A stretch of DNA of 64,000 bases, taken from Streptomyces profundus (lineage in GTDB: Bacteria > Actinomycetota > Actinomycetes > Streptomycetales > Streptomycetaceae). This document shows positions 1 through 64,000 of the stretch, one piece after another. Numbering within the stretch: the first letter of the stretch is position 1; each line of letters opens with the position of its first letter. The position numbers were made by a program, and so were the translations under genes. The notes beneath the pieces are model-generated. The model did not search any database, was not told where the DNA came from, and saw only the letters and a list, made by a program, of their open reading frames with translations. Where the stretch lies: assembly GCF_020740535.1 (NCBI RefSeq), contig NZ_CP082362.1, positions 3,222,501-3,286,500 on the forward strand, read 5' to 3'.

Positions 1-1150
1 CGAGGGCGCCCACCGCCGCGGCGGCCGGCCCTCGGGGCGCGACTTCCCGCCCGGAGGGCACCGCGACCTCCCGCCGGGAGGGCACCGGTTCGGGGGCCAG
101 GACGGAGAGGGTGTGGTCGTCCTCGATGGCCGTCAGGACGTCCGCCGGGACGCGCAGCATCGCGCGGATGCCGCCGTAGGGGGACGGCTCCACATGACAG
201 GTGAATCCGTACTGTCCCGCGAGTCGGCCGACCACGGCGAAGCCGGCCTGTGGCGGGTTGCCCAACTCCGTGAGCAGCACACCGTCCGGGCTGGTCAGCA
301 GCCTGCGGGCACGGGCCAGCGTGTCGTCGTCCATGCCGACGCCGGCGTCGTCGATCACCACGAACACGCTTCCGCCGCCGCCCTGTTGGAGGGTGACGGG
401 GACCTCGGTCTCCGGATGCGAGTAGGCCGTGGCGTTGGCCAGCAGCTCCGCGAGCGAGATGGCCAGCGGTTCCGCCGCGCGCGCCACCACGCCGGTGCGT
501 GGTTCGCGCAGGTGGTTGGCCACCTTGACGCGTGCGTAGCCCGGCACCCTGGACTGCGCGCCTCGGACGATCTCGGCGAGCGGCGAGTCCGTGCGGGCGA
601 GCCCCGGCCAGGCCTCGCAGAGCACCGCCGTGGCCTGAATCCGACGGAGCGCCAACTCGTTGCGGAAGTCGAGCTCCAACAGCCGGGGGTCGTCGTACTC
701 GTGCTGGAGGTCGTGGAGCAGGCTCTGGATCTGGTAGAGCAGCGACTGCACCTTGGCGGTGGCGCCGCGCATCGCGGCGCGGGCCGCTGCGTCCACCCGT
801 TCCCGTTCCTCCACGACCGCGGCCAACACGGCGTCCAGCGCCTCGTCGAGCGCGCGGACCTCGTCGGGGCCCATCTCCGTGGCGCGGGGCGGGGCGGGGA
901 CCGGCGCGTTCGGGTGGTTGAGCGCCAGCGCCGCCGCCGGGATGCGGTCCTCGGCCAGCCGCCGCAGCTCGGCGGTGACGGCGGCCAGCCGCCGGACGGC
1001 GATCCGTTCCCCCGTCCCCGCCGTCGCGACCCGCGCCTCCATGGCGCGCAGCCGCTCCGCGTCCCGACGGCGCAGCCACAGCGCGCAGCCGACCGCGCCC
1101 AGCGCGGCCGTCGCCGCCAGGAGCACCACGGCAAGCGCAGCGTTGGTCAT
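1..1150 (-). CDS. Conservon-type sensor kinase / ATP-binding protein (3' end outside window)
   Basis: ATG at 1150, preceded on the minus strand by a strong GGGGGAG ribosome site; the frame stays open to base 1, so the C-terminus is missing. The protein starts with one membrane segment (about residues 3-25), then a helical region, then a GHKL ATPase domain. The N box reads ELLANATAYSHPE and the G1 box VIDDAGVGMDDD. No phospho-accepting histidine box is obvious; a degenerate LLHDLQHEYDD takes its place. This is the layout of CvnA-like proteins of Streptomyces conservons, which work with roadblock and small-GTPase partners; those would lie to the left. The last visible part carries a doubled PS-REVA motif encoded by a near-exact repeat. 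Function at family level only. Confidence 0.8.
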   Translation of the reverse strand, partial: MTNAALAVVLLAATAALGAVGCALWLRRRDAERLRAMEARVATAGTGERIAVRRLAAVTAELRRLAEDRIPAAALALNHPNAPVPAPPRATEMGPDEVRALDEALDAVLAAVVEERERVDAAARAAMRGATAKVQSLLYQIQSLLHDLQHEYDDPRLLELDFRNELALRRIQATAVLCEAWPGLARTDSPLAEIVRGAQSRVPGYARVKVANHLREPRTGVVARAAEPLAISLAELLANATAYSHPETEVPVTLQQGGGGSVFVVIDDAGVGMDDDTLARARRLLTSPDGVLLTELGNPPQAGFAVVGRLAGQYGFTCHVEPSPYGGIRAMLRVPADVLTAIEDDHTLSVLAPEPVPSRREVAVPSGREVAPRGPAAAAVGAL

Positions 1151-1173
1151 GACTCCCCCGTCGTGATCCCGCC

Positions 1174-2148
1174 TTATGCTTCCAACTCGTCTGCCAGCGT
1201 CGCGACTTCCGTCATGAGCTGAAGAATTCCGGGCCGCTCGGCGGCGCCGTCGAGGTGACGGTACTCGGTACCGATGGTCACCACCAGCCGCTCAGGCAAC
1301 TCCAGTTCCGGAAAGGTTCCCTCCGCTATCACCCGGCGCGCGGCCTCCGCCGCGGGCACTCCGGCGGCGTGCGACGCATGGGCACGCTCCCGCAGATGTT
1401 CGAGATAGCCGATGTGCCCCCGCACCCCGGCCCGGTCGAGAACCGGCCCGTGTCCGGGGACGAAGATCTCCGCGCCGGTGTCCAACACCCGCTCGACGGC
1501 GGCGATCACGTTGCCGAGCGGCCCGACCCAGTGCACCGGGTGGTCACCCGGCTGTTCGGGCGTCGAGGCGAAGACCACGTCCCCCGTGAACACCGTGCGC
1601 TGCGCCGGCAGATGGACGATCAGATCGCCGGCGGTGTGCGCGGGGGGCAGGGACGAGAGCCGCACCGGATACTCCCCGACCGACAGTTCGAGCTCGCCCG
1701 TGAAGTAGGTGGCCGGCCGCACGGGTTCGGTCTCCGACCAGTCGAACACGCCGAGGTGGCGCCGCAGATACGCGCCCAGTGGGGTGGCCGGATCGCTGCC
1801 GTTGACCAGCGCGTGCTGCTGTCGCGGCGACGGCTCGAAACACATCTGCTCGCGCGCCTCGTGGCTGGTGATGATCTCGGCGTCGGGCACCACCCCAGCG
1901 CCCCAGAAGTGGTCGCCGTTGGCATGGGTGACGACGACCCGGTCGATCGCCACCCCCTCGGGCAGCAGGGCCAGGCTCCGGTCGAGGAACGCCCGGGCGA
2001 GCACCGGATCGTACGGCGTGTCGATCCACAGGGCGGTGCGCGAGGAGACCAGCAGCCCGCAGTTGGCCAACCCCCAGCCGCGCCGGGGCGGCAGCCACGC
2101 GTGCAGGTCCTTGGCAATCTCGGAGATGTTCCAGTCCTTGGCCGTCAT
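1174..2148 (-). CDS. MBL-fold metallo-hydrolase with HxNxDH motif
   Basis: A 324-residue metallo-beta-lactamase-fold protein without signal peptide. The metal motif near residues 74-80 reads THANGDH, so the second histidine of the usual HxHxDH is asparagine. Later ligands look present: HTAGD (about 170), FTGDVVF and a C-terminal FVPGHGPV. The substrate cannot be told; relatives hydrolyse thioesters, lactones or sulfate esters. It lies 23 bp upstream of the kinase gene on the same strand, so the two may be co-transcribed. Start is the ATG at 2148. Confidence 0.8.
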   Translation of the reverse strand: MTAKDWNISEIAKDLHAWLPPRRGWGLANCGLLVSSRTALWIDTPYDPVLARAFLDRSLALLPEGVAIDRVVVTHANGDHFWGAGVVPDAEIITSHEAREQMCFEPSPRQQHALVNGSDPATPLGAYLRRHLGVFDWSETEPVRPATYFTGELELSVGEYPVRLSSLPPAHTAGDLIVHLPAQRTVFTGDVVFASTPEQPGDHPVHWVGPLGNVIAAVERVLDTGAEIFVPGHGPVLDRAGVRGHIGYLEHLRERAHASHAAGVPAAEAARRVIAEGTFPELELPERLVVTIGTEYRHLDGAAERPGILQLMTEVATLADELEA

Positions 2149-2425
2149 GCGACGCGATTATGCCGCTCCGGCTTCCGGCCAGAGCCCCCCTCCCATGCCG
2201 GGAACGTGCCGTGAACGTGCCGTGAGCGTGCCGGGAGTTGACCTCGACGCGGCGGTGACCCCTGCCCAGGATGATCCGGAAGAATCCTGAAAGTTTTCGG
2301 TGACATCGATCCGAAAAAGCCACCAGCCGAGCCGGTCGAACGGCCGTCAACTCGCCGCTGAGCTCTGGTAGATGACTTTGAACAGGCATGATCTGGGATC
2401 AGGGACTTCCGGCCCCCGACAGAGT

Positions 2426-2479
2426 TTTCCGGGATGCTTGCGGAAACTGTTGACAGCCCCGGGGGGTCAGCTGAACATT
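2426..2479 (+). promoter_or_regulatory. Candidate xylanase promoter with inverted repeat
   Basis: In the 538-bp gap between the MBL gene and the xylanase, arms TTTCCG (2426-2431) and CGGAAA (2441-2446) form an inverted repeat directly before a good -35 box, TTGACA (2450-2455). The matching -10 (about 2473-2479, AACATT) is weak. A second palindrome-like GAAAGTTTTC lies at 2289-2298. GAAA/TTTC palindromes are known near Streptomyces xylan genes, so these are candidate operators. Nothing else stands out in the gap. Confidence 0.35.
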
Positions 2480-2686
2480 GTCATGCCATCGACAGAGAGC
2501 CGCTGTCGATCAGGCTCACCAGCGGGATCCGGCACTCCGGTCACGAGCCGCACCACCGACCGGACGGCCCCGCCGCCCTCACGCGTCGCCGACCCACGCC
2601 GGCCTCGCCCCGGGCCCCCGGAGCCACCCCGCGCTGCCCGCACTCCCCCCAGTCCCCCATGAGTTGGCCCCCCACGAGGAGGAAGC

Positions 2687-3391
2687 ATGGAAAGGAACAC
2701 TCCCCCCAACCCCCCGATCAGCCGCAGAGCCATGATCGGCGGCGCCGGCGCCCTGGCGCTGGGCGCGTCCGCGCTGCTGCCGAGCGCCGCCAGGGCACAG
2801 GAGTCCATCGGCACCCGGCAGACCATCATCGACAACCAGGAAGGCACCCACGACGGCTTCTACTTCTCGTTCTGGACGGACGCGCACAACACCGTCTCCA
2901 TGACGCTGGGCGGCGGCGGGAACTACAGCACGTCCTGGAGCAACACCGGCAACTTCGTCTGCGGCAAGGGCTGGAGCAACGGCAGCCGCCGGAACGTGAA
3001 CTACTCCGGGAGCTTCAACCCGTCCGGGAACGGCTACCTCTGCCTCTACGGCTGGACGTCGAACCCGCTGGTGGAGTACTACATCGTCGACGCCTGGGGC
3101 ACCTACCGGCCCACCGGCGAGCACCGGGGCACCGTCAGCAGCGACGGCGGCACGTACGACATCTACCACACGATGCGGTACGACTCCCCGTCCGTCGAAG
3201 GCATCCGCACGTTCCCCCAGTACTGGAGCACCCGGCAGTCCACGCGGGTCGGCGGCACGATCAACACCGGCAACCACTTCGACGCGTGGAGCCAGGCCGG
3301 CATGAACCTGGGCAGCTTCAACTACTACATGATCATGGCGACGGAGGGCTACCAGAGCAGTGGCAACTCCAACATCAACGTGAGCGGCTGA
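2687..3391 (+). CDS. Secreted endo-1,4-beta-xylanase, GH11 (XlnC-like)
   Basis: Cleaves xylan outside the cell. The 234-residue product has a twin-arginine-type signal peptide (ISRRAM followed by a hydrophobic stretch, cut after about ARA-Q, residue 38), then a single GH11 jelly-roll domain of normal length and no carbohydrate-binding module. The two catalytic glutamates are recognisable: nucleophile E130 in PLVEYY and acid/base E220 in [11 protein letters not shown] strong GAGGAGGAA ribosome site lies just before the ATG at 2687. Tat export and the lack of a binding module resemble XlnC of S. lividans rather than XlnB. A long hairpin follows the stop. Confidence 0.95.
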
Positions 3392-3407
3392 TCCTCCGCA
3401 CCGCACC

Positions 3408-3435
3408 CGCGCGGCGACCCCCGGGTCGCCGCGCG
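3408..3435 (+). terminator. Hairpin terminator after xylanase
   Basis: A 13-bp perfect stem (3408-3420 paired with 3423-3435, loop CC) starts 16 bp after the xylanase stop. There is no T run, as is common in Streptomyces. Confidence 0.7.
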
Positions 3436-3572
3436 TTCCGCGGGCGCGGGGCGCGCGCGGCTACCGGGGCTATTCGCAGTGCACCGGGCTTCAGCCCGGT
3501 GGTGAAGCGAATCTGAGAGCTGCTCTGGCCTCGGCTGTGTGTATGGATCCGCACTGTTCACCTCAGCCCAGG

Positions 3573-3989
3573 TCAGAGCGGCCGGTTCTGCTGCTCGATG
3601 TACTGCTTCACGATGCTGAGTGGTGCGCCGCCGGCGGAACCGGCGAAGTACGAGCCGGACCAGAGTCGTTGTGCTCGCCAGTAGTGGCGCACGAGGTCGG
3701 GGAACTCCTGGCGGAGGCGGCGCGAGGACACGCCTTTGAGGGAGTTCACCAGCCTGGACACGGCGACCTTGGGCGGGAAGTTCACGAGGAGGTGGACGTG
3801 GTTGGCCTCGCCGTTGAACTCGACCAGCTCGGCCTCGAAGTCCTCGCACACGGCGCGCATGATCTCCTCACACCGCGTCAGGTGTCGGTCGGCGAAGACG
3901 GAGTGCCGGTACTTCGTCACGAAAACCAAGTGGACATGCATGCGGAAGACACAGTGACGACCTGTTCGAATGTTCTCATCGATACCCAT
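3573..3989 (-). CDS. tnpA: TnpA Y1 (HUH) transposase
   Basis: Single-strand transposase of the IS200/IS605 family, 138 residues, the usual length. The HUH metal site is HVH at residues 64-66 (NHVHLLV) and the catalytic tyrosine is Y130 in VKQY. I take the start at 3989 (MGIDENI), because upstream methionines would run into tnpB and add a non-family extension. Diverges from tnpB; the two start codons are about 25 bp apart, so they share a short promoter region. All key residues are present, so the element may be active. Confidence 0.92.
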   Translation of the reverse strand: MGIDENIRTGRHCVFRMHVHLVFVTKYRHSVFADRHLTRCEEIMRAVCEDFEAELVEFNGEANHVHLLVNFPPKVAVSRLVNSLKGVSSRRLRQEFPDLVRHYWRAQRLWSGSYFAGSAGGAPLSIVKQYIEQQNRPL

Positions 3990-4014
3990 AAACCAACTGT
4001 GTATCATGATCCCC

Positions 4015-5223
4015 ATGCAGCTTCGGTACAGCTTCCGCCTGTACCCGAGCACCGGTCAGCGCAGCGCGTTAGCGAGGGCGTTCGGGTGCGCGCGGGTGGT
4101 CTACAACGACGCGCTCCGCGCTCGCAAGACCGCCCGCAGCGAAGGCATGCCGTTCCCGAAGACCGGTGACCTGTCGAAGTCGCTGATCACCGAGGCCAAG
4201 AACACCCCGGAACGGGCCTGGCTCAGCGACGTGTCGGCGGTCGTCCTCCAGCAGTCCCTCCGCGACCTGGACACCGCGTACCGGAACTTCCTCGACGGGC
4301 TGGCGGGCAAGCGCCCGCGCATGGGCGCACCCCGGTACAAGTCCCGCAAGGACACGCGACATTCGGTCCGGTTCACCGCGAACGCCCGCTGGTCGATCAC
4401 GACCGGCGGGAAGCTGCGCCTGCCGAAGATCGGCGACGTCAAGGTGAAGTGGTCGCGGACGCTGCCCTCCGTGCCCTCGACGGTGACGGTGGTCAAGGAC
4501 AGCGCGTGCGGGTACTTCGCGAGCTTCGTCGTGGAGACCGGTCCGCAGGAAGTCCTTCCCGAGGTCGTGCCCGAGCTGGGCATCGATCTCGGGCTCGGGC
4601 ACTTCGCGGTCCTCTCCGACGGGACGAAGGTCGACAGCCCGCGCTTCCTGCGCCGGGCCGAAAAGCGCCTGAAGAAGGCACAGCGGAACCTCTCCCGCAA
4701 GGAGAAGGGCTCCAGCAACCGGAACAAGGCCCGGCTGAAGGTCGCCCGCGCTCACGCGAAGGTGGCCGACGCGCGCCGCGAGTTCCACCACCAGCTCTCC
4801 ACGAAGCTGATCCGCGAGAACCATGCGGTCGCCGTGGAGGACCTGGCGGTGAAGGGACTCGCCCGCACGCGCCTGGCCAAGTCCGTCCACGACGCCGGAT
4901 GGTCGGCGTTCGTGAACATGCTGGAGTACAAGGCCGCACGGTACGGGCGCACCTTCGTGAAGATCGGCCGCTTCGAGCCCACATCTCAGGTGTGCTCGCA
5001 GTGCGGCGTGAAGGACGGTCCAAAGCCGCTGCACGTCCGCGTGTGGACGTGTGGAGCGTGCGGGGCTGTCCTGGACCGGGACATCAACGCGGCGGTCAAC
5101 GTCGCCAAGGCGGCCGGACTGGCCGTGACAGCCTGTGGAGCGCAGGTAAGACCGGGACCCGTCCCGGCACCGCGCAGCGAAGCAGGAACCCACCCGACAC
5201 CACAGCCTCTGACGGCGCGGTAG
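4015..5223 (+). CDS. tnpB: TnpB RNA-guided endonuclease (RuvC-like)
   Basis: 402 residues from the ATG at 4015 (MQLRYSF); an in-frame ATG lies three codons upstream. The RuvC residues are present: D191 in GIDLG, E275 in AVEDLAV and D356 in DRDINAA, nearly the spacing of ISDra2 TnpB. A CxxC..CxxC zinc ribbon (C327, C330, C346, C349) sits between the last two. Family members use a right-end-derived omega RNA to cut DNA beside a TAM and so help the element persist. The reading frame is intact. Confidence 0.93.
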   Translation: MQLRYSFRLYPSTGQRSALARAFGCARVVYNDALRARKTARSEGMPFPKTGDLSKSLITEAKNTPERAWLSDVSAVVLQQSLRDLDTAYRNFLDGLAGKRPRMGAPRYKSRKDTRHSVRFTANARWSITTGGKLRLPKIGDVKVKWSRTLPSVPSTVTVVKDSACGYFASFVVETGPQEVLPEVVPELGIDLGLGHFAVLSDGTKVDSPRFLRRAEKRLKKAQRNLSRKEKGSSNRNKARLKVARAHAKVADARREFHHQLSTKLIRENHAVAVEDLAVKGLARTRLAKSVHDAGWSAFVNMLEYKAARYGRTFVKIGRFEPTSQVCSQCGVKDGPKPLHVRVWTCGACGAVLDRDINAAVNVAKAAGLAVTACGAQVRPGPVPAPRSEAGTHPTPQPLTAR

Positions 5224-5281
5224 GCGGGAATCGCCGCCCCTCAGGGCGGCGAGGAAGTCAAGAACGCTGCTTGTCGGACCG
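5224..5281 (+). ncRNA. Predicted 3' end of TnpB omega RNA plus guide
   Basis: In characterised TnpB systems the guide RNA covers the 3' part of tnpB and the right end, and the flanking sequence is the guide. Here the hairpin at 5232-5251 and the end GTCAA (5257-5261) would be followed by a guide starting at 5262 (GAACGCTGCTTG). The guide would match the chromosome without the insertion. This rests on the family model; no transcript evidence exists here. Confidence 0.4.
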
Positions 5282-5662
5282 CGCGGCGCGGGCCGCGTCC
5301 CGCTCCTTGATCCGCTCCGCCTCCTTGCGCACATCCGCCTGGGTCGCGCGCTCCTGCTGGAGCCACTCGGGGAGCTCCTGCCTCAGCTCCTCGATCTGCT
5401 CGGTGGTGAGGGCCTGGGTCACACCGCCCCGGGCCAGCCCGGCGATCGAGACGCCCAGCCTGGCCGCGACGACGGGGCGGGGGTGCGGCCCGTCACGGCG
5501 CAGATCCCGCAGCCACTCCGGCGGATCGGTCTGGAGCGCGCGCAGCTCGTCGCGCGAGACCACGCCCTCCTGGAACTCGGCGGGGGTGGCCCGCAGGTAC
5601 ACACCCAGCTTCTTCGCCGCGGTCGCGGGCTTCATGGTCTGGGTGCTCGGGTGCGACGTCAT
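5258..5662 (-). CDS. DUF5997 family protein (3' end altered by IS)
   Basis: A 134-residue hydrophilic protein, start ATG at 5662 (MTSHPSTQ), chosen because similarity to the Streptomyces DUF5997 family begins there. It contains AAKKLGVYL and a helix-turn-helix-like stretch (AARLGVSIAGLARGGVTQ), then an acidic-basic coiled tail. Its stop codon (5258-5260) lies inside the right end of the IS605 element, so the final residues were changed by the insertion. It diverges from the LysR-type ligand-binding gene at 5722, a pairing common in Streptomyces. Function unknown. Confidence 0.75.
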   Translation of the reverse strand: MTSHPSTQTMKPATAAKKLGVYLRATPAEFQEGVVSRDELRALQTDPPEWLRDLRRDGPHPRPVVAARLGVSIAGLARGGVTQALTTEQIEELRQELPEWLQQERATQADVRKEAERIKERDAARAARSDKQRS

Positions 5663-5721
5663 ACCGTCCACCGTACCGAGCGTCCGGGCCGCGCCCGACC
5701 ACGACCCGATAGCCTGGCGTC

Positions 5722-6534
5722 GTGACAGGCCAGGACACCCCCGACTCGGCCGCCGGCCCGCCGGCGTCCCCCACGTTCCGGTTGGCCTATGTCCCGGGTG
5801 TGACACCGACCAAGTGGATGCGGATCTGGCAGGAACGTTTGCCGGACATCCCCCTGCGGCTGCACCAGGTGCCCGCGGACGAGGCGCCCGACCTGCTCCG
5901 CGCCGGCGGCGCCGACGCCGGCTTCGCCCGGCTGCCGATGGATCGGACGGACCTCAGCGTCATCCCGCTCTACACCGAGACGACCGTCGTCGTGGTCCCG
6001 AAGGACCATCTGCTGACGGCGGTCGACGAGGTGTCGCCCGAGGACCTCGCCGACGAGATCGTGCTGCACCCCCTCGACGACCCCCTCCCCTGGGAAGAGC
6101 CGCCCGGCCGGCCGGCGAACGAGCGGCCGGCCACGACGGAGGACGCGATCCAGCTGGTCGCGGCGGGCGTCGGCGTGCTCGTCGTCCCCCAGTCCCTGGC
6201 CCGACTGCACCACCGCAGGGACCTCACCTACCGCCCGCTCGCCGAGGCGCCCGAGTCCCGCGTCGGCCTCTGCTGGCGGGAGGACGGGACCACAGAGCTG
6301 GTGGAGGAGTTCATCGGCATCGTCCGCGGCCGGACGGTCAACAGCTCCCGAGGGCGCCCGACCCCGCCCCAGGCCGCCAAGGCCAAGCCGAAGCCGGCCG
6401 CCCGGCAGGGCGGGAACCAGCGCGGCGGATCGGGAGCCGGGAAGCCCCACCGGTCCGGCAAGCCCACCAGAGCCGGCAAGCCCACCAGAGCCGGCAAGTC
6501 CAACAGACACGGCAAACCCCGCCGTCGTTCCTGA
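5722..6534 (+). CDS. LysR-type substrate-binding domain protein without DNA-binding domain
   Basis: A 270-residue protein starting with GTG at 5722. The body (about 18-205) is the periplasmic-binding-like effector domain of LysR regulators (FRLAYVPG, ADAGFARLP, TVVVVPKDH, GVGVLVVP), but no helix-turn-helix precedes it. The last 65 residues are rich in Lys, Arg, Gly and Pro, with repeated KPTRAG units, and may bind nucleic acid non-specifically. No signal peptide, so cytoplasmic. Paired head-to-head with DUF5997 across 59 bp; the two probably act together, perhaps as a split ligand sensor, but this is inference. Confidence 0.75.
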   Translation: MTGQDTPDSAAGPPASPTFRLAYVPGVTPTKWMRIWQERLPDIPLRLHQVPADEAPDLLRAGGADAGFARLPMDRTDLSVIPLYTETTVVVVPKDHLLTAVDEVSPEDLADEIVLHPLDDPLPWEEPPGRPANERPATTEDAIQLVAAGVGVLVVPQSLARLHHRRDLTYRPLAEAPESRVGLCWREDGTTELVEEFIGIVRGRTVNSSRGRPTPPQAAKAKPKPAARQGGNQRGGSGAGKPHRSGKPTRAGKPTRAGKSNRHGKPRRRS

Positions 6535-6674
6535 GGTCCTCCCCCTCCACTCCTTGAACAGGAGTGCCATCGCGCCCCCCGGGCCCCGCGGACGGTGATG
6601 CTTCCGTCACAGCCGGATCCCAACCGGGCGACGCGGTCTCCCTCGGCGTGCCCCGGCCGCACTACCTTGATGGG

Positions 6675-7244
6675 GTGAACTCGCTGAAGCTGCCCCGCCT
6701 GTCGCGTATCTCGGTTGTTCCCGCCCTCGCCGCCGTACTGCTGGTGGGTTGCTCCTCCGGCGACGACGAGCCGGAGGGCGTCGAGTCCAGCGAGAGCCCC
6801 GTGGCGGAGGACCCGGCGGCCGGGGACGAGCCGGAGGCCGCCGACGACATCGAGGTGCTGGAGCAGCTCTACCTGGGCTACCAGGCGCGGCTGGTCGAGA
6901 TGGAGAGCACGGGGAACGCGGACGGGGCGCTGCTGGAGGAGTACGCCGAACTCCACGTCCGCGAGGGGCAGAGCGCGCGCATCCGTCAACTCGCCCAGGA
7001 GGGCATCACCCGGCAGGGAGAGCCCGAGGTCTACGACGTGACGGTCGAGGTGACGGACGACAGCGCGGTGATCCAGGCCTGCGTCGACACGGAGCACTGG
7101 GAGCCCCTCCTCGACGGGGAGCCGATCGACCGCGAATACACCGGCCCCTCGGCCGGAATCGTCAAGGCGGCGCGTGGCGAGTCCGGTTGGCTGATCAGCG
7201 ACCACCCCCAGACCGCGGATGAGGCGACCATCACATGCACATGA
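6675..7244 (+). CDS. Lipoprotein of unknown function
   Basis: Start GTG at 6675, placed so that a standard lipoprotein signal follows: basic N-terminus, hydrophobic VVPALAAVLLVGC, with the lipobox LVGC and the lipidated cysteine near residue 24. The mature part has an acidic linker and then a compact domain of about 120 residues resembling the NTF2-like fold of actinobacterial lipoproteins (REGQSARIRQL, DSAVIQACVD). No enzyme motif seen. Its stop overlaps the next gene by 10 bp, so the two are translationally coupled and probably work together at the cell surface. Confidence 0.75.
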   Translation: MNSLKLPRLSRISVVPALAAVLLVGCSSGDDEPEGVESSESPVAEDPAAGDEPEAADDIEVLEQLYLGYQARLVEMESTGNADGALLEEYAELHVREGQSARIRQLAQEGITRQGEPEVYDVTVEVTDDSAVIQACVDTEHWEPLLDGEPIDREYTGPSAGIVKAARGESGWLISDHPQTADEATITCT

Positions 7245-8146
7245 CCGCCCGTGCGGGCCCATGGACGACACGACTTCTCGTCATCATCGCGCTGACTCTC
7301 GGCACGGTGGTCCCCCTGGGCGCGCGCGAGGCGGCGGCCGACCACTGCGAGTTCAACTGGGAGGAGAACAACGGGGGTTCCGGCGGCCTCGACTACGGGG
7401 ACTGCACACACGAGGAAGGTTCGGGGGGCGGTTCCGGCAGCGGGGGCGACGGCGGCGAGCCGTCCTGCGACGTCTCCCTGGCCGGCGGCTACGGCGACTC
7501 CCAGTGGTGCGAGGACGACTACGCCTGCTGGGCCAACATCCCCTCCGCGGCCTACCCGCCGGAGCAGTGGCCGTCGGACCCGCCCGAGGAGAACTCGGTC
7601 TATATCTACAAGTACTGCGTCAACGCCGCCGGCGAGTTCTATGACGCATGGGACTGGCACACCCCCGAGGGGCCCTCGCTCTGGGAGCTGGCCACCCAGG
7701 CATACGGTCAACTGAACCTGCCCGGCTTTGAGTTGACCTTCAACCCGCCGGACGAGGCCATCGTCAACCTGGCCACCTGGTGGTGGGCCGCCGGCGCGGC
7801 CGACGGCGAGGTGCGCGGCACCCCGGCGGGTTCGGTGGTGGCCATCGCTGAGCCCAACCGGATGGAGCTCGACCCGGGCGACGGCAGCGCCACGCTGAAC
7901 TGCCCCCTGGTCGCCTCCCGTTCGGGCCGGTGCGCGCACACCTACACCCGCGCTTCGGTCAACGGCGGCGCCGAGGCCCCGGACGGCGGCCCGGCCTACC
8001 CGGCCCGCGCCCAACTCGTCTACGACGTGCGCTTCGAGAACAACGGCGCCCCCCTCAACCTGCCGGGCCTCCCCGACTCCCTCACCACCCCCTGGGCCCA
8101 GACCCCCGTCCCGGTCACCGAGGTCCAGGCCAGCGTCGTCGACTGA
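7235..8146 (+). CDS. Secreted protein of unknown function
   Basis: 303 residues with a Sec-type signal (basic start, LLVIIALTLGTVVPLG, cut near AAA-D). After it come a Gly/Ser-rich acidic spacer with paired cysteines, an aromatic-rich part (DAWDWHTPEG) and a beta-rich C-terminal domain with IVNLATWWWAAG, C-ATLNCPL and RCAHTYTR. Related proteins exist across Streptomyces but none that I know has a defined role. Overlaps the lipoprotein gene upstream, so they form an operon. Convergent with the next gene, 45 bp away. Confidence 0.7.
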   Translation: MHMTARAGPWTTRLLVIIALTLGTVVPLGAREAAADHCEFNWEENNGGSGGLDYGDCTHEEGSGGGSGSGGDGGEPSCDVSLAGGYGDSQWCEDDYACWANIPSAAYPPEQWPSDPPEENSVYIYKYCVNAAGEFYDAWDWHTPEGPSLWELATQAYGQLNLPGFELTFNPPDEAIVNLATWWWAAGAADGEVRGTPAGSVVAIAEPNRMELDPGDGSATLNCPLVASRSGRCAHTYTRASVNGGAEAPDGGPAYPARAQLVYDVRFENNGAPLNLPGLPDSLTTPWAQTPVPVTEVQASVVD

Positions 8147-8191
8147 GCCCGACGCCCCGACGGCGCGCCGCGCGGCGCCTGTTGGGGCCGG

Positions 8192-9250
8192 TCAGGGACG
8201 GCCGGGGTGGGCGATCCGCTCGGCCGTGGGGGGTGGTCCCGGCGGGGTGGCGTCGCCGAAGGGGCGACCGCCGAGCTGCTCGCGGTGGTGCGGGGTGAGC
8301 CAGCCCGACAGGTCGGGGCCGGCCGGCACGATGCCGGTCGCGTTGATGCCGGTGTGCACCGCGTAGTAGTGCCGCTTGATGTGGTCGAAGTCGACGGTGT
8401 CGCCGAACCCGGGCGTCTGGTAGAGGTCGCGGGTGTAGGCCCAGAGGACCGGGTCCTCGGTGAGCTTGTTCCGGTTGCACTTGAAGTGCCCGTGGTAGAC
8501 GGGGTCGAAGCGCACCAGCGTGGTGAAGAGCCGGATGTCGGCCTCGGTGATGGTGTCGCCCACCAGGTAGCGGCGGTCGGCCAACCGGGCCGAGAGCAGG
8601 TCGAGGCGGTGGAAGACGTCGGCGTACGCGGCCTCGTACTCGTCCTGTTCGGTGGCGAACCCGGCGCGGTACACCCCGTTGTTGACGTCGCGGTAGATCT
8701 CCTCCGCGACCTCGTCGATCTCGTCCCGCAGCGGCTCCGGGTAGAGGTCGGGCGCGTCGGGACGGTGCAGGGCCCTCCACTCGGTGGCCAGGTCGAGCGT
8801 CATCTGCTGGAAGTCGTTGGTGACCAGCAGCCCGCTGGGCACATCGACGATGGCCGGCACGCTGACGCCGCCCGGGTACCCCGTCTCGCGCGCGTCGTAC
8901 GCCTCGCTCAGATAGCGGATGCCGAGCACCGGGTCGCGGCCCTCCGGGTCCAGGGTGAACCGCCAACTCCGGTCGTCCTGAAGGGGGTCGACGACCGCGA
9001 GGGAGAGCGCGGACTCAAGACCGAGGAGCCGCCGTGACACCAGCACCCGGCTGGCCCAGGGGCACGCGCGGCTGACGACCAGCCGGTAGCGGCCCGCGCT
9101 CACCGGCCAGCCGTCCTCCCCGGCCGCCGTGACGCGGTCGGCGAAGTGGCTACGGGAGCGTTTGAACTTCCGCCGGCCGTACTCGGTGTTGCCGTCGGCC
9201 GCCGACTCGGCGCCCGCGTCCGGGTCCGGCGCTGCGCTGTTTTCGGTCAT
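8192..9250 (-). CDS. yqjG: Glutathionyl-hydroquinone reductase-like GST (Xi class)
   Basis: 352 residues from the ATG at 9250; a long upstream extension of the frame was rejected because family similarity starts at the SRSHFADR region. The thioredoxin-like domain has the Xi-class catalytic ACPWAS cysteine (about residue 63), and the C-terminal helical domain has YLVGDTITEADIRLFTTL and RFDPVYHGHFKCN, hallmarks of the ECM4/YqjG family that reduces glutathionyl-hydroquinones. Streptomyces makes mycothiol instead of glutathione, so the natural thiol is probably mycothiol. Monocistronic; the 462-bp gap upstream is shared with the LPMO gene. Confidence 0.85.
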   Translation of the reverse strand: MTENSAAPDPDAGAESAADGNTEYGRRKFKRSRSHFADRVTAAGEDGWPVSAGRYRLVVSRACPWASRVLVSRRLLGLESALSLAVVDPLQDDRSWRFTLDPEGRDPVLGIRYLSEAYDARETGYPGGVSVPAIVDVPSGLLVTNDFQQMTLDLATEWRALHRPDAPDLYPEPLRDEIDEVAEEIYRDVNNGVYRAGFATEQDEYEAAYADVFHRLDLLSARLADRRYLVGDTITEADIRLFTTLVRFDPVYHGHFKCNRNKLTEDPVLWAYTRDLYQTPGFGDTVDFDHIKRHYYAVHTGINATGIVPAGPDLSGWLTPHHREQLGGRPFGDATPPGPPPTAERIAHPGRP

Positions 9251-9493
9251 TCCGGTGCCTCTTCTCGTTGCTCGCCGTTGATGAACCGACCGCACCCACC
9301 GTCGTTCGCGATCGGTTCTGCCGACCGGGGCCCCGCTGGTCACGAGCGTTCCGCCCGTCTCGCCCGTTCCGCTCCACGAAGCGTCCGAAGGGGAGCACGT
9401 CACCGACCACCGGCCGGCCCCTCCCGGCGTATAACCGCCCTCAGACGCGGAGGCAACGGTTCCAAGGGCCACTTTTTGACGGTACGTTGCCAT

Positions 9494-9507
9494 AGGGAGC
9501 GCTCCCA
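9494..9507. promoter_or_regulatory. CebR box (cellobiose-responsive operator)
   Basis: AGGGAGCGCTCCCA matches 13 of 14 bases of the published Streptomyces CebR operator TGGGAGCGCTCCCA; the inner 12 bases form a perfect palindrome. It is 206 bp upstream of the LPMO gene, in the gap shared with the GST gene. CebR is a LacI-type repressor released by cello-oligosaccharides, so the LPMO is probably induced on cellulose. Nothing else clear is seen in this 462-bp gap. Confidence 0.75.
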
Positions 9508-9712
9508 TGAAACACGCCGACACATTCCGGCGTGGGACGTGGTCGGCGCGGTTGGCCGGCGTGTGTGGACGGGCGGGTGCATGGGTGGTCGCGCAGGGGC
9601 GCGCGACATCGCCACGTCCGCCGGCGCGCGGGTCGGTCGGTTCGACGGCCGGGCCGTCGACGGTGCGGCGTTCGTCCTTCGCCGGGGTGCGGACCTGAGA
9701 GGGAACCCCCAC

Positions 9713-10414
9713 ATGACCCATCGACCCCCCACATCGCGGAGCGCCTCACCGGCGCGCCGGGCGCGCTTTCTCAGCATTCTGGTCACCGCGCTGGTCGCGC
9801 TGGTGATGACGAGCCTGCCCTCACCCGCAGCCGCGCACGGCGTCAGCATGTCCCCCGGCTCACGCACCTACCAGTGCTACCGGGACATGATCGACAGCGG
9901 GAACCAGACCCCGTCCAACCCGGCCTGCGCCGCCGCCGTCGCCGAGACCGGCACCAACCCGCTGTACAACTGGTTCGCGGTGCTCGACTCCAACGCCGGT
10001 GGCCGCACGGTCGGTTACATCCCCGACGGCGAGCTGTGCAGCGGCGGCCACAACGGCCCGTACGACTTCTCCTCCTACAACGCGGCGCGCGCCGACTGGC
10101 CCACCACCAGCCTCACGGCTGGCTCGACCATCGAGGTGCAGTACAGCAACTGGGCGGCGCACCCGGGCGACTTCGACGTCTACATCACCAACGACAGCTG
10201 GTCCCCCACCCAGCCGCTCGGCTGGGGTGACCTGGAGCTGATCGACAGCGTGACCGACCCGCCGCAGCGCGGTGGCGCCGGCTCGGACGGCGGCTACTAC
10301 TACTGGGACGTGACGCTGCCCTCGGGCAAGAGCGGTCAGCACATCCTCTATGTGCACTGGATCAGGTCGGACAGCCAGGAGAACTTCTACTCCTGCTCCG
10401 ACGTGGTCTTCTGA
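9713..10414 (+). CDS. Secreted lytic polysaccharide monooxygenase, AA10
   Basis: Copper enzyme that oxidatively cuts crystalline cellulose or chitin. Start ATG at 9713, after GAGAGGG; upstream in-frame codons are not family sequence. The signal peptide ends AAA-HGVSMSPGS, exposing the N-terminal histidine that forms half of the copper histidine brace. The single AA10 domain shows SRTYQCYRDM, SGGHNGPYDF, NWAAHPGDFDVYIT, HILYVHWIRSD and a final NFYSCSDVVF. There is no carbohydrate-binding module. The CebR box suggests cellulose as the relevant polymer, though single-domain AA10s often act on chitin. Confidence 0.93.
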   Translation: MTHRPPTSRSASPARRARFLSILVTALVALVMTSLPSPAAAHGVSMSPGSRTYQCYRDMIDSGNQTPSNPACAAAVAETGTNPLYNWFAVLDSNAGGRTVGYIPDGELCSGGHNGPYDFSSYNAARADWPTTSLTAGSTIEVQYSNWAAHPGDFDVYITNDSWSPTQPLGWGDLELIDSVTDPPQRGGAGSDGGYYYWDVTLPSGKSGQHILYVHWIRSDSQENFYSCSDVVF

Positions 10415-10477
10415 CGGCGTCGGCGGCCGGCTGAGCCGCCGACCCGGGCGTGCGCCGCCTACGCGCGGGCGCCGCCG

Positions 10478-10506
10478 AGGCCCGCCGGGACGTTCCCGGC
10501 GGGCCT
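10478..10506 (+). terminator. Hairpin terminator after LPMO
   Basis: A 13-bp perfect stem (10478-10490 with 10494-10506, loop CGT), 64 bp after the LPMO stop, with TT following. Confidence 0.7.
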
Positions 10507-10594
10507 TCGCCTGTTCCGGAACGGAAGGTTGGCGGGGAGCCCGGGGCGGCACAGCGGGCGGGTCCCGCGCCGGCGGCGATGCCACACTGAGGGC

Positions 10595-11473
10595 ATGAGA
10601 GATGGCGAACTGGGCGCGTTTCTCCGTGCCCGCCGCGAGGCCCTCAGCCCCGCCGATGTCGGCCTGCCGGCGGGCTCGCGGCGCCGCACCCCCGGTCTGC
10701 GCCGCGCGGAGTTGGCGATGCTGGCCGGCGTCAGCGTGGAGTACCTGGCCCGGCTGGAACAGGGCAGGGACCGCCGTCCGTCCCCCTCGTTGCTGGCCGC
10801 GCTGGCCGACGCGCTGCGGTTGGGCAAGGCGGACGTCGACCACCTCAACAACCTCGCCACCATCAGCAACGGGCCCGAGCTGTGCCGGCACGCGCGGCGC
10901 ACCGCCCGTACCGTTCGCCCCGAGACGCGGGCGATCCTCGCCCAGCTCGAACCCAACCCCTGCTATGTGGTCAACCACCTCGCGGACGTGCTGGCCTGGA
11001 CCGACGGCTATGCGCGGCTGATGCGCCCGCTGGGCCTCTTCGAGACCGAAGCGCCCAACCTGGCGTGGTTCACCTTCGCCGAGGAGCGCGCCCGCGCCGC
11101 GCACCCGGACTGGGCCGAGCTGGCCGACCAGCAGGTGGCCGCCCTGCACGAGCTGCGCTGGGGCGATCCGGCCGTCGACGATCTCGCGGCGGCGCTGACC
11201 AGCGCGGCGGGCGAGGAGTTCTCCCGCCGCTGGGAGACGCGCCCGCTGGGGAGCCCGCGCTCCGGCGTGCGCGCCCTGGAGCATCCCGAGATCGGCGCGC
11301 TACGGCTGAACTTCGAGACGCTCGAAGCGAGCGACGACGACCAGCGGTTGGTGGTGATGCTCCCCGCCGACCGGTCCACCGCCGCCCGACTGCGTGATCT
11401 GAACGAGGGCGAACGGGGGGCAGGTTCCGCCGACGGGCTTCGTCCGGTCGGCACCGGTCAGGCGGCCGGGTAG
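10595..11473 (+). CDS. XRE-family regulator with MmyB-like ligand domain
   Basis: Transcription regulator of 292 residues from the ATG at 10595. N-terminal helix-turn-helix at about 5-75 (FLRARREAL, RRAELAMLAGVSVEYLARLEQG), then an MmyB-type PAS-like domain (NPCYVVNHLADVLAWTDGYARLM) known in the family to bind fatty-acid-like ligands. Its 3' end overlaps that of the FMN reductase by 16 bp on the opposite strand. Such regulators often control a neighbouring oxidoreductase, so the FMN reductase is a likely target. Confidence 0.88.
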   Translation: MRDGELGAFLRARREALSPADVGLPAGSRRRTPGLRRAELAMLAGVSVEYLARLEQGRDRRPSPSLLAALADALRLGKADVDHLNNLATISNGPELCRHARRTARTVRPETRAILAQLEPNPCYVVNHLADVLAWTDGYARLMRPLGLFETEAPNLAWFTFAEERARAAHPDWAELADQQVAALHELRWGDPAVDDLAAALTSAAGEEFSRRWETRPLGSPRSGVRALEHPEIGALRLNFETLEASDDDQRLVVMLPADRSTAARLRDLNEGERGAGSADGLRPVGTGQAAG

Positions 11474-12063
11474 GGCTCGGCGGCCCTGGCCCGCGTCAAC
11501 GTGGCCGCCCACCAGGCCAGTTGGTCCAGCAGCCGGGTGGCGGCCGGCCCCGCCTCCGGGTCGGTGGGCTGACCCGACTCGTCGAACCCCTCCCAGTACC
11601 TGGGGAAGGTCACGGTGTCCCGAGCGGTCACCGTGTGCATCTCGGCGAACACCTGGCGCAGTTGCTCGATCGCGAGGACGCCGCCGTAGGTGGCGCCGTA
11701 GGAGACGAAGCCGACGGGCTTGGCGGTCCACTGGGTGTAGTGCCAGTCGATCGCGGCCTTGAGCGAGGCCGGAAAGCTGTGGTTGTACTCCGGTGTGACC
11801 ACCAGATAGGCGTCGGCCTCCTGGAGCGCCGCCGTCAACGGCGCCATCCCGGCCGGCCTGGGGTACTGGTCCTCGGCGACGGCCGCCGGCGGCAGTTCGC
11901 CGAGCGCCAGCGGCAGTTCCGTCTCCGCCAGATCGATCACCTTCACCGCGAACCGGCCGTGCGCCTTGGCCTGTTCCTCCGCCCACCGGGCGACCACGGG
12001 GCCGAACCGGCCCTCCCTGACGCTTCCGACGATCACGGCGAGTTTGAGGGTACTGCTCGACAT
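11458..12063 (-). CDS. NADPH-dependent FMN reductase family protein
   Basis: 201 residues from the ATG at 12063 (MSSSTLKLAV), where the flavodoxin-like fold begins. The phosphate-binding loop GSVREGRFGPVVARW and the flavin-contacting TPEYNHSFPASLKAAIDW identify the NADPH-dependent FMN (quinone/azo) reductase family. Uses NADPH to reduce FMN and then quinones or similar compounds; cytoplasmic. Tail-to-tail with the MmyB-type regulator. Substrate unknown. Confidence 0.88.
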   Translation of the reverse strand: MSSSTLKLAVIVGSVREGRFGPVVARWAEEQAKAHGRFAVKVIDLAETELPLALGELPPAAVAEDQYPRPAGMAPLTAALQEADAYLVVTPEYNHSFPASLKAAIDWHYTQWTAKPVGFVSYGATYGGVLAIEQLRQVFAEMHTVTARDTVTFPRYWEGFDESGQPTDPEAGPAATRLLDQLAWWAATLTRARAAEPYPAA

Positions 12064-12205
12064 CGCTGCGGACTCCCGTCCATCCTTGACGCGGCACGAC
12101 ATCCGGTGTCGCACCGCCTGATCAGCGAGTCTGTGGTCGTCGGCGACCCGGAGGAAGGCCGCGCGAAGACGGGCACACCGACAGGGCCACCCTCCGGCCC
12201 GGCAC

Positions 12206-12269
12206 CGGCGACGCTCGGTGTCGGCGACGCTCAGTGCCGGCGACGCTCAGTGTCGGCGACGCTCAGTGC
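12206..12269. repeat. Four tandem 16-bp repeats
   Basis: Four contiguous units of CGGCGACGCTCAGTGC or one- to two-base variants, beginning in the gap upstream of the FMN reductase and running across the stop codon of the DUF4396 gene. No hairpin is formed. Confidence 0.8.
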
Positions 12270-12733
12270 CCGTGGTAGCGGTGCACCACGGCGTGGCCCT
12301 TGCCGCGGGCGATCAGCCGACGGTTGACCGGGGCCGTGATGACGAAGGCGACCACGAAGGCCAACGCCAGCGACCACCAGAAGAGCCCGTCGGAGAGATG
12401 CGCGTCCATCGCGCCGGGAAGCAGCAACAGGACGGCGTTGTCGACGACTTCCATGGTGGTGATGGAGAGGGTGTCGGCGGCCAGCGCCACCCCCAGGGCC
12501 GCCTTGAACGCCAACCCGACCCGGACCACGGCGAAAAGGGTCATCGAGTAGCCGAAGACGAACGCCAGGGCGATGGCCAGGACCATGGTGGGCGCGGCGT
12601 GCCAGGCCAGCGCGGTGCCGATGGCCATGCCCAACACCTCGCCGATGGCGCAGCCGGTGAGGCAGTGCGCCGTGGCGCGGACGGCCGGGGCCCATCCGCC
12701 GCTCTCCGCCCCGTGCGGGTGGTCGTCTCCCAT
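12263..12733 (-). CDS. DUF4396 membrane protein in the copper regulon
   Basis: 156 residues with four predicted membrane segments; the family fold is marked by AHCLTGCAIGEVLGMAIG at the N-terminus, DTLSITTMEVVDN in the middle and HAVVHRYHGH at the C-terminus. His, Cys and Met near and within the membrane part could bind metal. A perfect CsoR-like palindrome lies 12 bp before its start and the copper operon diverges on the other side, so a role in copper (or other metal) movement is likely. No transport activity is established for this family to my knowledge. Confidence 0.8.
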   Translation of the reverse strand: MGDDHPHGAESGGWAPAVRATAHCLTGCAIGEVLGMAIGTALAWHAAPTMVLAIALAFVFGYSMTLFAVVRVGLAFKAALGVALAADTLSITTMEVVDNAVLLLLPGAMDAHLSDGLFWWSLALAFVVAFVITAPVNRRLIARGKGHAVVHRYHGH

Positions 12734-12744
12734 GGGCCCGGACC

Positions 12745-12762
12745 ATACCCCCCGGGGGGTAT
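12745..12762. promoter_or_regulatory. CsoR-like operator 1 (upstream of DUF4396)
   Basis: ATACCCCCCGGGGGGTAT, an 18-bp perfect palindrome, immediately before the DUF4396 start. It fits the G-rich palindromes (TACCCC..GGGGTA) bound by the copper-sensing repressor CsoR in actinobacteria. Confidence 0.75.
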
Positions 12763-12891
12763 GGGGCCGCCCGGTGACCCACCGCCGTCCGGGTCGGTTC
12801 CCCGCGCTCCGGTCGGAGGAGGGCGAGGGACCGCGCGCCGCCCTCCGGCGCCCCCGTGGCCACCTGGGCGAGATCCCACCCGGCGCCTGTC

Positions 12892-12908
12892 ATACCCTTG
12901 AGGGGTAT
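12892..12908. promoter_or_regulatory. CsoR-like operator 2
   Basis: ATACCCTTGAGGGGTAT, a 17-bp near-palindrome between the divergent DUF4396 and copZ genes. Same half sites as operators 1 and 3. Confidence 0.7.
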
Positions 12909-12933
12909 GAGCGCGCCCCGGGCGCGCCCAGGC

Positions 12934-12960
12934 TTGACATATACCCCCCTGGGGTATTCC
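12934..12960 (+). promoter_or_regulatory. copZ promoter overlapping CsoR-like operator 3
   Basis: A -35 box TTGACA (12934-12939) is followed by ATACCCCCCTGGGGTAT (12941-12957), which fills the spacer and runs into the likely -10 (TATTCC, 12955-12960). A repressor bound here would block polymerase; copper would release it. The csoR gene itself is not in the window. Confidence 0.7.
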
Positions 12961-13062
12961 ATGGGCGATGTGCCGACCGCCAGGGCGACGGCGCGACCGC
13001 AGGCAAGTCCAGTGAGCAGCGGCGGAACAGCGGCTGAGCAGCAGCGACAGGAGATCGAGAAG

Positions 13063-13362
13063 ATGAGCACCTCCACCGGAGCGACGACCGTCACCGTCTA
13101 CACCGTCAAGGGCATGACCTGCGGGCACTGCGTCAGCGCGGTCAGCGCCGAGCTCGGCGAGCTCGCCGGCGTCAGCGAGGTCGGCGTCGACCTGGCCGAG
13201 GGCCTGGTCACGGTCACCAGCGAGGGCCCGCTGGCGGAGGAGTCGGTGGCGGCGGCCGTCGACGAGGCCGGCTACGAGCTGGTCCGCCCCGCGCCGAGCG
13301 CGCTGCCGACCGCCGACGCCGAGCAGGGCGGCGGCTGCTGCGGAGGCGGCGGCTGCCACTGA
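13063..13362 (+). CDS. copZ: CopZ-like copper chaperone
   Basis: 99 residues from the ATG at 13063, after GGAGATCGAGAAG. One heavy-metal-associated domain with the Cu(I)-binding loop KGMTCGHC (about residues 15-22). Unlike typical 68-70-residue CopZ, it has a 30-residue tail ending [11 protein letters not shown], a possible second metal site. Carries Cu(I) to CopA in the cytoplasm. First gene of the copper operon; expression probably set by the CsoR-like operators upstream. Confidence 0.92.
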
Positions 13363-13445
13363 GAGGGAACGCCGCCGGTTCGCGCCGCGAGCCGGCGGCG
13401 GGCCCACCGTCCAGAGTCAGCGTCCGACCCCGGGGAAGCAGAGCG

Positions 13446-14396
13446 ATGAACACCGCCATCAAGGTCGGCGCCTTCGGGGCCGGCATCACCCTTACCTTCG
13501 GCGCCGCGTTCGGCGTCGGCCATCTGGTGGGCCCGGTGGGCTCCGATCCCGAGCCGGCCGCGCACGGCGCCCACGGCGACGGCGACGACGGCGCGTCCGA
13601 GGAGCGTGGGGAGGGGGCCGGCGAGCGGGGAGCCCCCGGTGGCCTACAGATCTCCGAGCGCGGCTACACCCTGGCCCCCGACCAGGCCCCGCTCCCCGCC
13701 GGCGAGCGCACGGACTTCACGTTCCGGATCCTCGGCCCGGACGGCGCCCCGCTGACCGACTACGAGGAGGCGCACGACAAGGAACTACACCTGATCGTGG
13801 TCCGCCGGGACCTCTCAGGGTTCCAGCATGTGCACCCCGAGCTGAGCGCCGACGGCACCTGGAGCGTCCCGCTCACCTTCGAACAGGCCGGGGAGCACCG
13901 GGTGTTCGCCGACTTCACACCGGCGGACGACCCCGCCGGCGGGCTCACCCTCGGCGCCGACGTCGCCGTCACGGGGCCCTACGAGCCGCGGGCGCTGCCG
14001 GCCGCCGAGCGCACCGCCTCCGTCGACGGCTACAGCGTCACCCTCGGCGGCGAGATCGAGGCCGGCGCCGAGAGCGAGCTGACGCTCACCGTCGCGGACG
14101 AGAACGGCGAGCCCGTCACGGATCTGGAGCCGTATCTCGGCGCCTACGGCCATCTGGTGGCGCTCCGCGCCGGGGACCTCGGCTATCTGCACGTCCATCC
14201 GCAGGGCGAGCCGGGGGACGGGGTCACCCCGGCCGGTCCCGGGATCACCTTCCACACCGAGGTGCCGAGCGCGGGAACATACCGGCTGTATCTGGACTTC
14301 CAACACCGGGGCGAGGTGCGGACCGCCGAGTTCACGGTGCGGGTCGGCGACACCGCCCCCGCCGCCCCCGAGGAGCCCGGAGACCACCGGCACTGA
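13446..14396 (+). CDS. Membrane-anchored extracytoplasmic protein of the copper operon
   Basis: 316 residues with a single N-terminal membrane segment (about 7-29), a His/Asp/Gly-rich linker ([11 protein letters not shown]) and two beta-rich domains. Each domain carries a histidine-centred motif: [21 protein letters not shown] and [20 protein letters not shown] have the same spacing, suggesting a duplicated cupredoxin-like or CopC-like fold whose HVHP loops may bind copper outside the membrane. Lies between copZ and copA, 83 bp and 68 bp from them. Members occur in many actinobacterial copper operons; the exact job is not known to me. Confidence 0.75.
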
Positions 14397-14464
14397 CGGC
14401 AGGGCGCCCGCGCCCCCGTCGACCATCCAGGCGAACTCAGGCAGAAGCGAAGGGAACCAGAACC

Positions 14465-16762
14465 ATGAGCACCGGGACCACGGCCCCCGAGGACACCAGC
14501 CAGGTGGAGCTGTCGATCGGCGGAATGACCTGCGCCGCCTGCGCCAACCGCGTCGAACGCCGGCTCAACAAGCTGGCGGGCGTGACCGCCACGGTCAACT
14601 ACGCCACCGAGAAGGCCAGGGTCGACTTCGCCGACGGGGTCACGGTGGACGATCTGATCGCCCAGGTCGAGGCCACCGGCTACACCGCGGAACCACCGCC
14701 CCCACCACCCGACCCCGACCGGCCCCCCGGCCCGGCGGAGACGGCGGACGGGGCCGCGGCCTCCGCCGAGGACGGCCGGACGCGCGCGCTGCGCGACCGG
14801 CTGACGATCTCCGCCGTGCTGACCGTGCCGGTGATCGCCATGGCGATGGTCCCGGCCTGGCAGTTCACCAACTGGCAGTGGATCTCGCTGGCCCTCGCCT
14901 GGCCCGTGGTGATCTGGGGCGCCTGGCCGTTCCACCGGGCCGCCTGGACCAACCTCAGGCACGGCGCGTCCACCATGGACACGTTGGTGTCGATGGGCAC
15001 CCTGGCCGCCCTCGGCTGGTCCCTCTACGCGCTGCTCTTCGGCACGGCCGGCGAGGCCGGCATGACCCATCCGTTCCAGTTCACCATCGAACGCACCGAC
15101 GGCTCCGCCAACATCTACCTGGAGGCCGCGGCCGGCGTCACCACGTTCATCCTGGCCGGCCGCTACTTCGAGGCCCGGGCCAAACGGCGTTCGGGGGCCG
15201 CGCTGCGCGCCCTGCTGGAGCTGGGCGCACGGGACGTAGGGGTGCTGCGCGGTGGGCGTGAGGAGCGCATCCCGGTTGAGCGGCTGGTCGTGGGCGACAC
15301 CTTCGTCGTCCGTCCCGGCGAGAAGATCGCCACCGATGGGGAGGTGATCGAGGGCTCGTCGGCGGTGGACGCCTCGATGCTCACCGGGGAGTCAGTGCCC
15401 GTCGAGGTCGCCGTGGGCGACACCGTGACCGGCGCCACCGTCAACGCCGGTGGCCGACTGGTGGTGCGCGCCACCCGGATCGGCGCCGACACCCAACTCG
15501 CCAGGATGGCCAGGCTCGTCGAGGACGCGCAGAACGGCAAGGCGCGGGTGCAGCGGCTCGCCGACCGGATCTCCGGCGTCTTCGTCCCCGCGGTGATCGC
15601 GCTGGCCGCGGCGACCCTCGGCTTCTGGTGGGGCACGGGCGGCGGTCTCTCCGCCGCGTTCACCGCCGCGGTCGCCGTACTGATCATCGCCTGCCCCTGC
15701 GCCCTCGGCCTGGCCACACCGACCGCGCTGCTGGTCGGCACCGGGCGCGGCGCCCAGCTCGGCATCCTGATCAAGGGCCCCGAGGTGCTGGAGTCGACCC
15801 GCCGGGTGGACACCATCGTGCTGGACAAGACCGGCACGGTCACCGAGGGCCGGATGACGCTGCTGGCGGTGCGGCCGGCGGAGGGGGAGGAGGAGAACGA
15901 GGTGCTCCGGCTGGCCGGCGTGGTGGAGAACGCCTCCGAGCACCCGATCGCCCGGGCCATCGCCGAGGCCGCGACGGAGCGGGTGGGCGCGCTGCCCGCG
16001 CCCGAGGACTTCGCCAATGTCGAGGGACTCGGCGTGCGGGGCGGCGTCGACGGGCACGCCGTGCTGGTGGGCCGGCCGCGCCTGCTCGCCGACCGGGGCC
16101 TGACGCTGCCCGCCGAGGTGGCGCGGGCCCTGGCCGAGGCGGAGGCCGAGGGGCGCACCGCCGTGGTGGTCGCCTGGGACGGCGCGGCGCGTGGCGTGCT
16201 GGTGGTGGCCGACGCGATCAAGCCGACCTCGGCGGAGGCGATCGAGCGGTTCCGCGCGCTGGGGCTCACCCCCATGCTGCTGACCGGGGACAACGCGGTC
16301 GTCGCCGCATCGGTGGCGCGGCGGGTGGGCATCGAGGACGACCGGGTGATCGCCGAGGTGCTGCCCGCCGACAAGGCCGATGTGATCGCCCGGCTGCGGA
16401 GCGAGGGCCGGACCGTGGCCATGGTCGGGGACGGCGTCAACGACGCGGCGGCCCTGGCCACGGCGGACCTGGGGCTGGCCATGGGCACCGGCACCGATGT
16501 CGCCATCGAGGCGGCGGACCTGACCCTCGTCTCCGGGGACCTGCGGGCCGCCGGCGACGCGATCCGACTGGCGCGGCGCACCCTGAGCACCATCAAGGGC
16601 AACCTCTTCTGGGCCTTCGCCTACAACGTCGCCGCGCTGCCGCTGGCCGCCGCCGGCCTGCTCAACCCGATGCTGGCCGGGGCCGCGATGGCCTTCAGCT
16701 CCGTCTTCGTGGTCAGCAACAGCCTTCGGCTGCGGCGCTTCCACGCCACCAGGGCGGCCTGA
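14465..16762 (+). CDS. copA: Cu(I)-exporting P1B-type ATPase CopA
   Basis: 765 residues, normal length. One N-terminal metal-binding domain with GGMTCAAC, eight predicted membrane helices, the transmembrane metal motif CPCALG, phosphorylation site DKTGT, nucleotide-binding SEHPI and hinge GDGVNDA. C-terminal helix residues YN and [17 protein letters not shown] fit the Cu(I) subclass (CopA/CtpV-like). Pumps Cu(I) out of the cytoplasm using ATP, supplied by CopZ. Last gene of the operon, followed by a strong terminator. Confidence 0.95.
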
Positions 16763-16795
16763 GCCGACGCGGCGCCGGCAGCCGCCGGCAGCCAC

Positions 16796-16827
16796 GGGAG
16801 CCGCCCCGGACCGCCGGGGCGGCTCCC
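16796..16827 (+). terminator. Terminator after copA
   Basis: 14-bp perfect GC stem (16796-16809 with 16814-16827, loop ACCG), also able to serve the convergent gene at 16851. Confidence 0.75.
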
Positions 16828-16850
16828 GCTAGCTGCCCCCGGCGGCGATG

Positions 16851-17768
16851 TCACCCCACAAGCCGGCGGCGCCAGTCCAACGAAGGGACGGCGATGGCCC
16901 GGCCAGGATCGCCGTTCCAGTCCGTTGAGAGGCCGAGCTCGCCGAGCGCGGCGACCACCTCGCGGCCGACGGCAACCGTCGTCTCCTCGGCGCCGTCGAA
17001 CCCGCCGTAGTGCAGCGTCAGGCCGTAGCCGGCGGCGGCCGAGTCGGTGGACTGGTGGTGGAAGAAGACAAAGCCCCGCGCGTCCGGCTCGCCCGCCCCG
17101 CCTATCTCCGCGACCCCACAGCCACGGCAGCAGGTGAAGTGCTCCCTGGCCGTGATCCCCGCCTCGCTGAGCGCGTCGAACGCCCGGGTGATCCGCTCCG
17201 GATCCGTCTCGCCCACCCAAGCGGCCTGCTCGGCGACCCGCTCCAGCCACATCCGATCCACCAACTGGCGGGCCTGCTCCCTGGAGACGGGCCGCCGCTC
17301 GGCCGTGACCAGGAACTCCTCGGCCGCCTCCACCAGCTCAGCCCGCGTCGCGTAGCCACCGACCAGCAGCTCGCGCATCCTCTCCAGCAGCGCCTTCTCG
17401 TCCTTCTCCGCCAGCTCCAGCGGCGGGGGCGGCTGGGGAACGGGCAGCCCGACCGGCTCCCAGACCAGCCCCGCGTCCCAGCCGGGCTCCTGGCGCGCCC
17501 AGCCGACCACCGCCTCGATCACCCGTTCCACCGCGTCCAGCCGCACGGCGAAGTGCCGCTCGGGACCGCCGTCGCGGTACTCCAGGGTGTAGTCCGCACC
17601 CGTCTCATGCCACAGCTGGACGAAGGACTCCGGCAGATCCGGCACCCGGCACACGACGAGGAACCTGTCCCCCGCGCCACCGACCCGCCGCACCAGCGCG
17701 GCCAACTCATCGACGGATGGGCGGACGTGCCGCTCCTGGCGCTCCGTCAGCACCGTGATCCCCAGCAT
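16851..17768 (-). CDS. DUF6891-like protein
   Basis: 305 residues from the ATG at 17768 (MLGITVLTER). The N-terminal half has an alpha/beta region with repeated acidic helices; the C-terminal half contains HFTCCRGCG, which may hold a zinc or metal, followed by GFVFFHHQSTDSA and LHYGGFDG. This matches what I recall of the Streptomyces DUF6891 family, whose function is unknown. No signal peptide or membrane segment. Divergent or convergent neighbours give no clue. Confidence 0.6.
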   Translation of the reverse strand: MLGITVLTERQERHVRPSVDELAALVRRVGGAGDRFLVVCRVPDLPESFVQLWHETGADYTLEYRDGGPERHFAVRLDAVERVIEAVVGWARQEPGWDAGLVWEPVGLPVPQPPPPLELAEKDEKALLERMRELLVGGYATRAELVEAAEEFLVTAERRPVSREQARQLVDRMWLERVAEQAAWVGETDPERITRAFDALSEAGITAREHFTCCRGCGVAEIGGAGEPDARGFVFFHHQSTDSAAAGYGLTLHYGGFDGAEETTVAVGREVVAALGELGLSTDWNGDPGRAIAVPSLDWRRRLVG

Positions 17769-17846
17769 GGTCACACCTTGCCACGAGGCACTGACAACGA
17801 GCCCCTCGACCACCGGCCCAGGGCCTCCACCCCGGGGCCGGCCGTG

Positions 17847-18275
17847 TCAGAGAGCGCCCATGTCCGAACTGAACCAGCGCTCGGGCCGCATCCGCACCAC
17901 CACCGAGAGACCGTGCTCGGCGAGGGCGAACGCGACATAGCCGTCCACCTTCTCCGGCGGCAGATAGCGGGCCGAGACCTCGCGCAGATCGGCCTCCGTG
18001 CCGTCCACCACGCTCGTCACCGGGCCCTCGACGGAGACATAGCGAACCGTGGGCTCCACCCGCTCCACCAGCAGGGTGAACCTGCCCGCCTCGGTGAGCA
18101 GACGGTGCTTCAGGGAGTCACGCCCCGTCAGGACCCAGACCTCGCCGCCCGGTTCGTACCGATACCAGACGGGGACCGTCAACGGAGCGCGGTCGGCGCG
18201 GCCCGAGGCCACGGAGAACGCCGCGATATGCGGCTCGGCCAGAAAGCTCTCGCGCTCCTGGGGAGTGAGTGGCAT
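17847..18275 (-). CDS. Pyridoxamine 5'-phosphate oxidase-like (FMN/F420) protein
   Basis: 142 residues from the ATG at 18275 (MPLTPQER). Split-barrel flavin-binding fold: an N-terminal LAEPHIAAFSVAS strand, PVWYRYEPGGEVWVLTGRDSLKHRLL and RYVSVEGPVTSV are typical of the PNPOx-like family, which in actinobacteria often uses F420. Probably a small oxidoreductase; substrate unknown. Confidence 0.8.
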   Translation of the reverse strand: MPLTPQERESFLAEPHIAAFSVASGRADRAPLTVPVWYRYEPGGEVWVLTGRDSLKHRLLTEAGRFTLLVERVEPTVRYVSVEGPVTSVVDGTEADLREVSARYLPPEKVDGYVAFALAEHGLSVVVRMRPERWFSSDMGAL

Positions 18276-18618
18276 GCGCCTGGTTCCCTTTCTCATGGTT
18301 CTTGTGGTTCCGATGGCCCTCATGACCCTGATGGTCCCGACGCGCCCACGCACCGCGCTCCTGGCCGGGGTGGGCCCGCCGCGCCCCCCGTGGACACGAC
18401 GGACCCCGCCGAACGGAACGGCGACACCCGCTCAACTCGGCTGGCACCGGCCGCTGTTCCCCATCGTCCGACGACCGCACAGGACCGGACACGGCCGTCG
18501 ACGGGATCAGCGGGCCGCTTTTCCAAGCGACCGGCCCAGCCTGCCATCCGCCACTGACAACCGCGCGACACCGCGCCCTCGCGCTGCGCCGCCCGGGCGC
18601 CCGTCGTAGCCTCGACCC
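18276..18618. other. Intergenic stretch, nothing recognised
   Basis: 343 bp between divergent genes. I see no convincing ORF, hairpin or operator; it must hold the promoters of the genes at 18275 (minus) and 18619 (plus). Confidence 0.5.
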
Positions 18619-19149
18619 GTGAGCCATACCGGACAGAACCTCTCATATCTCCGGCCGGGGCCGGGGGTCGGTCTGCTCTGCGGCGCGGTCGCCGGCGCCG
18701 CCGGCACCACCGCGCTCAACGCCGTCAGCTATCTGGACATGGTGCTGCGCGGACGCGCGTCAAGCGACACCCCGAGCGAGACCGTCGAACGCCTCTCCGA
18801 GGTCAGCCGGGTGCCGGTGCCTGGTCACGGCGCGGCGCGCGCCAACCGTGTCACCGGGCTCGGGCCGCTCCTCGGCCTCGCGACCGGCGTCGGCGTGGGT
18901 GCGGCGCTCGGGCTCGGCCGCGCGGCCGGCTGGCGGCCGGGGCCGCTGCTCGGCGGAACGGCCGCCGCCCTGGGCGCCCTGGTCGCGGCGAACGCGCCGA
19001 TGGCCGTGTTGGGGGTGAGCGACCCCCGCACCTGGTCGGCGAAGGACTGGCTGAGCGACCTGCTCCCGCACGCCGCCTACGGCGCGGCCACGGGTTGGGC
19101 GCTCGCCGCGCTGGCCCCGAGCGGTCGCGCCCCGATCCGTCCGCGCTGA
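18619..19149 (+). CDS. Small integral membrane protein, unknown function
   Basis: 176 residues starting GTG at 18619, with about four hydrophobic, Gly/Ala-rich segments (VGLLCGAVAGAAGTTALNAV, GLGPLLGLATGVGVGAALGL, LLGGTAAALGALVAANAP and the C-terminal AAYGAATGWALAALA). No catalytic motif. Conserved-looking in Streptomyces but uncharacterised to my knowledge. Confidence 0.65.
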   Translation: MSHTGQNLSYLRPGPGVGLLCGAVAGAAGTTALNAVSYLDMVLRGRASSDTPSETVERLSEVSRVPVPGHGAARANRVTGLGPLLGLATGVGVGAALGLGRAAGWRPGPLLGGTAAALGALVAANAPMAVLGVSDPRTWSAKDWLSDLLPHAAYGAATGWALAALAPSGRAPIRPR

Positions 19150-19263
19150 GGCCCGCCGGGCCCCGGCCTGTTGGCCGACGGGTGGGGGTAGGGGGTTTCC
19201 GACGCCTTCGAGGTGAACCAGAATGGCTGGTTCCTGATCGACAAAAGCGCCGGAGGGGCACTT

Positions 19264-20349
19264 ATGGCACATGAGGTACGCGGTGTGATCGCACCCGGCA
19301 AGAACGAGCCGGTTCGGGTGGAGACGATCCTGGTGCCCGATCCCGGCCCGGGCGAGGCCCTGGTCCGAGTGAGCACCTGCGGGGTGTGCCACACCGACCT
19401 GCACTACAAGCAGGGCGGCATCAACGACGACTTCCCCTTCCTGCTGGGGCACGAGGCGGCCGGCGTGGTGGAGTCCGTCGGGGAGGGCGTGACGGAGGTC
19501 GCGCCGGGCGACTTCGTGGTGCTCAACTGGCGTGCGGTGTGCGGGCAGTGTCGGGCCTGTCTGCGCGGCCGTCCGCAGTACTGCTTCAACACCCACAACG
19601 CCGAGCAGTCCATGACGCTGGCCGACGGCACGCCGCTCAGCCCGGCGCTCGGCATCGGCGCGTTCGCCGAGTTGACGCTGGTGGCGGCCGGTCAGTGCAC
19701 CAAGGTCGACCCCGCCGCCTCGCCGGCCGCCGCCGGGCTGCTCGGCTGTGGCGTGATGGCCGGTATCGGCGCGGCGATCAACACCGGCGGGGTCGGCCGG
19801 GGGGACAGCGTCGCCGTGATCGGCTGCGGCGGCGTGGGCGACGCGGCGATCATGGGCGCCCGGCTGGCGGGCGCGGCCAAGGTGATCGCGGTGGACATCG
19901 ACGAGCGCAAGCTGGCCACCGCGCTGCGCCTCGGCGCCACCCACACGGTGCACTCGGGAGAGAAGGACCCGGTCACCGCGATCCGCGAGCTGACGGGGGG
20001 CTTCGGCGCCGATGTGGTGATCGAGGCGGTCGGCCGCCCGGAGACCTACGAACAGGCCTTCTACGCACGGGATCTGGCGGGCACGGTGGTCCTGGTCGGG
20101 GTGCCGACCCCGGAGATGCGGATCGACCTCCCGCTGCTGGACGTCTTCGGCCGGGGCGGGGCGCTGAAGTCCTCCTGGTACGGCGACTGCCTGCCGTCGC
20201 GGGACTTCCCGATGTTGATCGATCTCTATCAACAGGGCCGACTCGATCTGGACGCCTTCGTTAGCGAAACGATCAACCTCGACCAGGTCGAGGAGGCTTT
20301 CGACCGTATGCATGCGGGCGAGGTCCTCCGCTCGGTGGTGGTCCTGTGA
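19264..20349 (+). CDS. mscR: S-(hydroxymethyl)mycothiol dehydrogenase (formaldehyde / MSNO reductase)
   Basis: 361 residues from the ATG at 19264. Zinc-dependent class III alcohol dehydrogenase fold: catalytic zinc CGVCHTD and GHEAAGVVE, structural-zinc cysteines [15 protein letters not shown], Rossmann GCGGVGDAA and NAD-selecting [27 protein letters not shown] and [20 protein letters not shown] are family marks. Oxidises the formaldehyde-mycothiol adduct and in related bacteria reduces S-nitrosomycothiol. Stop overlaps the start of the MBL gene. Confidence 0.9.
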
Positions 20350-20981
20350 GCGGCGGCGTCCGCGTCGAACGGGTTGTCACCGCAGGTGTCTTCGAGCTTG
20401 ACGGCGGCAGCTGGGAGGTGGAGAACAACGTCTGGCTCGTCGGCGACGACAGCGAGGTGCTGGTGGTGGACGCGGCCCATGACGCCGACGCCATCGCCGA
20501 GGCCGTGGGCGACCGCACGCTGCGGGCGATCGTCTCCACCCACGCGCACAACGACCATGTCAACGCCGCACCGGAACTGGCCCGTCGCACCGGCGCCCCC
20601 ATCCTGCTGCACCCGGGGGATCTGCCGCTCTGGGAGGCCACCCACCCGGACCGCGCGCCGGACGGCGAACTCGCCGACGGGCAGACCCTGGTGATCGGCG
20701 CCACGGAGCTGACGGTGCTGCACACGCCGGGGCACGCGCCCGGCGCGATCTGTCTGTACGCGCCGGCGCTCGGCACGGTCTTCTCCGGAGACACGCTCTT
20801 CCAGGGTGGCCCGGGTGCCACCGGACGCTCGTTCTCCGACTTCCCCACCATCGTCGACTCGATCAGGGAGCGGCTCCTCACCCTCCCGCACGGCACCGTG
20901 GTGCGCCCCGGCCACGGCGACAGCACCACCGTCGGCGAGGAGGCACCACACCTCCCGGAGTGGATCGCCCGAGGCCACTGA
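20346..20981 (+). CDS. MBL-fold hydrolase partner of mscR
   Basis: 211 residues, GTG start overlapping the mscR stop by 4 bases, so translationally coupled. Glyoxalase II-like metallo-beta-lactamase fold with a complete THAHNDH motif, [14 protein letters not shown] and [10 protein letters not shown]. The constant pairing with the mycothiol dehydrogenase in actinobacteria suggests hydrolysis of the S-formylmycothiol product, releasing formate and mycothiol. That role is inferred from the pairing and fold. Confidence 0.85.
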
Positions 20982-21063
20982 CCCCGGCCCCCGCCCCGCC
21001 GGCGCCCGCCCCGGTACGCATAGGCTCACGCCAAGGCGTACCGGGGCGGAGGGGGAGATCGGC

Positions 21064-22941
21064 GTGGCGGAGCACGACCTCGCGGGAGACGAGGCCCGGC
21101 CCGGTCCTGGCGCGGACCGGGTGCGGCTGCCCGCCACCCTGCTGAACGCGCTGCTGCGCGACGTCGACCCCGCGTCGCCCGTCGTCCGGCTGGCCCTGCG
21201 CCAGGCGCGCCAACTGCCCCCGGGACCGGACCGGACGTCCCTGCTGGCCGCCCTGTTGGCAGGACCGTGCGCGACCACCGCGCCCGACTGGCTGCTGACC
21301 GCTGCGGCGACGGCCGAACCGCCCCACGCCGACCCGCGGCTGACGCTCGTCGCCCTCTCCCATCCGGACTGCCCGCCCGACACCAGGGAGGCCGCCCTCC
21401 GGGGAAGCGCGGACCAACACCTGGGCGCCCTCGCGCACGCCGGCGCGCCCGAATCCCTGCGCGCCGGCGTGGTGGCCGAGCTGCGCCGGCGCCTGCCCCA
21501 GCGTCCGCCGGCCCCCATCACCCCCGAGGCGCTGGACCGACCCGACGCCGCCCAGCTGCTGCTCCGTTCCACCGATCTCGCCGACGAGGTCTTCGACGCC
21601 GCGATCCCGCTGCTGCCAGGACCGCCGGCACAGCTGACCGAGGGGGAGGAGCTGCGCGACTGGGTGGCCAGGCACGGCGCGGCGCTCGCCGCCTGGCGGA
21701 CCATGTGGCGCCGCGTGCTGACGGCCCACCCCGCCCGCTACGCCCGGCTGTTGACGCTGCTCGACGACGAGCAGGCCGAGACGGTCGTGCACCAGCTGCT
21801 GCTGGGCGCGCTGCCCTGGACGGTCGACCCCGAGCTGTTGGTCGCCCTGGCCGAGGACGATCTGGAACGGTTCGCCGGCGCCGCCCTCACCACCAGGATC
21901 TGTCAGCTCCTGTTGGCCGGCCACTCCTCCGACGAGACGACGGCGCTGGTCGCCGACGACCTCGACGCGCTGCCCGCGAGGGACCGCCGGCTGCCGCTCG
22001 CCTACCTCGGGGAGTTCGGCGCGACCCCGGAGCGCGGGCTCCGCACGGCCTCCGACTGGGTCGCCCGCGCGGTGACCGAACGCTGGGGCCCGCTGCTGAC
22101 CGCCGAGGACTCCCACACCTGGCGCACCCCGCCCGAAACGCGCGCCGCCCTGCGGGAGCGCTTCGCGCTGACCGCGCTCCGGGCGCTCGAACTCTGGCGC
22201 CCACGCCCCGACTTCCCCCTCTGCCGACCGGAACAGATCGACTGGCTGCGCACCCTGGCCCGCGAACTCCCCCCGCTGCGCGGCGCGTTGCGGGAGCGCG
22301 CCACCGACCTGCTGGCGGACGCGGAGCGCGGGCGCCGACACCGCCGCCTCCGCAGGGGCGCCTATCCGGTCGCCGAGGACCGCGCCTTCGACCAGTCGCT
22401 CACCGAGCTGAGGGAGCTGCTCGGCGTGGGCTGGCGCGGTCTCCCACAGGACCCTTCGCTGACCGAACTCGCCTTCCAACCGGCCGGGGTCCTGAGCGAG
22501 TTGGTGCGCGACGGCGCCCCCGACGCGCTGGTCGAACGGCTACTGCTGGGCCACGCCGTGCGCGGCTACCGCTCGGGGCCCGCCTTCGCCGAGCTGCTGG
22601 CGACGCATTCGGCGCCCACCGAGGCGCTGCGCCGGCTCACCGAGGAGCTGCCCGATCATCTGGGCGACCACCCGGGGGCCGAGGAGACCTGGGCCAAGGC
22701 GGTGCTGGCGTCCGGCACCGGCGATGCCAGGACGATCAGGGCGCTGCCGGCGCTCGCGGCACTCCGCGCGCCGGCGCCCGAGCCCGGCGCGGCGGGGCCG
22801 ACCGTCCTCTCGGTGATCACCGAGGCGCTGGGCGACGACGCCGACGCCTGGCACCGCTTCGCCACCGGCCCGCTGCGCGCTCCCGGCGGGCTCCGCCTGG
22901 GCACGGCGCTCGACCTCGCGGGACCCGATCGCGCCCCTTGA
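21064..22941 (+). CDS. Large helical protein of unknown function
   Basis: 625 residues from the GTG at 21064, after GGAGGGGGAG. Very rich in Leu, Ala and Arg with many amphipathic helices and recurring -HPD/HPAR motifs; the pattern suggests alpha-solenoid (HEAT-like) repeats. No catalytic motif, signal or membrane segment. Similar 'hypothetical' proteins of this size are common in Streptomyces. Not obviously linked to its neighbours. Confidence 0.65.
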   Translation: MAEHDLAGDEARPGPGADRVRLPATLLNALLRDVDPASPVVRLALRQARQLPPGPDRTSLLAALLAGPCATTAPDWLLTAAATAEPPHADPRLTLVALSHPDCPPDTREAALRGSADQHLGALAHAGAPESLRAGVVAELRRRLPQRPPAPITPEALDRPDAAQLLLRSTDLADEVFDAAIPLLPGPPAQLTEGEELRDWVARHGAALAAWRTMWRRVLTAHPARYARLLTLLDDEQAETVVHQLLLGALPWTVDPELLVALAEDDLERFAGAALTTRICQLLLAGHSSDETTALVADDLDALPARDRRLPLAYLGEFGATPERGLRTASDWVARAVTERWGPLLTAEDSHTWRTPPETRAALRERFALTALRALELWRPRPDFPLCRPEQIDWLRTLARELPPLRGALRERATDLLADAERGRRHRRLRRGAYPVAEDRAFDQSLTELRELLGVGWRGLPQDPSLTELAFQPAGVLSELVRDGAPDALVERLLLGHAVRGYRSGPAFAELLATHSAPTEALRRLTEELPDHLGDHPGAEETWAKAVLASGTGDARTIRALPALAALRAPAPEPGAAGPTVLSVITEALGDDADAWHRFATGPLRAPGGLRLGTALDLAGPDRAP

Positions 22942-23003
22942 GACCGGCTCGACTCCGATGCGGCGCGATAACGTTTTGCCTCCCGATTCGGCATCGCCCG
23001 TGC

Positions 23004-23083
23004 TAGGCTGGGCGGCGTTGCAGTCATGTTACCCATGAACGTTTTATGCGCCTGGCGGGATATGGCCCGCAGGCGCGTTTTTT
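23004..23083 (+). promoter_or_regulatory. Cold-shock gene leader: extended -10 and early intrinsic terminator
   Basis: An extended -10 TGCTAGGCT (TAGGCT at 23004-23009) predicts a start near 23016. The leader then forms an 11-bp stem with one bulged G (23048-23059 with 23066-23076, loop ATATGG) followed by six T residues (23078-23083), a textbook terminator and rare in this GC-rich genome. It lies about 90 bp before the cold-shock gene, so it could be an attenuator or yield a short RNA of about 68 nt. A second hairpin (about 23130-23147) sits closer to the ribosome site. Confidence 0.6.
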
Positions 23084-23172
23084 GTGCCGGCCATTTCCAG
23101 ACGGGCTCATTGCGGCGACAATTCAGCTCCACAAAGTGTGGGGCTGGCATTGAATTCAGCAGGAGAAAAGGT

Positions 23173-23379
23173 ATGGCTTCCGGAACCGTCAAGTGGTTCA
23201 ACTCGGAAAAGGGCTACGGCTTCATTCAGCAGGACGGCGGCGGCGCTGACGTCTTCGCGCACTACTCCAACATCGCCGCCCAGGGCTTCCGCGAGCTCCA
23301 GGAAGGCCAGCGGGTCGAGTTCGACGTGACCCAGGGCCAGAAGGGCCCGCAGGCGGAGAACATCTCCCCCATCGCCTGA
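23173..23379 (+). CDS. Cold-shock domain protein (CspA family)
   Basis: 68 residues, full length for the family. RNA-binding motifs KGYGFI (RNP1) and VFAHY (RNP2) are present; sequence starts [12 protein letters not shown]. Start at 23173, after AGGAGAAAAGG, the best ribosome site in this area. Binds single-stranded RNA/DNA as an RNA chaperone. Long structured leader upstream and a strong terminator downstream suggest high, regulated expression. Confidence 0.95.
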
Positions 23380-23392
23380 CCTGGGGAGACAC

Positions 23393-23438
23393 CGTTCGGC
23401 CGGGGGCGCGCCCAGCGTGGCGCGTCCCCGGCCGAACG
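23393..23438 (+). terminator. Terminator after cold-shock gene
   Basis: Long inverted repeat, outer arms CGTTCGGCCGGGG (23393-23405) and CCCCGGCCGAACG (23426-23438), extended inward by GCGCGCC/GGCGCG. Starts 13 bp after the stop. Confidence 0.75.
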
Positions 23439-23569
23439 CGTTCGCGCGCCCCGTGCGCGCCGGGCCGGAAGGCCGGAGCGCGAACGCGTTCCCGGCCGCC
23501 GCTCCGGCCCCGAAGCGGATCTCCCCGATCGGGGCCGCTGCCGCGGGCCGGCGGTGGTTCATCCGCGAT

Positions 23570-24211
23570 TCACGAAGTTCCCAGCGCGGCGCCGGTGGTT
23601 CGCAAGTGGCCGCGCAGGCAGGCGCGCCCGATGACCATCCCGAGCACGAGTGCGCCGGTGCCGACAAGCGCCGCGAGATTCGCCGTCTGCTGATCGCTCA
23701 CCGGCACAAACGCATACCAGTGGGTGCCGTCCGCCCGGTGAATCGGTTCCCATACTCCGGCCGCCAGCACATAGCCGTACACGCCCTGTGCGATCAGCCC
23801 GGCGGGCAGCAGGGCGACCAGGCATCCGGCGGTCAAATCCGTCAGCAACCACCACAGCTGCCGCCAACTGGCCCCTTCCCTCAGCAGCGCGAGAGTGCGC
23901 GCCGGCGCGTGAGCCTCGCCGCGCGCGGGGAGCTCCCGCCGGGCGGGCAGGGACAGCCCACTCCACCGCGTCGCCAGCGCACGCCGATGGTCCGCCAACG
24001 CCCCGATCCAGCCGAAGAGCACCGGGGTGGTGTACAGCCCGACCCCGACCGGGATCAGGCAGATGGACACCACGGCCAAGCAGAGGAGCGGCACGGAGAC
24101 CGCCAGGGTGAGCGCCGCGAGCGCCAGCGACCGCCAGGGCGCGAGCACCCAACCGGCCACTCGGCCCTCCACCGCGTACCCCACCGAAGCACCCGCCTGT
24201 GTCGAGTTCAT
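23570..24211 (-). CDS. Stand-alone putative sensor-domain membrane protein
   Basis: 213 residues from the ATG at 24211, preceded on the minus strand by AAAGGAG. Four hydrophobic segments and the pattern SWRQLWWLLTDL.AGCLVALLP resemble the N-terminal sensor domain of many Streptomyces histidine kinases, but no kinase domain follows. A tnpB-only element begins about 20 bp upstream of the start, just beyond the ribosome site, so its native promoter region is now some 1.37 kb away. It may be poorly expressed or read from the element. Confidence 0.7.
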   Translation of the reverse strand: MNSTQAGASVGYAVEGRVAGWVLAPWRSLALAALTLAVSVPLLCLAVVSICLIPVGVGLYTTPVLFGWIGALADHRRALATRWSGLSLPARRELPARGEAHAPARTLALLREGASWRQLWWLLTDLTAGCLVALLPAGLIAQGVYGYVLAAGVWEPIHRADGTHWYAFVPVSDQQTANLAALVGTGALVLGMVIGRACLRGHLRTTGAALGTS

Positions 24212-24231
24212 CGGGACTCCTTTGTGGATAT

Positions 24232-25601
24232 CCCCGGCTTCAGCCGGGGGTGGAAACGAGGCTCCTGCGGAGCAGGGCAGGGGAAGCCGGTTCGCCGTCA
24301 GGGCGGACCGGCGTCTACCAGCAACGACCGGCAGTTCACCACTAATTGATCCCTTATCATGTGAACTGTGAAGACCATGCACGTGAAGCGGGCGTTGAAG
24401 TACCGCTGCTATCCGACGGATGCGCAGGCGGCGGAGCTGTCGCGCACCTTCGGATGCGTGCGGAAGGTCTACAACCTGGCCCTTGCCGCGCGTACGGAAG
24501 CGTGGACGCGGCAGGAGCGGGTGAACTACCACCAGACCTCGGCCATGCTGACGGCCTGGAAGAGGACCGAGGAGTTCGCCTACCTCAACGACGTCTCCTC
24601 CGTCCCGCTCCAGCAGGCGCTTCGGCACCTCCAGGGAGCGTTCACCAACTTCTTCGACAAGCGAGCCAAGTACCCGCGTTTCAAGTCGCGGAAGCGATCG
24701 CGGAAGTCGGCGGAGTACACCACCTCCGCGTTCCGGCTCCGGGACGGCCGGCTGACCTTGGCGAAGATGGCGGAGCCGCTGGGCATCGTGTGGTCCCGCC
24801 CGCTCCCCGAAGGTGCGTCGCCGTCCACGGTGACCGTCTCCCAGGACGCCGCCGGACGCTGGCACGTGTCCCTGCTGGTCCAGGACCCGACCATTCAGCC
24901 GCTCCCGGCCACCGACACGGCCGTCGGTATCGATGTCGGACTCGACCACCTGCTGACCCTCTCCACCGGCGAGAAGATCACCAACCCGAGGCACGAGCGT
25001 GCGGATCGTGCCCGTCTCGCGAAGGCCCAGCGGCGGCTGGCCCGTAAGGCCGCGGGGGATGGGGCCAACCGCGCCAAGGCCCGCCGGAAGGTCGCCCGGG
25101 TGTATGCCCGGATCGCTGACCGTAGGCGGGACCACCTGCACCAGCTGACCACTCGACTCGTGCGTGAACACCAAACGCTCGTGATCGAGGACCTCGCGGT
25201 TCGGAACATGGTGCGAAACCACTCTCTGGCCCGCGCCATCTCGGACGCGGCGTGGTCGGAGTTCCGGAGCATGCTGGAGTACAAGGCGGCCTGGTACGGG
25301 CGGGAAGTGATCGCGGTCGACCGTTTCTTCCCCTCCTCCAAGCTGTGCTCGACCTGCGGCGCCGTACGAAGTGGGATGCCGCTGCACGTCCGGGTCTGGA
25401 CGTGCGGCGGTTGCGGGGCGACCCATGACCGGGACGTGAACGCGGCGCGCAACCTGCTGGCCGTCGGGCTGACGGTGTCTGTCTGTGGAGCTGGTGTAAG
25501 ACCTCAACGGAGTCCTCCGGGCGGGCAGTCGGCGACGAAGCAGAAAACCCCACGGCGCGAGCCGTAGGAATCCCCCTCGTTCACGAGGGGGAGGAAGTCA
25601 A
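24232..25601. mobile_element. tnpB-only IS200/IS605-family element
   Basis: Left hairpin at 24232-24249 and right hairpin at 25572-25591, both with loop TTCA, and right end GAGGAAGTCAA ending at 25601. These ends match the style of the IS605-type element at 3.5-5.3 kb, but there is no tnpA. It would need TnpA in trans; the intact copy in this window might recognise the similar ends. The exact left boundary is uncertain by some bases. Confidence 0.8.
24368..25567 (+). CDS. tnpB: TnpB RNA-guided endonuclease (second copy)
   Basis: 399 residues from a GTG at 24368; the ATG at 24377 is an alternative and neither has a clear ribosome site. RuvC residues D189 (GIDVG), E274 (VIEDLAV) and D356 (DRDVNAA) and the zinc-ribbon cysteines C327, C330, C346, C349 are intact. 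Related to but clearly different from the TnpB at 4.0 kb, so the two elements are not recent copies. The predicted guide begins at 25602 (CGAGCTCACTGCG). Confidence 0.92.
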   Translation: MKTMHVKRALKYRCYPTDAQAAELSRTFGCVRKVYNLALAARTEAWTRQERVNYHQTSAMLTAWKRTEEFAYLNDVSSVPLQQALRHLQGAFTNFFDKRAKYPRFKSRKRSRKSAEYTTSAFRLRDGRLTLAKMAEPLGIVWSRPLPEGASPSTVTVSQDAAGRWHVSLLVQDPTIQPLPATDTAVGIDVGLDHLLTLSTGEKITNPRHERADRARLAKAQRRLARKAAGDGANRAKARRKVARVYARIADRRRDHLHQLTTRLVREHQTLVIEDLAVRNMVRNHSLARAISDAAWSEFRSMLEYKAAWYGREVIAVDRFFPSSKLCSTCGAVRSGMPLHVRVWTCGGCGATHDRDVNAARNLLAVGLTVSVCGAGVRPQRSPPGGQSATKQKTPRREP

Positions 25602-26033
25602 CGAGCTCACTGCGCTTCCTTAAGTCCCTTGAAATCGCTCTGAGTTGACATAAACGGACCACCGCTGACCACAGCCAACTGGAGACACGACTACGCCCGC
25701 CCCACCTCGGCCCCACCGAATCCCGCCGCGTTCCGACGCACGGCACCACGCCCCACGCCCCCCTCGCGCCACGTCCCACGGCCACACCGCTTCGGCCCCA
25801 CCACGGCCCCGCGCCCCGCACGGTCCCGCGCAGCGGCCCGCGCCCCAAGGGCCGGTATCAACGATCCTTCCGGGGACGGGAGTCGACGTCAGCCCGGCCA
25901 CCACCCGGGCGAGGGTGTACCCGCCGACACCCCCGCCCGTGCACCCTCCCCCCACCCACCAGACGACAGGCCCGCACCGCCGACACCCCCACCCACCAGG
26001 ACGGCAACCCCAAGGCGGCAACCCACCGTGGCA
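25602..26033. other. Non-coding stretch, low-complexity C-rich
   Basis: 432 bp without a convincing gene. The first 60 bp is less GC-rich and may hold the original upstream region of the sensor-domain gene. From about 25900 the + strand becomes a run of C/A-rich simple sequence leading into the tandem repeats; open frames here are a consequence of composition. Confidence 0.5.
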
Positions 26034-26292
26034 AGCCCAAGGCGACGTACCTCAAGGCAGCAACCGCAACGCGGCACACCCCAGGGCGGCAACCCCAACG
26101 CGACGTAGCCCAAGGCAGCAACCCCACCGCGGCACACCCCAGGGCGGCAAACCCAAGGCGGCAACCCAAGGCGGCAACCGCAACGCGACGCACCTCATGG
26201 CAACAACCGCAACGCGGCACAGCCCAGGACGGCAACCCCAACGCGACGTAGCCCAGGGCGGCAAGCCCACCGCGGCACACCCCAGGGCGGCA
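26034..26292. repeat. 29-bp tandem repeat array
   Basis: Eight head-to-tail 29-bp units at 26034, 26063, 26092, 26121, 26177, 26206, 26235 and 26264, broken once by a 14+13-bp partial pair at 26150-26176; two more partial units precede at 26007 and 26021. Units begin ACC.CAACGCG or close variants and end GGGCGGCA. Two subtypes roughly alternate (CGGCACA- versus CGACGTA-). As 29 is not a multiple of 3, it is not a coding repeat. Units are contiguous, so it is not CRISPR. Confidence 0.85.
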
Positions 26293-26370
26293 AACCCACC
26301 ACCCCGGACGACCCCCACCCGCCAGGAGGGTCCGACCCCCACCCACCCAGACGACCAGCACCCCGGACGG

Positions 26371-26442
26371 CTCCCACCCGCCGGGAGGGCACCGCTCCCA
26401 CCCGCCGGGACGGCACCGCTCCCACCCGCCGGGAGGGCCCGC
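26371..26442. repeat. Three tandem 24-bp repeats
   Basis: Units start CTCCCACCCGCCGGGAGG at 26371, 26395 and 26419, nearly identical, each with a small internal palindrome CCCGCCGGGA. They follow the 29-bp array and end 120 bp before the rhamnogalacturonan lyase gene. Confidence 0.8.
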
Positions 26443-26560
26443 GTCGCGTAGAAAGCCCTTACCCACCCCCTTGACCGATCCCGGTCGCGCTCATACTGTC
26501 GCGCCCACTCGATCTGATTGAAACGACTCAACCCGCATCCGCACAGCGGAAGGACCTCCG

Positions 26561-28888
26561 ATGCGACCTCGACGGCGAGGCAACCGGCACCCGAACGGCG
26601 TGAGACGCCGGCTCGGTGTCGCCCTCCTGGCGGCCGGCCTGCTGGCCACCGGCGCCCCCCTGGCCCAGGGCCAGCCCGGTGACCACGGCGGCCACGGCGG
26701 CCCTGGGGGCCATGCCTCCGGGCCCCGGATGGAACGGCTCGACCGGGGCCTTACGGCCATCAGCACCGACGAGGGGGTGTTCCTGAGCTGGCGGCTGCTC
26801 GGCCCCGAGGCCACAGGACACACCGAAACCGGCGTCGCCGGGCCGGACTTCGTCGTCTACCGCGACGGTGAGGCCCTGACCACGGTCACCGACAGCACCA
26901 ACTTCCTCGACGAGGGCGGCACCCCGGAGTCCAGCTACCGGGTGGCCGCCGTGGTCGAGGGGCGCGAGCAGCGCCCGAGCGCCCCCGTCGCCCCGACCTC
27001 CGAGGCGTTCCACGAGATCCCGCTGCGCAAGCCAGCGGACGGGGTGACGCCGGCCGGCGAGGAGTACACCTACCACGCCAACGACATGAGCGTCGGCGAC
27101 ATGGACGGCGACGGCGCCTACGAGTACGTCGTCAAATGGGATCCGTCGAACTCCAAGGACGTCTCCCAGGTCGGCTACACCGGGCCCGTCTACCTGGACA
27201 CCTACCGGCTTGACGGGACCCTGCTGCACCGCGTCGACCTGGGCGTCAATGTGCGCGCCGGCGCGCACTACACCCAGTTCCTGGTCGCGGACTTCGACGG
27301 CGACGGCCGGTCCGAGCTGATGTTGAAGACCGCCCCTGGCAGTCGGATCATCCGCTATGACGAGCGCGGCGAGGTGCGCTCCGAGCGGTACATCACCATG
27401 CCGAGAAGCGACATCCGGGCCGGGTACGGGCATGAGGACGACTACCGACTCAGCGCGGAGGACTACCGTCACCATCTGGTCGAGATGTTCGAGGGCTGGT
27501 CGGAGCACCCCGAGGTGGTGGCGGGCAACTGGCCCGCGACGCTGGAGGAGGCGTTCGGCATCGAGCCGAGCTATGCCTATCCGCTCTCCACGACGGACGC
27601 GGAAGCCCTCGTCGACCACTTCATCGACGTCTACGCCCCCTCCCGCAGTGCGAACAACAATCTGCGCGCCTTCGAGGGCTTCATCCTGGACGGCCCCGAG
27701 TACCTCACCGTCATCGACGGCAGGAGCGGACGCGAGCTGGACACCGTCCGCTACTGGCCCGACCGACATGACGACGGGCTGATGTGGGGCGACTACGCCA
27801 TGAACCGGATCGAGCCGGGCAACCGCGTCGACCGGTTCCTCGCCACCGTGGCCTACCTCGACGGGCGCACCCCCTCGGCCGTCTTCGCCCGTGGCTACTA
27901 CACCAGGAGCACCCTGGCCGCCTACCGCTGGGACGGCAGGAAGCTGCGTCAGGAGTGGACCGTGGACAGCGGGTTCGCCCCGATGTCCAACCCGTTCAAC
28001 GACTCCCCGCACGGCGTGGACGGCACCGATCCGGAGTTCGGCACGCTGACCACCCAGGGCTTCCACTCGCTGAGTTCGGCCGATGTGGACGGCGACGGCC
28101 GGCAGGAGATCGTCTACGGCTCCGCCACCATCGACGACGACGGCAGCCTGCTCTACAGTTCGGCGTACCTCATGCCGCCGGAGAGCGCGACGCCGGGCGA
28201 GGAGGCCAGACTGGGCCATGGGGACGCCATGCATGTGGCGGACATCGACCCCGACCGCCCGGGGCTTGAGATCTACACCGTGCACGAGGGCGGTGCCTGG
28301 GCCCCGCTCGGCTATGCCCTGCGCGACGCCGCCACCGGCGAGGTGCTCCACGGCGGTTACACCGGTGTGGACACCGGGCGCGGGATGATCGGCGACATCG
28401 ACCCGGACGTTCCCGGCCTGGAGACCTGGGGCTCCCATGGCGTCGGCCTGTGGAGCGCGGGCGGCGAGCAGTTGGGCACGGACATCCCCGGCACCAACAT
28501 GAGCATCCGCTTCGGGCCCGAGCCCACCACCCAGCTGGTCAACGGGGCGTTGGACGAGACGCCGACCGTGGACGACTGGACGCGCGGCCGGCTGCTGACG
28601 GCCGAGGGCACCCGCACCAACAACCACACCAAGGGCAACCCCTCGCTGGTCGCCGACGTCCTGGGCGACTGGCGCGAGGAGTTGCTGGTGCGCACCGAGG
28701 ACAGCTCGGCGATGCGGATCTATGTGAGCACCGAGGTGACCGGCCACAAGCTCTACACGCTGATGCACGATCCGCAGTACCGCGTTGAGGTGGCGAGGCA
28801 GCAGACCACCTACAACCAGCCGGCCTATCCGAGCTTCTATCTGGCCTCGGACATGGACTGGTCGAACGTGCCGCTGCCCCGCCGGTAG
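26561..28888 (+). CDS. Secreted rhamnogalacturonan lyase, PL11 (YesW/YesX-like)
   Basis: 775 residues from the ATG at 26561. Sec signal peptide (RRRLGVALLAAGLLATGAPLAQG), then a His/Gly-rich linker and the PL11 beta-propeller with repeated calcium-binding loops such as DMDGDGAYE, DFDGDGRSE and DVDGDGRQE, and the family stretches YHANDMSVGD and TNNHTKGNPSLVADVLGDWREE. Breaks the rhamnogalacturonan I backbone of pectin by beta-elimination outside the cell. No carbohydrate-binding module. Monocistronic; a terminator and the convergent geosmin synthase follow. Confidence 0.94.
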   Translation: MRPRRRGNRHPNGVRRRLGVALLAAGLLATGAPLAQGQPGDHGGHGGPGGHASGPRMERLDRGLTAISTDEGVFLSWRLLGPEATGHTETGVAGPDFVVYRDGEALTTVTDSTNFLDEGGTPESSYRVAAVVEGREQRPSAPVAPTSEAFHEIPLRKPADGVTPAGEEYTYHANDMSVGDMDGDGAYEYVVKWDPSNSKDVSQVGYTGPVYLDTYRLDGTLLHRVDLGVNVRAGAHYTQFLVADFDGDGRSELMLKTAPGSRIIRYDERGEVRSERYITMPRSDIRAGYGHEDDYRLSAEDYRHHLVEMFEGWSEHPEVVAGNWPATLEEAFGIEPSYAYPLSTTDAEALVDHFIDVYAPSRSANNNLRAFEGFILDGPEYLTVIDGRSGRELDTVRYWPDRHDDGLMWGDYAMNRIEPGNRVDRFLATVAYLDGRTPSAVFARGYYTRSTLAAYRWDGRKLRQEWTVDSGFAPMSNPFNDSPHGVDGTDPEFGTLTTQGFHSLSSADVDGDGRQEIVYGSATIDDDGSLLYSSAYLMPPESATPGEEARLGHGDAMHVADIDPDRPGLEIYTVHEGGAWAPLGYALRDAATGEVLHGGYTGVDTGRGMIGDIDPDVPGLETWGSHGVGLWSAGGEQLGTDIPGTNMSIRFGPEPTTQLVNGALDETPTVDDWTRGRLLTAEGTRTNNHTKGNPSLVADVLGDWREELLVRTEDSSAMRIYVSTEVTGHKLYTLMHDPQYRVEVARQQTTYNQPAYPSFYLASDMDWSNVPLPRR

Positions 28889-28898
28889 CGCACCACCG

Positions 28899-28930
28899 CC
28901 GGCCCGCACGGGACACCCCGGGCGGGCCGG
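28899..28930. terminator. Bidirectional hairpin between PL11 and geosmin synthase
   Basis: 9-bp stem (28899-28907 with 28922-28930) in the 52-bp gap between two convergent genes. Confidence 0.6.
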
Positions 28931-28940
28931 CCCCGACCGT

Positions 28941-31205
<2,265 letters not shown>

Positions 31206-31259
31206 TCACCACGCCCGATCGGCCCAGCCTTACCCGCCGTTCGGTGGAACTACCCAAGT

Positions 31260-31284
31260 ACCCAATAAGTCATATGAGTTGGGT
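31260..31284. promoter_or_regulatory. Inverted repeat upstream of geoA
   Basis: Arms ACCCAA (31260-31265) and TTGGGT (31279-31284), spacer with CATATG at its centre; a further ACCCAA copy lies at 31252-31257. It is about 100 bp upstream of geoA and 44 bp upstream of the divergent gene, so it could be an operator for either. Confidence 0.35.
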
Positions 31285-31327
31285 GTCCGGCCGGAACCGG
31301 GACGCGAGACAGGGGAAATCCACGCCG

Positions 31328-32413
31328 ATGAACGGTATGAACGCGAACAGCGGTGCGCACTACGCGGAGAGACGATCCTGGAATCCGCTCGGGGCGCCGC
31401 CCGTCGAGCTCGGCGCGACGGAGCTGCGGGTCGGCCGGCGGCGCACCCCGCTGGCCGAGCTGCGGCTGGTGGCGATCGCCGACGCCTATCTGCGCGGCGC
31501 CTGGCTCGGCGGCGGCGGCAGCGAACGCCCCCTGGCGGAACTCCCGCAGGGCCCGGGCGTCCTGCCGGTGACCCGCGCCAGCGGGGCGGCGGTGCCGGTC
31601 GGCGTGCGGAACGTCGCCGCGTTCGCCGCCGCGCTCGGCGAGAGCGCCGTCCGCCTCGCCGGCGGCCGGGAGGTCGTCTGGAAGGCGGCGGCGCTGGCCG
31701 AGCGGGACGCCGTCCCGCTGTGGATCGCGCGCCGGCAGGCCCAGGGCCCGCACGGCCACCCGATCCAGGTGGCCGTGGACCGCCGCCTGGTCCGCGCCGA
31801 CGTGTGGACGAGGGGCGCGCCGCCGGTGCGGCTGCGCGGCCCGCTCGGCTGGATCAACGACGAGCGGGGCGCCGTGGACGGCCTCGATGTGACGGTGGGC
31901 GAGCAACGGGCGGCGCTCGGCGCCACGTTCGGCTGGCGGGCCGCCAAGAACGCCGTCACCCTGCGGGCGGACGCCGGCGAGTGGCGGCTGACCAGGACAT
32001 CCCGCCGGGGCTCCCGGCTCACCCGCGACGGCGAGGCGGTCGCGGAGCTCACCCGCCCCGCCGCGCGACGTTCCCCGGCGGGCGGCGCGCTGCTGCCGTT
32101 GGCCGAGATCCGCCATGCCAGCGCCGACCCGCTGGACGCCGTGGCGGCCCATCTCCTCGCGGTCTCCTTCGGCCTGGGGGACGCGGTGGGCACCGTCCGC
32201 TTCGGCAGCCCCCGCCCCGTGCCGCGCCCCAACGATCCGCTGCTCTGGGCGGCGCACTGGTACACCGGGCTCGGCGAACACCGGGACGACTCGGGTCCTG
32301 GCGCCTCGGGCGACGGCTGGCACGACGGCGGCTCCGGCGGCGACGGGGGCGGCTCCGGCGGCGGGGGCGGCGACGGGGGCGGCGGGGGCGGCGGCGGGGG
32401 CGGCGGGGACTGA
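31328..32413 (+). CDS. Conserved hypothetical protein with glycine-rich tail
   Basis: 361 residues if started at the ATG at 31328 (AGGGGAAA lies 10 bp before it); an ATG nine bases downstream is an alternative. Alpha/beta body rich in Arg, Leu and Ala with repeated WINDERG/RGAPPVRLRGPLGW strands; the last 40 residues are nearly all Gly, Asp and Ser (GGGG runs). No signal peptide. I do not recognise a function. Convergent with the photolyase gene. Confidence 0.65.
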   Translation: MNGMNANSGAHYAERRSWNPLGAPPVELGATELRVGRRRTPLAELRLVAIADAYLRGAWLGGGGSERPLAELPQGPGVLPVTRASGAAVPVGVRNVAAFAAALGESAVRLAGGREVVWKAAALAERDAVPLWIARRQAQGPHGHPIQVAVDRRLVRADVWTRGAPPVRLRGPLGWINDERGAVDGLDVTVGEQRAALGATFGWRAAKNAVTLRADAGEWRLTRTSRRGSRLTRDGEAVAELTRPAARRSPAGGALLPLAEIRHASADPLDAVAAHLLAVSFGLGDAVGTVRFGSPRPVPRPNDPLLWAAHWYTGLGEHRDDSGPGASGDGWHDGGSGGDGGGSGGGGGDGGGGGGGGGGGD

Positions 32414-32429
32414 GCCGTCCGGGGGCCGG

Positions 32430-33791
32430 TCAGGCCCTGTCGCGCGCGGCGTGGAAGCGCCGCGCGCCGTCCGCCAGATCGACCAGTGGGGGCGGGTAGT
32501 CGGGGCGCTCGGCCTCGGGCAGGCGCCAGGGCTGATGCACCGCACGCCCCCTGATTCCGGCCAACTCGGGGACCCAGCGCCGGACATAGTCCCCCGCCGC
32601 GTCGAAGCGACGCGCCTGGGTGAGCGGGTTGAGCACCCGCCCCGGGCGCGTGTCGGTGCCGGTGCCGGCCGCCCACTGCCAGTTGAGCTGGTTGTTGGCC
32701 ATGTCCCCGTCCACCAGCAGGTCGAGGAAGTGCCGCGCGCCGGCCCGCCAGTCCAGATAGAGGGTCTTGGTCAGAAAGCTGGCCACCAGCAGCCGCGCCC
32801 GCCCGTGCATCCACCCCTCGTGGCGCAGCTGGCGCATCGCGGCGTCCACCACCGGGTAGCCGGTGCGCCCCGCGCGCCAGGCGTCGAACGCGGCCTGATC
32901 GTGGCGCCAACGGTCGTTCCTCGGGCGGTAGTCGCGGTGCCCGGCGGCCGGGCGGGCGGCCAGCACCTGGTGGTGGAAGTCGCGCCAGGCCAGCTGCCGC
33001 ACGAAGTCGTCAGCGCCGGGGCCGCCCCGCCGTCGCGCCTGGTACAGCACGTCGGTGGGGGAGAGGCAGCCGAAGTGCAGGAACGGGGAGAGCCGCGAGG
33101 TGGCGTCGGCCGCCAGATCGTCCGCCGCCGTGTGGTAGTCGTCGAGGTGGCGCCCTGTCCAGGCCGAAAGTCGCCGTCGCCCTCTGGCCTCGCCGCCCCT
33201 GGGCAGCCCGGGCGACGGCGTCCCCTTGGCGAGGGAGGCGCCCGTGGGCAGCGGCTCCGACCGCACCTCGGGCACCGGCACGGAGCGCGGCACCGGCAGC
33301 GGATCGCGCACCCGCTCGCGGTCCCAGCGGCGGAAGTACGGGGTGAACACCGCGAAGTGGTCGCGGTCGGCGGGCACCAGGGCGCCGGGCGGCACGACCG
33401 TCAGCACCGCGTCATGGACGCGCAGGGCGCGTCCGTCCCGTTCGAGCGCCGCGCGCAGGCGCTGTTCACGCCGGTTGGCGAACGCGCTGACGCCCGCCGC
33501 CAGATGGACCTCGCCGGCGCCCGTCTCGGCGGCGACCCTGGCGGTTTCGGCCACGGCGTCGCCGTGCCGCACCACCAGTCGGCCGCCTCGTTCCCGCAGC
33601 CCCTCGTCCAGTTGGGCCAGCGCGTCCGCCAGGAAGGCGGCCCGGTTGGGCACGACGAACCCGGCCTCGGCGACGCCCTGGTCCACGACGAAGAGCGGCA
33701 CCACCCGGCGCGCGGCGTCCAACGCCCCGCGCAGCACCGGGTTGTCGCGCAGCCGCAGGTCGGCGGTGAACAGCGCGATCGAGACGTCCAT
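32430..33791 (-). CDS. phr: Deoxyribodipyrimidine photolyase
   Basis: 453 residues. N-terminal antenna-binding alpha/beta domain (ALFTADLRLRDNPVL) and C-terminal FAD domain with SRLSPFLHFGCLSP, RQLAWRDFHHQ, DAAMRQLRHEGWMHGRARLL and DGDMANNQLNWQW. Repairs UV-made cyclobutane pyrimidine dimers using blue light, in the class I CPD photolyase subfamily. Separated by 18 bp from the upstream SDR/DUF2867 gene on the same strand, so they form an operon, perhaps light- or stress-induced. Confidence 0.94.
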   Translation of the reverse strand: MDVSIALFTADLRLRDNPVLRGALDAARRVVPLFVVDQGVAEAGFVVPNRAAFLADALAQLDEGLRERGGRLVVRHGDAVAETARVAAETGAGEVHLAAGVSAFANRREQRLRAALERDGRALRVHDAVLTVVPPGALVPADRDHFAVFTPYFRRWDRERVRDPLPVPRSVPVPEVRSEPLPTGASLAKGTPSPGLPRGGEARGRRRLSAWTGRHLDDYHTAADDLAADATSRLSPFLHFGCLSPTDVLYQARRRGGPGADDFVRQLAWRDFHHQVLAARPAAGHRDYRPRNDRWRHDQAAFDAWRAGRTGYPVVDAAMRQLRHEGWMHGRARLLVASFLTKTLYLDWRAGARHFLDLLVDGDMANNQLNWQWAAGTGTDTRPGRVLNPLTQARRFDAAGDYVRRWVPELAGIRGRAVHQPWRLPEAERPDYPPPLVDLADGARRFHAARDRA

Positions 33792-33809
33792 CGCTCCTCC
33801 GGGAGCAGT

Positions 33810-35321
33810 TCAGGGGTGCGCGGGCGCCGGCAGCGCGGCGGGGCCTGCCTCGGCCCGCGCCGCGATCTTGCGGACCATGCCGCCGAACACCCACGCGTGG
33901 AAGGGGGCGACGGCCCACCAGTAGAGGTGACCAGCCAGCCCTCGCGGATGGTAGAGCGCCCGCTGCCGATAGACCGTCCGACCCGCCGCGTCGCTGGCCA
34001 CTCCCAACTCCAGCCAGGCCTCCCCCGGCAGCCGCATCTCCGCCCGCAGCCGCAGCAGGGAGCCGCGTTCCAGCGCCACCACCCGCCAGGAGTCCAGCGC
34101 GTCGCCGAGCCGTAGCCGTACCGGATCGGGGCGGCCCCTGCGCAGCCCGGAGCCGCCCCAGAGGGTGTCGAGCCAGCCCCGCACCGCCCAGGCCAGGGGC
34201 GAGGAGTACCACCCGTTCTGTCCGCCGATCGACTCGACCACCCGCCAGAGCGCCTCAGGGGGCGCGTTCACCACCCGCTCGCGCCGGTCGGCGTAGAGGG
34301 AGCCGCCGGCCCACGCCGGGTCGCTGGGCAGCGGATCGCTGGGCGCCACGGCCTCGGCCGGGGCGACCGCCTCGCCGCCGCCGACCCGACGCAGCGCGCG
34401 GCGCAGCGCCAGGTCGAAGCTGAGGAATCCGCCGGGCGGTGGCAGCACGTAGCAGGTGATGTCCTGTTCATGGCAGACCACCTCGTAGCGCAGGGACTCC
34501 ACCAACGGCCGGGCCAGCGCCCGGGGCACGGGGGTGACCAGGCCGACCCAGAGGCTGGAGAGCCGGGGGGTGAGCACCGAGAGCGGCAGGATGACCCGCC
34601 GGGGCAGCCCGGCGTGCAACGCGTAGCGCCGCATCATGGCCTCATAGGTGAGCACGTCGGGGCCGCCGATGTCGAACCGCCGGCTGACGTGCTCGGGCAG
34701 CCGCGCGCTCCCCACCAGCAGATGCAGTACGTCCCGAACGGCGATGGGCTGGACCCGCGAACGAACCCAGCTCGGGGTGGTCATCACCGGAAGTCGTTCG
34801 GTCAGATGACGCAACATCTCGAAGGACGCGGAGCCGGAGCCGATGATCACCGCCGCCCCGAGCACCGCCGTCGGCACCCCCGACTCCAGCAGGATGCGCC
34901 CCACCTCCGCGCGCGACCGCAGATGCGGCGAGAGTTCCTCCTCCGGCACATCGGGCGGGGTCAGCGCGCCCAGATAGACGATGCGCCGCACGCCGGCGAC
35001 GCGCGCCCGCTCGCCGAACACCCGGGCCGCGCGCCGGTCGGTCTCGGCGAAGTCCGAGCCACCGCCGAGCGCGTGCACCAGGTAGTACGCCACATCGATG
35101 TCCCGCAGCGCCTCGGTCAACGAGTCGGCGTCCGTGACGTCCCCGCGTGCCACCGACACCCGCCCCGACCACGACCGACCGTGCAGCTTGGCGGGGCGCC
35201 GCGCCAGGCAGCGCACCGTGTGGCCGGCGGCCAGCAGCTCGGGGACCAGCCGGCCGCCCAGATAACCGGTGGCGCCCGTGACCAGGCAGCGCAGTGGCGG
35301 TTCTGCTTCGGCTTGCCCCAT
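33810..35321 (-). CDS. SDR family protein fused to DUF2867
   Basis: 503 residues from the ATG at 35321, after GGAGG. N-terminal NAD(P)-binding atypical SDR domain (LVTGATGYLGGRLVPELLAAGH, YYLVHALGG) and a C-terminal DUF2867 polyketide-cyclase-like domain (VVALERGSLLRLRAEMRLPGEAWLEL) ending in amphipathic or membrane-associated segments. The same fusion next to photolyases occurs in light-induced operons of Streptomyces, so a linked role is plausible, but the reaction is unknown. Confidence 0.85.
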   Translation of the reverse strand: MGQAEAEPPLRCLVTGATGYLGGRLVPELLAAGHTVRCLARRPAKLHGRSWSGRVSVARGDVTDADSLTEALRDIDVAYYLVHALGGGSDFAETDRRAARVFGERARVAGVRRIVYLGALTPPDVPEEELSPHLRSRAEVGRILLESGVPTAVLGAAVIIGSGSASFEMLRHLTERLPVMTTPSWVRSRVQPIAVRDVLHLLVGSARLPEHVSRRFDIGGPDVLTYEAMMRRYALHAGLPRRVILPLSVLTPRLSSLWVGLVTPVPRALARPLVESLRYEVVCHEQDITCYVLPPPGGFLSFDLALRRALRRVGGGEAVAPAEAVAPSDPLPSDPAWAGGSLYADRRERVVNAPPEALWRVVESIGGQNGWYSSPLAWAVRGWLDTLWGGSGLRRGRPDPVRLRLGDALDSWRVVALERGSLLRLRAEMRLPGEAWLELGVASDAAGRTVYRQRALYHPRGLAGHLYWWAVAPFHAWVFGGMVRKIAARAEAGPAALPAPAHP

Positions 35322-35467
35322 ATGAGCCTCCGGTCGGCGGCGCGACGCACCCGTAGGTTCCCCCTCCCGTTCATGCTTGGCGGCCCCGCCAACGCCCGCA
35401 AGCGCGGCGGCCGAGGACCGGCGGGCGGCGGGCGGCAGCGGGGGACCGCCGGCGGCCGTCGTTCCCA

Positions 35468-35501
35468 CGATCCGATGACCACGGAATCGATGATCGGATC
35501 G
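35468..35501. promoter_or_regulatory. Perfect 9-bp inverted repeat between divergent operons
   Basis: Arms CGATCCGAT (35468-35476) and ATCGGATCG (35493-35501) around a 16-bp spacer that holds a third small palindrome, ATCGAT (35486-35491). It lies in the 328-bp gap between the SDR-photolyase operon and the chorismate lyase-pobA-ubiA operon and is a good candidate operator for one or both. The regulator is not visible nearby. Confidence 0.5.
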
Positions 35502-35649
35502 CGTTTCCCCGTTCGAGTGAAAACAACGCCCCCGGTTCCCCAAGCGGAACGAATCCTCGCTCGTGTGTTCGCCCCGGGTCCTGGGCCGTGACCTGACGGG
35601 CGTGGCGACCGTTGGCCCCTTCGGATGCCCACGGTGAGGAGTGATCAGG

Positions 35650-36246
35650 ATGTCCATGCCGACGCCGCCGGGTGTCTTCCCGTTGGTGTTCCCCCTCGCC
35701 TTCCCGCTGGAGCGGGCAGTGGCGGCGGCCCGCGAACGCCCCCTCGCGCGCACCAGGGGGTTCGCCTCCCCCCTCACCCGGATGCTGCTCAGCAGCGAGG
35801 GCCAGACCACCACCTTGTTGGAATCACTGTCGGGAGAATCGTTGCGGCTACGGTTCCTCGCCCAGTTACGGGTCACCGCCCGACAGACCGGCGAGGGCGT
35901 CGCCGCGCTGCTGCGCACCGGCGAGGACGACGGTGTCCTGGTCCGCCACACCGCCACGGTCAGGGCCGGCGACGAGCCGCTCTCCGTGAACCACGTGGTC
36001 GCGCGGCTGGATCTGGCGCCCGCCATCGAGCACTGCCTCACCAGCACCTCGATACCGCTGGGCCGCGCGCTGACCGAGGCCGGCACGGGCCACCGCCGCA
36101 CCCTGCTCGACACCGGTCGGCGCCGCTGGGAACAGGACGGCGACCGCCGCACGGCCTGCTACAAGACCTATCTGGTCTGGCATGGCGACGAGCCGCTGGT
36201 GCTGATCAACGAGCTGTTCAACCCCTTGTTCGTCCCGGCCGGCTGA
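35650..36246 (+). CDS. Chorismate--pyruvate lyase-like protein (Rv2949c type)
   Basis: 198 residues from the ATG at 35650; GAGGAG ends 9 bp before it, whereas the GTG at 35641 directly abuts it. Pattern similarity to Rv2949c-type 4-hydroxybenzoate synthases: SSEGQTTTLLESL, LRLRFLAQLRVT, LVRHTATVRAG, SIPLGRAL and YKTYLVWHGDEPLVLINELF follow that family's order and spacing. Expected reaction: chorismate to 4-hydroxybenzoate plus pyruvate. Located 13 bp before a 4-hydroxybenzoate hydroxylase-like gene, which supports the call. Sequence is divergent, so function is inferred. Confidence 0.7.
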   Translation: MSMPTPPGVFPLVFPLAFPLERAVAAARERPLARTRGFASPLTRMLLSSEGQTTTLLESLSGESLRLRFLAQLRVTARQTGEGVAALLRTGEDDGVLVRHTATVRAGDEPLSVNHVVARLDLAPAIEHCLTSTSIPLGRALTEAGTGHRRTLLDTGRRRWEQDGDRRTACYKTYLVWHGDEPLVLINELFNPLFVPAG

Positions 36247-36259
36247 AGGAACCCCAAGG

Positions 36260-37459
36260 ATGCGACGACTGCGTACCGAGGTCGGCATCGTCGGCGCCGG
36301 CCCCGCCGGGCTCGCGTTGGCCAATGTGCTGGCCCGCGCCGGCGTCGACTGCCTGGTGGTGGAGCGAAGCTCAAGGGAGCGGGTGGAGACGCGTCAGCGC
36401 GCCGGTCTGCTGGAGCACCGCACCGTGCGGTGGCTGCGCGGACAGGGGCTCGCCGACGGGCTGTTGGCCGACGCGACGCGCCACGGCTGGTGCGACTTCC
36501 GCTGTCTGGGACATACCGTTCGAGTGGACTACGGAGCGTACTCCGGCGGGCGTGAACACTGGGTCTACCCGCAGCAGCGCCTGGTTTCGGACCTCATCGG
36601 GACCCTGGAGAAGGCGGGCCCCCCACCCCTGTTCTCCCATACCGTGCGGGCGGTGACGGACGTCGCCTCCCGACGTCCCCGGCTCAAGTGTGAAGGTATG
36701 GAGATCGAATGCGACTACGTGGTGGGCTGCGACGGCTTTCGCGGCGTCTCGCGTGCCGCGCTGCCCGCCACCGGGCACCGCGTTCACAACCGGCGCTATC
36801 CGTACGACTGGTTGACGGTGCTGGCCGAGGTGGACCGGCCGGCCGAGGGAGTGGTGTACGCGGTACACCCCGACGGCTTCGCCGGGATGATGCCGCGTGG
36901 CCCGCGGATCAGCCGCTTCTACCTCCAGTGCCCGCCGGACGACTCGCCGGACGCCTGGCCGGCGGGGCGGATCGTCAAGGAGCTGCGCGGCCGGTTGGCC
37001 GGCGCGCTGCCGACCATCGGCGCGCTGCCCGAGGTGCGGATGCTGCGGATGCGCAGCAGCGTCACCGAGCCGCTGAGCCACGGCCGGCTGCTGCTCGCGG
37101 GCGACGCGGCGCATGTGCTGACGCCGTCGGGCGCCAAGGGCATGAACCTGGCCATCGCGGACGCCGCGCACCTCGGCACCGCCCTGGTCAACCGCCTCAG
37201 GCACGGCGACGGTCGGGCGCTCGCCTCCTACAGCTCGGCGCGAGGGGCCGACGCCCGGCGGGTGTTGGGCTTCTCCGAGTGGCTGCTGGGACTGCTGCAC
37301 CTGCCGAACGAGACGGGCGCCGGCGGCCCGCGGGCGGAGCTGAGGGAGCGGTTGGCCGCGATACGCCGACTGGCCGAGCCAGGCCCGGAGTCGGCCGCGT
37401 TCGCCCATCGCTATGTCGGCTCCGGCGCGGAGGATGGGCCCGATGACCCTCCTGGCTGA
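36260..37459 (+). CDS. pobA: 4-Hydroxybenzoate 3-monooxygenase-like flavoprotein
   Basis: 399 residues. Class A FAD monooxygenase: GxGxxG in VGIVGAGPAGLALAN, the PobA mark RQRAGLLEHRTVRWL, the DG motif CDYVVGCDGFRGVSR and the FAD-binding GDAAHVLTPSGAKGMNLAIADA. Expected reaction: 4-hydroxybenzoate to 3,4-dihydroxybenzoate with NAD(P)H and oxygen. Its position between a chorismate lyase-like gene and a UbiA prenyltransferase, not beside beta-ketoadipate genes, argues for biosynthesis rather than catabolism. Confidence 0.85.
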   Translation: MRRLRTEVGIVGAGPAGLALANVLARAGVDCLVVERSSRERVETRQRAGLLEHRTVRWLRGQGLADGLLADATRHGWCDFRCLGHTVRVDYGAYSGGREHWVYPQQRLVSDLIGTLEKAGPPPLFSHTVRAVTDVASRRPRLKCEGMEIECDYVVGCDGFRGVSRAALPATGHRVHNRRYPYDWLTVLAEVDRPAEGVVYAVHPDGFAGMMPRGPRISRFYLQCPPDDSPDAWPAGRIVKELRGRLAGALPTIGALPEVRMLRMRSSVTEPLSHGRLLLAGDAAHVLTPSGAKGMNLAIADAAHLGTALVNRLRHGDGRALASYSSARGADARRVLGFSEWLLGLLHLPNETGAGGPRAELRERLAAIRRLAEPGPESAAFAHRYVGSGAEDGPDDPPG

Positions 37460-38369
37460 GAACGTCCGTGCGCTGTACGGATTCTCCCGGGGCACCCAGG
37501 CGACGCTCAGCGTGGCGCAGCCGCTGCTCGGCCTGCTGCTCGCCGGCGGCCTGCCCCCGGGCCGGCTGCTGCTGTGCGCGCTGGCCTCGTTCGCCGCGTT
37601 CTTCGCGGTGTTCGCGGTGAACGACCTCATCGACGCCCGGATCGACCAGCAGCGGTTCGCCCATCTCAGGGACTACGACGGCTTCGACATCGACAGCGCC
37701 GGGGTGCGTCATCCGCTGGCCCAGGGCCGGCTCAGCCTGGCCATGGCCGCCTCCTGGGTCGCCTCGCTCGGCGCCGCCGCGCTGGTGCTCGCGGCGCTGA
37801 TCAGCTGGGTCTGCGTGGTGCTCTTCGTCGCGGCGGCGCTGCTTGAGGCGCTCTACTGCAAGCTCGCCCGGGTCACCCCCTACAAGGCGCTGCTCACCGG
37901 CGTGATGGTCGCGCTGGGCGGCTGCGTCGGCTGGTTCGCGGTGACCAACGCGATCGACCAGCCGGTGCTCTGGCTGTTCGCGATCTGGCTGGCGGCCTGG
38001 GAGATCGGGGGCCGCAACATCGTCAACGACCTGGCGGACGTCGAGGAGGACATCCATCTCGGGGTGCGCACCATCCCGGTGGTCTACGGCCAGCGGGTGA
38101 GCGTGGTGCTGGCCTTCGGCGCCCTGCTGGTCGCCTTCCTCGCCAGCGTGGGGATGATGGTCTGCGCGTTCCCCGCCTTCGGGCTCCTCGGCGTCGCCGG
38201 CACGGTCCTGGCCGGCGGCTACGCGCTGGTCACCCCCGGCTTCCGGCTGCTGCGCGACCCCCACCCCAGGACCGCGCTCGCGGTGTTCAACCGCGCCTCC
38301 CTCTATCCGGTGGTGCTCCTCCTGATGGCGCTGGTGGGGCTGGCCGTCCGTCAGCTCTCGGGGCTCTGA
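37443..38369 (+). CDS. UbiA-family aromatic prenyltransferase
   Basis: 308 residues from the ATG at 37443, placed 9 bp after GGAGG and overlapping the pobA end by 17 bp, so coupled. Eight or nine membrane helices. First Asp-rich motif NDLIDARID (N60, D61, D64, D68), second NDLADVEED (N195, D196, D199, D203), both complete, which bind Mg and the prenyl diphosphate. Transfers a prenyl chain to an aromatic or similar acceptor in the membrane; the neighbouring genes suggest a (di)hydroxybenzoate. Distant from MenA or protohaem farnesyltransferase as far as I can judge. Confidence 0.88.
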   Translation: MTLLAENVRALYGFSRGTQATLSVAQPLLGLLLAGGLPPGRLLLCALASFAAFFAVFAVNDLIDARIDQQRFAHLRDYDGFDIDSAGVRHPLAQGRLSLAMAASWVASLGAAALVLAALISWVCVVLFVAAALLEALYCKLARVTPYKALLTGVMVALGGCVGWFAVTNAIDQPVLWLFAIWLAAWEIGGRNIVNDLADVEEDIHLGVRTIPVVYGQRVSVVLAFGALLVAFLASVGMMVCAFPAFGLLGVAGTVLAGGYALVTPGFRLLRDPHPRTALAVFNRASLYPVVLLLMALVGLAVRQLSGL

Positions 38370-38390
38370 TCCGGCCCTGGTGGCTTCCGG

Positions 38391-39314
38391 TCAACCGAGC
38401 AGGGTGGCCACCAGGGCGAGGACGGGAACGGCGAGCGCCGTGGTGAGCAGGACGGCCTCCCGGGCCAGCCGGAGGCCGACGCCGTAGTGGGAGGCGTAGG
38501 TGAACACGTTCTGCGCCGTGGGCAGGGCGACGGTCACCACCACGATCAGCTGGGCCTCCCGGTCGAGCCCGAAGGCCAGCGCCAACAGCCAGGCCAGCAG
38601 CGGCGCGACCACGGACTTGAGGGCGACCGACAGCAGTACCTGGGCGCGGTCGGGGCCGCGCCCGGGCAGCTCGCTGCCGTGCAGGGAGATCCCGAAGGCC
38701 AGCAGCACGGCGGGGACGGCCATGTTGCCCAGCAGGGTGATCGGTTCCAGAAGCGTGGTGGGCGGATTCCATCCCGTTCCGGCCACCGCGACGCCGCCCA
38801 GCGCTCCCAACACAATGGGATTCCGAAACGGCGTGGTCAGCCGACGCCAGACGCCGCTCGGCTCCGCGCCGCGCTCCCCCGTCAGGTCGAGCAGCGTCAA
38901 CACCACCGGGGTGACCAACAGCTGCTGGAAGAGCAGCACGGGCGCCACCAGCGAGATGTCCTCCAACACATAGACGGCCACCGGGATGCCCAGATTGGCG
39001 ATGTTCACATAGCCGGCGCAGAGCGCCCCGATCACGGCGGGCCCCACGCCCCAGCGGCGCACCAGGGCTACGACCACATAGGCGCCGGCGGCCAGCACCA
39101 TGGCGAGCGCGGCGACCAGCAGGCGGGGCGAGAACAGCGCCGACAGATCGGCCTCGGAGACGGTCACGAAGAGCAGCGCGGGGGTCGCCACCTGGAAGGC
39201 GAGCCGCGTCAGCACCTCGCGTCCGTTCACCCCGAGCGAGCCGCGCCGCCCCAGCAGGTAGCCGACGCCGATGAGGGACGCGATGATCACGAATCCGGTC
39301 AGCACCCCACGCAT
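38391..39314 (-). CDS. AEC (auxin efflux carrier) family transporter
   Basis: 307 residues, ten predicted membrane helices in two bundles, with the family glycine/asparagine motif GYVNIANLGIPVAVYV in the middle and LPTAQNVFTYASHYG near the end. These carriers export or exchange small organic anions. It is convergent with the ubiA operon, 21 bp from its end; a link to that pathway is possible but unproven. Confidence 0.88.
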   Translation of the reverse strand: MRGVLTGFVIIASLIGVGYLLGRRGSLGVNGREVLTRLAFQVATPALLFVTVSEADLSALFSPRLLVAALAMVLAAGAYVVVALVRRWGVGPAVIGALCAGYVNIANLGIPVAVYVLEDISLVAPVLLFQQLLVTPVVLTLLDLTGERGAEPSGVWRRLTTPFRNPIVLGALGGVAVAGTGWNPPTTLLEPITLLGNMAVPAVLLAFGISLHGSELPGRGPDRAQVLLSVALKSVVAPLLAWLLALAFGLDREAQLIVVVTVALPTAQNVFTYASHYGVGLRLAREAVLLTTALAVPVLALVATLLG

Positions 39315-39466
39315 GGTCGAACTCTCCGCCGCGGGTGATCAACGGTCAATGCCACGCTCGGATAGCGAGACCGTTCGGCAATTCACACAGAAACGATCAA
39401 ACATGCCGAATTCGCTACGCTCCTGATCCGCGAATCGGCCACATATGTGCAATAACGTCCGGTCTC

Positions 39467-40990
39467 ATGATCGGTCTTCTCGTGACGGCACTCACCCCCC
39501 TGCTGACCGCCGGACTGCTGCTCGCACCCTCGCGGGCGGAACCGCGGACGGACCCGGCCACTCCGACCGCCGACGACCCCGTCCTTCGCGGCGAGGAGCT
39601 GGCCGAACGGACGGCCGCCGGCACCACGGCGGCCGGCACCCTGCGGCACCTCGCCGCCTTCCAGTCCATCGCCGAGGCGAACGACGGCCACCGCGCCGCC
39701 GGCAGCCCGGGCCACGAGCAGTCAGCCCGCTACGCCGGCGCCCTGCTGGCGGACGCCGGCTACCAGGTCAGCTACCAGCGCTTCGCCTTCCCCTACCGGG
39801 AGCCGCTCGCCGAACGGCTGACCCTGCTGGGCCCCGAGGAACGCGATATCCCGGTCAAGGCCATGTCCTACACCGGCAACACCGAGGACGGTGGCCGCAC
39901 CGCGCCGCTCGCCGAGGTGCGCGCGCACGGCGACGGCGGCGCCGGCTGCGCCGCCGACGACTTCGCCGACCGCGACTGGCGGGGCCGGGTGGCCCTGATC
40001 CGGCGCGGCGACTGCACCTTCGCCGCCAAGCAGGCGAACGCGGCCGAGGCGGGCGCCGTGGGCGTGCTGATCTACAACACCGACCCCGGCCAACTCTCCG
40101 GAACCCTGGGCGACCCCGACCCGGGCGCCCTCCCCACCGGCGGCATCTCGGGCGCCGACGGCGAAGCCCTCTCCGCCACCCTCGCCGAGGCACCGGCCGA
40201 CGCCCAGCCGAGCGTCCGGCTGGAGCTCAGGGAGCTGGTGGAGGAGCGCCACACCACCAACGTGATCGCCGAGACCCCACACGGCGACCCGTCCCAGGTG
40301 GTCCTCGCCGGCGCCCATCTGGACTCCGTGAGCGAGGGCCCGGGCATCAACGACAACGCCTCGGGCGCCGCCGGGGTGCTGGAGGCCGCGCTCCAACTGG
40401 CCCTGGCCACCCCGGAGGGCGACCACCCCCACAAGGTCCGCTTCGCCCTCTGGTCCGCCGAGGAGCTGGGCCTGCGCGGCGCCGAGCACTATGTGGAGAG
40501 CCTCTCCCCCACGGAGCGGGACGCCATCGCCCTCTATCTCAACTTCGACATGATCGGCTCGCCCAACTACGGCCTCTTCGTCTACGACGGCGCCTCCCAC
40601 GACGAGGACTCCGCGCGGATCGCCGACGACCTGGGCGCCTTCGTCGGCGAAGTGGCCGGCCAGGACGGCCAACAGGACCCCGCCCGCCCCACCCCGTTCG
40701 ACGACCGCAGCGACTACGCCCCCTTCCTCGCCGCCGGCATCCCGGCCGGTGGCACGTTCACCGGAAGCGACGGGCTCAAGACCGAGGAGGAGGCCGCGCT
40801 CTGGGGCGGCAGGGCAGGCGAGCCCTACGACCCCTGCTACCACCGGAGCTGCGACGACCTGGACAACATCAGCCCCGAGGCGCTGGAGATCAACGCCAGA
40901 ACCATCGCGCACGCCGTCGGACGCTACGCCTGGCACACCCCGGTCGGACCACGCGGCGCGGCAGCCGAAAGCACCGCCGAACGCCGCTGA
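39467..40990 (+). CDS. Secreted M28 aminopeptidase with PA domain
   Basis: 507 residues from the ATG at 39467, chosen because a signal peptide (MIGLLVTALTPLLTAGLLLAPSRA) starts there; the ribosome site is weak. A protease-associated insert (GRVALIRRGDCTFAAKQANA) lies before the M28 zinc domain. Zinc ligands and catalytic residues are visible in GAHLDSVSEGPGINDNASG, WSAEELGLRG and LNFDMIGSPN, with a last His in CYHRSCDD. Similar to S. griseus aminopeptidase S and its PA-containing relatives. Removes N-terminal residues outside the cell. Confidence 0.92.
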   Translation: MIGLLVTALTPLLTAGLLLAPSRAEPRTDPATPTADDPVLRGEELAERTAAGTTAAGTLRHLAAFQSIAEANDGHRAAGSPGHEQSARYAGALLADAGYQVSYQRFAFPYREPLAERLTLLGPEERDIPVKAMSYTGNTEDGGRTAPLAEVRAHGDGGAGCAADDFADRDWRGRVALIRRGDCTFAAKQANAAEAGAVGVLIYNTDPGQLSGTLGDPDPGALPTGGISGADGEALSATLAEAPADAQPSVRLELRELVEERHTTNVIAETPHGDPSQVVLAGAHLDSVSEGPGINDNASGAAGVLEAALQLALATPEGDHPHKVRFALWSAEELGLRGAEHYVESLSPTERDAIALYLNFDMIGSPNYGLFVYDGASHDEDSARIADDLGAFVGEVAGQDGQQDPARPTPFDDRSDYAPFLAAGIPAGGTFTGSDGLKTEEEAALWGGRAGEPYDPCYHRSCDDLDNISPEALEINARTIAHAVGRYAWHTPVGPRGAAAESTAERR

Positions 40991-41070
40991 CCTGCGGCGC
41001 TGCCGGAGCCACCGGCCCTTACCACGCCAGGAGGCTGCGACCGGAGCGCCGCGCCCGGTAGGCTCTCCGT

Positions 41071-41367
41071 GTGATCTTCAAGCGCATCGGAAACGGACGG
41101 CCCTATCCGGACCACGGCCGGGACCACACCCGGGAGTGGTCCGACGTCGCACCGCGCCCGGTCCGCCTGGACCAACTGGTCACCACCAAACAACAGCTCG
41201 ACCTGGAGACCCTGCTGGCCGAGGACTCCACCTTCTACGGGGATCTCTTCGCCCATGTGGTGAAGTGGCAGGGCGACCTCTATCTGGAGGACGGGCTGCA
41301 CCGGGCGGTCAGGGCCGCCCTCCAGCAGCGCCAGGTGCTGCACGCCAGGGTGCTTGAGCTGGACTGA
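41071..41367 (+). CDS. Small ParB-like conserved protein
   Basis: 98 residues, GTG start at 41071. Contains VRLDQLVTTKQQLDLETLL and YLEDGLHRAVRAALQQRQVLHARVLEL, which recall the ParB/sulfiredoxin N-terminal fold (the D-G-HR motif). No partner toxin or partition gene is adjacent. Conserved in this position beside the LytR_C gene in Streptomyces as far as I recall. Function unknown. Confidence 0.75.
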   Translation: MIFKRIGNGRPYPDHGRDHTREWSDVAPRPVRLDQLVTTKQQLDLETLLAEDSTFYGDLFAHVVKWQGDLYLEDGLHRAVRAALQQRQVLHARVLELD

Positions 41368-41507
41368 CGGGCATGCCGGGTTGACGGGCCGTTTCCCGGG
41401 CCGCCGCGCATCCGGGCCCGTCGGTCCGTTGCCCCGTTCGGGGTCCCACCAGCAATTCAGCTGATCATTTATTGGGCAGTGGCCACGACTCTGACTACGC
41501 TGCCGAC

Positions 41508-42206
41508 ATGAGCATGTTGACGCCCCCGGGCATGGGCGGCAAGAAATTCCGTGTCACGGGCGACCGTTACCCGCGGATGCGCCGCCCGCGTCACCGCCGC
41601 AGAGTGCTGGCCGTGGTGGGCTCGGTGGCCGCGCTGGGCCTGCTCGGCTTCGGAACCGTCCAGCTCATCGACGTCTTCACGGGCGACGGCGACGGCGACC
41701 GCTCCACCGAGGCGAGGTCCAACGCCGCAGGGACGGGGGACTGCACGCCCACCGCCGACGCGGCCGAGGAGACGGAGGCGTCAGCCGCCGAGCTGCCGAA
41801 ACCTTCCGCCATCACCGTCAACATCTACAACGCCACCCCCCGCACCGGGCTGGCCCAGGACACCGCCGAACTGCTGGAGGAACGCGGCTTCGTCATCGGC
41901 GAGGTGGCCAACGCCCCCGAGGAACTCGACGGGCGGATCGCCTCCCCCGGCCTCCTCCTCGGCACCGAGACGGCCACCGCCTCGGGCGCCGTCGACGTCC
42001 TCGCCACCCAACTGGCCGGCGCCGAGGCGGGCGACCCCACACCGGACGAGGAGGCCGCCACCGACGAGGAGACGGACCCGGCCAGCTCGGTCGACCTGGT
42101 GCTGGGCGACGGCTTCACCGAACTCACCACGCCGGACGAGGCCGAGGCCCTGCTGGCCGAACTCGCCGGACCGGACCCGGCGACCCCCGCCGCCCAGGAC
42201 TGCTGA
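41508..42206 (+). CDS. LytR C-terminal domain membrane protein
   Basis: 232 residues from the ATG at 41508 (MSMLTPPG). A basic cytoplasmic start (RRPRHRRR), one membrane segment (VLAVVGSVAALGLLGFGTVQLI), an acidic linker and a LytR_C domain outside (AITVNIYNATPRTGLAQDTAELLEERGF). The catalytic LCP domain of wall-polymer ligases is missing, so it is an accessory protein rather than an enzyme. Acidic C-terminus. Confidence 0.85.
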   Translation: MSMLTPPGMGGKKFRVTGDRYPRMRRPRHRRRVLAVVGSVAALGLLGFGTVQLIDVFTGDGDGDRSTEARSNAAGTGDCTPTADAAEETEASAAELPKPSAITVNIYNATPRTGLAQDTAELLEERGFVIGEVANAPEELDGRIASPGLLLGTETATASGAVDVLATQLAGAEAGDPTPDEEAATDEETDPASSVDLVLGDGFTELTTPDEAEALLAELAGPDPATPAAQDC

Positions 42207-42211
42207 CCCAA

Positions 42212-42232
42212 GCCGCGCCGGGCCGGCGCGGC
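42212..42232. terminator. Bidirectional terminator
   Basis: 10-bp perfect stem (42212-42221 with 42223-42232) in the 35-bp gap between the convergent LytR_C gene and upp. Confidence 0.65.
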
Positions 42233-42241
42233 GGCGAGGGC

Positions 42242-42874
42242 TCAGACCGTGCCGTACATCCGATCCCCCGCGTCGCCAAGACCCGGCACGATGAAGCCCT
42301 CCTCGTTCAGCCGCTCGTCCAGCGCCGCCGTGACCACCGTGACCGGGGATCCGGAGAGCGCGCCCTCCAGCCGCTCCACGCCCTCGGGCGCCGCCAGCAG
42401 GCAGATCACCGTGACATCGTCGGCGCCGCGCCGGATCAGCTCGTCGATCGCGGCGACCAGGGTGCCGCCGGTGGCCAACATCGGATCGAGCACATAGACC
42501 TGGCGACCCGACAGATCGTCCGGCATCCGGTTGGCGTAGGTGGACGCCTCCAGCGTCTCCTCGTCCCTGATCATCCCGAGGAAGCCGACCTCGGCGGTGG
42601 GCAGCAGCCGCACCATGCCGTCCAACATGCCCAGGCCGGCCCGGATGATCGGCACCACCAACGGCCGGGGATGGGAGAGCCGCACCCCCGTGGTGCCGGT
42701 GACCGGCGTGCGGATATCCACCTGCTCGGTCCGCACATCGCGGGTCGCCTCGTAGGCCAGCAGGGTGACCAACTCGTCGGCCAGCCGCCGGAACGTGGGG
42801 GAATCGGTGCGCTGATCGCGCAGCGTGGTCAGCTTGTGCGCCACCAGCGGGTGGTCGACGACATGGGTCCGCAT
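42242..42874 (-). CDS. upp: Uracil phosphoribosyltransferase
   Basis: 210 residues from the ATG at 42874 ([20 protein letters not shown]), the usual UPRT start. PRPP-binding [18 protein letters not shown] and uracil-binding loop [18 protein letters not shown] are complete. Converts uracil and PRPP to UMP in pyrimidine salvage. Diverges from the tadA pair across 275 bp, an arrangement also recalled for S. coelicolor. Confidence 0.97.
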
Positions 42875-43149
42875 GTGTTCGACACTAGCGAACGCCACTG
42901 ACACCCGTTCGCCCGCCGGCGCCTACCCGCGCTCTCGGGCACATCGGCACGCCACGCACACATCAGCCGTGACCTCCCGGTGGACACGCTGTGGCGGCGG
43001 CATGGAGAGTGGTGACCGGCAGTGCCACGCCCACGGCCGGAACAACACACGCGGACATTCCGTTGGCGAACTGCCGAGTTACCCGACAGCGCACCCCTTA
43101 TCTGCCACGATGCTCAAGGGCACTGCCGAACCGAGTGGGGAGAGTCACG

Positions 43150-44266
<1,117 letters not shown>

Positions 44267-44276
44267 GCTCTCTCCC

Positions 44277-44363
44277 GGTAGCGTGTCCGAGCGGCCTAAG
44301 GAGCTCGCCTCGAAAGCGAGTGTGGGGGCAACTCCACCGAGGGTTCAAATCCCTCCGCTACCG
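44277..44363 (+). tRNA. tRNA-Ser (anticodon CGA)
   Basis: 87 nt. Acceptor stem GGTAGCG/CGCTACC with discriminator G, anticodon stem CTCGC/GCGAG with loop CTCGAAA (anticodon CGA at 44311-44313), the long variable arm typical of serine tRNA, and T arm GGTTCAAATCC. CCA is not encoded. Reads UCG, a common serine codon in this genome. Confidence 0.95.
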
Positions 44364-44474
44364 CTCTGAGCACCACGTTCGACGGCCCGGCCCCCGCGAG
44401 GGAGCCGGGCCGTCGGCGTTGGCGTCTCGGTTTCCGTCTCGGTTGGGTGGCTAGACTCGGCGCGGGAGGCGCAG

Positions 44475-44633
44475 ATGACGTTGGTGATGGCCAGGAAGGT
44501 CGGCCTCTATCTGCTGGTCGTGGGCGTGCTGTACTCCGTGATCAGCTTTCCGGACCGCTCGGGGGAGTTCGCCCAGTTGGTCTTCACCGCGCTGGCCGGG
44601 GCCGTCGACGCGCTGTTCGCCCCGTTGAGCTGA
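44475..44633 (+). CDS. Small single-pass membrane protein
   Basis: 52 residues (MTLVMARKVGLYLLVVGVL...), ATG at 44475 after GGGAGG (44464-44469). One hydrophobic segment at the start and a second, weaker one at the C-terminus (LVFTALAGAVDALFAPL). Good ribosome site and codon use support it as real. Unknown function. Confidence 0.65.
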   Translation: MTLVMARKVGLYLLVVGVLYSVISFPDRSGEFAQLVFTALAGAVDALFAPLS

Positions 44634-44766
44634 CGGCGAGTCGCCCCGTCCGGTGGGGCGTTCGCGCGATCAACACGTTGTGATCCGGTGCTTGCGCACG
44701 GTGGGCATGTCTTGTGATGCTATGACTGCTTTTGCGGCTAGTGCACCGTGAAGGGGTGGTCGGCAG

Positions 44767-45549
44767 GTGGCGGTGACGCGGTCCAAAGGCGCCGGAGCCC
44801 GCGTGCTCACGCAGTCGCTCTGCGAACGGCTGGCCCGGCTCGAAACGGGCACCGCCGAGCACTCCAGGGTGCGGGACACCCTCGTCGAGGCCAACCTGCC
44901 GCTGGTCCGCTACGCCGCACTCCGCTTCCACAGTCGCAACGAACCGATGGAGGACATCGTCCAGGTCGGCACCATCGGCCTGATCCATGCCGTCGACCGC
45001 TTCGATCCGACGCGCGGCGTGCAGTTCGCCACCTTCGCGCTGCCCACCATCGTGGGCGAGATCCGCAGGCACTTCCGGGACAGCGTGCGAGCGGTCCATG
45101 TGCCCCGACGGCTGCACGAGCTGTGGGCGCGGGTCTGCGCCGCGGCCGAGGAGCTGACGACGGCGCTGGGCCGGTCGCCCACCACCGCGGAGTTGGCCGA
45201 GCGGCTGCGGCTCTCCGAGGAGGACGTGGTGGCGAGCATGGACGCCGGCAGGGCGTACCGGGTCTCCTCCCTGGAGGCCACCAGGGACCGCGAGGAGGGC
45301 TCACCCGCGCTGGTCGACCGGCTCGGGTACGAGGATCCGGGTCTCGCCGATGTCGAGCACCGCGCGTTGATCCGACATCTGCTGGTGCAACTGCCCGAGC
45401 GCGAGCAACGCATCCTGCTGTTGCGCTACTACCGCAATCTGACGCAGTCGCAGATCAGCGCGGAGCTCGGACTTTCGCAGATGCACATCTCCCGGCTGCT
45501 GGCCCGCAGCTTCAGCAGGCTGCGTTCCGCAAACCCGATCGAGAAGTAA
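44767..45549 (+). CDS. SigB/SigF/SigG-class sigma factor (SigN-like)
   Basis: 260 residues from the GTG at 44767. Region 2 ([37 protein letters not shown]..), region 3 and a region 4 helix-turn-helix ([22 protein letters not shown]) are complete. It is about 60% identical by eye to SigF just downstream, indicating tandem duplication. In S. coelicolor sigN and sigF also lie side by side. Likely controls stress or sporulation genes under an anti-sigma factor. Confidence 0.88.
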
Positions 45550-45653
45550 GGCTTACGAAGGACCCAACTCCGGGAACTCACACATCAGCTGTGCCGTTTT
45601 ATCGACATGAAGCTACATCGTGTTGATGACATGTGACATTCTGTTGGAACCGC

Positions 45654-45679
45654 GTTTGCCAAGGCGGCAGCTCCGGTAT
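45654..45679 (+). promoter_or_regulatory. Candidate SigB-class promoter before sigF
   Basis: GTTTGC, 14 bp, CGGTAT fits the GTTT..GGGTAT style of promoters used by SigB/SigF/SigN-type sigma factors. It lies 79 bp upstream of the sigF start in the gap after the upstream sigma gene, so the first factor may drive the second. Confidence 0.4.
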
Positions 45680-45757
45680 TCACGAGAGGGTGCCTCTCGT
45701 GGGAGTCCTGCCAGAGGTGGCCGCCGCGACCCGTCCCGCCGACCTCAAGGGGGTGGC

Positions 45758-46630
45758 ATGTCCGTAGAACTGGGCAGCTCCAAGGTGCTCACCACGACCG
45801 GCACGCCGCATGTTCCCGCGCCGCACGAACCCTCGGTGCCGCACACAGCTCCCGCCGAGACCGACAACCTCGACACCCGCACGCTCTCCCGTTCCCTCTT
45901 CCAGCGCCTGGCCGGGCTGGACGCGGACAGCCCGGAGCGCGGCTATGTGCGGGACACCCTGATTGAGTTGAACCTCCCGCTGGTTCGCTACGCGGCTGCC
46001 AGGTTCCGCAGCCGCAACGAGCCGATGGAGGACATCGTCCAGGTCGGAACGATCGGGCTGATCAAGGCGATCGACCGCTTCGACTGCGAACGCGGCGTGG
46101 AGTTCCCCACGTTCGCCATGCCGACGGTGGTCGGCGAGATCAAGCGCTTCTTCCGTGACACCTCCTGGTCCGTCCGGGTCCCCCGGCGCCTCCAGGAGCT
46201 GCGGCTGGCCCTCACCAAGGCGAGCGACGAGCTGTCCCAGCGGCTCGATCGCTCCCCCACGGTCCCCGAGTTGGCGGTCTGCCTCGGCGTCTCGGAGGAG
46301 GAGGTGGTCGACGGTCTGGCGGTGGGCAACGCCTACACGGCCAGCTCGTTGGACTCCCCCTCCCCCGAAGAGGACGGCGGCGAGGGCTCGTTGGCCGATC
46401 GGCTGGGCTACGAGGACACCGCGCTGGAGGGCGTGGAGTACCGCGAGTCGCTCAAGCCGCTGCTGGCCCGGCTGCCCGCCCGCGAGCGGCGGATCATCAT
46501 GCTCCGCTTCTTCGGGAACATGACGCAGTCGCAGATCGGCGAGGAAGTGGGCATCTCGCAGATGCATGTCTCGCGGCTGCTCACGCGCACGCTCCAGCAG
46601 TTGCGCGAGGGCCTGACCGCCGAAGAGTGA
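45758..46630 (+). CDS. sigF: Sigma factor SigF
   Basis: 290 residues from the ATG at 45758, after AAGGGGGTGG. Complete regions 2 to 4 with [45 protein letters not shown] and [21 protein letters not shown]. SigF is needed late in sporulation in S. coelicolor, where it acts in prespores. The N-terminal 45 residues are variable and proline-rich. Terminator follows. Confidence 0.9.
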
Positions 46631-46636
46631 AGCGAC

Positions 46637-46664
46637 CCGGACCGGCGGGTGGCCGCCGGTCCGG
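46637..46664 (+). terminator. Terminator after sigF
   Basis: 12-bp perfect stem (46637-46648 with 46653-46664, loop GTGG) seven bases after the stop. Confidence 0.7.
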
Positions 46665-46798
46665 CGGGGGATCCATCGGGACCACCCCCGCGCCCCTGTC
46701 TGTCTCCGCGCCCCGGCGTTCCCGCGCCCGCCAGGCGCCTCCCAGTGCTGCCCTGGGACGCGCACCCCGCTTCGGGCGCCGGCAGCCGGCGGCCGTCT

Positions 46799-47035
46799 TC
46801 AGGAGGCCAGCAGATACACGACGGCGGCGAGGGCCAACACCCCCACCACGACGCCCACGATGAGGCCGACCCGCGGCCCCGATGAGGCCGGCGGGGGCGT
46901 GGCCGCGGGCCCGGCCGAGGGGGCGGGGCCGTCGTTCACGAACGCCTGGAACATCTGCGTGCTGCCGGCCGGGTCGATATCTTGAGGGCTTCGGGGGCCC
47001 TGAGGGCCTTGCGGTGCCTGGGGATTGTGCGCCAT
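46799..47035 (-). CDS. Small tail-anchored membrane protein
   Basis: 78 residues from the ATG at 47035. The N-terminal 50 residues are rich in Pro, Gln and Gly (QAPQGPQGPRSPQD), then a single C-terminal membrane helix VGLIVGVVVGVLALAAVVYLL. The layout, a disordered cytoplasmic part and tail anchor, is common in Streptomyces. Unknown function. Confidence 0.6.
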   Translation of the reverse strand: MAHNPQAPQGPQGPRSPQDIDPAGSTQMFQAFVNDGPAPSAGPAATPPPASSGPRVGLIVGVVVGVLALAAVVYLLAS

Positions 47036-47275
47036 GCCTGCCGACCCTAGCGAATCCCACGACCACCGGAACAGCCGGACCGCCGGCCTTCTCGTTCCAT
47101 ATCGCCGGCCGCCCGCAATACGACGGCCAGCCCGCTTCGCCGGGAATCCGGCGTTTGGTCCCGCTATGGGGGAGGGGTTTTCGGCCCCGTACCGGAACCG
47201 CTCCCGATGTCTTGCGGGGCCTCTGACGCGACGGTCCAATGAGTGGTCCCCCCACGGACCGACCCTTTGGATGTG

Positions 47276-48154
47276 ATGTCCATGAGTGCCTCCAGGCGCT
47301 CCCCCGCCCGCCGTTGGATCGTCGGCGGAGCCGTTCTCGCCCTCGGCGCCAGCACGCTGTTGGCGGCCAACGCCCAGGCGGAGCCCGAGCGGGCCGCCGC
47401 GCCCCAGCCCAGCGCGGTCGTCTTCATCGACGACTTCGACGGGCCCGCCGGTTCCGGAGTCGACACCGGCAAGTGGCGGCTGGACCCGGGCGACAACATC
47501 AACAACAACGAACTGCAGTACTACACGGAGGGCACCGAGAACGCCCAGCTGGACGGCGAGGGCAACCTGGTGATCACGGCGACCGCGGAGGGTGCCGCCA
47601 ACTACCAGTGCTACTACGGCACCTGTGAGTACACCTCGGCGCGGATGAACACGTCGCAGACCTTCCAGGCCGAGTACGGGCGGGTCGAGGCGAGCATCAA
47701 GCTGCCCCAGGGCCAGGGCATCTGGCCGGCGTTCTGGATGCTGGGCAGCGACTTCCCCGGCGTGCCGTGGCCGGACAGCGGCGAGATCGACATCATGGAG
47801 ATGGTCGGCCATCAGCCGGGTACGGTGCACGGCACCGTGCACGGTCCGGGCTACTCGGGCGGCGCGGGCATCGGCAGCAGCTACAGCCTGCCGGGCGGCG
47901 AGATCTTCGCCGACGACTTCCACACCTTCGCGATCGACTGGGCACCGGACTCCATCGTCTGGTCGGTGGACGGCAATGTCTTCCAGGAGCTCACCCCGGG
48001 CGATCTGGGAGGCAACGCCTGGGTCTTCAACAAGCCGTTCTTCATGATCCTCAACCTGGCGGTCGGCGGCGACTGGCCCGGCCCGCCGGACGACGGCACC
48101 TCCTTCCCGCAGCAGATGATCGTTGACTATGTGAGCGTCACGACCAGCGACTGA
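47276..48154 (+). CDS. Secreted GH16 endo-beta-1,3-glucanase (laminarinase-like)
   Basis: 292 residues from the ATG at 47276 (47282 is possible). Signal peptide RRWIVGGAVLALGASTLLAANAQA, then one GH16 jelly-roll with the catalytic motif GEIDIME (nucleophile and acid/base glutamates) and LPQGQGIWPAFWML. Cleaves beta-1,3-glucans such as laminarin or fungal walls. No carbohydrate-binding module. A weak CebR-like half site lies near 47193-47206. Confidence 0.93.
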   Translation: MSMSASRRSPARRWIVGGAVLALGASTLLAANAQAEPERAAAPQPSAVVFIDDFDGPAGSGVDTGKWRLDPGDNINNNELQYYTEGTENAQLDGEGNLVITATAEGAANYQCYYGTCEYTSARMNTSQTFQAEYGRVEASIKLPQGQGIWPAFWMLGSDFPGVPWPDSGEIDIMEMVGHQPGTVHGTVHGPGYSGGAGIGSSYSLPGGEIFADDFHTFAIDWAPDSIVWSVDGNVFQELTPGDLGGNAWVFNKPFFMILNLAVGGDWPGPPDDGTSFPQQMIVDYVSVTTSD

Positions 48155-48291
48155 GCGGGCGGGTGGGCCTCAGGGCCAGGTGGCTTCGAGGCCCACCCGA
48201 CGAGGAGGTTCCCCGAAGGGGCGGTGACCGCTATCGGCCAGATGGCGGGCACGCCGGAATATCCGACGCGCGCGGTCGGGTTCCCGCTCGC

Positions 48292-49173
48292 ATGACACAC
48301 ACTCTGGCAACGGAACTCGGCCCCGTCGGGGTCTGGAGCATCGCGCTGAAGTCGCCCGACGGCTCCCCGCAGCCCGCGTTTCTCGACGCGGCACGGGAGT
48401 TGGAGCAGCTGGGCTATCGCGCGCTCTGGATCGGCGGCAGCCCGACGGTCCGGCAGGCCGAACCGCTGCTGGCCGCCACCTCGACCCTCCGGGTCGCCAC
48501 CGGGATCACCAGCATCTGGGGCAACGAGGCCCAGACCGAGGCCGCCGACTTCGCCGAGGTGAACGACGCCCACGACAACCGCTTCGTGCTGGGGCTCGGC
48601 GTCAGCCACGGCCCGCTCACCGAGCGGTACCACCGCCCGTACTCGTCCATGGTGGAGTACCTCACGGCCCTGGACCAGGCGCCCCGTCCCGTGCCCAGGG
48701 AGCGGCGGGTGCTGGCCGCGCTCGGGCCCAAGATGCTGGAACTCGCCCGGGACCGGGCGGCCGGCGCCCACCCGTATCTGGTCACCGTGGAGCACACCGC
48801 GCAGGCGCGCGCCACGTTGGGCGACGACGCGCTGTTGGCACCGGAGCTGAAGGTGGTGCTCGACGACGACCTCACGCGGGCGCGCGCGACGGCGCGCGGC
48901 TATCTCTCGGGCTACCTCAAGCTGCCCAACTACACCAACAACCTGCTGCGGGCGGGGTTCACCGACGAGGACTTCGTCGACGGCGGCAGCGATCGGCTGC
49001 TGGCGGAGGTCTTCGCGCTCGGCGACCAGGACACCATCCGGCAGCGCGTCGCCGACTACCTGGACGCGGGCGCCGACCATCTGGCGGTCCAGATCGTCAC
49101 GGACCGGATCGGCGCGGAGTTCCCGCTGGCCGAGTACCGTGCGCTGGCCCCGATCCTGCCGCTGAGCAGCTGA
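48292..49173 (+). CDS. LLM-class (F420-dependent) oxidoreductase
   Basis: 293 residues from the ATG at 48292. Luciferase-like TIM barrel: VGVWSIALKS at the start, ELEQLGYRALWIGGSP, ATGITSIWGNEAQTEAADFAEVN, RFVLGLGVSH and HPYLVTVEHTAQAR. The family uses F420 or FMN. Substrate unknown. Convergent with the alcohol dehydrogenase gene. Confidence 0.88.
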   Translation: MTHTLATELGPVGVWSIALKSPDGSPQPAFLDAARELEQLGYRALWIGGSPTVRQAEPLLAATSTLRVATGITSIWGNEAQTEAADFAEVNDAHDNRFVLGLGVSHGPLTERYHRPYSSMVEYLTALDQAPRPVPRERRVLAALGPKMLELARDRAAGAHPYLVTVEHTAQARATLGDDALLAPELKVVLDDDLTRARATARGYLSGYLKLPNYTNNLLRAGFTDEDFVDGGSDRLLAEVFALGDQDTIRQRVADYLDAGADHLAVQIVTDRIGAEFPLAEYRALAPILPLSS

Positions 49174-49218
49174 GTTGACGGATCGGGGGTGGGGGGCGCC
49201 GCCGCCCCCCACCCCCGA

Positions 49219-50322
49219 CTACCAGGTCAGCACCGGCTTGACGACGCGGCCGGCCAGCTGGTCGGCGACCGCCTGGTTGATGTCCTCGAAGCGGTACCTG
49301 GTGACCAACCTCTCCACCGGAAACCGCCCGTCCGCGTGGAGTTCGAGCAGTTCGGGGATGAACCGCTCCGGCACGGAGTCCCCCTCGACGCAGCCGCGCA
49401 GGCTCTTGCCGCCGTACATCAGGTCCTGGACGTCCAGCGTCAGCTCGTTCGGTCCGAGCCCCACCACCACCAGCGTCCCGCGCGCGGCCAGCGCCTTGAC
49501 GCCCTGGGCGATCACCTCGGGGTTCCCCGTGGTGTCCAGGGCATGGTCGGGGCCGCCGTCGAGCAGGCCCCGCACGGCGTCGGCCAGCTCGGTGCCCGCT
49601 TCGAGCGCGCCGGGGTCGAGCGCCAGCTCCGCGCCCAGCGCGAGGGCCAACTCCCGCCGCTCGGGGAGCAGATCCACGGCGAGGACGCGTGCGACGCCGG
49701 CCGTGCGCGCGGCCAGCAGCGCGGAGAGGCCGACGCTGCCCATGCCGAAGATCGCCAGGGTGGCTCCAGGCTCCGGACGCAGCACGTTGAGCACGGCGCC
49801 GGCGCCGGTCTGGACTCCACAGCCGAGCGGCGCGAGGGTGCCGAGGTCCGTCTCCCGGCCCACCACCACCGTGTTGTCGACGGTGGTCAGCACATGGCTG
49901 GCGAAGCTCGACTGGCCGAAGAAGGAGCCCACCAGCGGGGTGTCGCCCTGCCGGAGGGTGGTGGAGCCGTCGGGGCGGGTGCCGCCGTTGTTGAGCGCCA
50001 GCATGCCGGCGCAGTACGCGGGCCGCCCGTCCCGGCAGTTGGGGCAGGCGCCGCAGCGGCGGTAGCTGAGCAACACCCGGTCGCCGGGGGCCACGCCGCG
50101 CACCTCGCGGCCGACCTCCTCGACGACTCCGGCTCCCTCGTGGCCCAGCACCAGCGGGTTCGCCCCCTCGGGGGCCAGGGACCGCACCGCCAGATCGGTG
50201 TGGCAGAGGCCGCTGGCCGTGATCCGCACCAGGATCTCGTCCGGACGCGGGGCGTCCAGCTCGACGGTCTCCAGGGTGAACGGGTGCCGGGGCCCACGGG
50301 AGAGCACGGCGGTGATGCGCAC
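49219..50322 (-). CDS. Zinc-dependent alcohol dehydrogenase, NAD(P)-linked
   Basis: 367 residues. Catalytic zinc motif GLCHTDL and GHEGAGVVEEVG, structural zinc cysteines CGACPNCRDGRPAYC, Rossmann loop FGMGSVGLSALL and coenzyme-selecting VLAVDLLPERR. Closest to aryl-alcohol dehydrogenases of the zinc MDR superfamily. Substrate unknown. Its 205-bp upstream region is largely filled by the TTGGGG array. Confidence 0.9.
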   Translation of the reverse strand: MRITAVLSRGPRHPFTLETVELDAPRPDEILVRITASGLCHTDLAVRSLAPEGANPLVLGHEGAGVVEEVGREVRGVAPGDRVLLSYRRCGACPNCRDGRPAYCAGMLALNNGGTRPDGSTTLRQGDTPLVGSFFGQSSFASHVLTTVDNTVVVGRETDLGTLAPLGCGVQTGAGAVLNVLRPEPGATLAIFGMGSVGLSALLAARTAGVARVLAVDLLPERRELALALGAELALDPGALEAGTELADAVRGLLDGGPDHALDTTGNPEVIAQGVKALAARGTLVVVGLGPNELTLDVQDLMYGGKSLRGCVEGDSVPERFIPELLELHADGRFPVERLVTRYRFEDINQAVADQLAGRVVKPVLTW

Positions 50323-50404
50323 GTGATGGAGTTCCTTCCTCGACGGGTGGACGGTGGTGCTTGCCCTGTGGTGACGGGTGGGGGTGGGGCTGCCGTTGGG
50401 GTTG

Positions 50405-50518
50405 TTGGGGTTGGGGTTGGGGTCGCGGTTGGGGTTGGGGTTGGGGTTGGGGTTGGGGTCGCGGTTGGGGTTGGGGTCGCGGTTGGGGTTGGGGTCGCGG
50501 TTGGGGTTGGGGTTGGGG
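50405..50518. repeat. Telomere-like hexamer array (TTGGGG)
   Basis: 19 contiguous hexamers on the + strand: 15 TTGGGG and four TCGCGG variants at a regular phase; one more TTGGGG lies at 50396. It fills the space between the DUF4334 stop (10 bp away) and the upstream region of the alcohol dehydrogenase. The G-rich strand could form G-quadruplexes. Confidence 0.9.
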
Positions 50519-50527
50519 TTGCCGGGG

Positions 50528-51010
50528 TCAGCGAATCCGGTCGCGTTCGAGCAGGAAGTAGAAGTGTTCGCCCTGATCCCAGACCAGTTCGGAAGTGCCG
50601 TTCATCAAGCCCATAAGGGTCTGATCATCGACCCGCTTGAAATGATCGAGGATCGGCTGTCCGTCGTAGACCATGGCGGCCGTCACCTCGCCGCGGAACT
50701 CGACGTTCCACAGGCTTGCCTCGCCCATGCCCAACTCGACGTTCGAGAACGGTTCGTCGTTCTCGTCGAGGCAGATCAGCGGCTTGACGTCGGAGAGCGA
50801 GCGGAAGACCTTGCCGCGCCAGCGGTGCGCGACCAGCGCCTCCCTCAACCGGTGCCCGGTGGCGAAGGCGGCGCCCCGCCACTCGCCGAGTATCTCCTCG
50901 GCGCGGACGGCCGGGAGGGCCGCCCAGACCTCGTCCAGTTCGGCCGGTACCACCCCGGCCTCCCGTTTCCGCAGTTCGTGAAAGCGCGCCCTGGCCTCGT
51001 CGGGTCCCAT
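50528..51010 (-). CDS. GXWXG / DUF4334 domain protein
   Basis: 160 residues from the ATG at 51010 (MGPDEARARFHELR). N-terminal GXWXG motif region (EEILGEWRGAAF) and C-terminal DUF4334 (YDGQPILDHFKRVDDQTLMGLMNG) give the full two-domain family layout. Cytoplasmic; lipocalin-like fold suspected for the family, function unknown. Upstream of the alcohol dehydrogenase on the same strand; co-transcription is possible but the G-rich array intervenes. Confidence 0.85.
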   Translation of the reverse strand: MGPDEARARFHELRKREAGVVPAELDEVWAALPAVRAEEILGEWRGAAFATGHRLREALVAHRWRGKVFRSLSDVKPLICLDENDEPFSNVELGMGEASLWNVEFRGEVTAAMVYDGQPILDHFKRVDDQTLMGLMNGTSELVWDQGEHFYFLLERDRIR

Positions 51011-51231
51011 CCGTCCGTCCTCTCCACGGCGCCTGACTGCGACACCGATCAGGGTCAGCGACAAAGCGATCACACTCGATCGCTCGGCGCGCACCGAGCG
51101 TGTTCGCGCGTCGACGGTACGCGGGATCGGCCCCAGGGAACATGGGGCCTGCGCGCGCACAACCGGCGCGCGTGGGCCAAAGCGCGCCGGCGTGCGCCCG
51201 CATGCCCCTGGCGGGCGACATGATGGGGGAT

Positions 51232-51828
51232 ATGACCACCCTTGTGCGCCTCGCCCAGCAGCCCGAGGCCGACGCCCTCCTCGGTCGAAGCCCGCTCGCC
51301 GCTCTGGTCGGCATGTTGCTCGACCAACAGGTGCCCATGGAACGGGCGTTCACCGGCCCCTACACCATCGCCCAGCGGCTGGGCGAGAACGATCTGGACG
51401 CCCGACGGATCGCCTCCATGGACCCGGAGGAGTTCGCCGCGCTCTTCTCCGCCAAACCTGCCGTGCATCGTTTCCCCGGCTCGATGGCCAAACGCGTTCA
51501 GGAACTGTGCCGCTATCTGGTCGCGCACCATGACGGGGACGCCGGGGCGATCTGGCGGGACGCGGGGAGCGGTGCGGAGCTGTTCCGGCGCCTGCACGCC
51601 CTGCCGGGCTTCGGCCGGCAGAAGGCGCAGATCTTCCTGGCGCTGCTGGGCAAGCGGTTCGACGTGACCCCGGAGGGCTGGCGCGAGGCCGCGGGGCCCT
51701 ACGGCGAGGAGGGGTCCCACCGTTCCGTCGCCGATGTCACCGGGCCCGAATCCCTGGCCATGGTCCGGGAGTTCAAACAGCGGGCCAAGAAGGCCGCCAA
51801 GGAGTCGGCGAGCGCCCGGGAGAAGTAG
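51232..51828 (+). CDS. HhH-GPD base-excision DNA repair protein
   Basis: 198 residues from the ATG at 51232, after GGGGGA. Helix-hairpin-helix GPD glycosylase fold: LVGMLLDQQVPMERAFTGPYTIAQRL, helix-hairpin LHALPGFGRQKAQIFLALLGKRF and an aspartate-containing end. The usual iron-sulfur cysteines are absent. Matches the actinobacterial HhH-GPD family of putative glycosylases. Terminator hairpin starts 4 bp after the stop. Confidence 0.85.
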   Translation: MTTLVRLAQQPEADALLGRSPLAALVGMLLDQQVPMERAFTGPYTIAQRLGENDLDARRIASMDPEEFAALFSAKPAVHRFPGSMAKRVQELCRYLVAHHDGDAGAIWRDAGSGAELFRRLHALPGFGRQKAQIFLALLGKRFDVTPEGWREAAGPYGEEGSHRSVADVTGPESLAMVREFKQRAKKAAKESASAREK

Positions 51829-51831
51829 TCC

Positions 51832-51855
51832 GGCGGACGGGAGCGGCCGTCCGCC
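51832..51855 (+). terminator. Terminator after HhH-GPD gene
   Basis: 9-bp perfect stem, GGCGGACGG (51832-51840) with CCGTCCGCC (51847-51855). Confidence 0.65.
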
Positions 51856-52055
51856 GCGCCAGGTCGCGGCCGGTCGCCATGGGCGGTGGTGCGGTCTGCG
51901 CGGACCGGCGCGAGGGCGTGCGAGGGGGCGCGCGGAACCTCAAATTTTACTCTGAGACCGGACTCGGCTCTTTTGCGACCGGAGGCTTCGGGCATGGTAG
52001 GAGGTGACCAAGCCGACATCAGGCGGCATTCCGTCCACGCGTCCGGAGCCCGGCC

Positions 52056-52316
52056 ATGAGCAGCAACCCCCACCGCCCCGACCGTCGAGCGCCGGTGTCG
52101 TCCGGCCTGGAGATCGGCTCGATGGCCCGCGACCTCACCAGCGACCAGGTCGGCCGGGTGATGGCCCACCTCTCCGGCCGTGTCTATCTGCGCCCGCCGG
52201 GGGGCGGTCGGGAGTGGACGGCGAGCGCGGAGGATCTGCGCCCCATCAGCGCCAGCGAGTCGCTGCGCGCCCGCGTCGCCGAGGCGAACCGCCGCGCGGT
52301 GCGCGGCACCCGCTGA
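52056..52316 (+). CDS. Small hypothetical protein
   Basis: 86 residues, ATG at 52056. Hydrophilic; core SSGLEIGSMARDLTSDQVGRVMAHLSGRVYLRPPGGGREWTA looks structured and codon use is good. No motif recognised. Confidence 0.5.
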   Translation: MSSNPHRPDRRAPVSSGLEIGSMARDLTSDQVGRVMAHLSGRVYLRPPGGGREWTASAEDLRPISASESLRARVAEANRRAVRGTR

Positions 52317-53045
52317 CCCCCGCCCGCCAACGGGCGGCCCCAACGCCGCTCCGCGATCGACCGCTCCGGGATCGACCGCTCCGCGACGGACCCGGACGTC
52401 AACGGGCCTGCCGGGTGGATGTCCCACGTTCGGGCGGCACCGTCGCCCCCACCGCACGGCTGGGACGGGAGCGTTCGGCGAGGGGGCGGACGGCGACCAG
52501 TATCCCGAGGACCAGCGCGCCGAAGAGCGTCCTCCCGGCGAGCCCTGAGCCGGCGGCGAACGAGCGGGCCCGGCAGGGCGCCCGACAGCCAACGCCCGAC
52601 CGTCCGGGGGCGCGGTCCGGGCCCACTTCCGAACACCTCGGCCGCCCGGCTCAGAATCTGACGGGGTCCGCTACCTCACCGCCCCCGATACCGAATTAGC
52701 TCCACTCTCCTCGATCGTCGATCGTCGATCGTCGATCGTCGACAAGATAATCACGCGGTATCTGGTCGCGCTTTCGCCGGGGAATGCGATATCCCCGAAG
52801 GGGCGGGGCCGAACGGTGACGGTCGCGCCGGGGGCTCCCGGCTATCGCGAAGTACCCGCTGGTCACCGCCCGTTCGTCCGCCCCGCACGACAGTGACCGG
52901 CAAGTCGTCGCCTAACGGCAGGACATCACGAATTCAACCCCGGTAACACGTTCCTGCCAACATCCGCTGCGACACCCCATAGGTAAAGCAAAATCCATTA
53001 CCCTCCGGAATCGAAGATCTCGCAGATAACGGAAGGAATTCAAGG
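52317..53045. other. Intergenic stretch with short repeats and one doubtful ORF
   Basis: 729 bp. A minus-strand frame at 52399-52626 (75 residues, GTG start) contains a possible membrane helix (TLFGALVLGILVAVRPL) but no ribosome site, so I do not call it. The 7-bp repeats at 52711-52738 follow. From 52740 to 53045 the base composition is lower in GC and should contain the promoter of the secreted protein gene at 53046. Confidence 0.5.
52711..52738. repeat. Four tandem 7-bp repeats (TCGATCG)
   Basis: TCGATCG repeated four times without interruption and followed by TCGAC. Each unit contains the palindrome CGATCG. Confidence 0.9.
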
Positions 53046-53717
53046 ATGCGCTATTTCGGGGTCGCTTCCGTCACGATCGCCGCCATCGGGCTGGTTTCCG
53101 TGCTCAGCGGTACGGCGACCGCCGCTACCGCCGCGACTGAGCAGGACGCCGCGCAGTCGTGCGGCGCGATCGAGCTCTCCGGCTCCCTCCCCGCGCCCCC
53201 GGAGGGAATGTCCGTCCAGCAGACGGTCACCATCGGCGAGGACTGCGAGCCGGAGCTGGGCCCCGTCGAGTACGTCCCGGTCGAGTCGCCCGCGACCGAC
53301 CTCACCTCGACCGCCGCCGCCAGCCGCCAGATCCGCAGCTGGAGCGAGATGTACGACTGTTGCAACATCCGCATGACCGGTCTGTACTCGACCGCCGACT
53401 GGAACACCGAGGACGGTCGGATCGTCACCGCCACCACCACCGCGACCCAGGAGTGGAACCGCGAGCCGTGGAACGCCGGCTGGTCGCTGGAGTCCGCCTC
53501 CGACACCCAGGACTGCGCCGAGGACTGTTCCGTCGTCAACCACGACGCGGTCGCCGACTTCTCCTACCAGGGCATCTTCGACCCGACCGGCAACCGGTAC
53601 GCGAACACCCACCACTCCTCGATCCAACTCAACGCCGACGCCACCGCCGACTGCACGTTCGACGTCCAGCTCAAGAACACCTTCATCGGCTGGAACTGGC
53701 AGCGGGGCTGCGAGTGA
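53046..53717 (+). CDS. Secreted cysteine-containing protein of unknown function
   Basis: 223 residues, ATG at 53046, after GGAAGGAATTCAAGG. Signal peptide FGVASVTIAAIGLVSVLSGTATA, a Thr/Ala linker and a beta-rich body with six cysteines including MYDCCNIRMTG, DCAEDC and a final QRGCE. No catalytic motif. Last chromosomal-looking gene before the mobile region. Confidence 0.75.
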   Translation: MRYFGVASVTIAAIGLVSVLSGTATAATAATEQDAAQSCGAIELSGSLPAPPEGMSVQQTVTIGEDCEPELGPVEYVPVESPATDLTSTAAASRQIRSWSEMYDCCNIRMTGLYSTADWNTEDGRIVTATTTATQEWNREPWNAGWSLESASDTQDCAEDCSVVNHDAVADFSYQGIFDPTGNRYANTHHSSIQLNADATADCTFDVQLKNTFIGWNWQRGCE

Positions 53718-53880
53718 CCGAGCCGGAGACGGCACCCCGGGCCGGCACCACACCCCGCCCACCACGGCGCCCCGGCCCGGGACCTCACCTCTACGGGTGA
53801 CCCGATCCGGCGGCACGGAGGGCCTCTGCTCCAGGCACGGCGGGTGGTTGGCGTCAAACGTGGGCGTCAGCGCCCACACA

Positions 53881-53912
53881 AGAGCCCCCGTCGGCTTCCC
53901 GGCGGGGGCTCT
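53881..53912 (-). terminator. Terminator 3' of the tRNA-Arg fragment
   Basis: 10-bp perfect stem AGAGCCCCCG (53881-53890) with CGGGGGCTCT (53903-53912), just downstream of the tRNA 3' end on the minus strand. Confidence 0.65.
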
Positions 53913-53917
53913 GAGCT

Positions 53918-53960
53918 GCGCGCTCGGCAGGATTCGAACCTGCAACCTTCTGATCCGTAG
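53918..53960 (-). repeat. Attachment-site repeat A: 3' half of tRNA-Arg(ACG)
   Basis: 43 bp identical to 57422-57464. On the minus strand it reads as the anticodon stem-loop (CTACGGAT, anticodon ACG) through the T arm GGTTCGAATCC to the acceptor 3' strand of tRNA-Arg. The 5' half of the tRNA does not follow, so it is a fragment, as left when an element integrates into a tRNA gene. Similarity to the second copy continues, weaker, over about 90 bp to the left. Confidence 0.8.
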
Positions 53961-54084
53961 GACTGGGCGGGGGCCTGTATCGGGGTCCCCGTCCTCGTCA
54001 CGTTGTGGCTGCGCGTGCGCCGAACACCGCTGCGGTGTGGGGCCGTTGCCGTCACGGTTGCCGTCAACTTGGGCGACAGGCGGT

Positions 54085-54597
54085 CTACCCGAGGAGGCGG
54101 CCTGATTCCAGGTAGTGGGTCTGGCCCTTCATGAGTGCCTCGATCGCCAGGCCGACGCGCTCACGGATGCGTGGGCGCACAGCGACCACCACGTCATCAG
54201 GAGAGACGAACTCGCACGCGGACAGCTCGTGATCACGGGGGCGAAGACTCGCCGCGTCTGCGGGGCTCAACTCTCCGCCATCAAAGATCAACACAAGCTG
54301 ATCATCCCAAGGCCCATGGGGCGGGTCCCAGTCCATCGTCAGCACCCGCCGCAACTCCGGTTGAATTCCCAACTCTTCGAGCAATTCACGCCGGGCCGCT
54401 TCCGCTGGCGACTCGTTCGCCTCGGCCATACCTCCCGGAAGGTCCCAGCCTTCTTTGTAGGTCGGGTTCACCAGCAGAATGCGCCCGGCCCCATCCCGCA
54501 GAATCACGTCGGCGGCAACGCGCTTGCGAGCCTGCTTGGCGTTCCCTTCGGCAAGATGCGCCCATTCTGCGGTGCCGGGCTCAGGCTGGCCGGTCAT
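54085..54597 (-). CDS. Nudix hydrolase
   Basis: 170 residues from the ATG at 54597. Complete Nudix box GGMAEANESPAEAARRELLEELGI, with DVILRDGAGRILLV before it. Hydrolyses a nucleoside-diphosphate-linked compound; substrate unknown. It is 15 bp downstream of the broken XRE regulator gene, an arrangement that is common in Streptomyces, and lies inside the att-bounded segment. Confidence 0.9.
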   Translation of the reverse strand: MTGQPEPGTAEWAHLAEGNAKQARKRVAADVILRDGAGRILLVNPTYKEGWDLPGGMAEANESPAEAARRELLEELGIQPELRRVLTMDWDPPHGPWDDQLVLIFDGGELSPADAASLRPRDHELSACEFVSPDDVVVAVRPRIRERVGLAIEALMKGQTHYLESGRLLG

Positions 54598-54612
54598 GGA
54601 GAATTTCCTTCG

Positions 54613-55852
54613 TTATACGACGACGCGACGCCTGCAAGCAACAGGCCCCTCTGTCGGTTGATCATGGTGATGGAGTCCAAGATTTCGGCTACCGGAGGGC
54701 TCCGCCCTGAAGGGGCGCAACGTGCGGTAGAGGTCACCGAGTTGCCGGGAAATACGCAGAGATCCCAGTGTGCGGCAGGATTCGAGGAGGTCGGAAACGA
54801 CGGCGCACGCCGCGTCCAATTCGCCCATCTCCGCATGGATAGTGGCCAGCGTGATCTGGCCGAACACCCGGCTACGTGCCCTGTCTCCCGTGCGTAGGGT
54901 CACGGCTCGCTCGGCTTCCTGGGACGCTGCCGGCAACTGCCCTAGCTCCTGAAAGCAGAGGGCCGCTTCGCTGGCCAGAGATGCCGCGTCGAACTGGCTG
55001 ATCCAGGCCGACGTGGGCGCTTCGGCCCGTCGGCTTAAGGAGTCTTGAGCCGCGTCAATGACTACCGACGGCTTCCCCCAACCGTGCCAGCGCGCGGGCC
55101 TCCATCGCATGCAAACGCGCCCCCAGCATGGGAACGAACGACCCCACTTTGGCGACGTCCCGTCCCGCCCGAGCGAGGTCCCTCGCCTTTCCTGGCTCGC
55201 CTGATTGCAGGGCCAAGTGACTGAGGCTGGCGTGAATATGGGCCGTGAGAGCCGGGTCTGAACCGACGCGGGAAAGCGACAAGGCATGCTCGAAATGCTG
55301 CCCTGCCTGGATATCCTGGCCCGAGTCGTGAGCCATCCAGCCGGCCATCTCAGTGAGGGCAGATGCGGCAAAAAAGGTCTCAGGCGTGCTGCTGACGCTC
55401 TTCGTTCCGAAGATTCTCGGTGCCATCTGAGAGTTGAGATAGCGGACAACCGCTTCGTAGAGATGGCCCCCGCCCAGCTGGCGGTCCGCCACCCTGAACG
55501 AGTCCATGGCAGCCATGTCGTCGTGCTGGTCTTCGGGAGCGATCGGAAGCACCGCACCTGTGGTTGTCGGCGTCGCCCGCCGCTCGACCGGAGGCTCATC
55601 GGTCTCCCCGCGTCCGTAGGCTGCCGCATCCTCCAGGTCGCTCAGTAGCACATCGAGGACCTGGGCGAGAACGGGCAACCAGGAACCCGGGATGCGCTCT
55701 CCGCGCTCCCATCGGGACACCTCGTTGCGGGTCAGGGTCTGCACACCAGACAGGGCACAGAGCTTGCCGGCCAGCTGACGCTGGCTCAGTTTGCGCGCTC
55801 GGCGCAGCCCCGTGAGGTGTTCCCCGAACCACTGGCGCCTCGTCCGGCTCAT
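54613..55852 (-). pseudogene. XRE/TPR regulator, broken by a frameshift
   Basis: The first frame (55852 to 55055) encodes a helix-turn-helix (LRRARKLSQRQLAG, TRNEVSRWERG) and a TPR-like body, ending prematurely after LARLGEAVGSH. The rest of the family sequence (VIDAAQDSLSRRAEAPTSAWISQFDAASLASEAALCFQELG..) continues in another frame down to 54613. The shift falls at a run of five C at 55075-55079, so one base was lost or gained, or the run was misread. Originally a regulator of the downstream Nudix gene, probably. Confidence 0.85.
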
Positions 55853-56028
55853 CGCCTGGCCTCCTCTCGCTCCCCAGTCTGGCCCCTCCTGGGCCCCCTG
55901 TCTGGCTCCTCCCGGAGAACAACGACGGCGCTTCGATAAGAGACCCCAAGCGAACACGGAAATCGCGAACCCCCGCAACCGTGGTGGACGGTCCGGGGGC
56001 GTGGCCAACGCCGTAGAGGAGCGCTGAC

Positions 56029-56271
56029 ATGCCGCACTGTATCGCCAAGACCCTGGAGCACCTGTTCCGGTTGCCGCCCCCTCCCCGTGGCCGCCATCGG
56101 GCGGGCCGTGCCCCCGGGGTCGTGGTCCGGGTGGACCCGCAGACGCTGGTGCTGCCGCGGGGCGACGACGAGTTGATCCCGACCTACATGCTGACGGCTG
56201 AGGAACGGCGGCGCCGCCGTGAACGGGTGCTGGCCAGGGCTGAGTTGTCGGGAGGGGCGGTGCCATGCTGA
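56029..56271 (+). CDS. Small basic protein of an integrative element
   Basis: 80 residues, ATG at 56029 after GAGGAGCGCTGAC. Rich in Arg and Pro, ending with a basic helix AEERRRRRERVLARAEL. Overlaps the next gene by 7 bp, so coupled. Similar small genes occur beside regulators in Streptomyces elements. Function unknown. Confidence 0.65.
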   Translation: MPHCIAKTLEHLFRLPPPPRGRHRAGRAPGVVVRVDPQTLVLPRGDDELIPTYMLTAEERRRRRERVLARAELSGGAVPC

Positions 56272-56942
56272 CCGACTTCCCACATCGCCCGCCGTTGGGT
56301 GCGCTGGCCCGGCCCGATGTGGTGCCGTATATCGCTCAGTGGAGCGAGGAGCACATCAAGCAGCCCGTGGTGATCGGCCGGGCGGGTGGCATCGCGTATG
56401 CGGATGAGGTGGTTCAGGACCGGGACGGGGGTGGGGTGTTGTGGTCCCGCGTCGGTATGCGTCCCGGCCGTGGGCGGCCGGAGTTCGGCAAGGTGCACGG
56501 CCTGCGGCAACGCCGCACCATGCGCCGGCTCCTGTGTCAGGTCTGCGGTGACCCGGCCGACGAGAACGACGACGGGGTGCTGTGGCTCCTCGGTGAGGAC
56601 CCGGACGACCCGGACTCCTGGCCCGAAAAGTTGGAAACCTCCCATCCCCCGTTGTGCCTGCCCTGCGCCGCGACCTCGGTGCGGCTGTGCCCGCACCTCA
56701 GCAGGCACTATGTCGCGCTGCGGGTGCGGGACTTCCACCTCGCCGGGGTCTGGGGCGCCCTCTACCGTGCCGGCTTCCCGCTGCCCGTGCAGTCCGAAGC
56801 CGCCGGGGTCTCCTTCGACGACCCCCGGGTGCGCTGGGTCCGCGCGAGTCAACTGATCATGCGGCTCGACGCGTTCACCGTGGTGGACCTGGAGGCGGAA
56901 GTCTCCCGGAGTGCCGACACGTTGCCACGCGGGTGGCCGTAG
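56265..56942 (+). CDS. Protein with zinc-finger-like cysteines, unknown function
   Basis: 225 residues from the ATG at 56265. Central CxxC pairs, LCQVCGDPADE and LCLPCAATSVRLCPH, could hold a zinc ion in a treble-clef-like fold; the rest is mixed alpha/beta. Found widely in Streptomyces mobile elements as far as I recall, function unknown. Upstream ends of this gene and the broken XRE gene diverge around 55.9 kb, sharing a promoter region. Confidence 0.7.
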   Translation: MLTDFPHRPPLGALARPDVVPYIAQWSEEHIKQPVVIGRAGGIAYADEVVQDRDGGGVLWSRVGMRPGRGRPEFGKVHGLRQRRTMRRLLCQVCGDPADENDDGVLWLLGEDPDDPDSWPEKLETSHPPLCLPCAATSVRLCPHLSRHYVALRVRDFHLAGVWGALYRAGFPLPVQSEAAGVSFDDPRVRWVRASQLIMRLDAFTVVDLEAEVSRSADTLPRGWP

Positions 56943-57003
56943 AAGCTTTGGGCGGGAGCTGCCAGGGGGCGAGAGAGCCGGGGGCCGTAAGCTCGCGCGG
57001 CGA

Positions 57004-57330
57004 GTCGGGCACCTGCCCATCAAGCCGCAGAACCTCAACCGTTCCCTCGACGTCCTGTCCGCCCGCGGAGGCATCTCCAGGGTCCGCTTCAACGATCTGA
57101 GAACCACCTGCGCCTCACTCCTCCACGAACAGGGAGCTGACGCCCGAACGATCATGGAAGTGCTCGGCCACAGCTCGATCCGGGTCACGATGGACATCCA
57201 CACCTTCGTCCGCCTCGACGCGCAGCGGGACGCCATCGGTCGCGGGGGCGCTGCCCTCAGGGGTGACGCCAACGGCAGAAGCAACCGGGATGGGGACGAC
57301 GGAACAGCCGGGGCACTCGCTGCCGTCTGA
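57004..57330 (+). pseudogene. int: Tyrosine-recombinase (integrase) C-terminal remnant
   Basis: About 100 residues match the end of a phage-type integrase: PQNLNRSLDVLSARGG, FNDLRTTCASLLHEQGADARTIMEVLGHSSIRVTMDIH. The family motif HDLRHT appears as NDLRTT and the catalytic tyrosine (IYT) is histidine (DIHTFV). N-terminal and core domains are missing. Ends 91 bp before repeat B, the usual int-att spacing, so it belonged to the element that formed this att copy. Confidence 0.8.
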
Positions 57331-57421
57331 TCCAGGCGCGGCGGGCGGTTGGCGTCAGAGACCGCCGTCAGCGCCCATGCAAAAGGCCCCGTCGATCACT
57401 CGACAGGGCCCTTGACCTGGG

Positions 57422-57464
57422 GCGCGCTCGGCAGGATTCGAACCTGCAACCTTCTGATCCGTAG
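57422..57464 (-). repeat. Attachment-site repeat B: 3' half of tRNA-Arg(ACG)
   Basis: Identical to 53918-53960 over 43 bp; again the 5' half of the tRNA is absent. With repeat A it brackets a 3.5-kb segment. A hairpin (about 57384-57412) follows the tRNA end on the minus strand, as at repeat A. Confidence 0.8.
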
Positions 57465-57708
57465 CTCGAAAGGGACCGGTCATGTGGGGTTGTTTGGGGT
57501 GCGGTTGGCGTGGTGAGGGACGGCGAAGGGGGGTGGCGGCTGCTGTGGTTGCTGTACTCCGTTGCTGTACCACTGTTTGCGCCACGCAAGGTCGTTTCCA
57601 AAGCGGACGTGCTTGCATGCCACCTCAAGAGCTGCAAAGCGTGAGACCTCTACCACCCTACCGCTTTCCATGATCAGGATCAGCTCGATATCACAGCATT
57701 TCACCCCC

Positions 57709-59094
57709 TTAAGAGGAAGCAAGTAGACCTGACATCTTGCGACAGAGCCACGAGTAGTCTCCATATTCTTTGACTGCCCGGAATACATCGCGCGACGCTT
57801 TGGATTCCTTGAGGAGACAAAGGACGAAAAGCCAATAGAGTGAATCCGCTAGAAAAACCTGCTCAGACGTCTCCCGATTTCGACCAAGATTGTGAGCAAT
57901 ATCATCACGATCCCCTTTGACCAACTGGGACCATTTACGCCTATCTTTTACCATCTCCATGAACGTCCCGCCCGCATAATTCGCACAGCGGGACATCCTC
58001 GCGCCAAAATCGATTGAGTCGCCATGAAGTGTCCGATCGAAAGATTCCAGCGAGGCCGCTCGATTGAGTAGCCGATCACTCACAGACATGGACTTTGAAT
58101 ACCGTGTCGACATCACCCTCCCCAAGGAAGTGCGATGCTTTCTTGCAACATCAAGCCAAGCAGCGACGCCATCCATTCCACCAAATTCCTTATACCCGAA
58201 CACGAGCGGAATTCGGGAGATCTTCACCGGGGCATCGTCCACAGCAGTCCATCTTGCGTGAAACTCAATGGGCCTGAGCGCGAACCTGCCTTCCCCTAGC
58301 TTGAACTTCACGTCCGGGTGATAAAAATTCACTTCATCGAACTGGGCAGTTCTGTTCGTGGCAATTGAGACCAGATCCTGCAAGTCGCTAGCTACCTCCA
58401 GGAGTGTATCCATAGGACTCAGGCTTGGTGGATCATAATGGTAATAGTACGACTGCTTGATACCTTGGCAAGTCACCCCATCGCCCGTAAGCACTAGGTG
58501 TTGCCGCAGGCGCAACTCAGAGGAGTCGGCAAGGTTGGCACTTTCGGGCTGCACCTCATGACCGTAAACAGAAAACCGGGGCTCGGGGGCGCCGTCCCGC
58601 GCCTCTAGTTGCCGTTCGGGAAATCTGAAAGAGGAGGATAGGCCACCCTTTAGCACCCAGTACGATAAGTATTTTAGGGTGAACGAAATTCCACTCGCAA
58701 CCACTTCCTCCCCCTCCTCATAGAAAACACCCTTGAACACCTGATTAACATGCACTACCTCAGTCGGAACGCCACCCAGAAGGTTTCTGTCGGCTCGCTT
58801 TTGGAAGCAATCCTCCAACGTGTAGGCAGTCGTGCCGATGATGCCGTGGATTCGCGGATAGGTTCCTACCTTTTCGGCTGACTCCTCGGTGAACACTGTC
58901 TCGGTAATGCCGTTTTTTGTCACGGAATCACCCAGGAGATCGAAAGGACTGAGGGATCCGATGATGTGAAGCTCAACGTCACCCGCCGCATTGATCTTCA
59001 GCGTGCCCGGCAACCTTCTTTCCTCGTCACCCAGAAGCCACCAATGCCCCTGCCCCTCAAATGGTTTCACCAGTCTCCTTCCGGTAGAGATCAT
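57709..59094 (-). CDS. ApeA-like HEPN anti-phage protein
   Basis: 461 residues from the ATG at 59094, where the family pattern begins (KPFEGQGHWWLLGDEERRLPGTLKI). The N-terminal part, with beta strands (DVELHIIGSL), fits the ApeA N-terminal domain; the C-terminal part is a HEPN domain whose RNase motif R-x4-H is RDDIAH (R396, H401). ApeA is an abortive-infection-type defence protein. The gene is clearly lower in GC than everything around it, a sign of recent transfer. Upstream is a TATTAT box nine bases before the start. Confidence 0.8.
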   Translation of the reverse strand: MISTGRRLVKPFEGQGHWWLLGDEERRLPGTLKINAAGDVELHIIGSLSPFDLLGDSVTKNGITETVFTEESAEKVGTYPRIHGIIGTTAYTLEDCFQKRADRNLLGGVPTEVVHVNQVFKGVFYEEGEEVVASGISFTLKYLSYWVLKGGLSSSFRFPERQLEARDGAPEPRFSVYGHEVQPESANLADSSELRLRQHLVLTGDGVTCQGIKQSYYYHYDPPSLSPMDTLLEVASDLQDLVSIATNRTAQFDEVNFYHPDVKFKLGEGRFALRPIEFHARWTAVDDAPVKISRIPLVFGYKEFGGMDGVAAWLDVARKHRTSLGRVMSTRYSKSMSVSDRLLNRAASLESFDRTLHGDSIDFGARMSRCANYAGGTFMEMVKDRRKWSQLVKGDRDDIAHNLGRNRETSEQVFLADSLYWLFVLCLLKESKASRDVFRAVKEYGDYSWLCRKMSGLLASS

Positions 59095-59191
59095 TGAAAT
59101 AATAGCTTCGTGGTCAAGGACGCACCTGCATTTTGGGCGTTCAGGGCCGCCCGCGAGGGTCATCAGCGTCGGCGGAACGGCTTTGGGCGGG

Positions 59192-59309
59192 AGCTGGCTT
59201 GGGGTGAGGATCGGGGCCCGTACGCTGGCCGGCGGATCGGGCAGGCTCTGGACCTGCCCGCAAGTGCCCGATGTGGGCCCCGATCTTCGAGGCTCGCCCC
59301 AAGCTGGCT
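59192..59309. repeat. Nested inverted repeats in a non-coding stretch
   Basis: Outer arms 59192-59219 and 59275-59309 pair through GATCGGGGCCC/GGGCCCCGATC (11 bp perfect) and AGCTGGCTTGGGG/CCCCAAGCTGGCT (11 of 13). Inside lies GGGCAGG/CCTGCCC (59239-59245 with 59253-59259) and a competing ATCGGGC/GCCCGAT pair. It fills the gap between the ApeA-like gene and the gene at 59502; I see no ORF here. It could be a transfer or replication site, a terminator or a structured RNA. Confidence 0.6.
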
Positions 59310-59501
59310 GCGTAAAGCCGTGGAGCCGACCCCCAGCCACGACGGCGCCCCAGGCAGCAACCCCTCACCGACGGCTGGTTGTTGGTGCGCGGCCGGCGGG
59401 CCTTGGGCCGGAGCGGGGCGGAGACAGGAGCGGCGGCCCGGGGGCCGCCGCTGCCGTGCGCGCCGCGCGTGCGCGGCGCCTTGATGTCGTAGAGAAGGTT
59501 G

Positions 59502-59837
59502 TTACGCGTCGGGCCCCGGGGGTGGGTTGGGGTTCTGGCGCTGGTTCTGTCGTTGGCGGTCGTGTTCGATTTCGTAGGCGACGGTTTCGGCGCAGTTGAG
59601 GACCATGCGGAGGCGGTTGAGGATGGTGGTTCTGGCTTGGTGGATGAGGTCGTAGTGGTCGGGGTTGTGTCCGGTGGGGGTCCAGAAGCCGCGGTGGCTG
59701 TGTTCGTTGACGACGGTTTGGCAGTAGTGGACGACTGAGTCCATGGCGCCGGTGATCTCGTAGCGGTAGCACTGTTCGGTCTCGGGATCGATCTGTTGGG
59801 GTGCAGCCTCGTTGGGTTGCGTGTTGTGGTCGGTCAT
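59502..59837 (-). CDS. Hypothetical element protein
   Basis: 111 residues from the ATG at 59837, which overlaps the stop of the XRE gene (4 bp). Helical, hydrophilic with a Gln/Asn/Pro-rich tail (RQRQNQRQNPNPPP). No motif recognised. Last gene of a minus-strand operon running from 61623. Confidence 0.65.
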   Translation of the reverse strand: MTDHNTQPNEAAPQQIDPETEQCYRYEITGAMDSVVHYCQTVVNEHSHRGFWTPTGHNPDHYDLIHQARTTILNRLRMVLNCAETVAYEIEHDRQRQNQRQNPNPPPGPDA

Positions 59838-60349
59838 GGCGTGGTGGCCGGGGGGATGTTGGTGGTGTGGCTGATGGTGCGGATGTTGTGGCCGGTGAGG
59901 GTGATGCGGCCTTGGGCGGTTTGGTGGTGAGGGATAGCGAGGGTGCGGGCCATGGCGCGGAGTTGGCGGGGTGTGTAGGGAGTCCAGTGGGCGGCTTCTT
60001 CGGGGGTGTAGTGGAAGAGCGCGCCTTCCTCACTGGTGGGTGCGGGGATGTCACGGGGATCGAGGAGGGGTTCCTCGCCGGGAATGTCGGCGGGGCGCAC
60101 GAGGTCGTGGGGTGGGACGTCCAGGGCGCGGGCGATGAGTTCGATGGTGCGTTGGCTGGCGCGGGTCTGGCCGCGCTCCAGGCGGGAGAGGTTGCCCTTG
60201 TCGATCCCGGTCCGCTCGGCAAGGTCACGGAGACTGATGCCTTGGGTGGTGCGGATGGCGCGGATGGCGGTGCCGTTGGGAGTTAACGCGCCAGCTCCTC
60301 GACCGCGCCGACGGCCGCTGGTGCCCTCGGGGTGGGTGGTGCCGTTCAT
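59834..60349 (-). CDS. XRE-family regulator
   Basis: 171 residues from the ATG at 60349. Helix-turn-helix in IRAIRTTQGISLRDLAERTGIDKGNLSRLERGQTRAS, then a C-terminal part with YTPRQLRAMARTLAIPHH. Overlaps both neighbours by 4 bp, so part of a translationally coupled operon. Common in actinomycete integrative elements; targets unknown. Confidence 0.85.
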   Translation of the reverse strand: MNGTTHPEGTSGRRRGRGAGALTPNGTAIRAIRTTQGISLRDLAERTGIDKGNLSRLERGQTRASQRTIELIARALDVPPHDLVRPADIPGEEPLLDPRDIPAPTSEEGALFHYTPEEAAHWTPYTPRQLRAMARTLAIPHHQTAQGRITLTGHNIRTISHTTNIPPATTP

Positions 60350-60696
60350 GTTTGGTCTCCGGTGGGGCGGGCGGTCAGGAGGTAGTGGATGGGGGGTTCG
60401 TGGAGGGTGTGGCTGTAGAGCCCACCGGCGGCCAACTGGTCCAGGGCGCGTTCGCGTTCGGGACGGTCCGCGAGCCATGTGCCGACGTGCCGGGCCTGTG
60501 GCGGGTCGAGTTGTTCGCCGATCTGGCGGGCGCGGTGGTGGAGCCAGCGCAACGCCAACCGGGGTGTGGTCGCCTGGTAGGTGCTGAGCCAGAACGTTCG
60601 GCCGGTGGGGAGTTCGTAGGCGACCGCCTCACACAGGAAGCCGACCGCGCGGGCCTTGAGCGTCCGGCGTCCCCGTATTCCGGTGTAGGTCAGCAC
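60346..60696 (-). CDS. Hypothetical element protein
   Basis: 116 residues from a GTG at 60696 that overlaps the stop of the ATPase gene. Body LTYTGIRGRRTLKARAVGFLCEAVAYELP, RLALRWLHHRARQIGEQLD and a C-terminal LHEPPIHYLLT. No known motif. An ATG further upstream would run through the ATPase gene and is unlikely. Confidence 0.6.
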   Translation of the reverse strand: MLTYTGIRGRRTLKARAVGFLCEAVAYELPTGRTFWLSTYQATTPRLALRWLHHRARQIGEQLDPPQARHVGTWLADRPERERALDQLAAGGLYSHTLHEPPIHYLLTARPTGDQT

Positions 60697-61145
60697 GGTG
60701 CCGGCACCGAGACGTTGACATGAAGCTCGGCCGTGACGGTGTGGCCAGTCTCGTCGCCGGTGATGCGTACGACCGTGGCGCACGCGGTCACCAGGACCAG
60801 GCCCCGGCCGCACGGGCTACTGTCCGTCGCGTGCGCCACCCGGGGTCGGCTGGTGCTGCCGCCGTGGTCCGTGACGGAGATGGTCACGGTGCGCGGGGTT
60901 CGGGTGATGTGGACGGTGAAGCCGGTGGTGTGGCTGCGGGTGTGGGTGATGGCGTTGGCGGCGAGTTCGGAGACGACCAGGGCGGCGTCCTCCCGACACG
61001 GGATCTCGGAGAGGACGTCGCGGACCAGCCGGCGGGCTCGACTGACCTCTTCTGGGTTTCCGGGGAAGGTGAAGTTCCAGGAGTTGCGGCGGGGATTGAG
61101 GAGAAGGCATTCCTTTCCACGCTTCCCACTCATATACTCGTGCAT
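60690..61145 (-). CDS. HATPase-fold ATP-binding protein (anti-sigma-factor-like)
   Basis: 151 residues from the ATG at 61145, with AAAGGAAC upstream. GHKL ATPase domain: N box LVVSELAANAITHTRSHTTG and G1/G2 boxes VTDHGGSTSRP and CGRGLVLV. Such short kinases in Streptomyces resemble RsbW-type anti-sigma factors, but many have unknown targets. The operator-like ACTCGTGCATACAAGT overlaps its start. Confidence 0.85.
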   Translation of the reverse strand: MHEYMSGKRGKECLLLNPRRNSWNFTFPGNPEEVSRARRLVRDVLSEIPCREDAALVVSELAANAITHTRSHTTGFTVHITRTPRTVTISVTDHGGSTSRPRVAHATDSSPCGRGLVLVTACATVVRITGDETGHTVTAELHVNVSVPAPC

Positions 61146-61151
61146 ACAAGT
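61136..61151. promoter_or_regulatory. Candidate GntR operator at the ATPase gene start
   Basis: ACTCGTGCATACAAGT resembles the perfect ACTCGT-ATAG-ACGAGT site at 62565 (same ACTCGT arm, GT-N4-AC core). It overlaps the start codon region of the minus-strand operon. Confidence 0.4.
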
Positions 61152-61191
61152 TCCTTTCTGCTGGTAGAAGGGCGTAGTCCTGGTGGTTGAG

Positions 61192-61623
61192 CTAGACGAG
61201 TTTCACGCCATCGTGCGCACGCACGGCCGGCGGGCTGGCATGGTCAAGCGCGTCCGTGACACGGATCGCGTACGCCTCGTCGGCCAGTTGATCCACTTCG
61301 TCCCGGCTGACCCAGCGAAGGGCGCGGGTCTCCTCGCCGGTGGTGGGGGCTCCCTCGGTGGCGGTGCAGCGGAAGACCAGGGAGACGATCAACCTGGTCA
61401 TGTTCTTGTAGACCCCGGTCAGCTCGGCGTCCGGTGCGATGGTGATGCCGGTCTCCTCGCGCACCTCACGGCGCAGCGCCTCGACGATGGTCTCGCCCGG
61501 TTCGACGACCCCGCCTGGCGGTTCCCAGTGACCGTTGTCCCGGCGCTGGATGAGCAACGCCTGGTCGGCGTCGTTCACGATGACTCCGGCGACGCTCACG
61601 GAGTGGGGACGCTCACTGTGCAC
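61192..61623 (-). CDS. Nudix hydrolase (Pif-like candidate)
   Basis: 143 residues from a GTG at 61623. Complete Nudix box GGVVEPGETIVEALRREVREETGI. Located beside a KorSA-like GntR repressor and transfer gene. In the Streptomyces element pSAM2 the Nudix protein Pif blocks entry of further copies, so this may be an immunity factor; that is inference from position and family. Confidence 0.85.
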   Translation of the reverse strand: MHSERPHSVSVAGVIVNDADQALLIQRRDNGHWEPPGGVVEPGETIVEALRREVREETGITIAPDAELTGVYKNMTRLIVSLVFRCTATEGAPTTGEETRALRWVSRDEVDQLADEAYAIRVTDALDHASPPAVRAHDGVKLV

Positions 61624-61680
61624 GGTGCGGGGCTTCCTGGTCGATGGCTAGGCTGTCTCACCGTAGCAACAGAACTCAGC

Positions 61681-61696
61681 TTCTCGTCTAGATACC
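61681..61696. promoter_or_regulatory. Candidate autoregulatory GntR operator
   Basis: TTCTCGTCTAGATACC, a one-sided match to the ACTCGT-N4-ACGAGT site, just before the ribosome site of the GntR gene. A TAGGCT -10 lies about 30 bp upstream. Confidence 0.4.
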
Positions 61697-61711
61697 TAAA
61701 GGAGTAATCAC

Positions 61712-62500
61712 ATGGCGGCACTTCCCTCCGGCGTCCTCGGCTCGTTGGATTCCACCAGTGACCGGGCGGTCTTTCGCCAGATCGCCGACCAACTGCGTGA
61801 GGCGATCGACAAGGGGCGGTTCAAGGAGGGCGCGAAGCTACCGTCCGAGTCCGAGCTGGTGGAGCACTTCGGCGTCTCCCGGATGACCGTGCGCAACGCG
61901 CTCTCCGTCCTCCAAGGGGAAGGGCTGGTGCACTCCGAGCACGGCAAGGGCGTCTTCGTCCGCCCCCGGCCTCCGGTTCGACGTCTGGCGTCCGACCGGT
62001 TCGCGCGACGGCACCGGGATCAGGGGAAGTCCGCCTTCACGGTGGAGGCCGAGGCCGCCGGGAGTCGCCCCGAGGTGGACAACCTTCAGGTCAAGGAGGA
62101 ACGCCCCACCCGGGACATCGCCACGAGGCTGGGTGAGCCGCGCAAGGTCCTGGCAAGGAGGCGGCGTTATCTGCTGGATGGGCGGCCGGTTGAGTTCGCG
62201 GCCTCGTTCCTGCCGTTGGACATCGCCCGTGACACCCCCATCGCCCAACCCAACCCGGGGCCCGGCGGGATCTACGCCCGGCTGGAAGAACTCGGCCACC
62301 GCCTCGACCACTTCGACGAAGAGGTTCGCGCCCGGATGCCCACCCCCGTTGAGGTCAAGACCTTGCACCTAGCCGCCGGCGTCCCCGTCATCCACCTCGT
62401 ACGCACCGCCTACGACACCGAGGGGCGCGCCGTTGAGGTCTGTGACACCGTGATGGCCGCCGACGCCTACGTGCTGGCCTACCAACTCCCCGCCAACTGA
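61712..62500 (+). CDS. GntR-family repressor (HutC/UTRA type, KorSA-like)
   Basis: 262 residues from the ATG at 61712 (AAAGGAG upstream). N-terminal winged helix-turn-helix (AVFRQIADQLREAIDKGRF, LPSESELVEHFGVSRMTVRNALSVLQGEGLV) and a C-terminal UTRA ligand domain. In pSAM2 the similar KorSA represses the transfer regulator and keeps the element integrated. Placed between the Nudix/ATPase operon and the transfer gene, with candidate operators on both sides. Confidence 0.88.
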   Translation: MAALPSGVLGSLDSTSDRAVFRQIADQLREAIDKGRFKEGAKLPSESELVEHFGVSRMTVRNALSVLQGEGLVHSEHGKGVFVRPRPPVRRLASDRFARRHRDQGKSAFTVEAEAAGSRPEVDNLQVKEERPTRDIATRLGEPRKVLARRRRYLLDGRPVEFAASFLPLDIARDTPIAQPNPGPGGIYARLEELGHRLDHFDEEVRARMPTPVEVKTLHLAAGVPVIHLVRTAYDTEGRAVEVCDTVMAADAYVLAYQLPAN

Positions 62501-62564
62501 CCACGCCTGACCGACAGGCGCCCCCGTGGGCTCGTCGGAACGACTCGTACACACCAACACCCAT

Positions 62565-62580
62565 ACTCGTATAGACGAGT
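62565..62580. promoter_or_regulatory. GntR operator candidate (perfect arms)
   Basis: ACTCGTATAGACGAGT, perfect 6-bp arms with the GT-N4-AC core of HutC-type GntR sites. Lies between the GntR gene and the transfer operon. Confidence 0.6.
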
Positions 62581-62640
62581 GGTCAGGCGTGTGGCACACT
62601 GGACCACGCCACCACATCCGTGGGGTCACCGGGCCGCATC

Positions 62641-62653
62641 TTGTCTAGACGAC
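62641..62653. promoter_or_regulatory. GntR operator candidate before the transfer operon
   Basis: TTGTCTAGACGAC, with the perfect inner palindrome GTCTAGAC, 44 bp upstream of the gene at 62697. Likely controls the FtsK/TraSA operon. Confidence 0.55.
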
Positions 62654-62696
62654 TAGCCGTATGTGTTCGGTGAGGAACATACGAGGAGTAACGAAC

Positions 62697-63047
62697 GTGC
62701 GCACCATCCGAGTTGAGACCTCCGCCGCGACCATCCTGCTGACGGAGGAGCCGGCCCCGAAGGTCCGGGACCGGCAGACCGGGGAGATCGCCAAGGACGC
62801 GCTCAGCGGTGAGACGTTGATGAAGGTCGGTGTGGTCTACCTGGAGGACGGGGAGTCCTCGCTCCTCCAGGTGACCGTTCCCGAGTCCGGGGTGTCCGAG
62901 GGACTGGCCCTGGGCGGTCCGGTCGCGCTGCCGGGGCTGGTCGCCCGGCCGTGGGAGTCGGTCTTCAACGGTCAGTCTCGTCACGGGATCGCCTTTCGCG
63001 CGGCGGCCGTCACCCCGGCCAGCCTCCCGGCCTCGGCGGGGGTCTGA
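62697..63047 (+). CDS. Small conserved protein before the transfer ATPase
   Basis: 116 residues from the GTG at 62697, after ACGAGGAGTAACGAAC. Core TIRVETSAATILLTEEPAPKVRDRQTGEIAKDALSGETL and LLQVTVPESG. Found in the same place in many actinomycete integrative elements as far as I recall; function unknown. Ends 1 bp before the FtsK gene start, so coupled. Confidence 0.75.
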   Translation: MRTIRVETSAATILLTEEPAPKVRDRQTGEIAKDALSGETLMKVGVVYLEDGESSLLQVTVPESGVSEGLALGGPVALPGLVARPWESVFNGQSRHGIAFRAAAVTPASLPASAGV

Positions 63048-63048
63048 G

Positions 63049-64000
63049 ATGTCCGAGCTGGTAACGCTGTTGGGTACGGGTGCCCCGGTGGCTGCGGCTG
63101 CCGGGGGTGCCGCCCTGGCACGGGAAAGGTACCCGCGCTTGTACTGGTCGGCGGTCGGCCTGCCGTGGTCCGTTGTCCGGTTGTTGACCACCTACGGGTC
63201 GGTGATGGAGGCGTGTGGACTGGCCGTTCCTCCGTCCCGGCTGCGGGCCCTGGCCGTCCGGGCGACAACGCGCCGGGAGGTGAGGCCCGTTCCGCCTCGA
63301 CGCGGCCTGGTCCGTCCGACGGCCACGGGGTTGCGGGTCCGGCTGCGGCTCGCCCCCGGGCAGGAGGTCGCCGATCTGGCCGCCGCGACCGAACGCCTCC
63401 GGCACGCGTGGAGCGTTCACGCCGTCCACGTTGCCGAGATCAAACCGGGGGTCGCGGAACTGCGCCTGGTCGGGTTCGACGTACTCAAGGACGTTCGGAT
63501 GCCGAGAACGGGTGGCCGTGCTGAATTCTTGCGGGCGCCGGTCGCGTTGCGGGAGGACGCCACGCCGTTCGTGCGCGACTACCGCACTGTCCCGCACCAA
63601 CTCACCCTCGGCGCAACGCTGTCGGGCAAGTCCATGTACCTGCGGCATCTGGTCGCCGGGCTGGCTCCGCAACGGGTCGCGATGGTCGGGATCGACTGCA
63701 AGCGGGGCGTCGAGCTGGCGCCATTCGCCCCGCGCCTGTCGGCCCTGGCCACCGATCCGGCCGAGGCCGCCGAACTCCTCCCCGCATTGGTCGGGTTGAT
63801 GGAGGAACGCTACGACCTCATACGCGCCCGACAACGCGACAACGGCGCCACGTCGGATCTGTGGGGGCTGCCGGAGGAGGAGCGGCCGGTGCCGGTGGTG
63901 GTGTTCGTCGATGAGGTGGCCGAGCTGTTTCTCACCGCCACGCGGAAGGATGAGGAACGGCGGGATGAGCTGGTCACCCACCTCGTTCGCCTAGCCCAAC
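63049..64000 (+). CDS. FtsK/SpoIIIE-type DNA translocase, TraSA-like (3' end outside window)
   Basis: 317 residues visible from the ATG at 63049. N-terminal part may touch the membrane; the motor domain has Walker A GATLSGKS and Walker B VVVFVDEVAEL. Proteins of this type move double-stranded DNA between Streptomyces mycelia during conjugation of pSAM2-like elements. Expected to be followed by rep, xis and int outside the window. Confidence 0.88.
   Translation, partial: MSELVTLLGTGAPVAAAAGGAALARERYPRLYWSAVGLPWSVVRLLTTYGSVMEACGLAVPPSRLRALAVRATTRREVRPVPPRRGLVRPTATGLRVRLRLAPGQEVADLAAATERLRHAWSVHAVHVAEIKPGVAELRLVGFDVLKDVRMPRTGGRAEFLRAPVALREDATPFVRDYRTVPHQLTLGATLSGKSMYLRHLVAGLAPQRVAMVGIDCKRGVELAPFAPRLSALATDPAEAAELLPALVGLMEERYDLIRARQRDNGATSDLWGLPEEERPVPVVVFVDEVAELFLTATRKDEERRDELVTHLVRLAQ

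What the first reader, a model, noticed from the sequence alone, without database searches (positions are those of the whole stretch)
35468..38369. Chorismate lyase-like, PobA-like and UbiA genes in one operon: possible route to a prenylated (di)hydroxybenzoate
Three tightly packed genes (13-bp gap, then a 17-bp overlap) could convert chorismate to 4-hydroxybenzoate, hydroxylate it at C3 and prenylate it in the membrane. This is the ubiquinone head-group logic, yet Streptomyces uses menaquinone. The catabolic partners of PobA (protocatechuate dioxygenase, pca genes) are absent. All catalytic motifs of PobA and UbiA appear intact. A small lipid, pigment or antioxidant is a plausible product; the neighbouring light-repair operon hints at a stress role.
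Basis: partly seen in the sequence, partly recalled or inferred. Interest (0 to 1): 0.75.

Follow-up and report, generated by a model that had tools for sequence, protein, structure and literature searches.

The report
Streptomyces prenylated-dihydroxybenzoate biosynthesis cassette
Three neighbouring genes probably let this soil bacterium build a small ring compound from a common metabolite and attach an oily tail, resembling the opening chemistry of coenzyme Q with differently derived enzymes; some relatives carry a longer five-gene version, and no product is known.

Summary

The PobA pocket is remodelled (Ser212 to Met, Leu210 to Gly, Leu199 to Val) in a separate subfamily. The UbiA is not of ubiquinone type by sequence. 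The light-repair link is not supported. Hydroxylation may come before or after prenylation; the predicted product is the same. Against: three genomes have CL and PobA without this UbiA, and distant UbiA relatives lie beside neither. A new variant of xiamenmycin/ubiquinone-like logic; no activity or product is shown.

The parts
35650..36246 (+). CL: 198-aa chorismate-lyase-like protein (distant Rv2949c-like / DUF98 type)
36260..37459 (+). Cassette-type PobA: 399-aa group A flavin monooxygenase of the PHBH family with a remodelled substrate pocket (M211 = Ser212, G209 = Leu210, V198 = Leu199, C78 = Ile75, S290 = Thr294)
   Evidence: NF006091 360.1 bits (cut-off 351), TIGR02360 264 (cut-off 538.7); pocket columns and one-branch monophyly 100/100; 0 of 120 listed database hits, window included, have Ser/Thr at 212.
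37443..38369 (+). UbiA-superfamily membrane prenyltransferase, 308 aa, both Asp motifs present (NDLIDARID, NDLADVEED); in a family of its own, apart from UbiA, MqnP and CtaB
   Evidence: PF01040 111.6 bits, cut-off 34.2; no NCBIfam cut-off reached; tree and motifs.

Best explanation
The trio is a small meroterpenoid-type biosynthetic operon. CL cleaves chorismate to 4-hydroxybenzoate and pyruvate. The membrane UbiA-family enzyme attaches an isoprenoid tail ortho to the phenol. The cassette-type PobA adds a hydroxyl at the other ortho position, before or after the tail. Either order gives a 3-prenyl-4,5-dihydroxybenzoate, a membrane-anchored prenyl catechol acid. In relatives with the five-gene form, a linked isoprenyl diphosphate synthase probably supplies the tail and a linked SAM methyltransferase probably methylates the product, presumably on the new hydroxyl. 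Members of the window's clade lack that methyltransferase, so their product should stay a free catechol and use one of the genome's general prenyl synthases. Shown by computation: the genes, fold, motif conservation, co-occurrence and pocket changes. Inferred: every reaction, the order of steps, tail length, product and role.
For: CL fold and residues. XimC, a chorismate lyase acting with a UbiA-superfamily prenyltransferase in Streptomyces, makes 4HB in vitro (PMC4053376, passages). Co-occurrence: 10 of 10 genomes found through UbiA (window included) hold CL and cassette-type PobA, 9 contiguous. In S. avicenniae the pairs CL-PobA and UbiA-MT lie on different contigs; in G157 about 31 kb apart; sp. 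8K308 keeps its cassette-type PobA on another contig. Linked IDS and MT: IDS-MT-CL-PobA-UbiA in L053, L054, L055; CL-PobA-UbiA-MT with an IDS on the other strand in L015; MT-CL-PobA-UbiA in L025; IDS-CL-UbiA-MT in L019. No PcaGH pair in the genome, and MqnP is a separate gene.
Against: Three genomes (Saccharopolyspora sp. NFXS83, S. hoynatensis, S. niveiscabiei) have CL and cassette-type PobA but no UbiA of this family at E <= 1e-10, so CL-PobA can act without it. Ten non-Streptomyces Actinomycetota genomes have a distant relative of this UbiA (36-43%); in the nine stretches read around them no CL, PobA or cassette MT was found, so the wider family is not tied to this route. Ser212 is lost in the cassette PobAs; a Ser212Ala mutant of XaPobA had little activity on PCA and 4HB (PMC10770758, passages). 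The UbiA's acceptor rests on gene context. No IDS or MT is beside the window trio, and S. durbertensis (G436) has the trio without that MT. No metabolite evidence.
Confidence: 0.7

Rival explanations
1. Hydroxylation after prenylation (ubiquinone order): UbiA prenylates 4HB first, and the remodelled PobA hydroxylates 3-prenyl-4-hydroxybenzoate at C5, doing the job of Coq6 with a PHBH scaffold. This is a variant of the best explanation, not an alternative product.
For: Of the 120 listed hits (window included) all have Val/Ile at 199 and Cys/Ser at 75, and none has Thr at 294. T294A and L199V added to Y385F raise hydroxylation of PCA, a 3-substituted substrate, 10- and 30-fold over wild-type P. 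aeruginosa PobA, and residues 72, 75, 199 and 201 enclose the 3-OH of bound PCA in XaPobA (PMC10770758, passages). In L019 CL, UbiA and MT are together and PobA is elsewhere.
Against: Three genomes with the same PobA subfamily lack this UbiA, and CL-PobA stay adjacent in two of the three genomes where the cassette is split. Tyr385, changed in those engineered PobAs, is kept in 117 of 120.
Confidence: 0.4
2. CL and PobA make protocatechuate for another use (siderophore, starter unit, exported acid) and the UbiA acts on an unrelated acceptor; the operon is only a convenience.
For: CL-PobA pairs without this UbiA exist in 3 genomes. Distant UbiA relatives lie in stretches without CL or PobA. A Mem_trans-family transporter gene (38391-39314, -) adjoins the locus in the clade.
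Against: Within Streptomyces this UbiA was not seen without CL and cassette PobA: 10 of 10 genomes found through UbiA. UbiA overlaps PobA or MT by 4-23 bp in 14 of 17 loci with UbiA, starts by my own caller.
Confidence: 0.15
3. CL is a ligand-binding protein of the same fold (UTRA-like) and not an enzyme.
Against: No DNA-binding domain found; Arg and Glu equivalent to UbiC R76/E155 are invariant in 20 of 20 rows; PF01947 is the only Pfam family touched by all 20; adjacency to PobA and UbiA.
Confidence: 0.05

Closest known systems
Xiamenmycin cluster (ximA-E, Streptomyces xiamenensis 318; PMC4053376)
   Same: A chorismate lyase without identity to UbiC (XimC) and a UbiA-superfamily prenyltransferase (XimB) make a prenylated 4HB in Streptomyces (passages).
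   Different: XimB is 34% identical to E. coli UbiA (paper); the window UbiA aligns over only 27 residues with it. No epoxidase, cyclase or amide synthetase beside the trio; PobA instead. Xim sequences themselves were not compared. S. xiamenensis also encodes relatives of this trio (P0015, P0178, P0037).
Ubiquinone head-group pathway (UbiC/UbiA; eukaryotic Coq2-Coq6-Coq3, recalled)
   Same: Chorismate to 4HB, prenylation, ortho-hydroxylation and, in the five-gene form, a methyltransferase.
   Different: The UbiA and PobA do not reach the ubiquinone equivalog models (TIGR01474, TIGR01984 UbiH) and the CL hits no NCBIfam model; the hydroxylase is PHBH-type; the genome has an MqnP for menaquinone.
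p-Hydroxybenzoate hydroxylase (PobA/PHBH), incl. the PCA 5-hydroxylase XaPobA (8JQO-8JQQ)
   Same: Same family; FAD motif and Tyr201, Arg214, Tyr222, Pro293 and Tyr385 kept in the window protein; nearest solved structures by sequence are 8jqq and 8jqo.
   Different: Ser212 replaced by Met, Leu210 by Gly, Ile75 by Cys; separate group from the canonical-scoring PHBHs of Streptomyces and relatives; biosynthetic gene neighbours.

Membership tests
Rv2949c-like chorismate lyase (PF01947) | Pfam gathering score | tested here: not met
   18 bits against 22 for the window protein, E 0.0029; 20 of 20 rows of A1 (window included) hit it at E up to 1, best 5.2e-05. So it is filed as working like one, not as a member by the curated cut-off.
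Rv2949c-like chorismate lyase (PF01947) | chorismate lyase fold | tested here: met
Rv2949c-like chorismate lyase (PF01947) | Arg and Glu equivalent to UbiC R76/E155 | tested here: met
   Invariant in 20 of 20 rows. That these are the catalytic residues of UbiC is recalled.
Rv2949c-like chorismate lyase (PF01947) | release of 4HB from chorismate | not testable with these tools
   needs an assay
p-hydroxybenzoate hydroxylase (TIGR02360 equivalog) | equivalog cut-off | tested here: not met
   264 bits against 538.7; the broader subfamily NF006091 is met, 360.1 against 351.
p-hydroxybenzoate hydroxylase (TIGR02360 equivalog) | Ser212 (or Thr) binding the carboxylate; 97% Ser, 3% Thr in the PHBHs aligned in PMC6315137 (passages) | tested here: not met
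   Met in the window; Met 18 / Val 2 in 20 other cassette rows; Met 115, Val 4, Ala 1 of 120 hits. Five of 10 other PobA-like rows outside the cassette group also lack Ser there.
p-hydroxybenzoate hydroxylase (TIGR02360 equivalog) | Tyr201, Arg214, Tyr222, Pro293 | tested here: met
   All present in the window and in 20 of 20 other cassette rows. Among the 120 wider hits Tyr201 is His in 1 and Tyr222 is His in 6.
4HB polyprenyltransferase UbiA (TIGR01474) | equivalog cut-off | tested here: not met
   48.2 bits against 275.45; 18.5% over 27 residues to E. coli UbiA, E 0.09.
UbiA superfamily (PF01040) | gathering score and two Asp-rich motifs | tested here: met
   111.6 bits against 34.2; motifs aligned.
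Xiamenmycin-type cluster | XimD epoxidase, XimE cyclase and XimA amide synthetase beside CL and UbiA | tested here: not met
   The genes either side of the trio are a divergent SDR-DUF2867 gene and a convergent Mem_trans gene. Not tested by direct comparison with Xim sequences.
Protocatechuate catabolism (pca) | paired PcaG/PcaH dioxygenase genes in the genome | tested here: not met
   One PF00775 hit in the whole genome, a single protein with a signal-peptide-like start.

The most novel reading that the evidence does not exclude
Actinobacteria have rebuilt the Coq2-Coq6-Coq3 stretch of ubiquinone biosynthesis from non-orthologous parts: a DUF98-type lyase, a PHBH-derived hydroxylase whose pocket has been reshaped to act on a prenylated benzoate, a separate UbiA family and an unrelated methyltransferase. 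The result is a membrane prenyl-catechol (window clade) or prenyl-vanillate (five-gene form) redox lipid in menaquinone-using organisms.
Probability: 0.25. Interest if true: 0.8.

Novelty: new variant of a known kind. Interest (0 to 1): 0.58.

Why it matters
It points to an undescribed family of prenylated benzoate lipids in Streptomyces, and possibly Amycolatopsis, with a compact cassette ready for heterologous expression. It also names a PobA subfamily without Ser212, a residue that the PHBHs aligned in PMC6315137 share as Ser or Thr, and asks whether a PHBH scaffold has evolved to act on a lipid-tailed substrate. Both questions can be answered with simple assays in laboratory strains.

Tried and rejected
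Light-repair link: the SDR-DUF2867 gene and/or the photolyase lies left of the trio or of CL-PobA in all nine clade loci (L007-L014, L016), but in none of L015, L053, L054 or L055. L019, L024 and L025 also show none, but the contigs or stretches held there are short on the upstream side (the L019 IDS starts at base 240; L024 and L025 are 3.9 and 5.5 kb). So it is neighbourhood, not function.

Menaquinone prenyltransferase: rejected, because MqnP is a separate gene.

Cassette methyltransferase moved elsewhere in the window genome: rejected; no match at E <= 1e-15 in G000 or in eight clade genomes G427-G433 and G435 (4 of the 17 genomes in that call have one). A single-sequence search of G000 gave only partial matches, best E 1.1e-10 over 99 residues.

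An orthologue of the cassette prenyl synthase in the window genome: none of the five PF00348 proteins stands out (27.9-38.1% to the L053 and L015 proteins, 32.4-42.4% to L019; short fragments left out).

hhalign of the CL profile against E. coli UbiC in global mode gave no usable alignment (E 0.92); residue equivalence rests on MAFFT plus the fold match. Plain Foldseek did not list UbiC among its 50 rows shown; the VIA second look did.

Uniqueness of the Ser212 loss: not claimed. In one search five of 10 PobA-like rows outside the cassette group also lack Ser212 and five have Gly at 210. The tree joins the window genome's second PobA (L146) to the cassette group at 97/84 but flags long branches; the cassette group itself is one branch at 100/100. 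flags long branches among the outside UbiA proteins too.

Published description of the cassette: not found in PubMed Central open-licence searches. This library omits most subscription journals, so absence there is weak.

Rows dropped: three of 30 canonical-scoring PobA loci failed my motif filter (27 used; their catabolic role is assumed, not tested); eight duplicate loci of the same genomes were removed. One search listed 120 of 327 hits and only those 120 were tested; one search listed 120 of 146. L021 and L026 are cut off 41 and 371 bases after the last gene seen, so partners there could be missed; a whole-genome search of the L021 genome found no such UbiA.
Full report
OBSERVATION. The three genes are real and tightly packed: CL 35650-36246, PobA 36260-37459, UbiA 37443-38369, with a 13-bp gap and a 17-bp overlap. 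All three look under purifying selection. They score as coding in my own codon caller, but they were among its nine training genes. The window lies in a 7.65-Mb single-contig genome.

SECOND GENE. It belongs to the PHBH family (NF006091 360.1 bits, cut-off 351) but falls far short of the PHBH equivalog (264 against 538.7). Relatives in the cassettes form one side of a single branch, support 100/100, apart from 27 canonical-scoring PHBHs of Streptomyces and relatives and 10 other PobA-like rows (21 cassette rows with the window). Residues of the flavin and phenol machinery are kept in the window protein (Arg44, Gln102, Tyr201, Pro293, Lys297, Asn300, Tyr385), as are Arg214 and Tyr222. The rest of the pocket is not. 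In the 20 other cassette rows Ser212 is Met (18) or Val (2), Leu210 is Gly (18) or Ala (2), Leu199 is Val (18) or Ile (2), Ile75 is Cys (20) and Thr294 is Ser (18) or Cys (2). The 27 canonical ones have Ser, Leu, Leu, Ile (25) or Val (2), and Thr there. The other 10 are mixed: five lack Ser212 and five have Gly at 210, so these changes are not unique to the cassettes. Over the best 120 of 327 database hits (window included) none has Ser or Thr at 212 and all 120 have Val or Ile at 199. In the PHBHs aligned in PMC6315137 Ser212 is 97% Ser and 3% Thr (passages), and a Ser212Ala mutant of XaPobA had little activity on PCA and 4HB (PMC10770758, passages). In engineered P. aeruginosa PobA, T294A or L199V on top of Y385F raise hydroxylation of PCA 10- and 30-fold, and residues 72, 75, 199 and 201 enclose the 3-OH of bound PCA in XaPobA (passages). 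The changes therefore fit a substrate with a C3 substituent, but do not prove it.

THIRD GENE. A UbiA-superfamily protein (PF01040 111.6 bits) with both Asp motifs, but in a family of its own. A 33-row group including distant Actinomycetota and Chloroflexota sequences is held together at 96/99, apart from E. coli UbiA and six of the window genome's own UbiA-superfamily proteins, among them CtaB, MqnP and an SCO3242-type one (long branches outside the group). It is rare: 10 of 392 Streptomyces genomes at E <= 1e-30 and 12 of 396 Actinomycetota genomes at E <= 1e-40, the window genome counted in both.

CONSERVATION AS A UNIT. Of 33 loci found through CL, 11 have CL-PobA-UbiA together, four have CL-PobA without UbiA beside it (L021 is cut off 41 bases later), one has CL-UbiA without PobA, and 17 show no close partner at this threshold; three of these have only a 28% monooxygenase and L026 is cut off 371 bases past CL. 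Searching from UbiA alone is the less biased test: all 10 genomes (window included) also hold CL and cassette-type PobA, nine contiguously, and G157 with CL-PobA about 31 kb from MT-UbiA (four of the nine are tied to L008-L011 by matching contig coordinates). For comparison, CL homologues of any kind occur in 6 of 61 genomes searched, the window genome included. Several of the 10 are close kin, so they are not 10 independent cases. Two more split genomes agree. S. avicenniae keeps CL-PobA at the clade's usual place while UbiA-MT lies on another contig. Sp. 8K308 has IDS-CL-UbiA-MT on one contig and its PobA on another. Against this, three genomes have CL and cassette PobA without this UbiA, and nine stretches around distant UbiA relatives in other Actinomycetota show no CL, PobA or cassette MT.

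THE LONGER CASSETTE. L053, L054 and L055 read IDS-MT-CL-PobA-UbiA on one strand, with 4-bp overlaps at some joints. L015 reads CL-PobA-UbiA-MT with an IDS on the other strand, L025 MT-CL-PobA-UbiA, L019 IDS-CL-UbiA-MT. The three IDS proteins scanned are polyprenyl synthases (PF00348), and the MT scanned (L053) is a SAM methyltransferase (PF13649), best NCBIfam hit 62.1 bits against a cut-off of 243. This is the strongest evidence for a prenylated product. The window genome and eight clade genomes have no such MT at E <= 1e-15, nor has S. durbertensis, which has the trio, so their product should not be methylated by it.

HOW IT PROBABLY WORKS. Chorismate gives 4HB (CL). 4HB is hydroxylated and prenylated in either order to 3-prenyl-4,5-dihydroxybenzoate. 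For hydroxylation first: CL-PobA pairs without UbiA and CL-PobA adjacency in two of three split genomes. For prenylation first: the pocket changes, and L019. I put the first slightly ahead. In the five-gene form the methyltransferase would plausibly give the 3-prenyl-4-hydroxy-5-methoxy acid, which I recall as an intermediate of eukaryotic ubiquinone synthesis. No activity, product, tail length or role is shown.

KNOWN SYSTEMS. Xiamenmycin is the nearest characterised case I found (XimC makes 4HB in vitro, XimB prenylates it; PMC4053376, passages), but the window trio has a different UbiA family, a PobA and no xim tailoring genes beside it. My searches of open-licence PubMed Central papers found no description of this cassette; subscription journals are largely missing there.

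VERDICT. New variant of a known kind, interest 0.58.

Noticed in passing
L146 8590-9771 (-) (window genome, C1 about 7.2586 Mb): A second, distant PobA-family gene (39% to the window PobA) sits among genes that read like pyridine-carboxylate catabolism (dioxygenase, maleate-isomerase-like, isochorismatase-like; my reading of the N-termini, no HMM test).
   Followed up: no
L149, L151, L152, L153, L154, L156: Around distant relatives of this UbiA in other Actinomycetota, five of nine stretches (L149, L151-L154) have a UbiE/MenG-like methyltransferase next to UbiA, and four (L149, L152, L153, L156) a gene that reads like a U32 peptidase (the family of UbiU/UbiV, recalled). This may be an undescribed quinone locus. 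Labels are from my reading, not HMM-tested.
   Followed up: partly
window 28941-31163 (-): 740-aa two-domain terpene synthase, best NCBIfam hit 'family 2 encapsulin cargo terpene cyclase' at 1185 bits, just under its cut-off of 1200; geosmin-synthase-like size (recalled).
   Followed up: no
window 24368-25567 (+) and L146 5366-6571 (+): Two copies of a TnpB-like protein with near-identical starts in this genome; another TnpA-like/TnpB-like pair at window 3573-5223. Names from my reading only.
   Followed up: no
L056 9012-10505 and L057 7467-9707: CL-type domains in much longer frames (497 and 746 aa by my caller), next to frames whose N-termini read like an AMP-dependent ligase and, in L056, a 29% PobA-like monooxygenase: perhaps another use of 4HB in the order.
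   Followed up: no
L012, L013, L014: A regulator gene (RpiR-type HTH plus SIS domain by Pfam in L014; 78% and 76% relatives in L012 and L013) lies divergently upstream of CL in some clade members but not in the window.
   Followed up: partly
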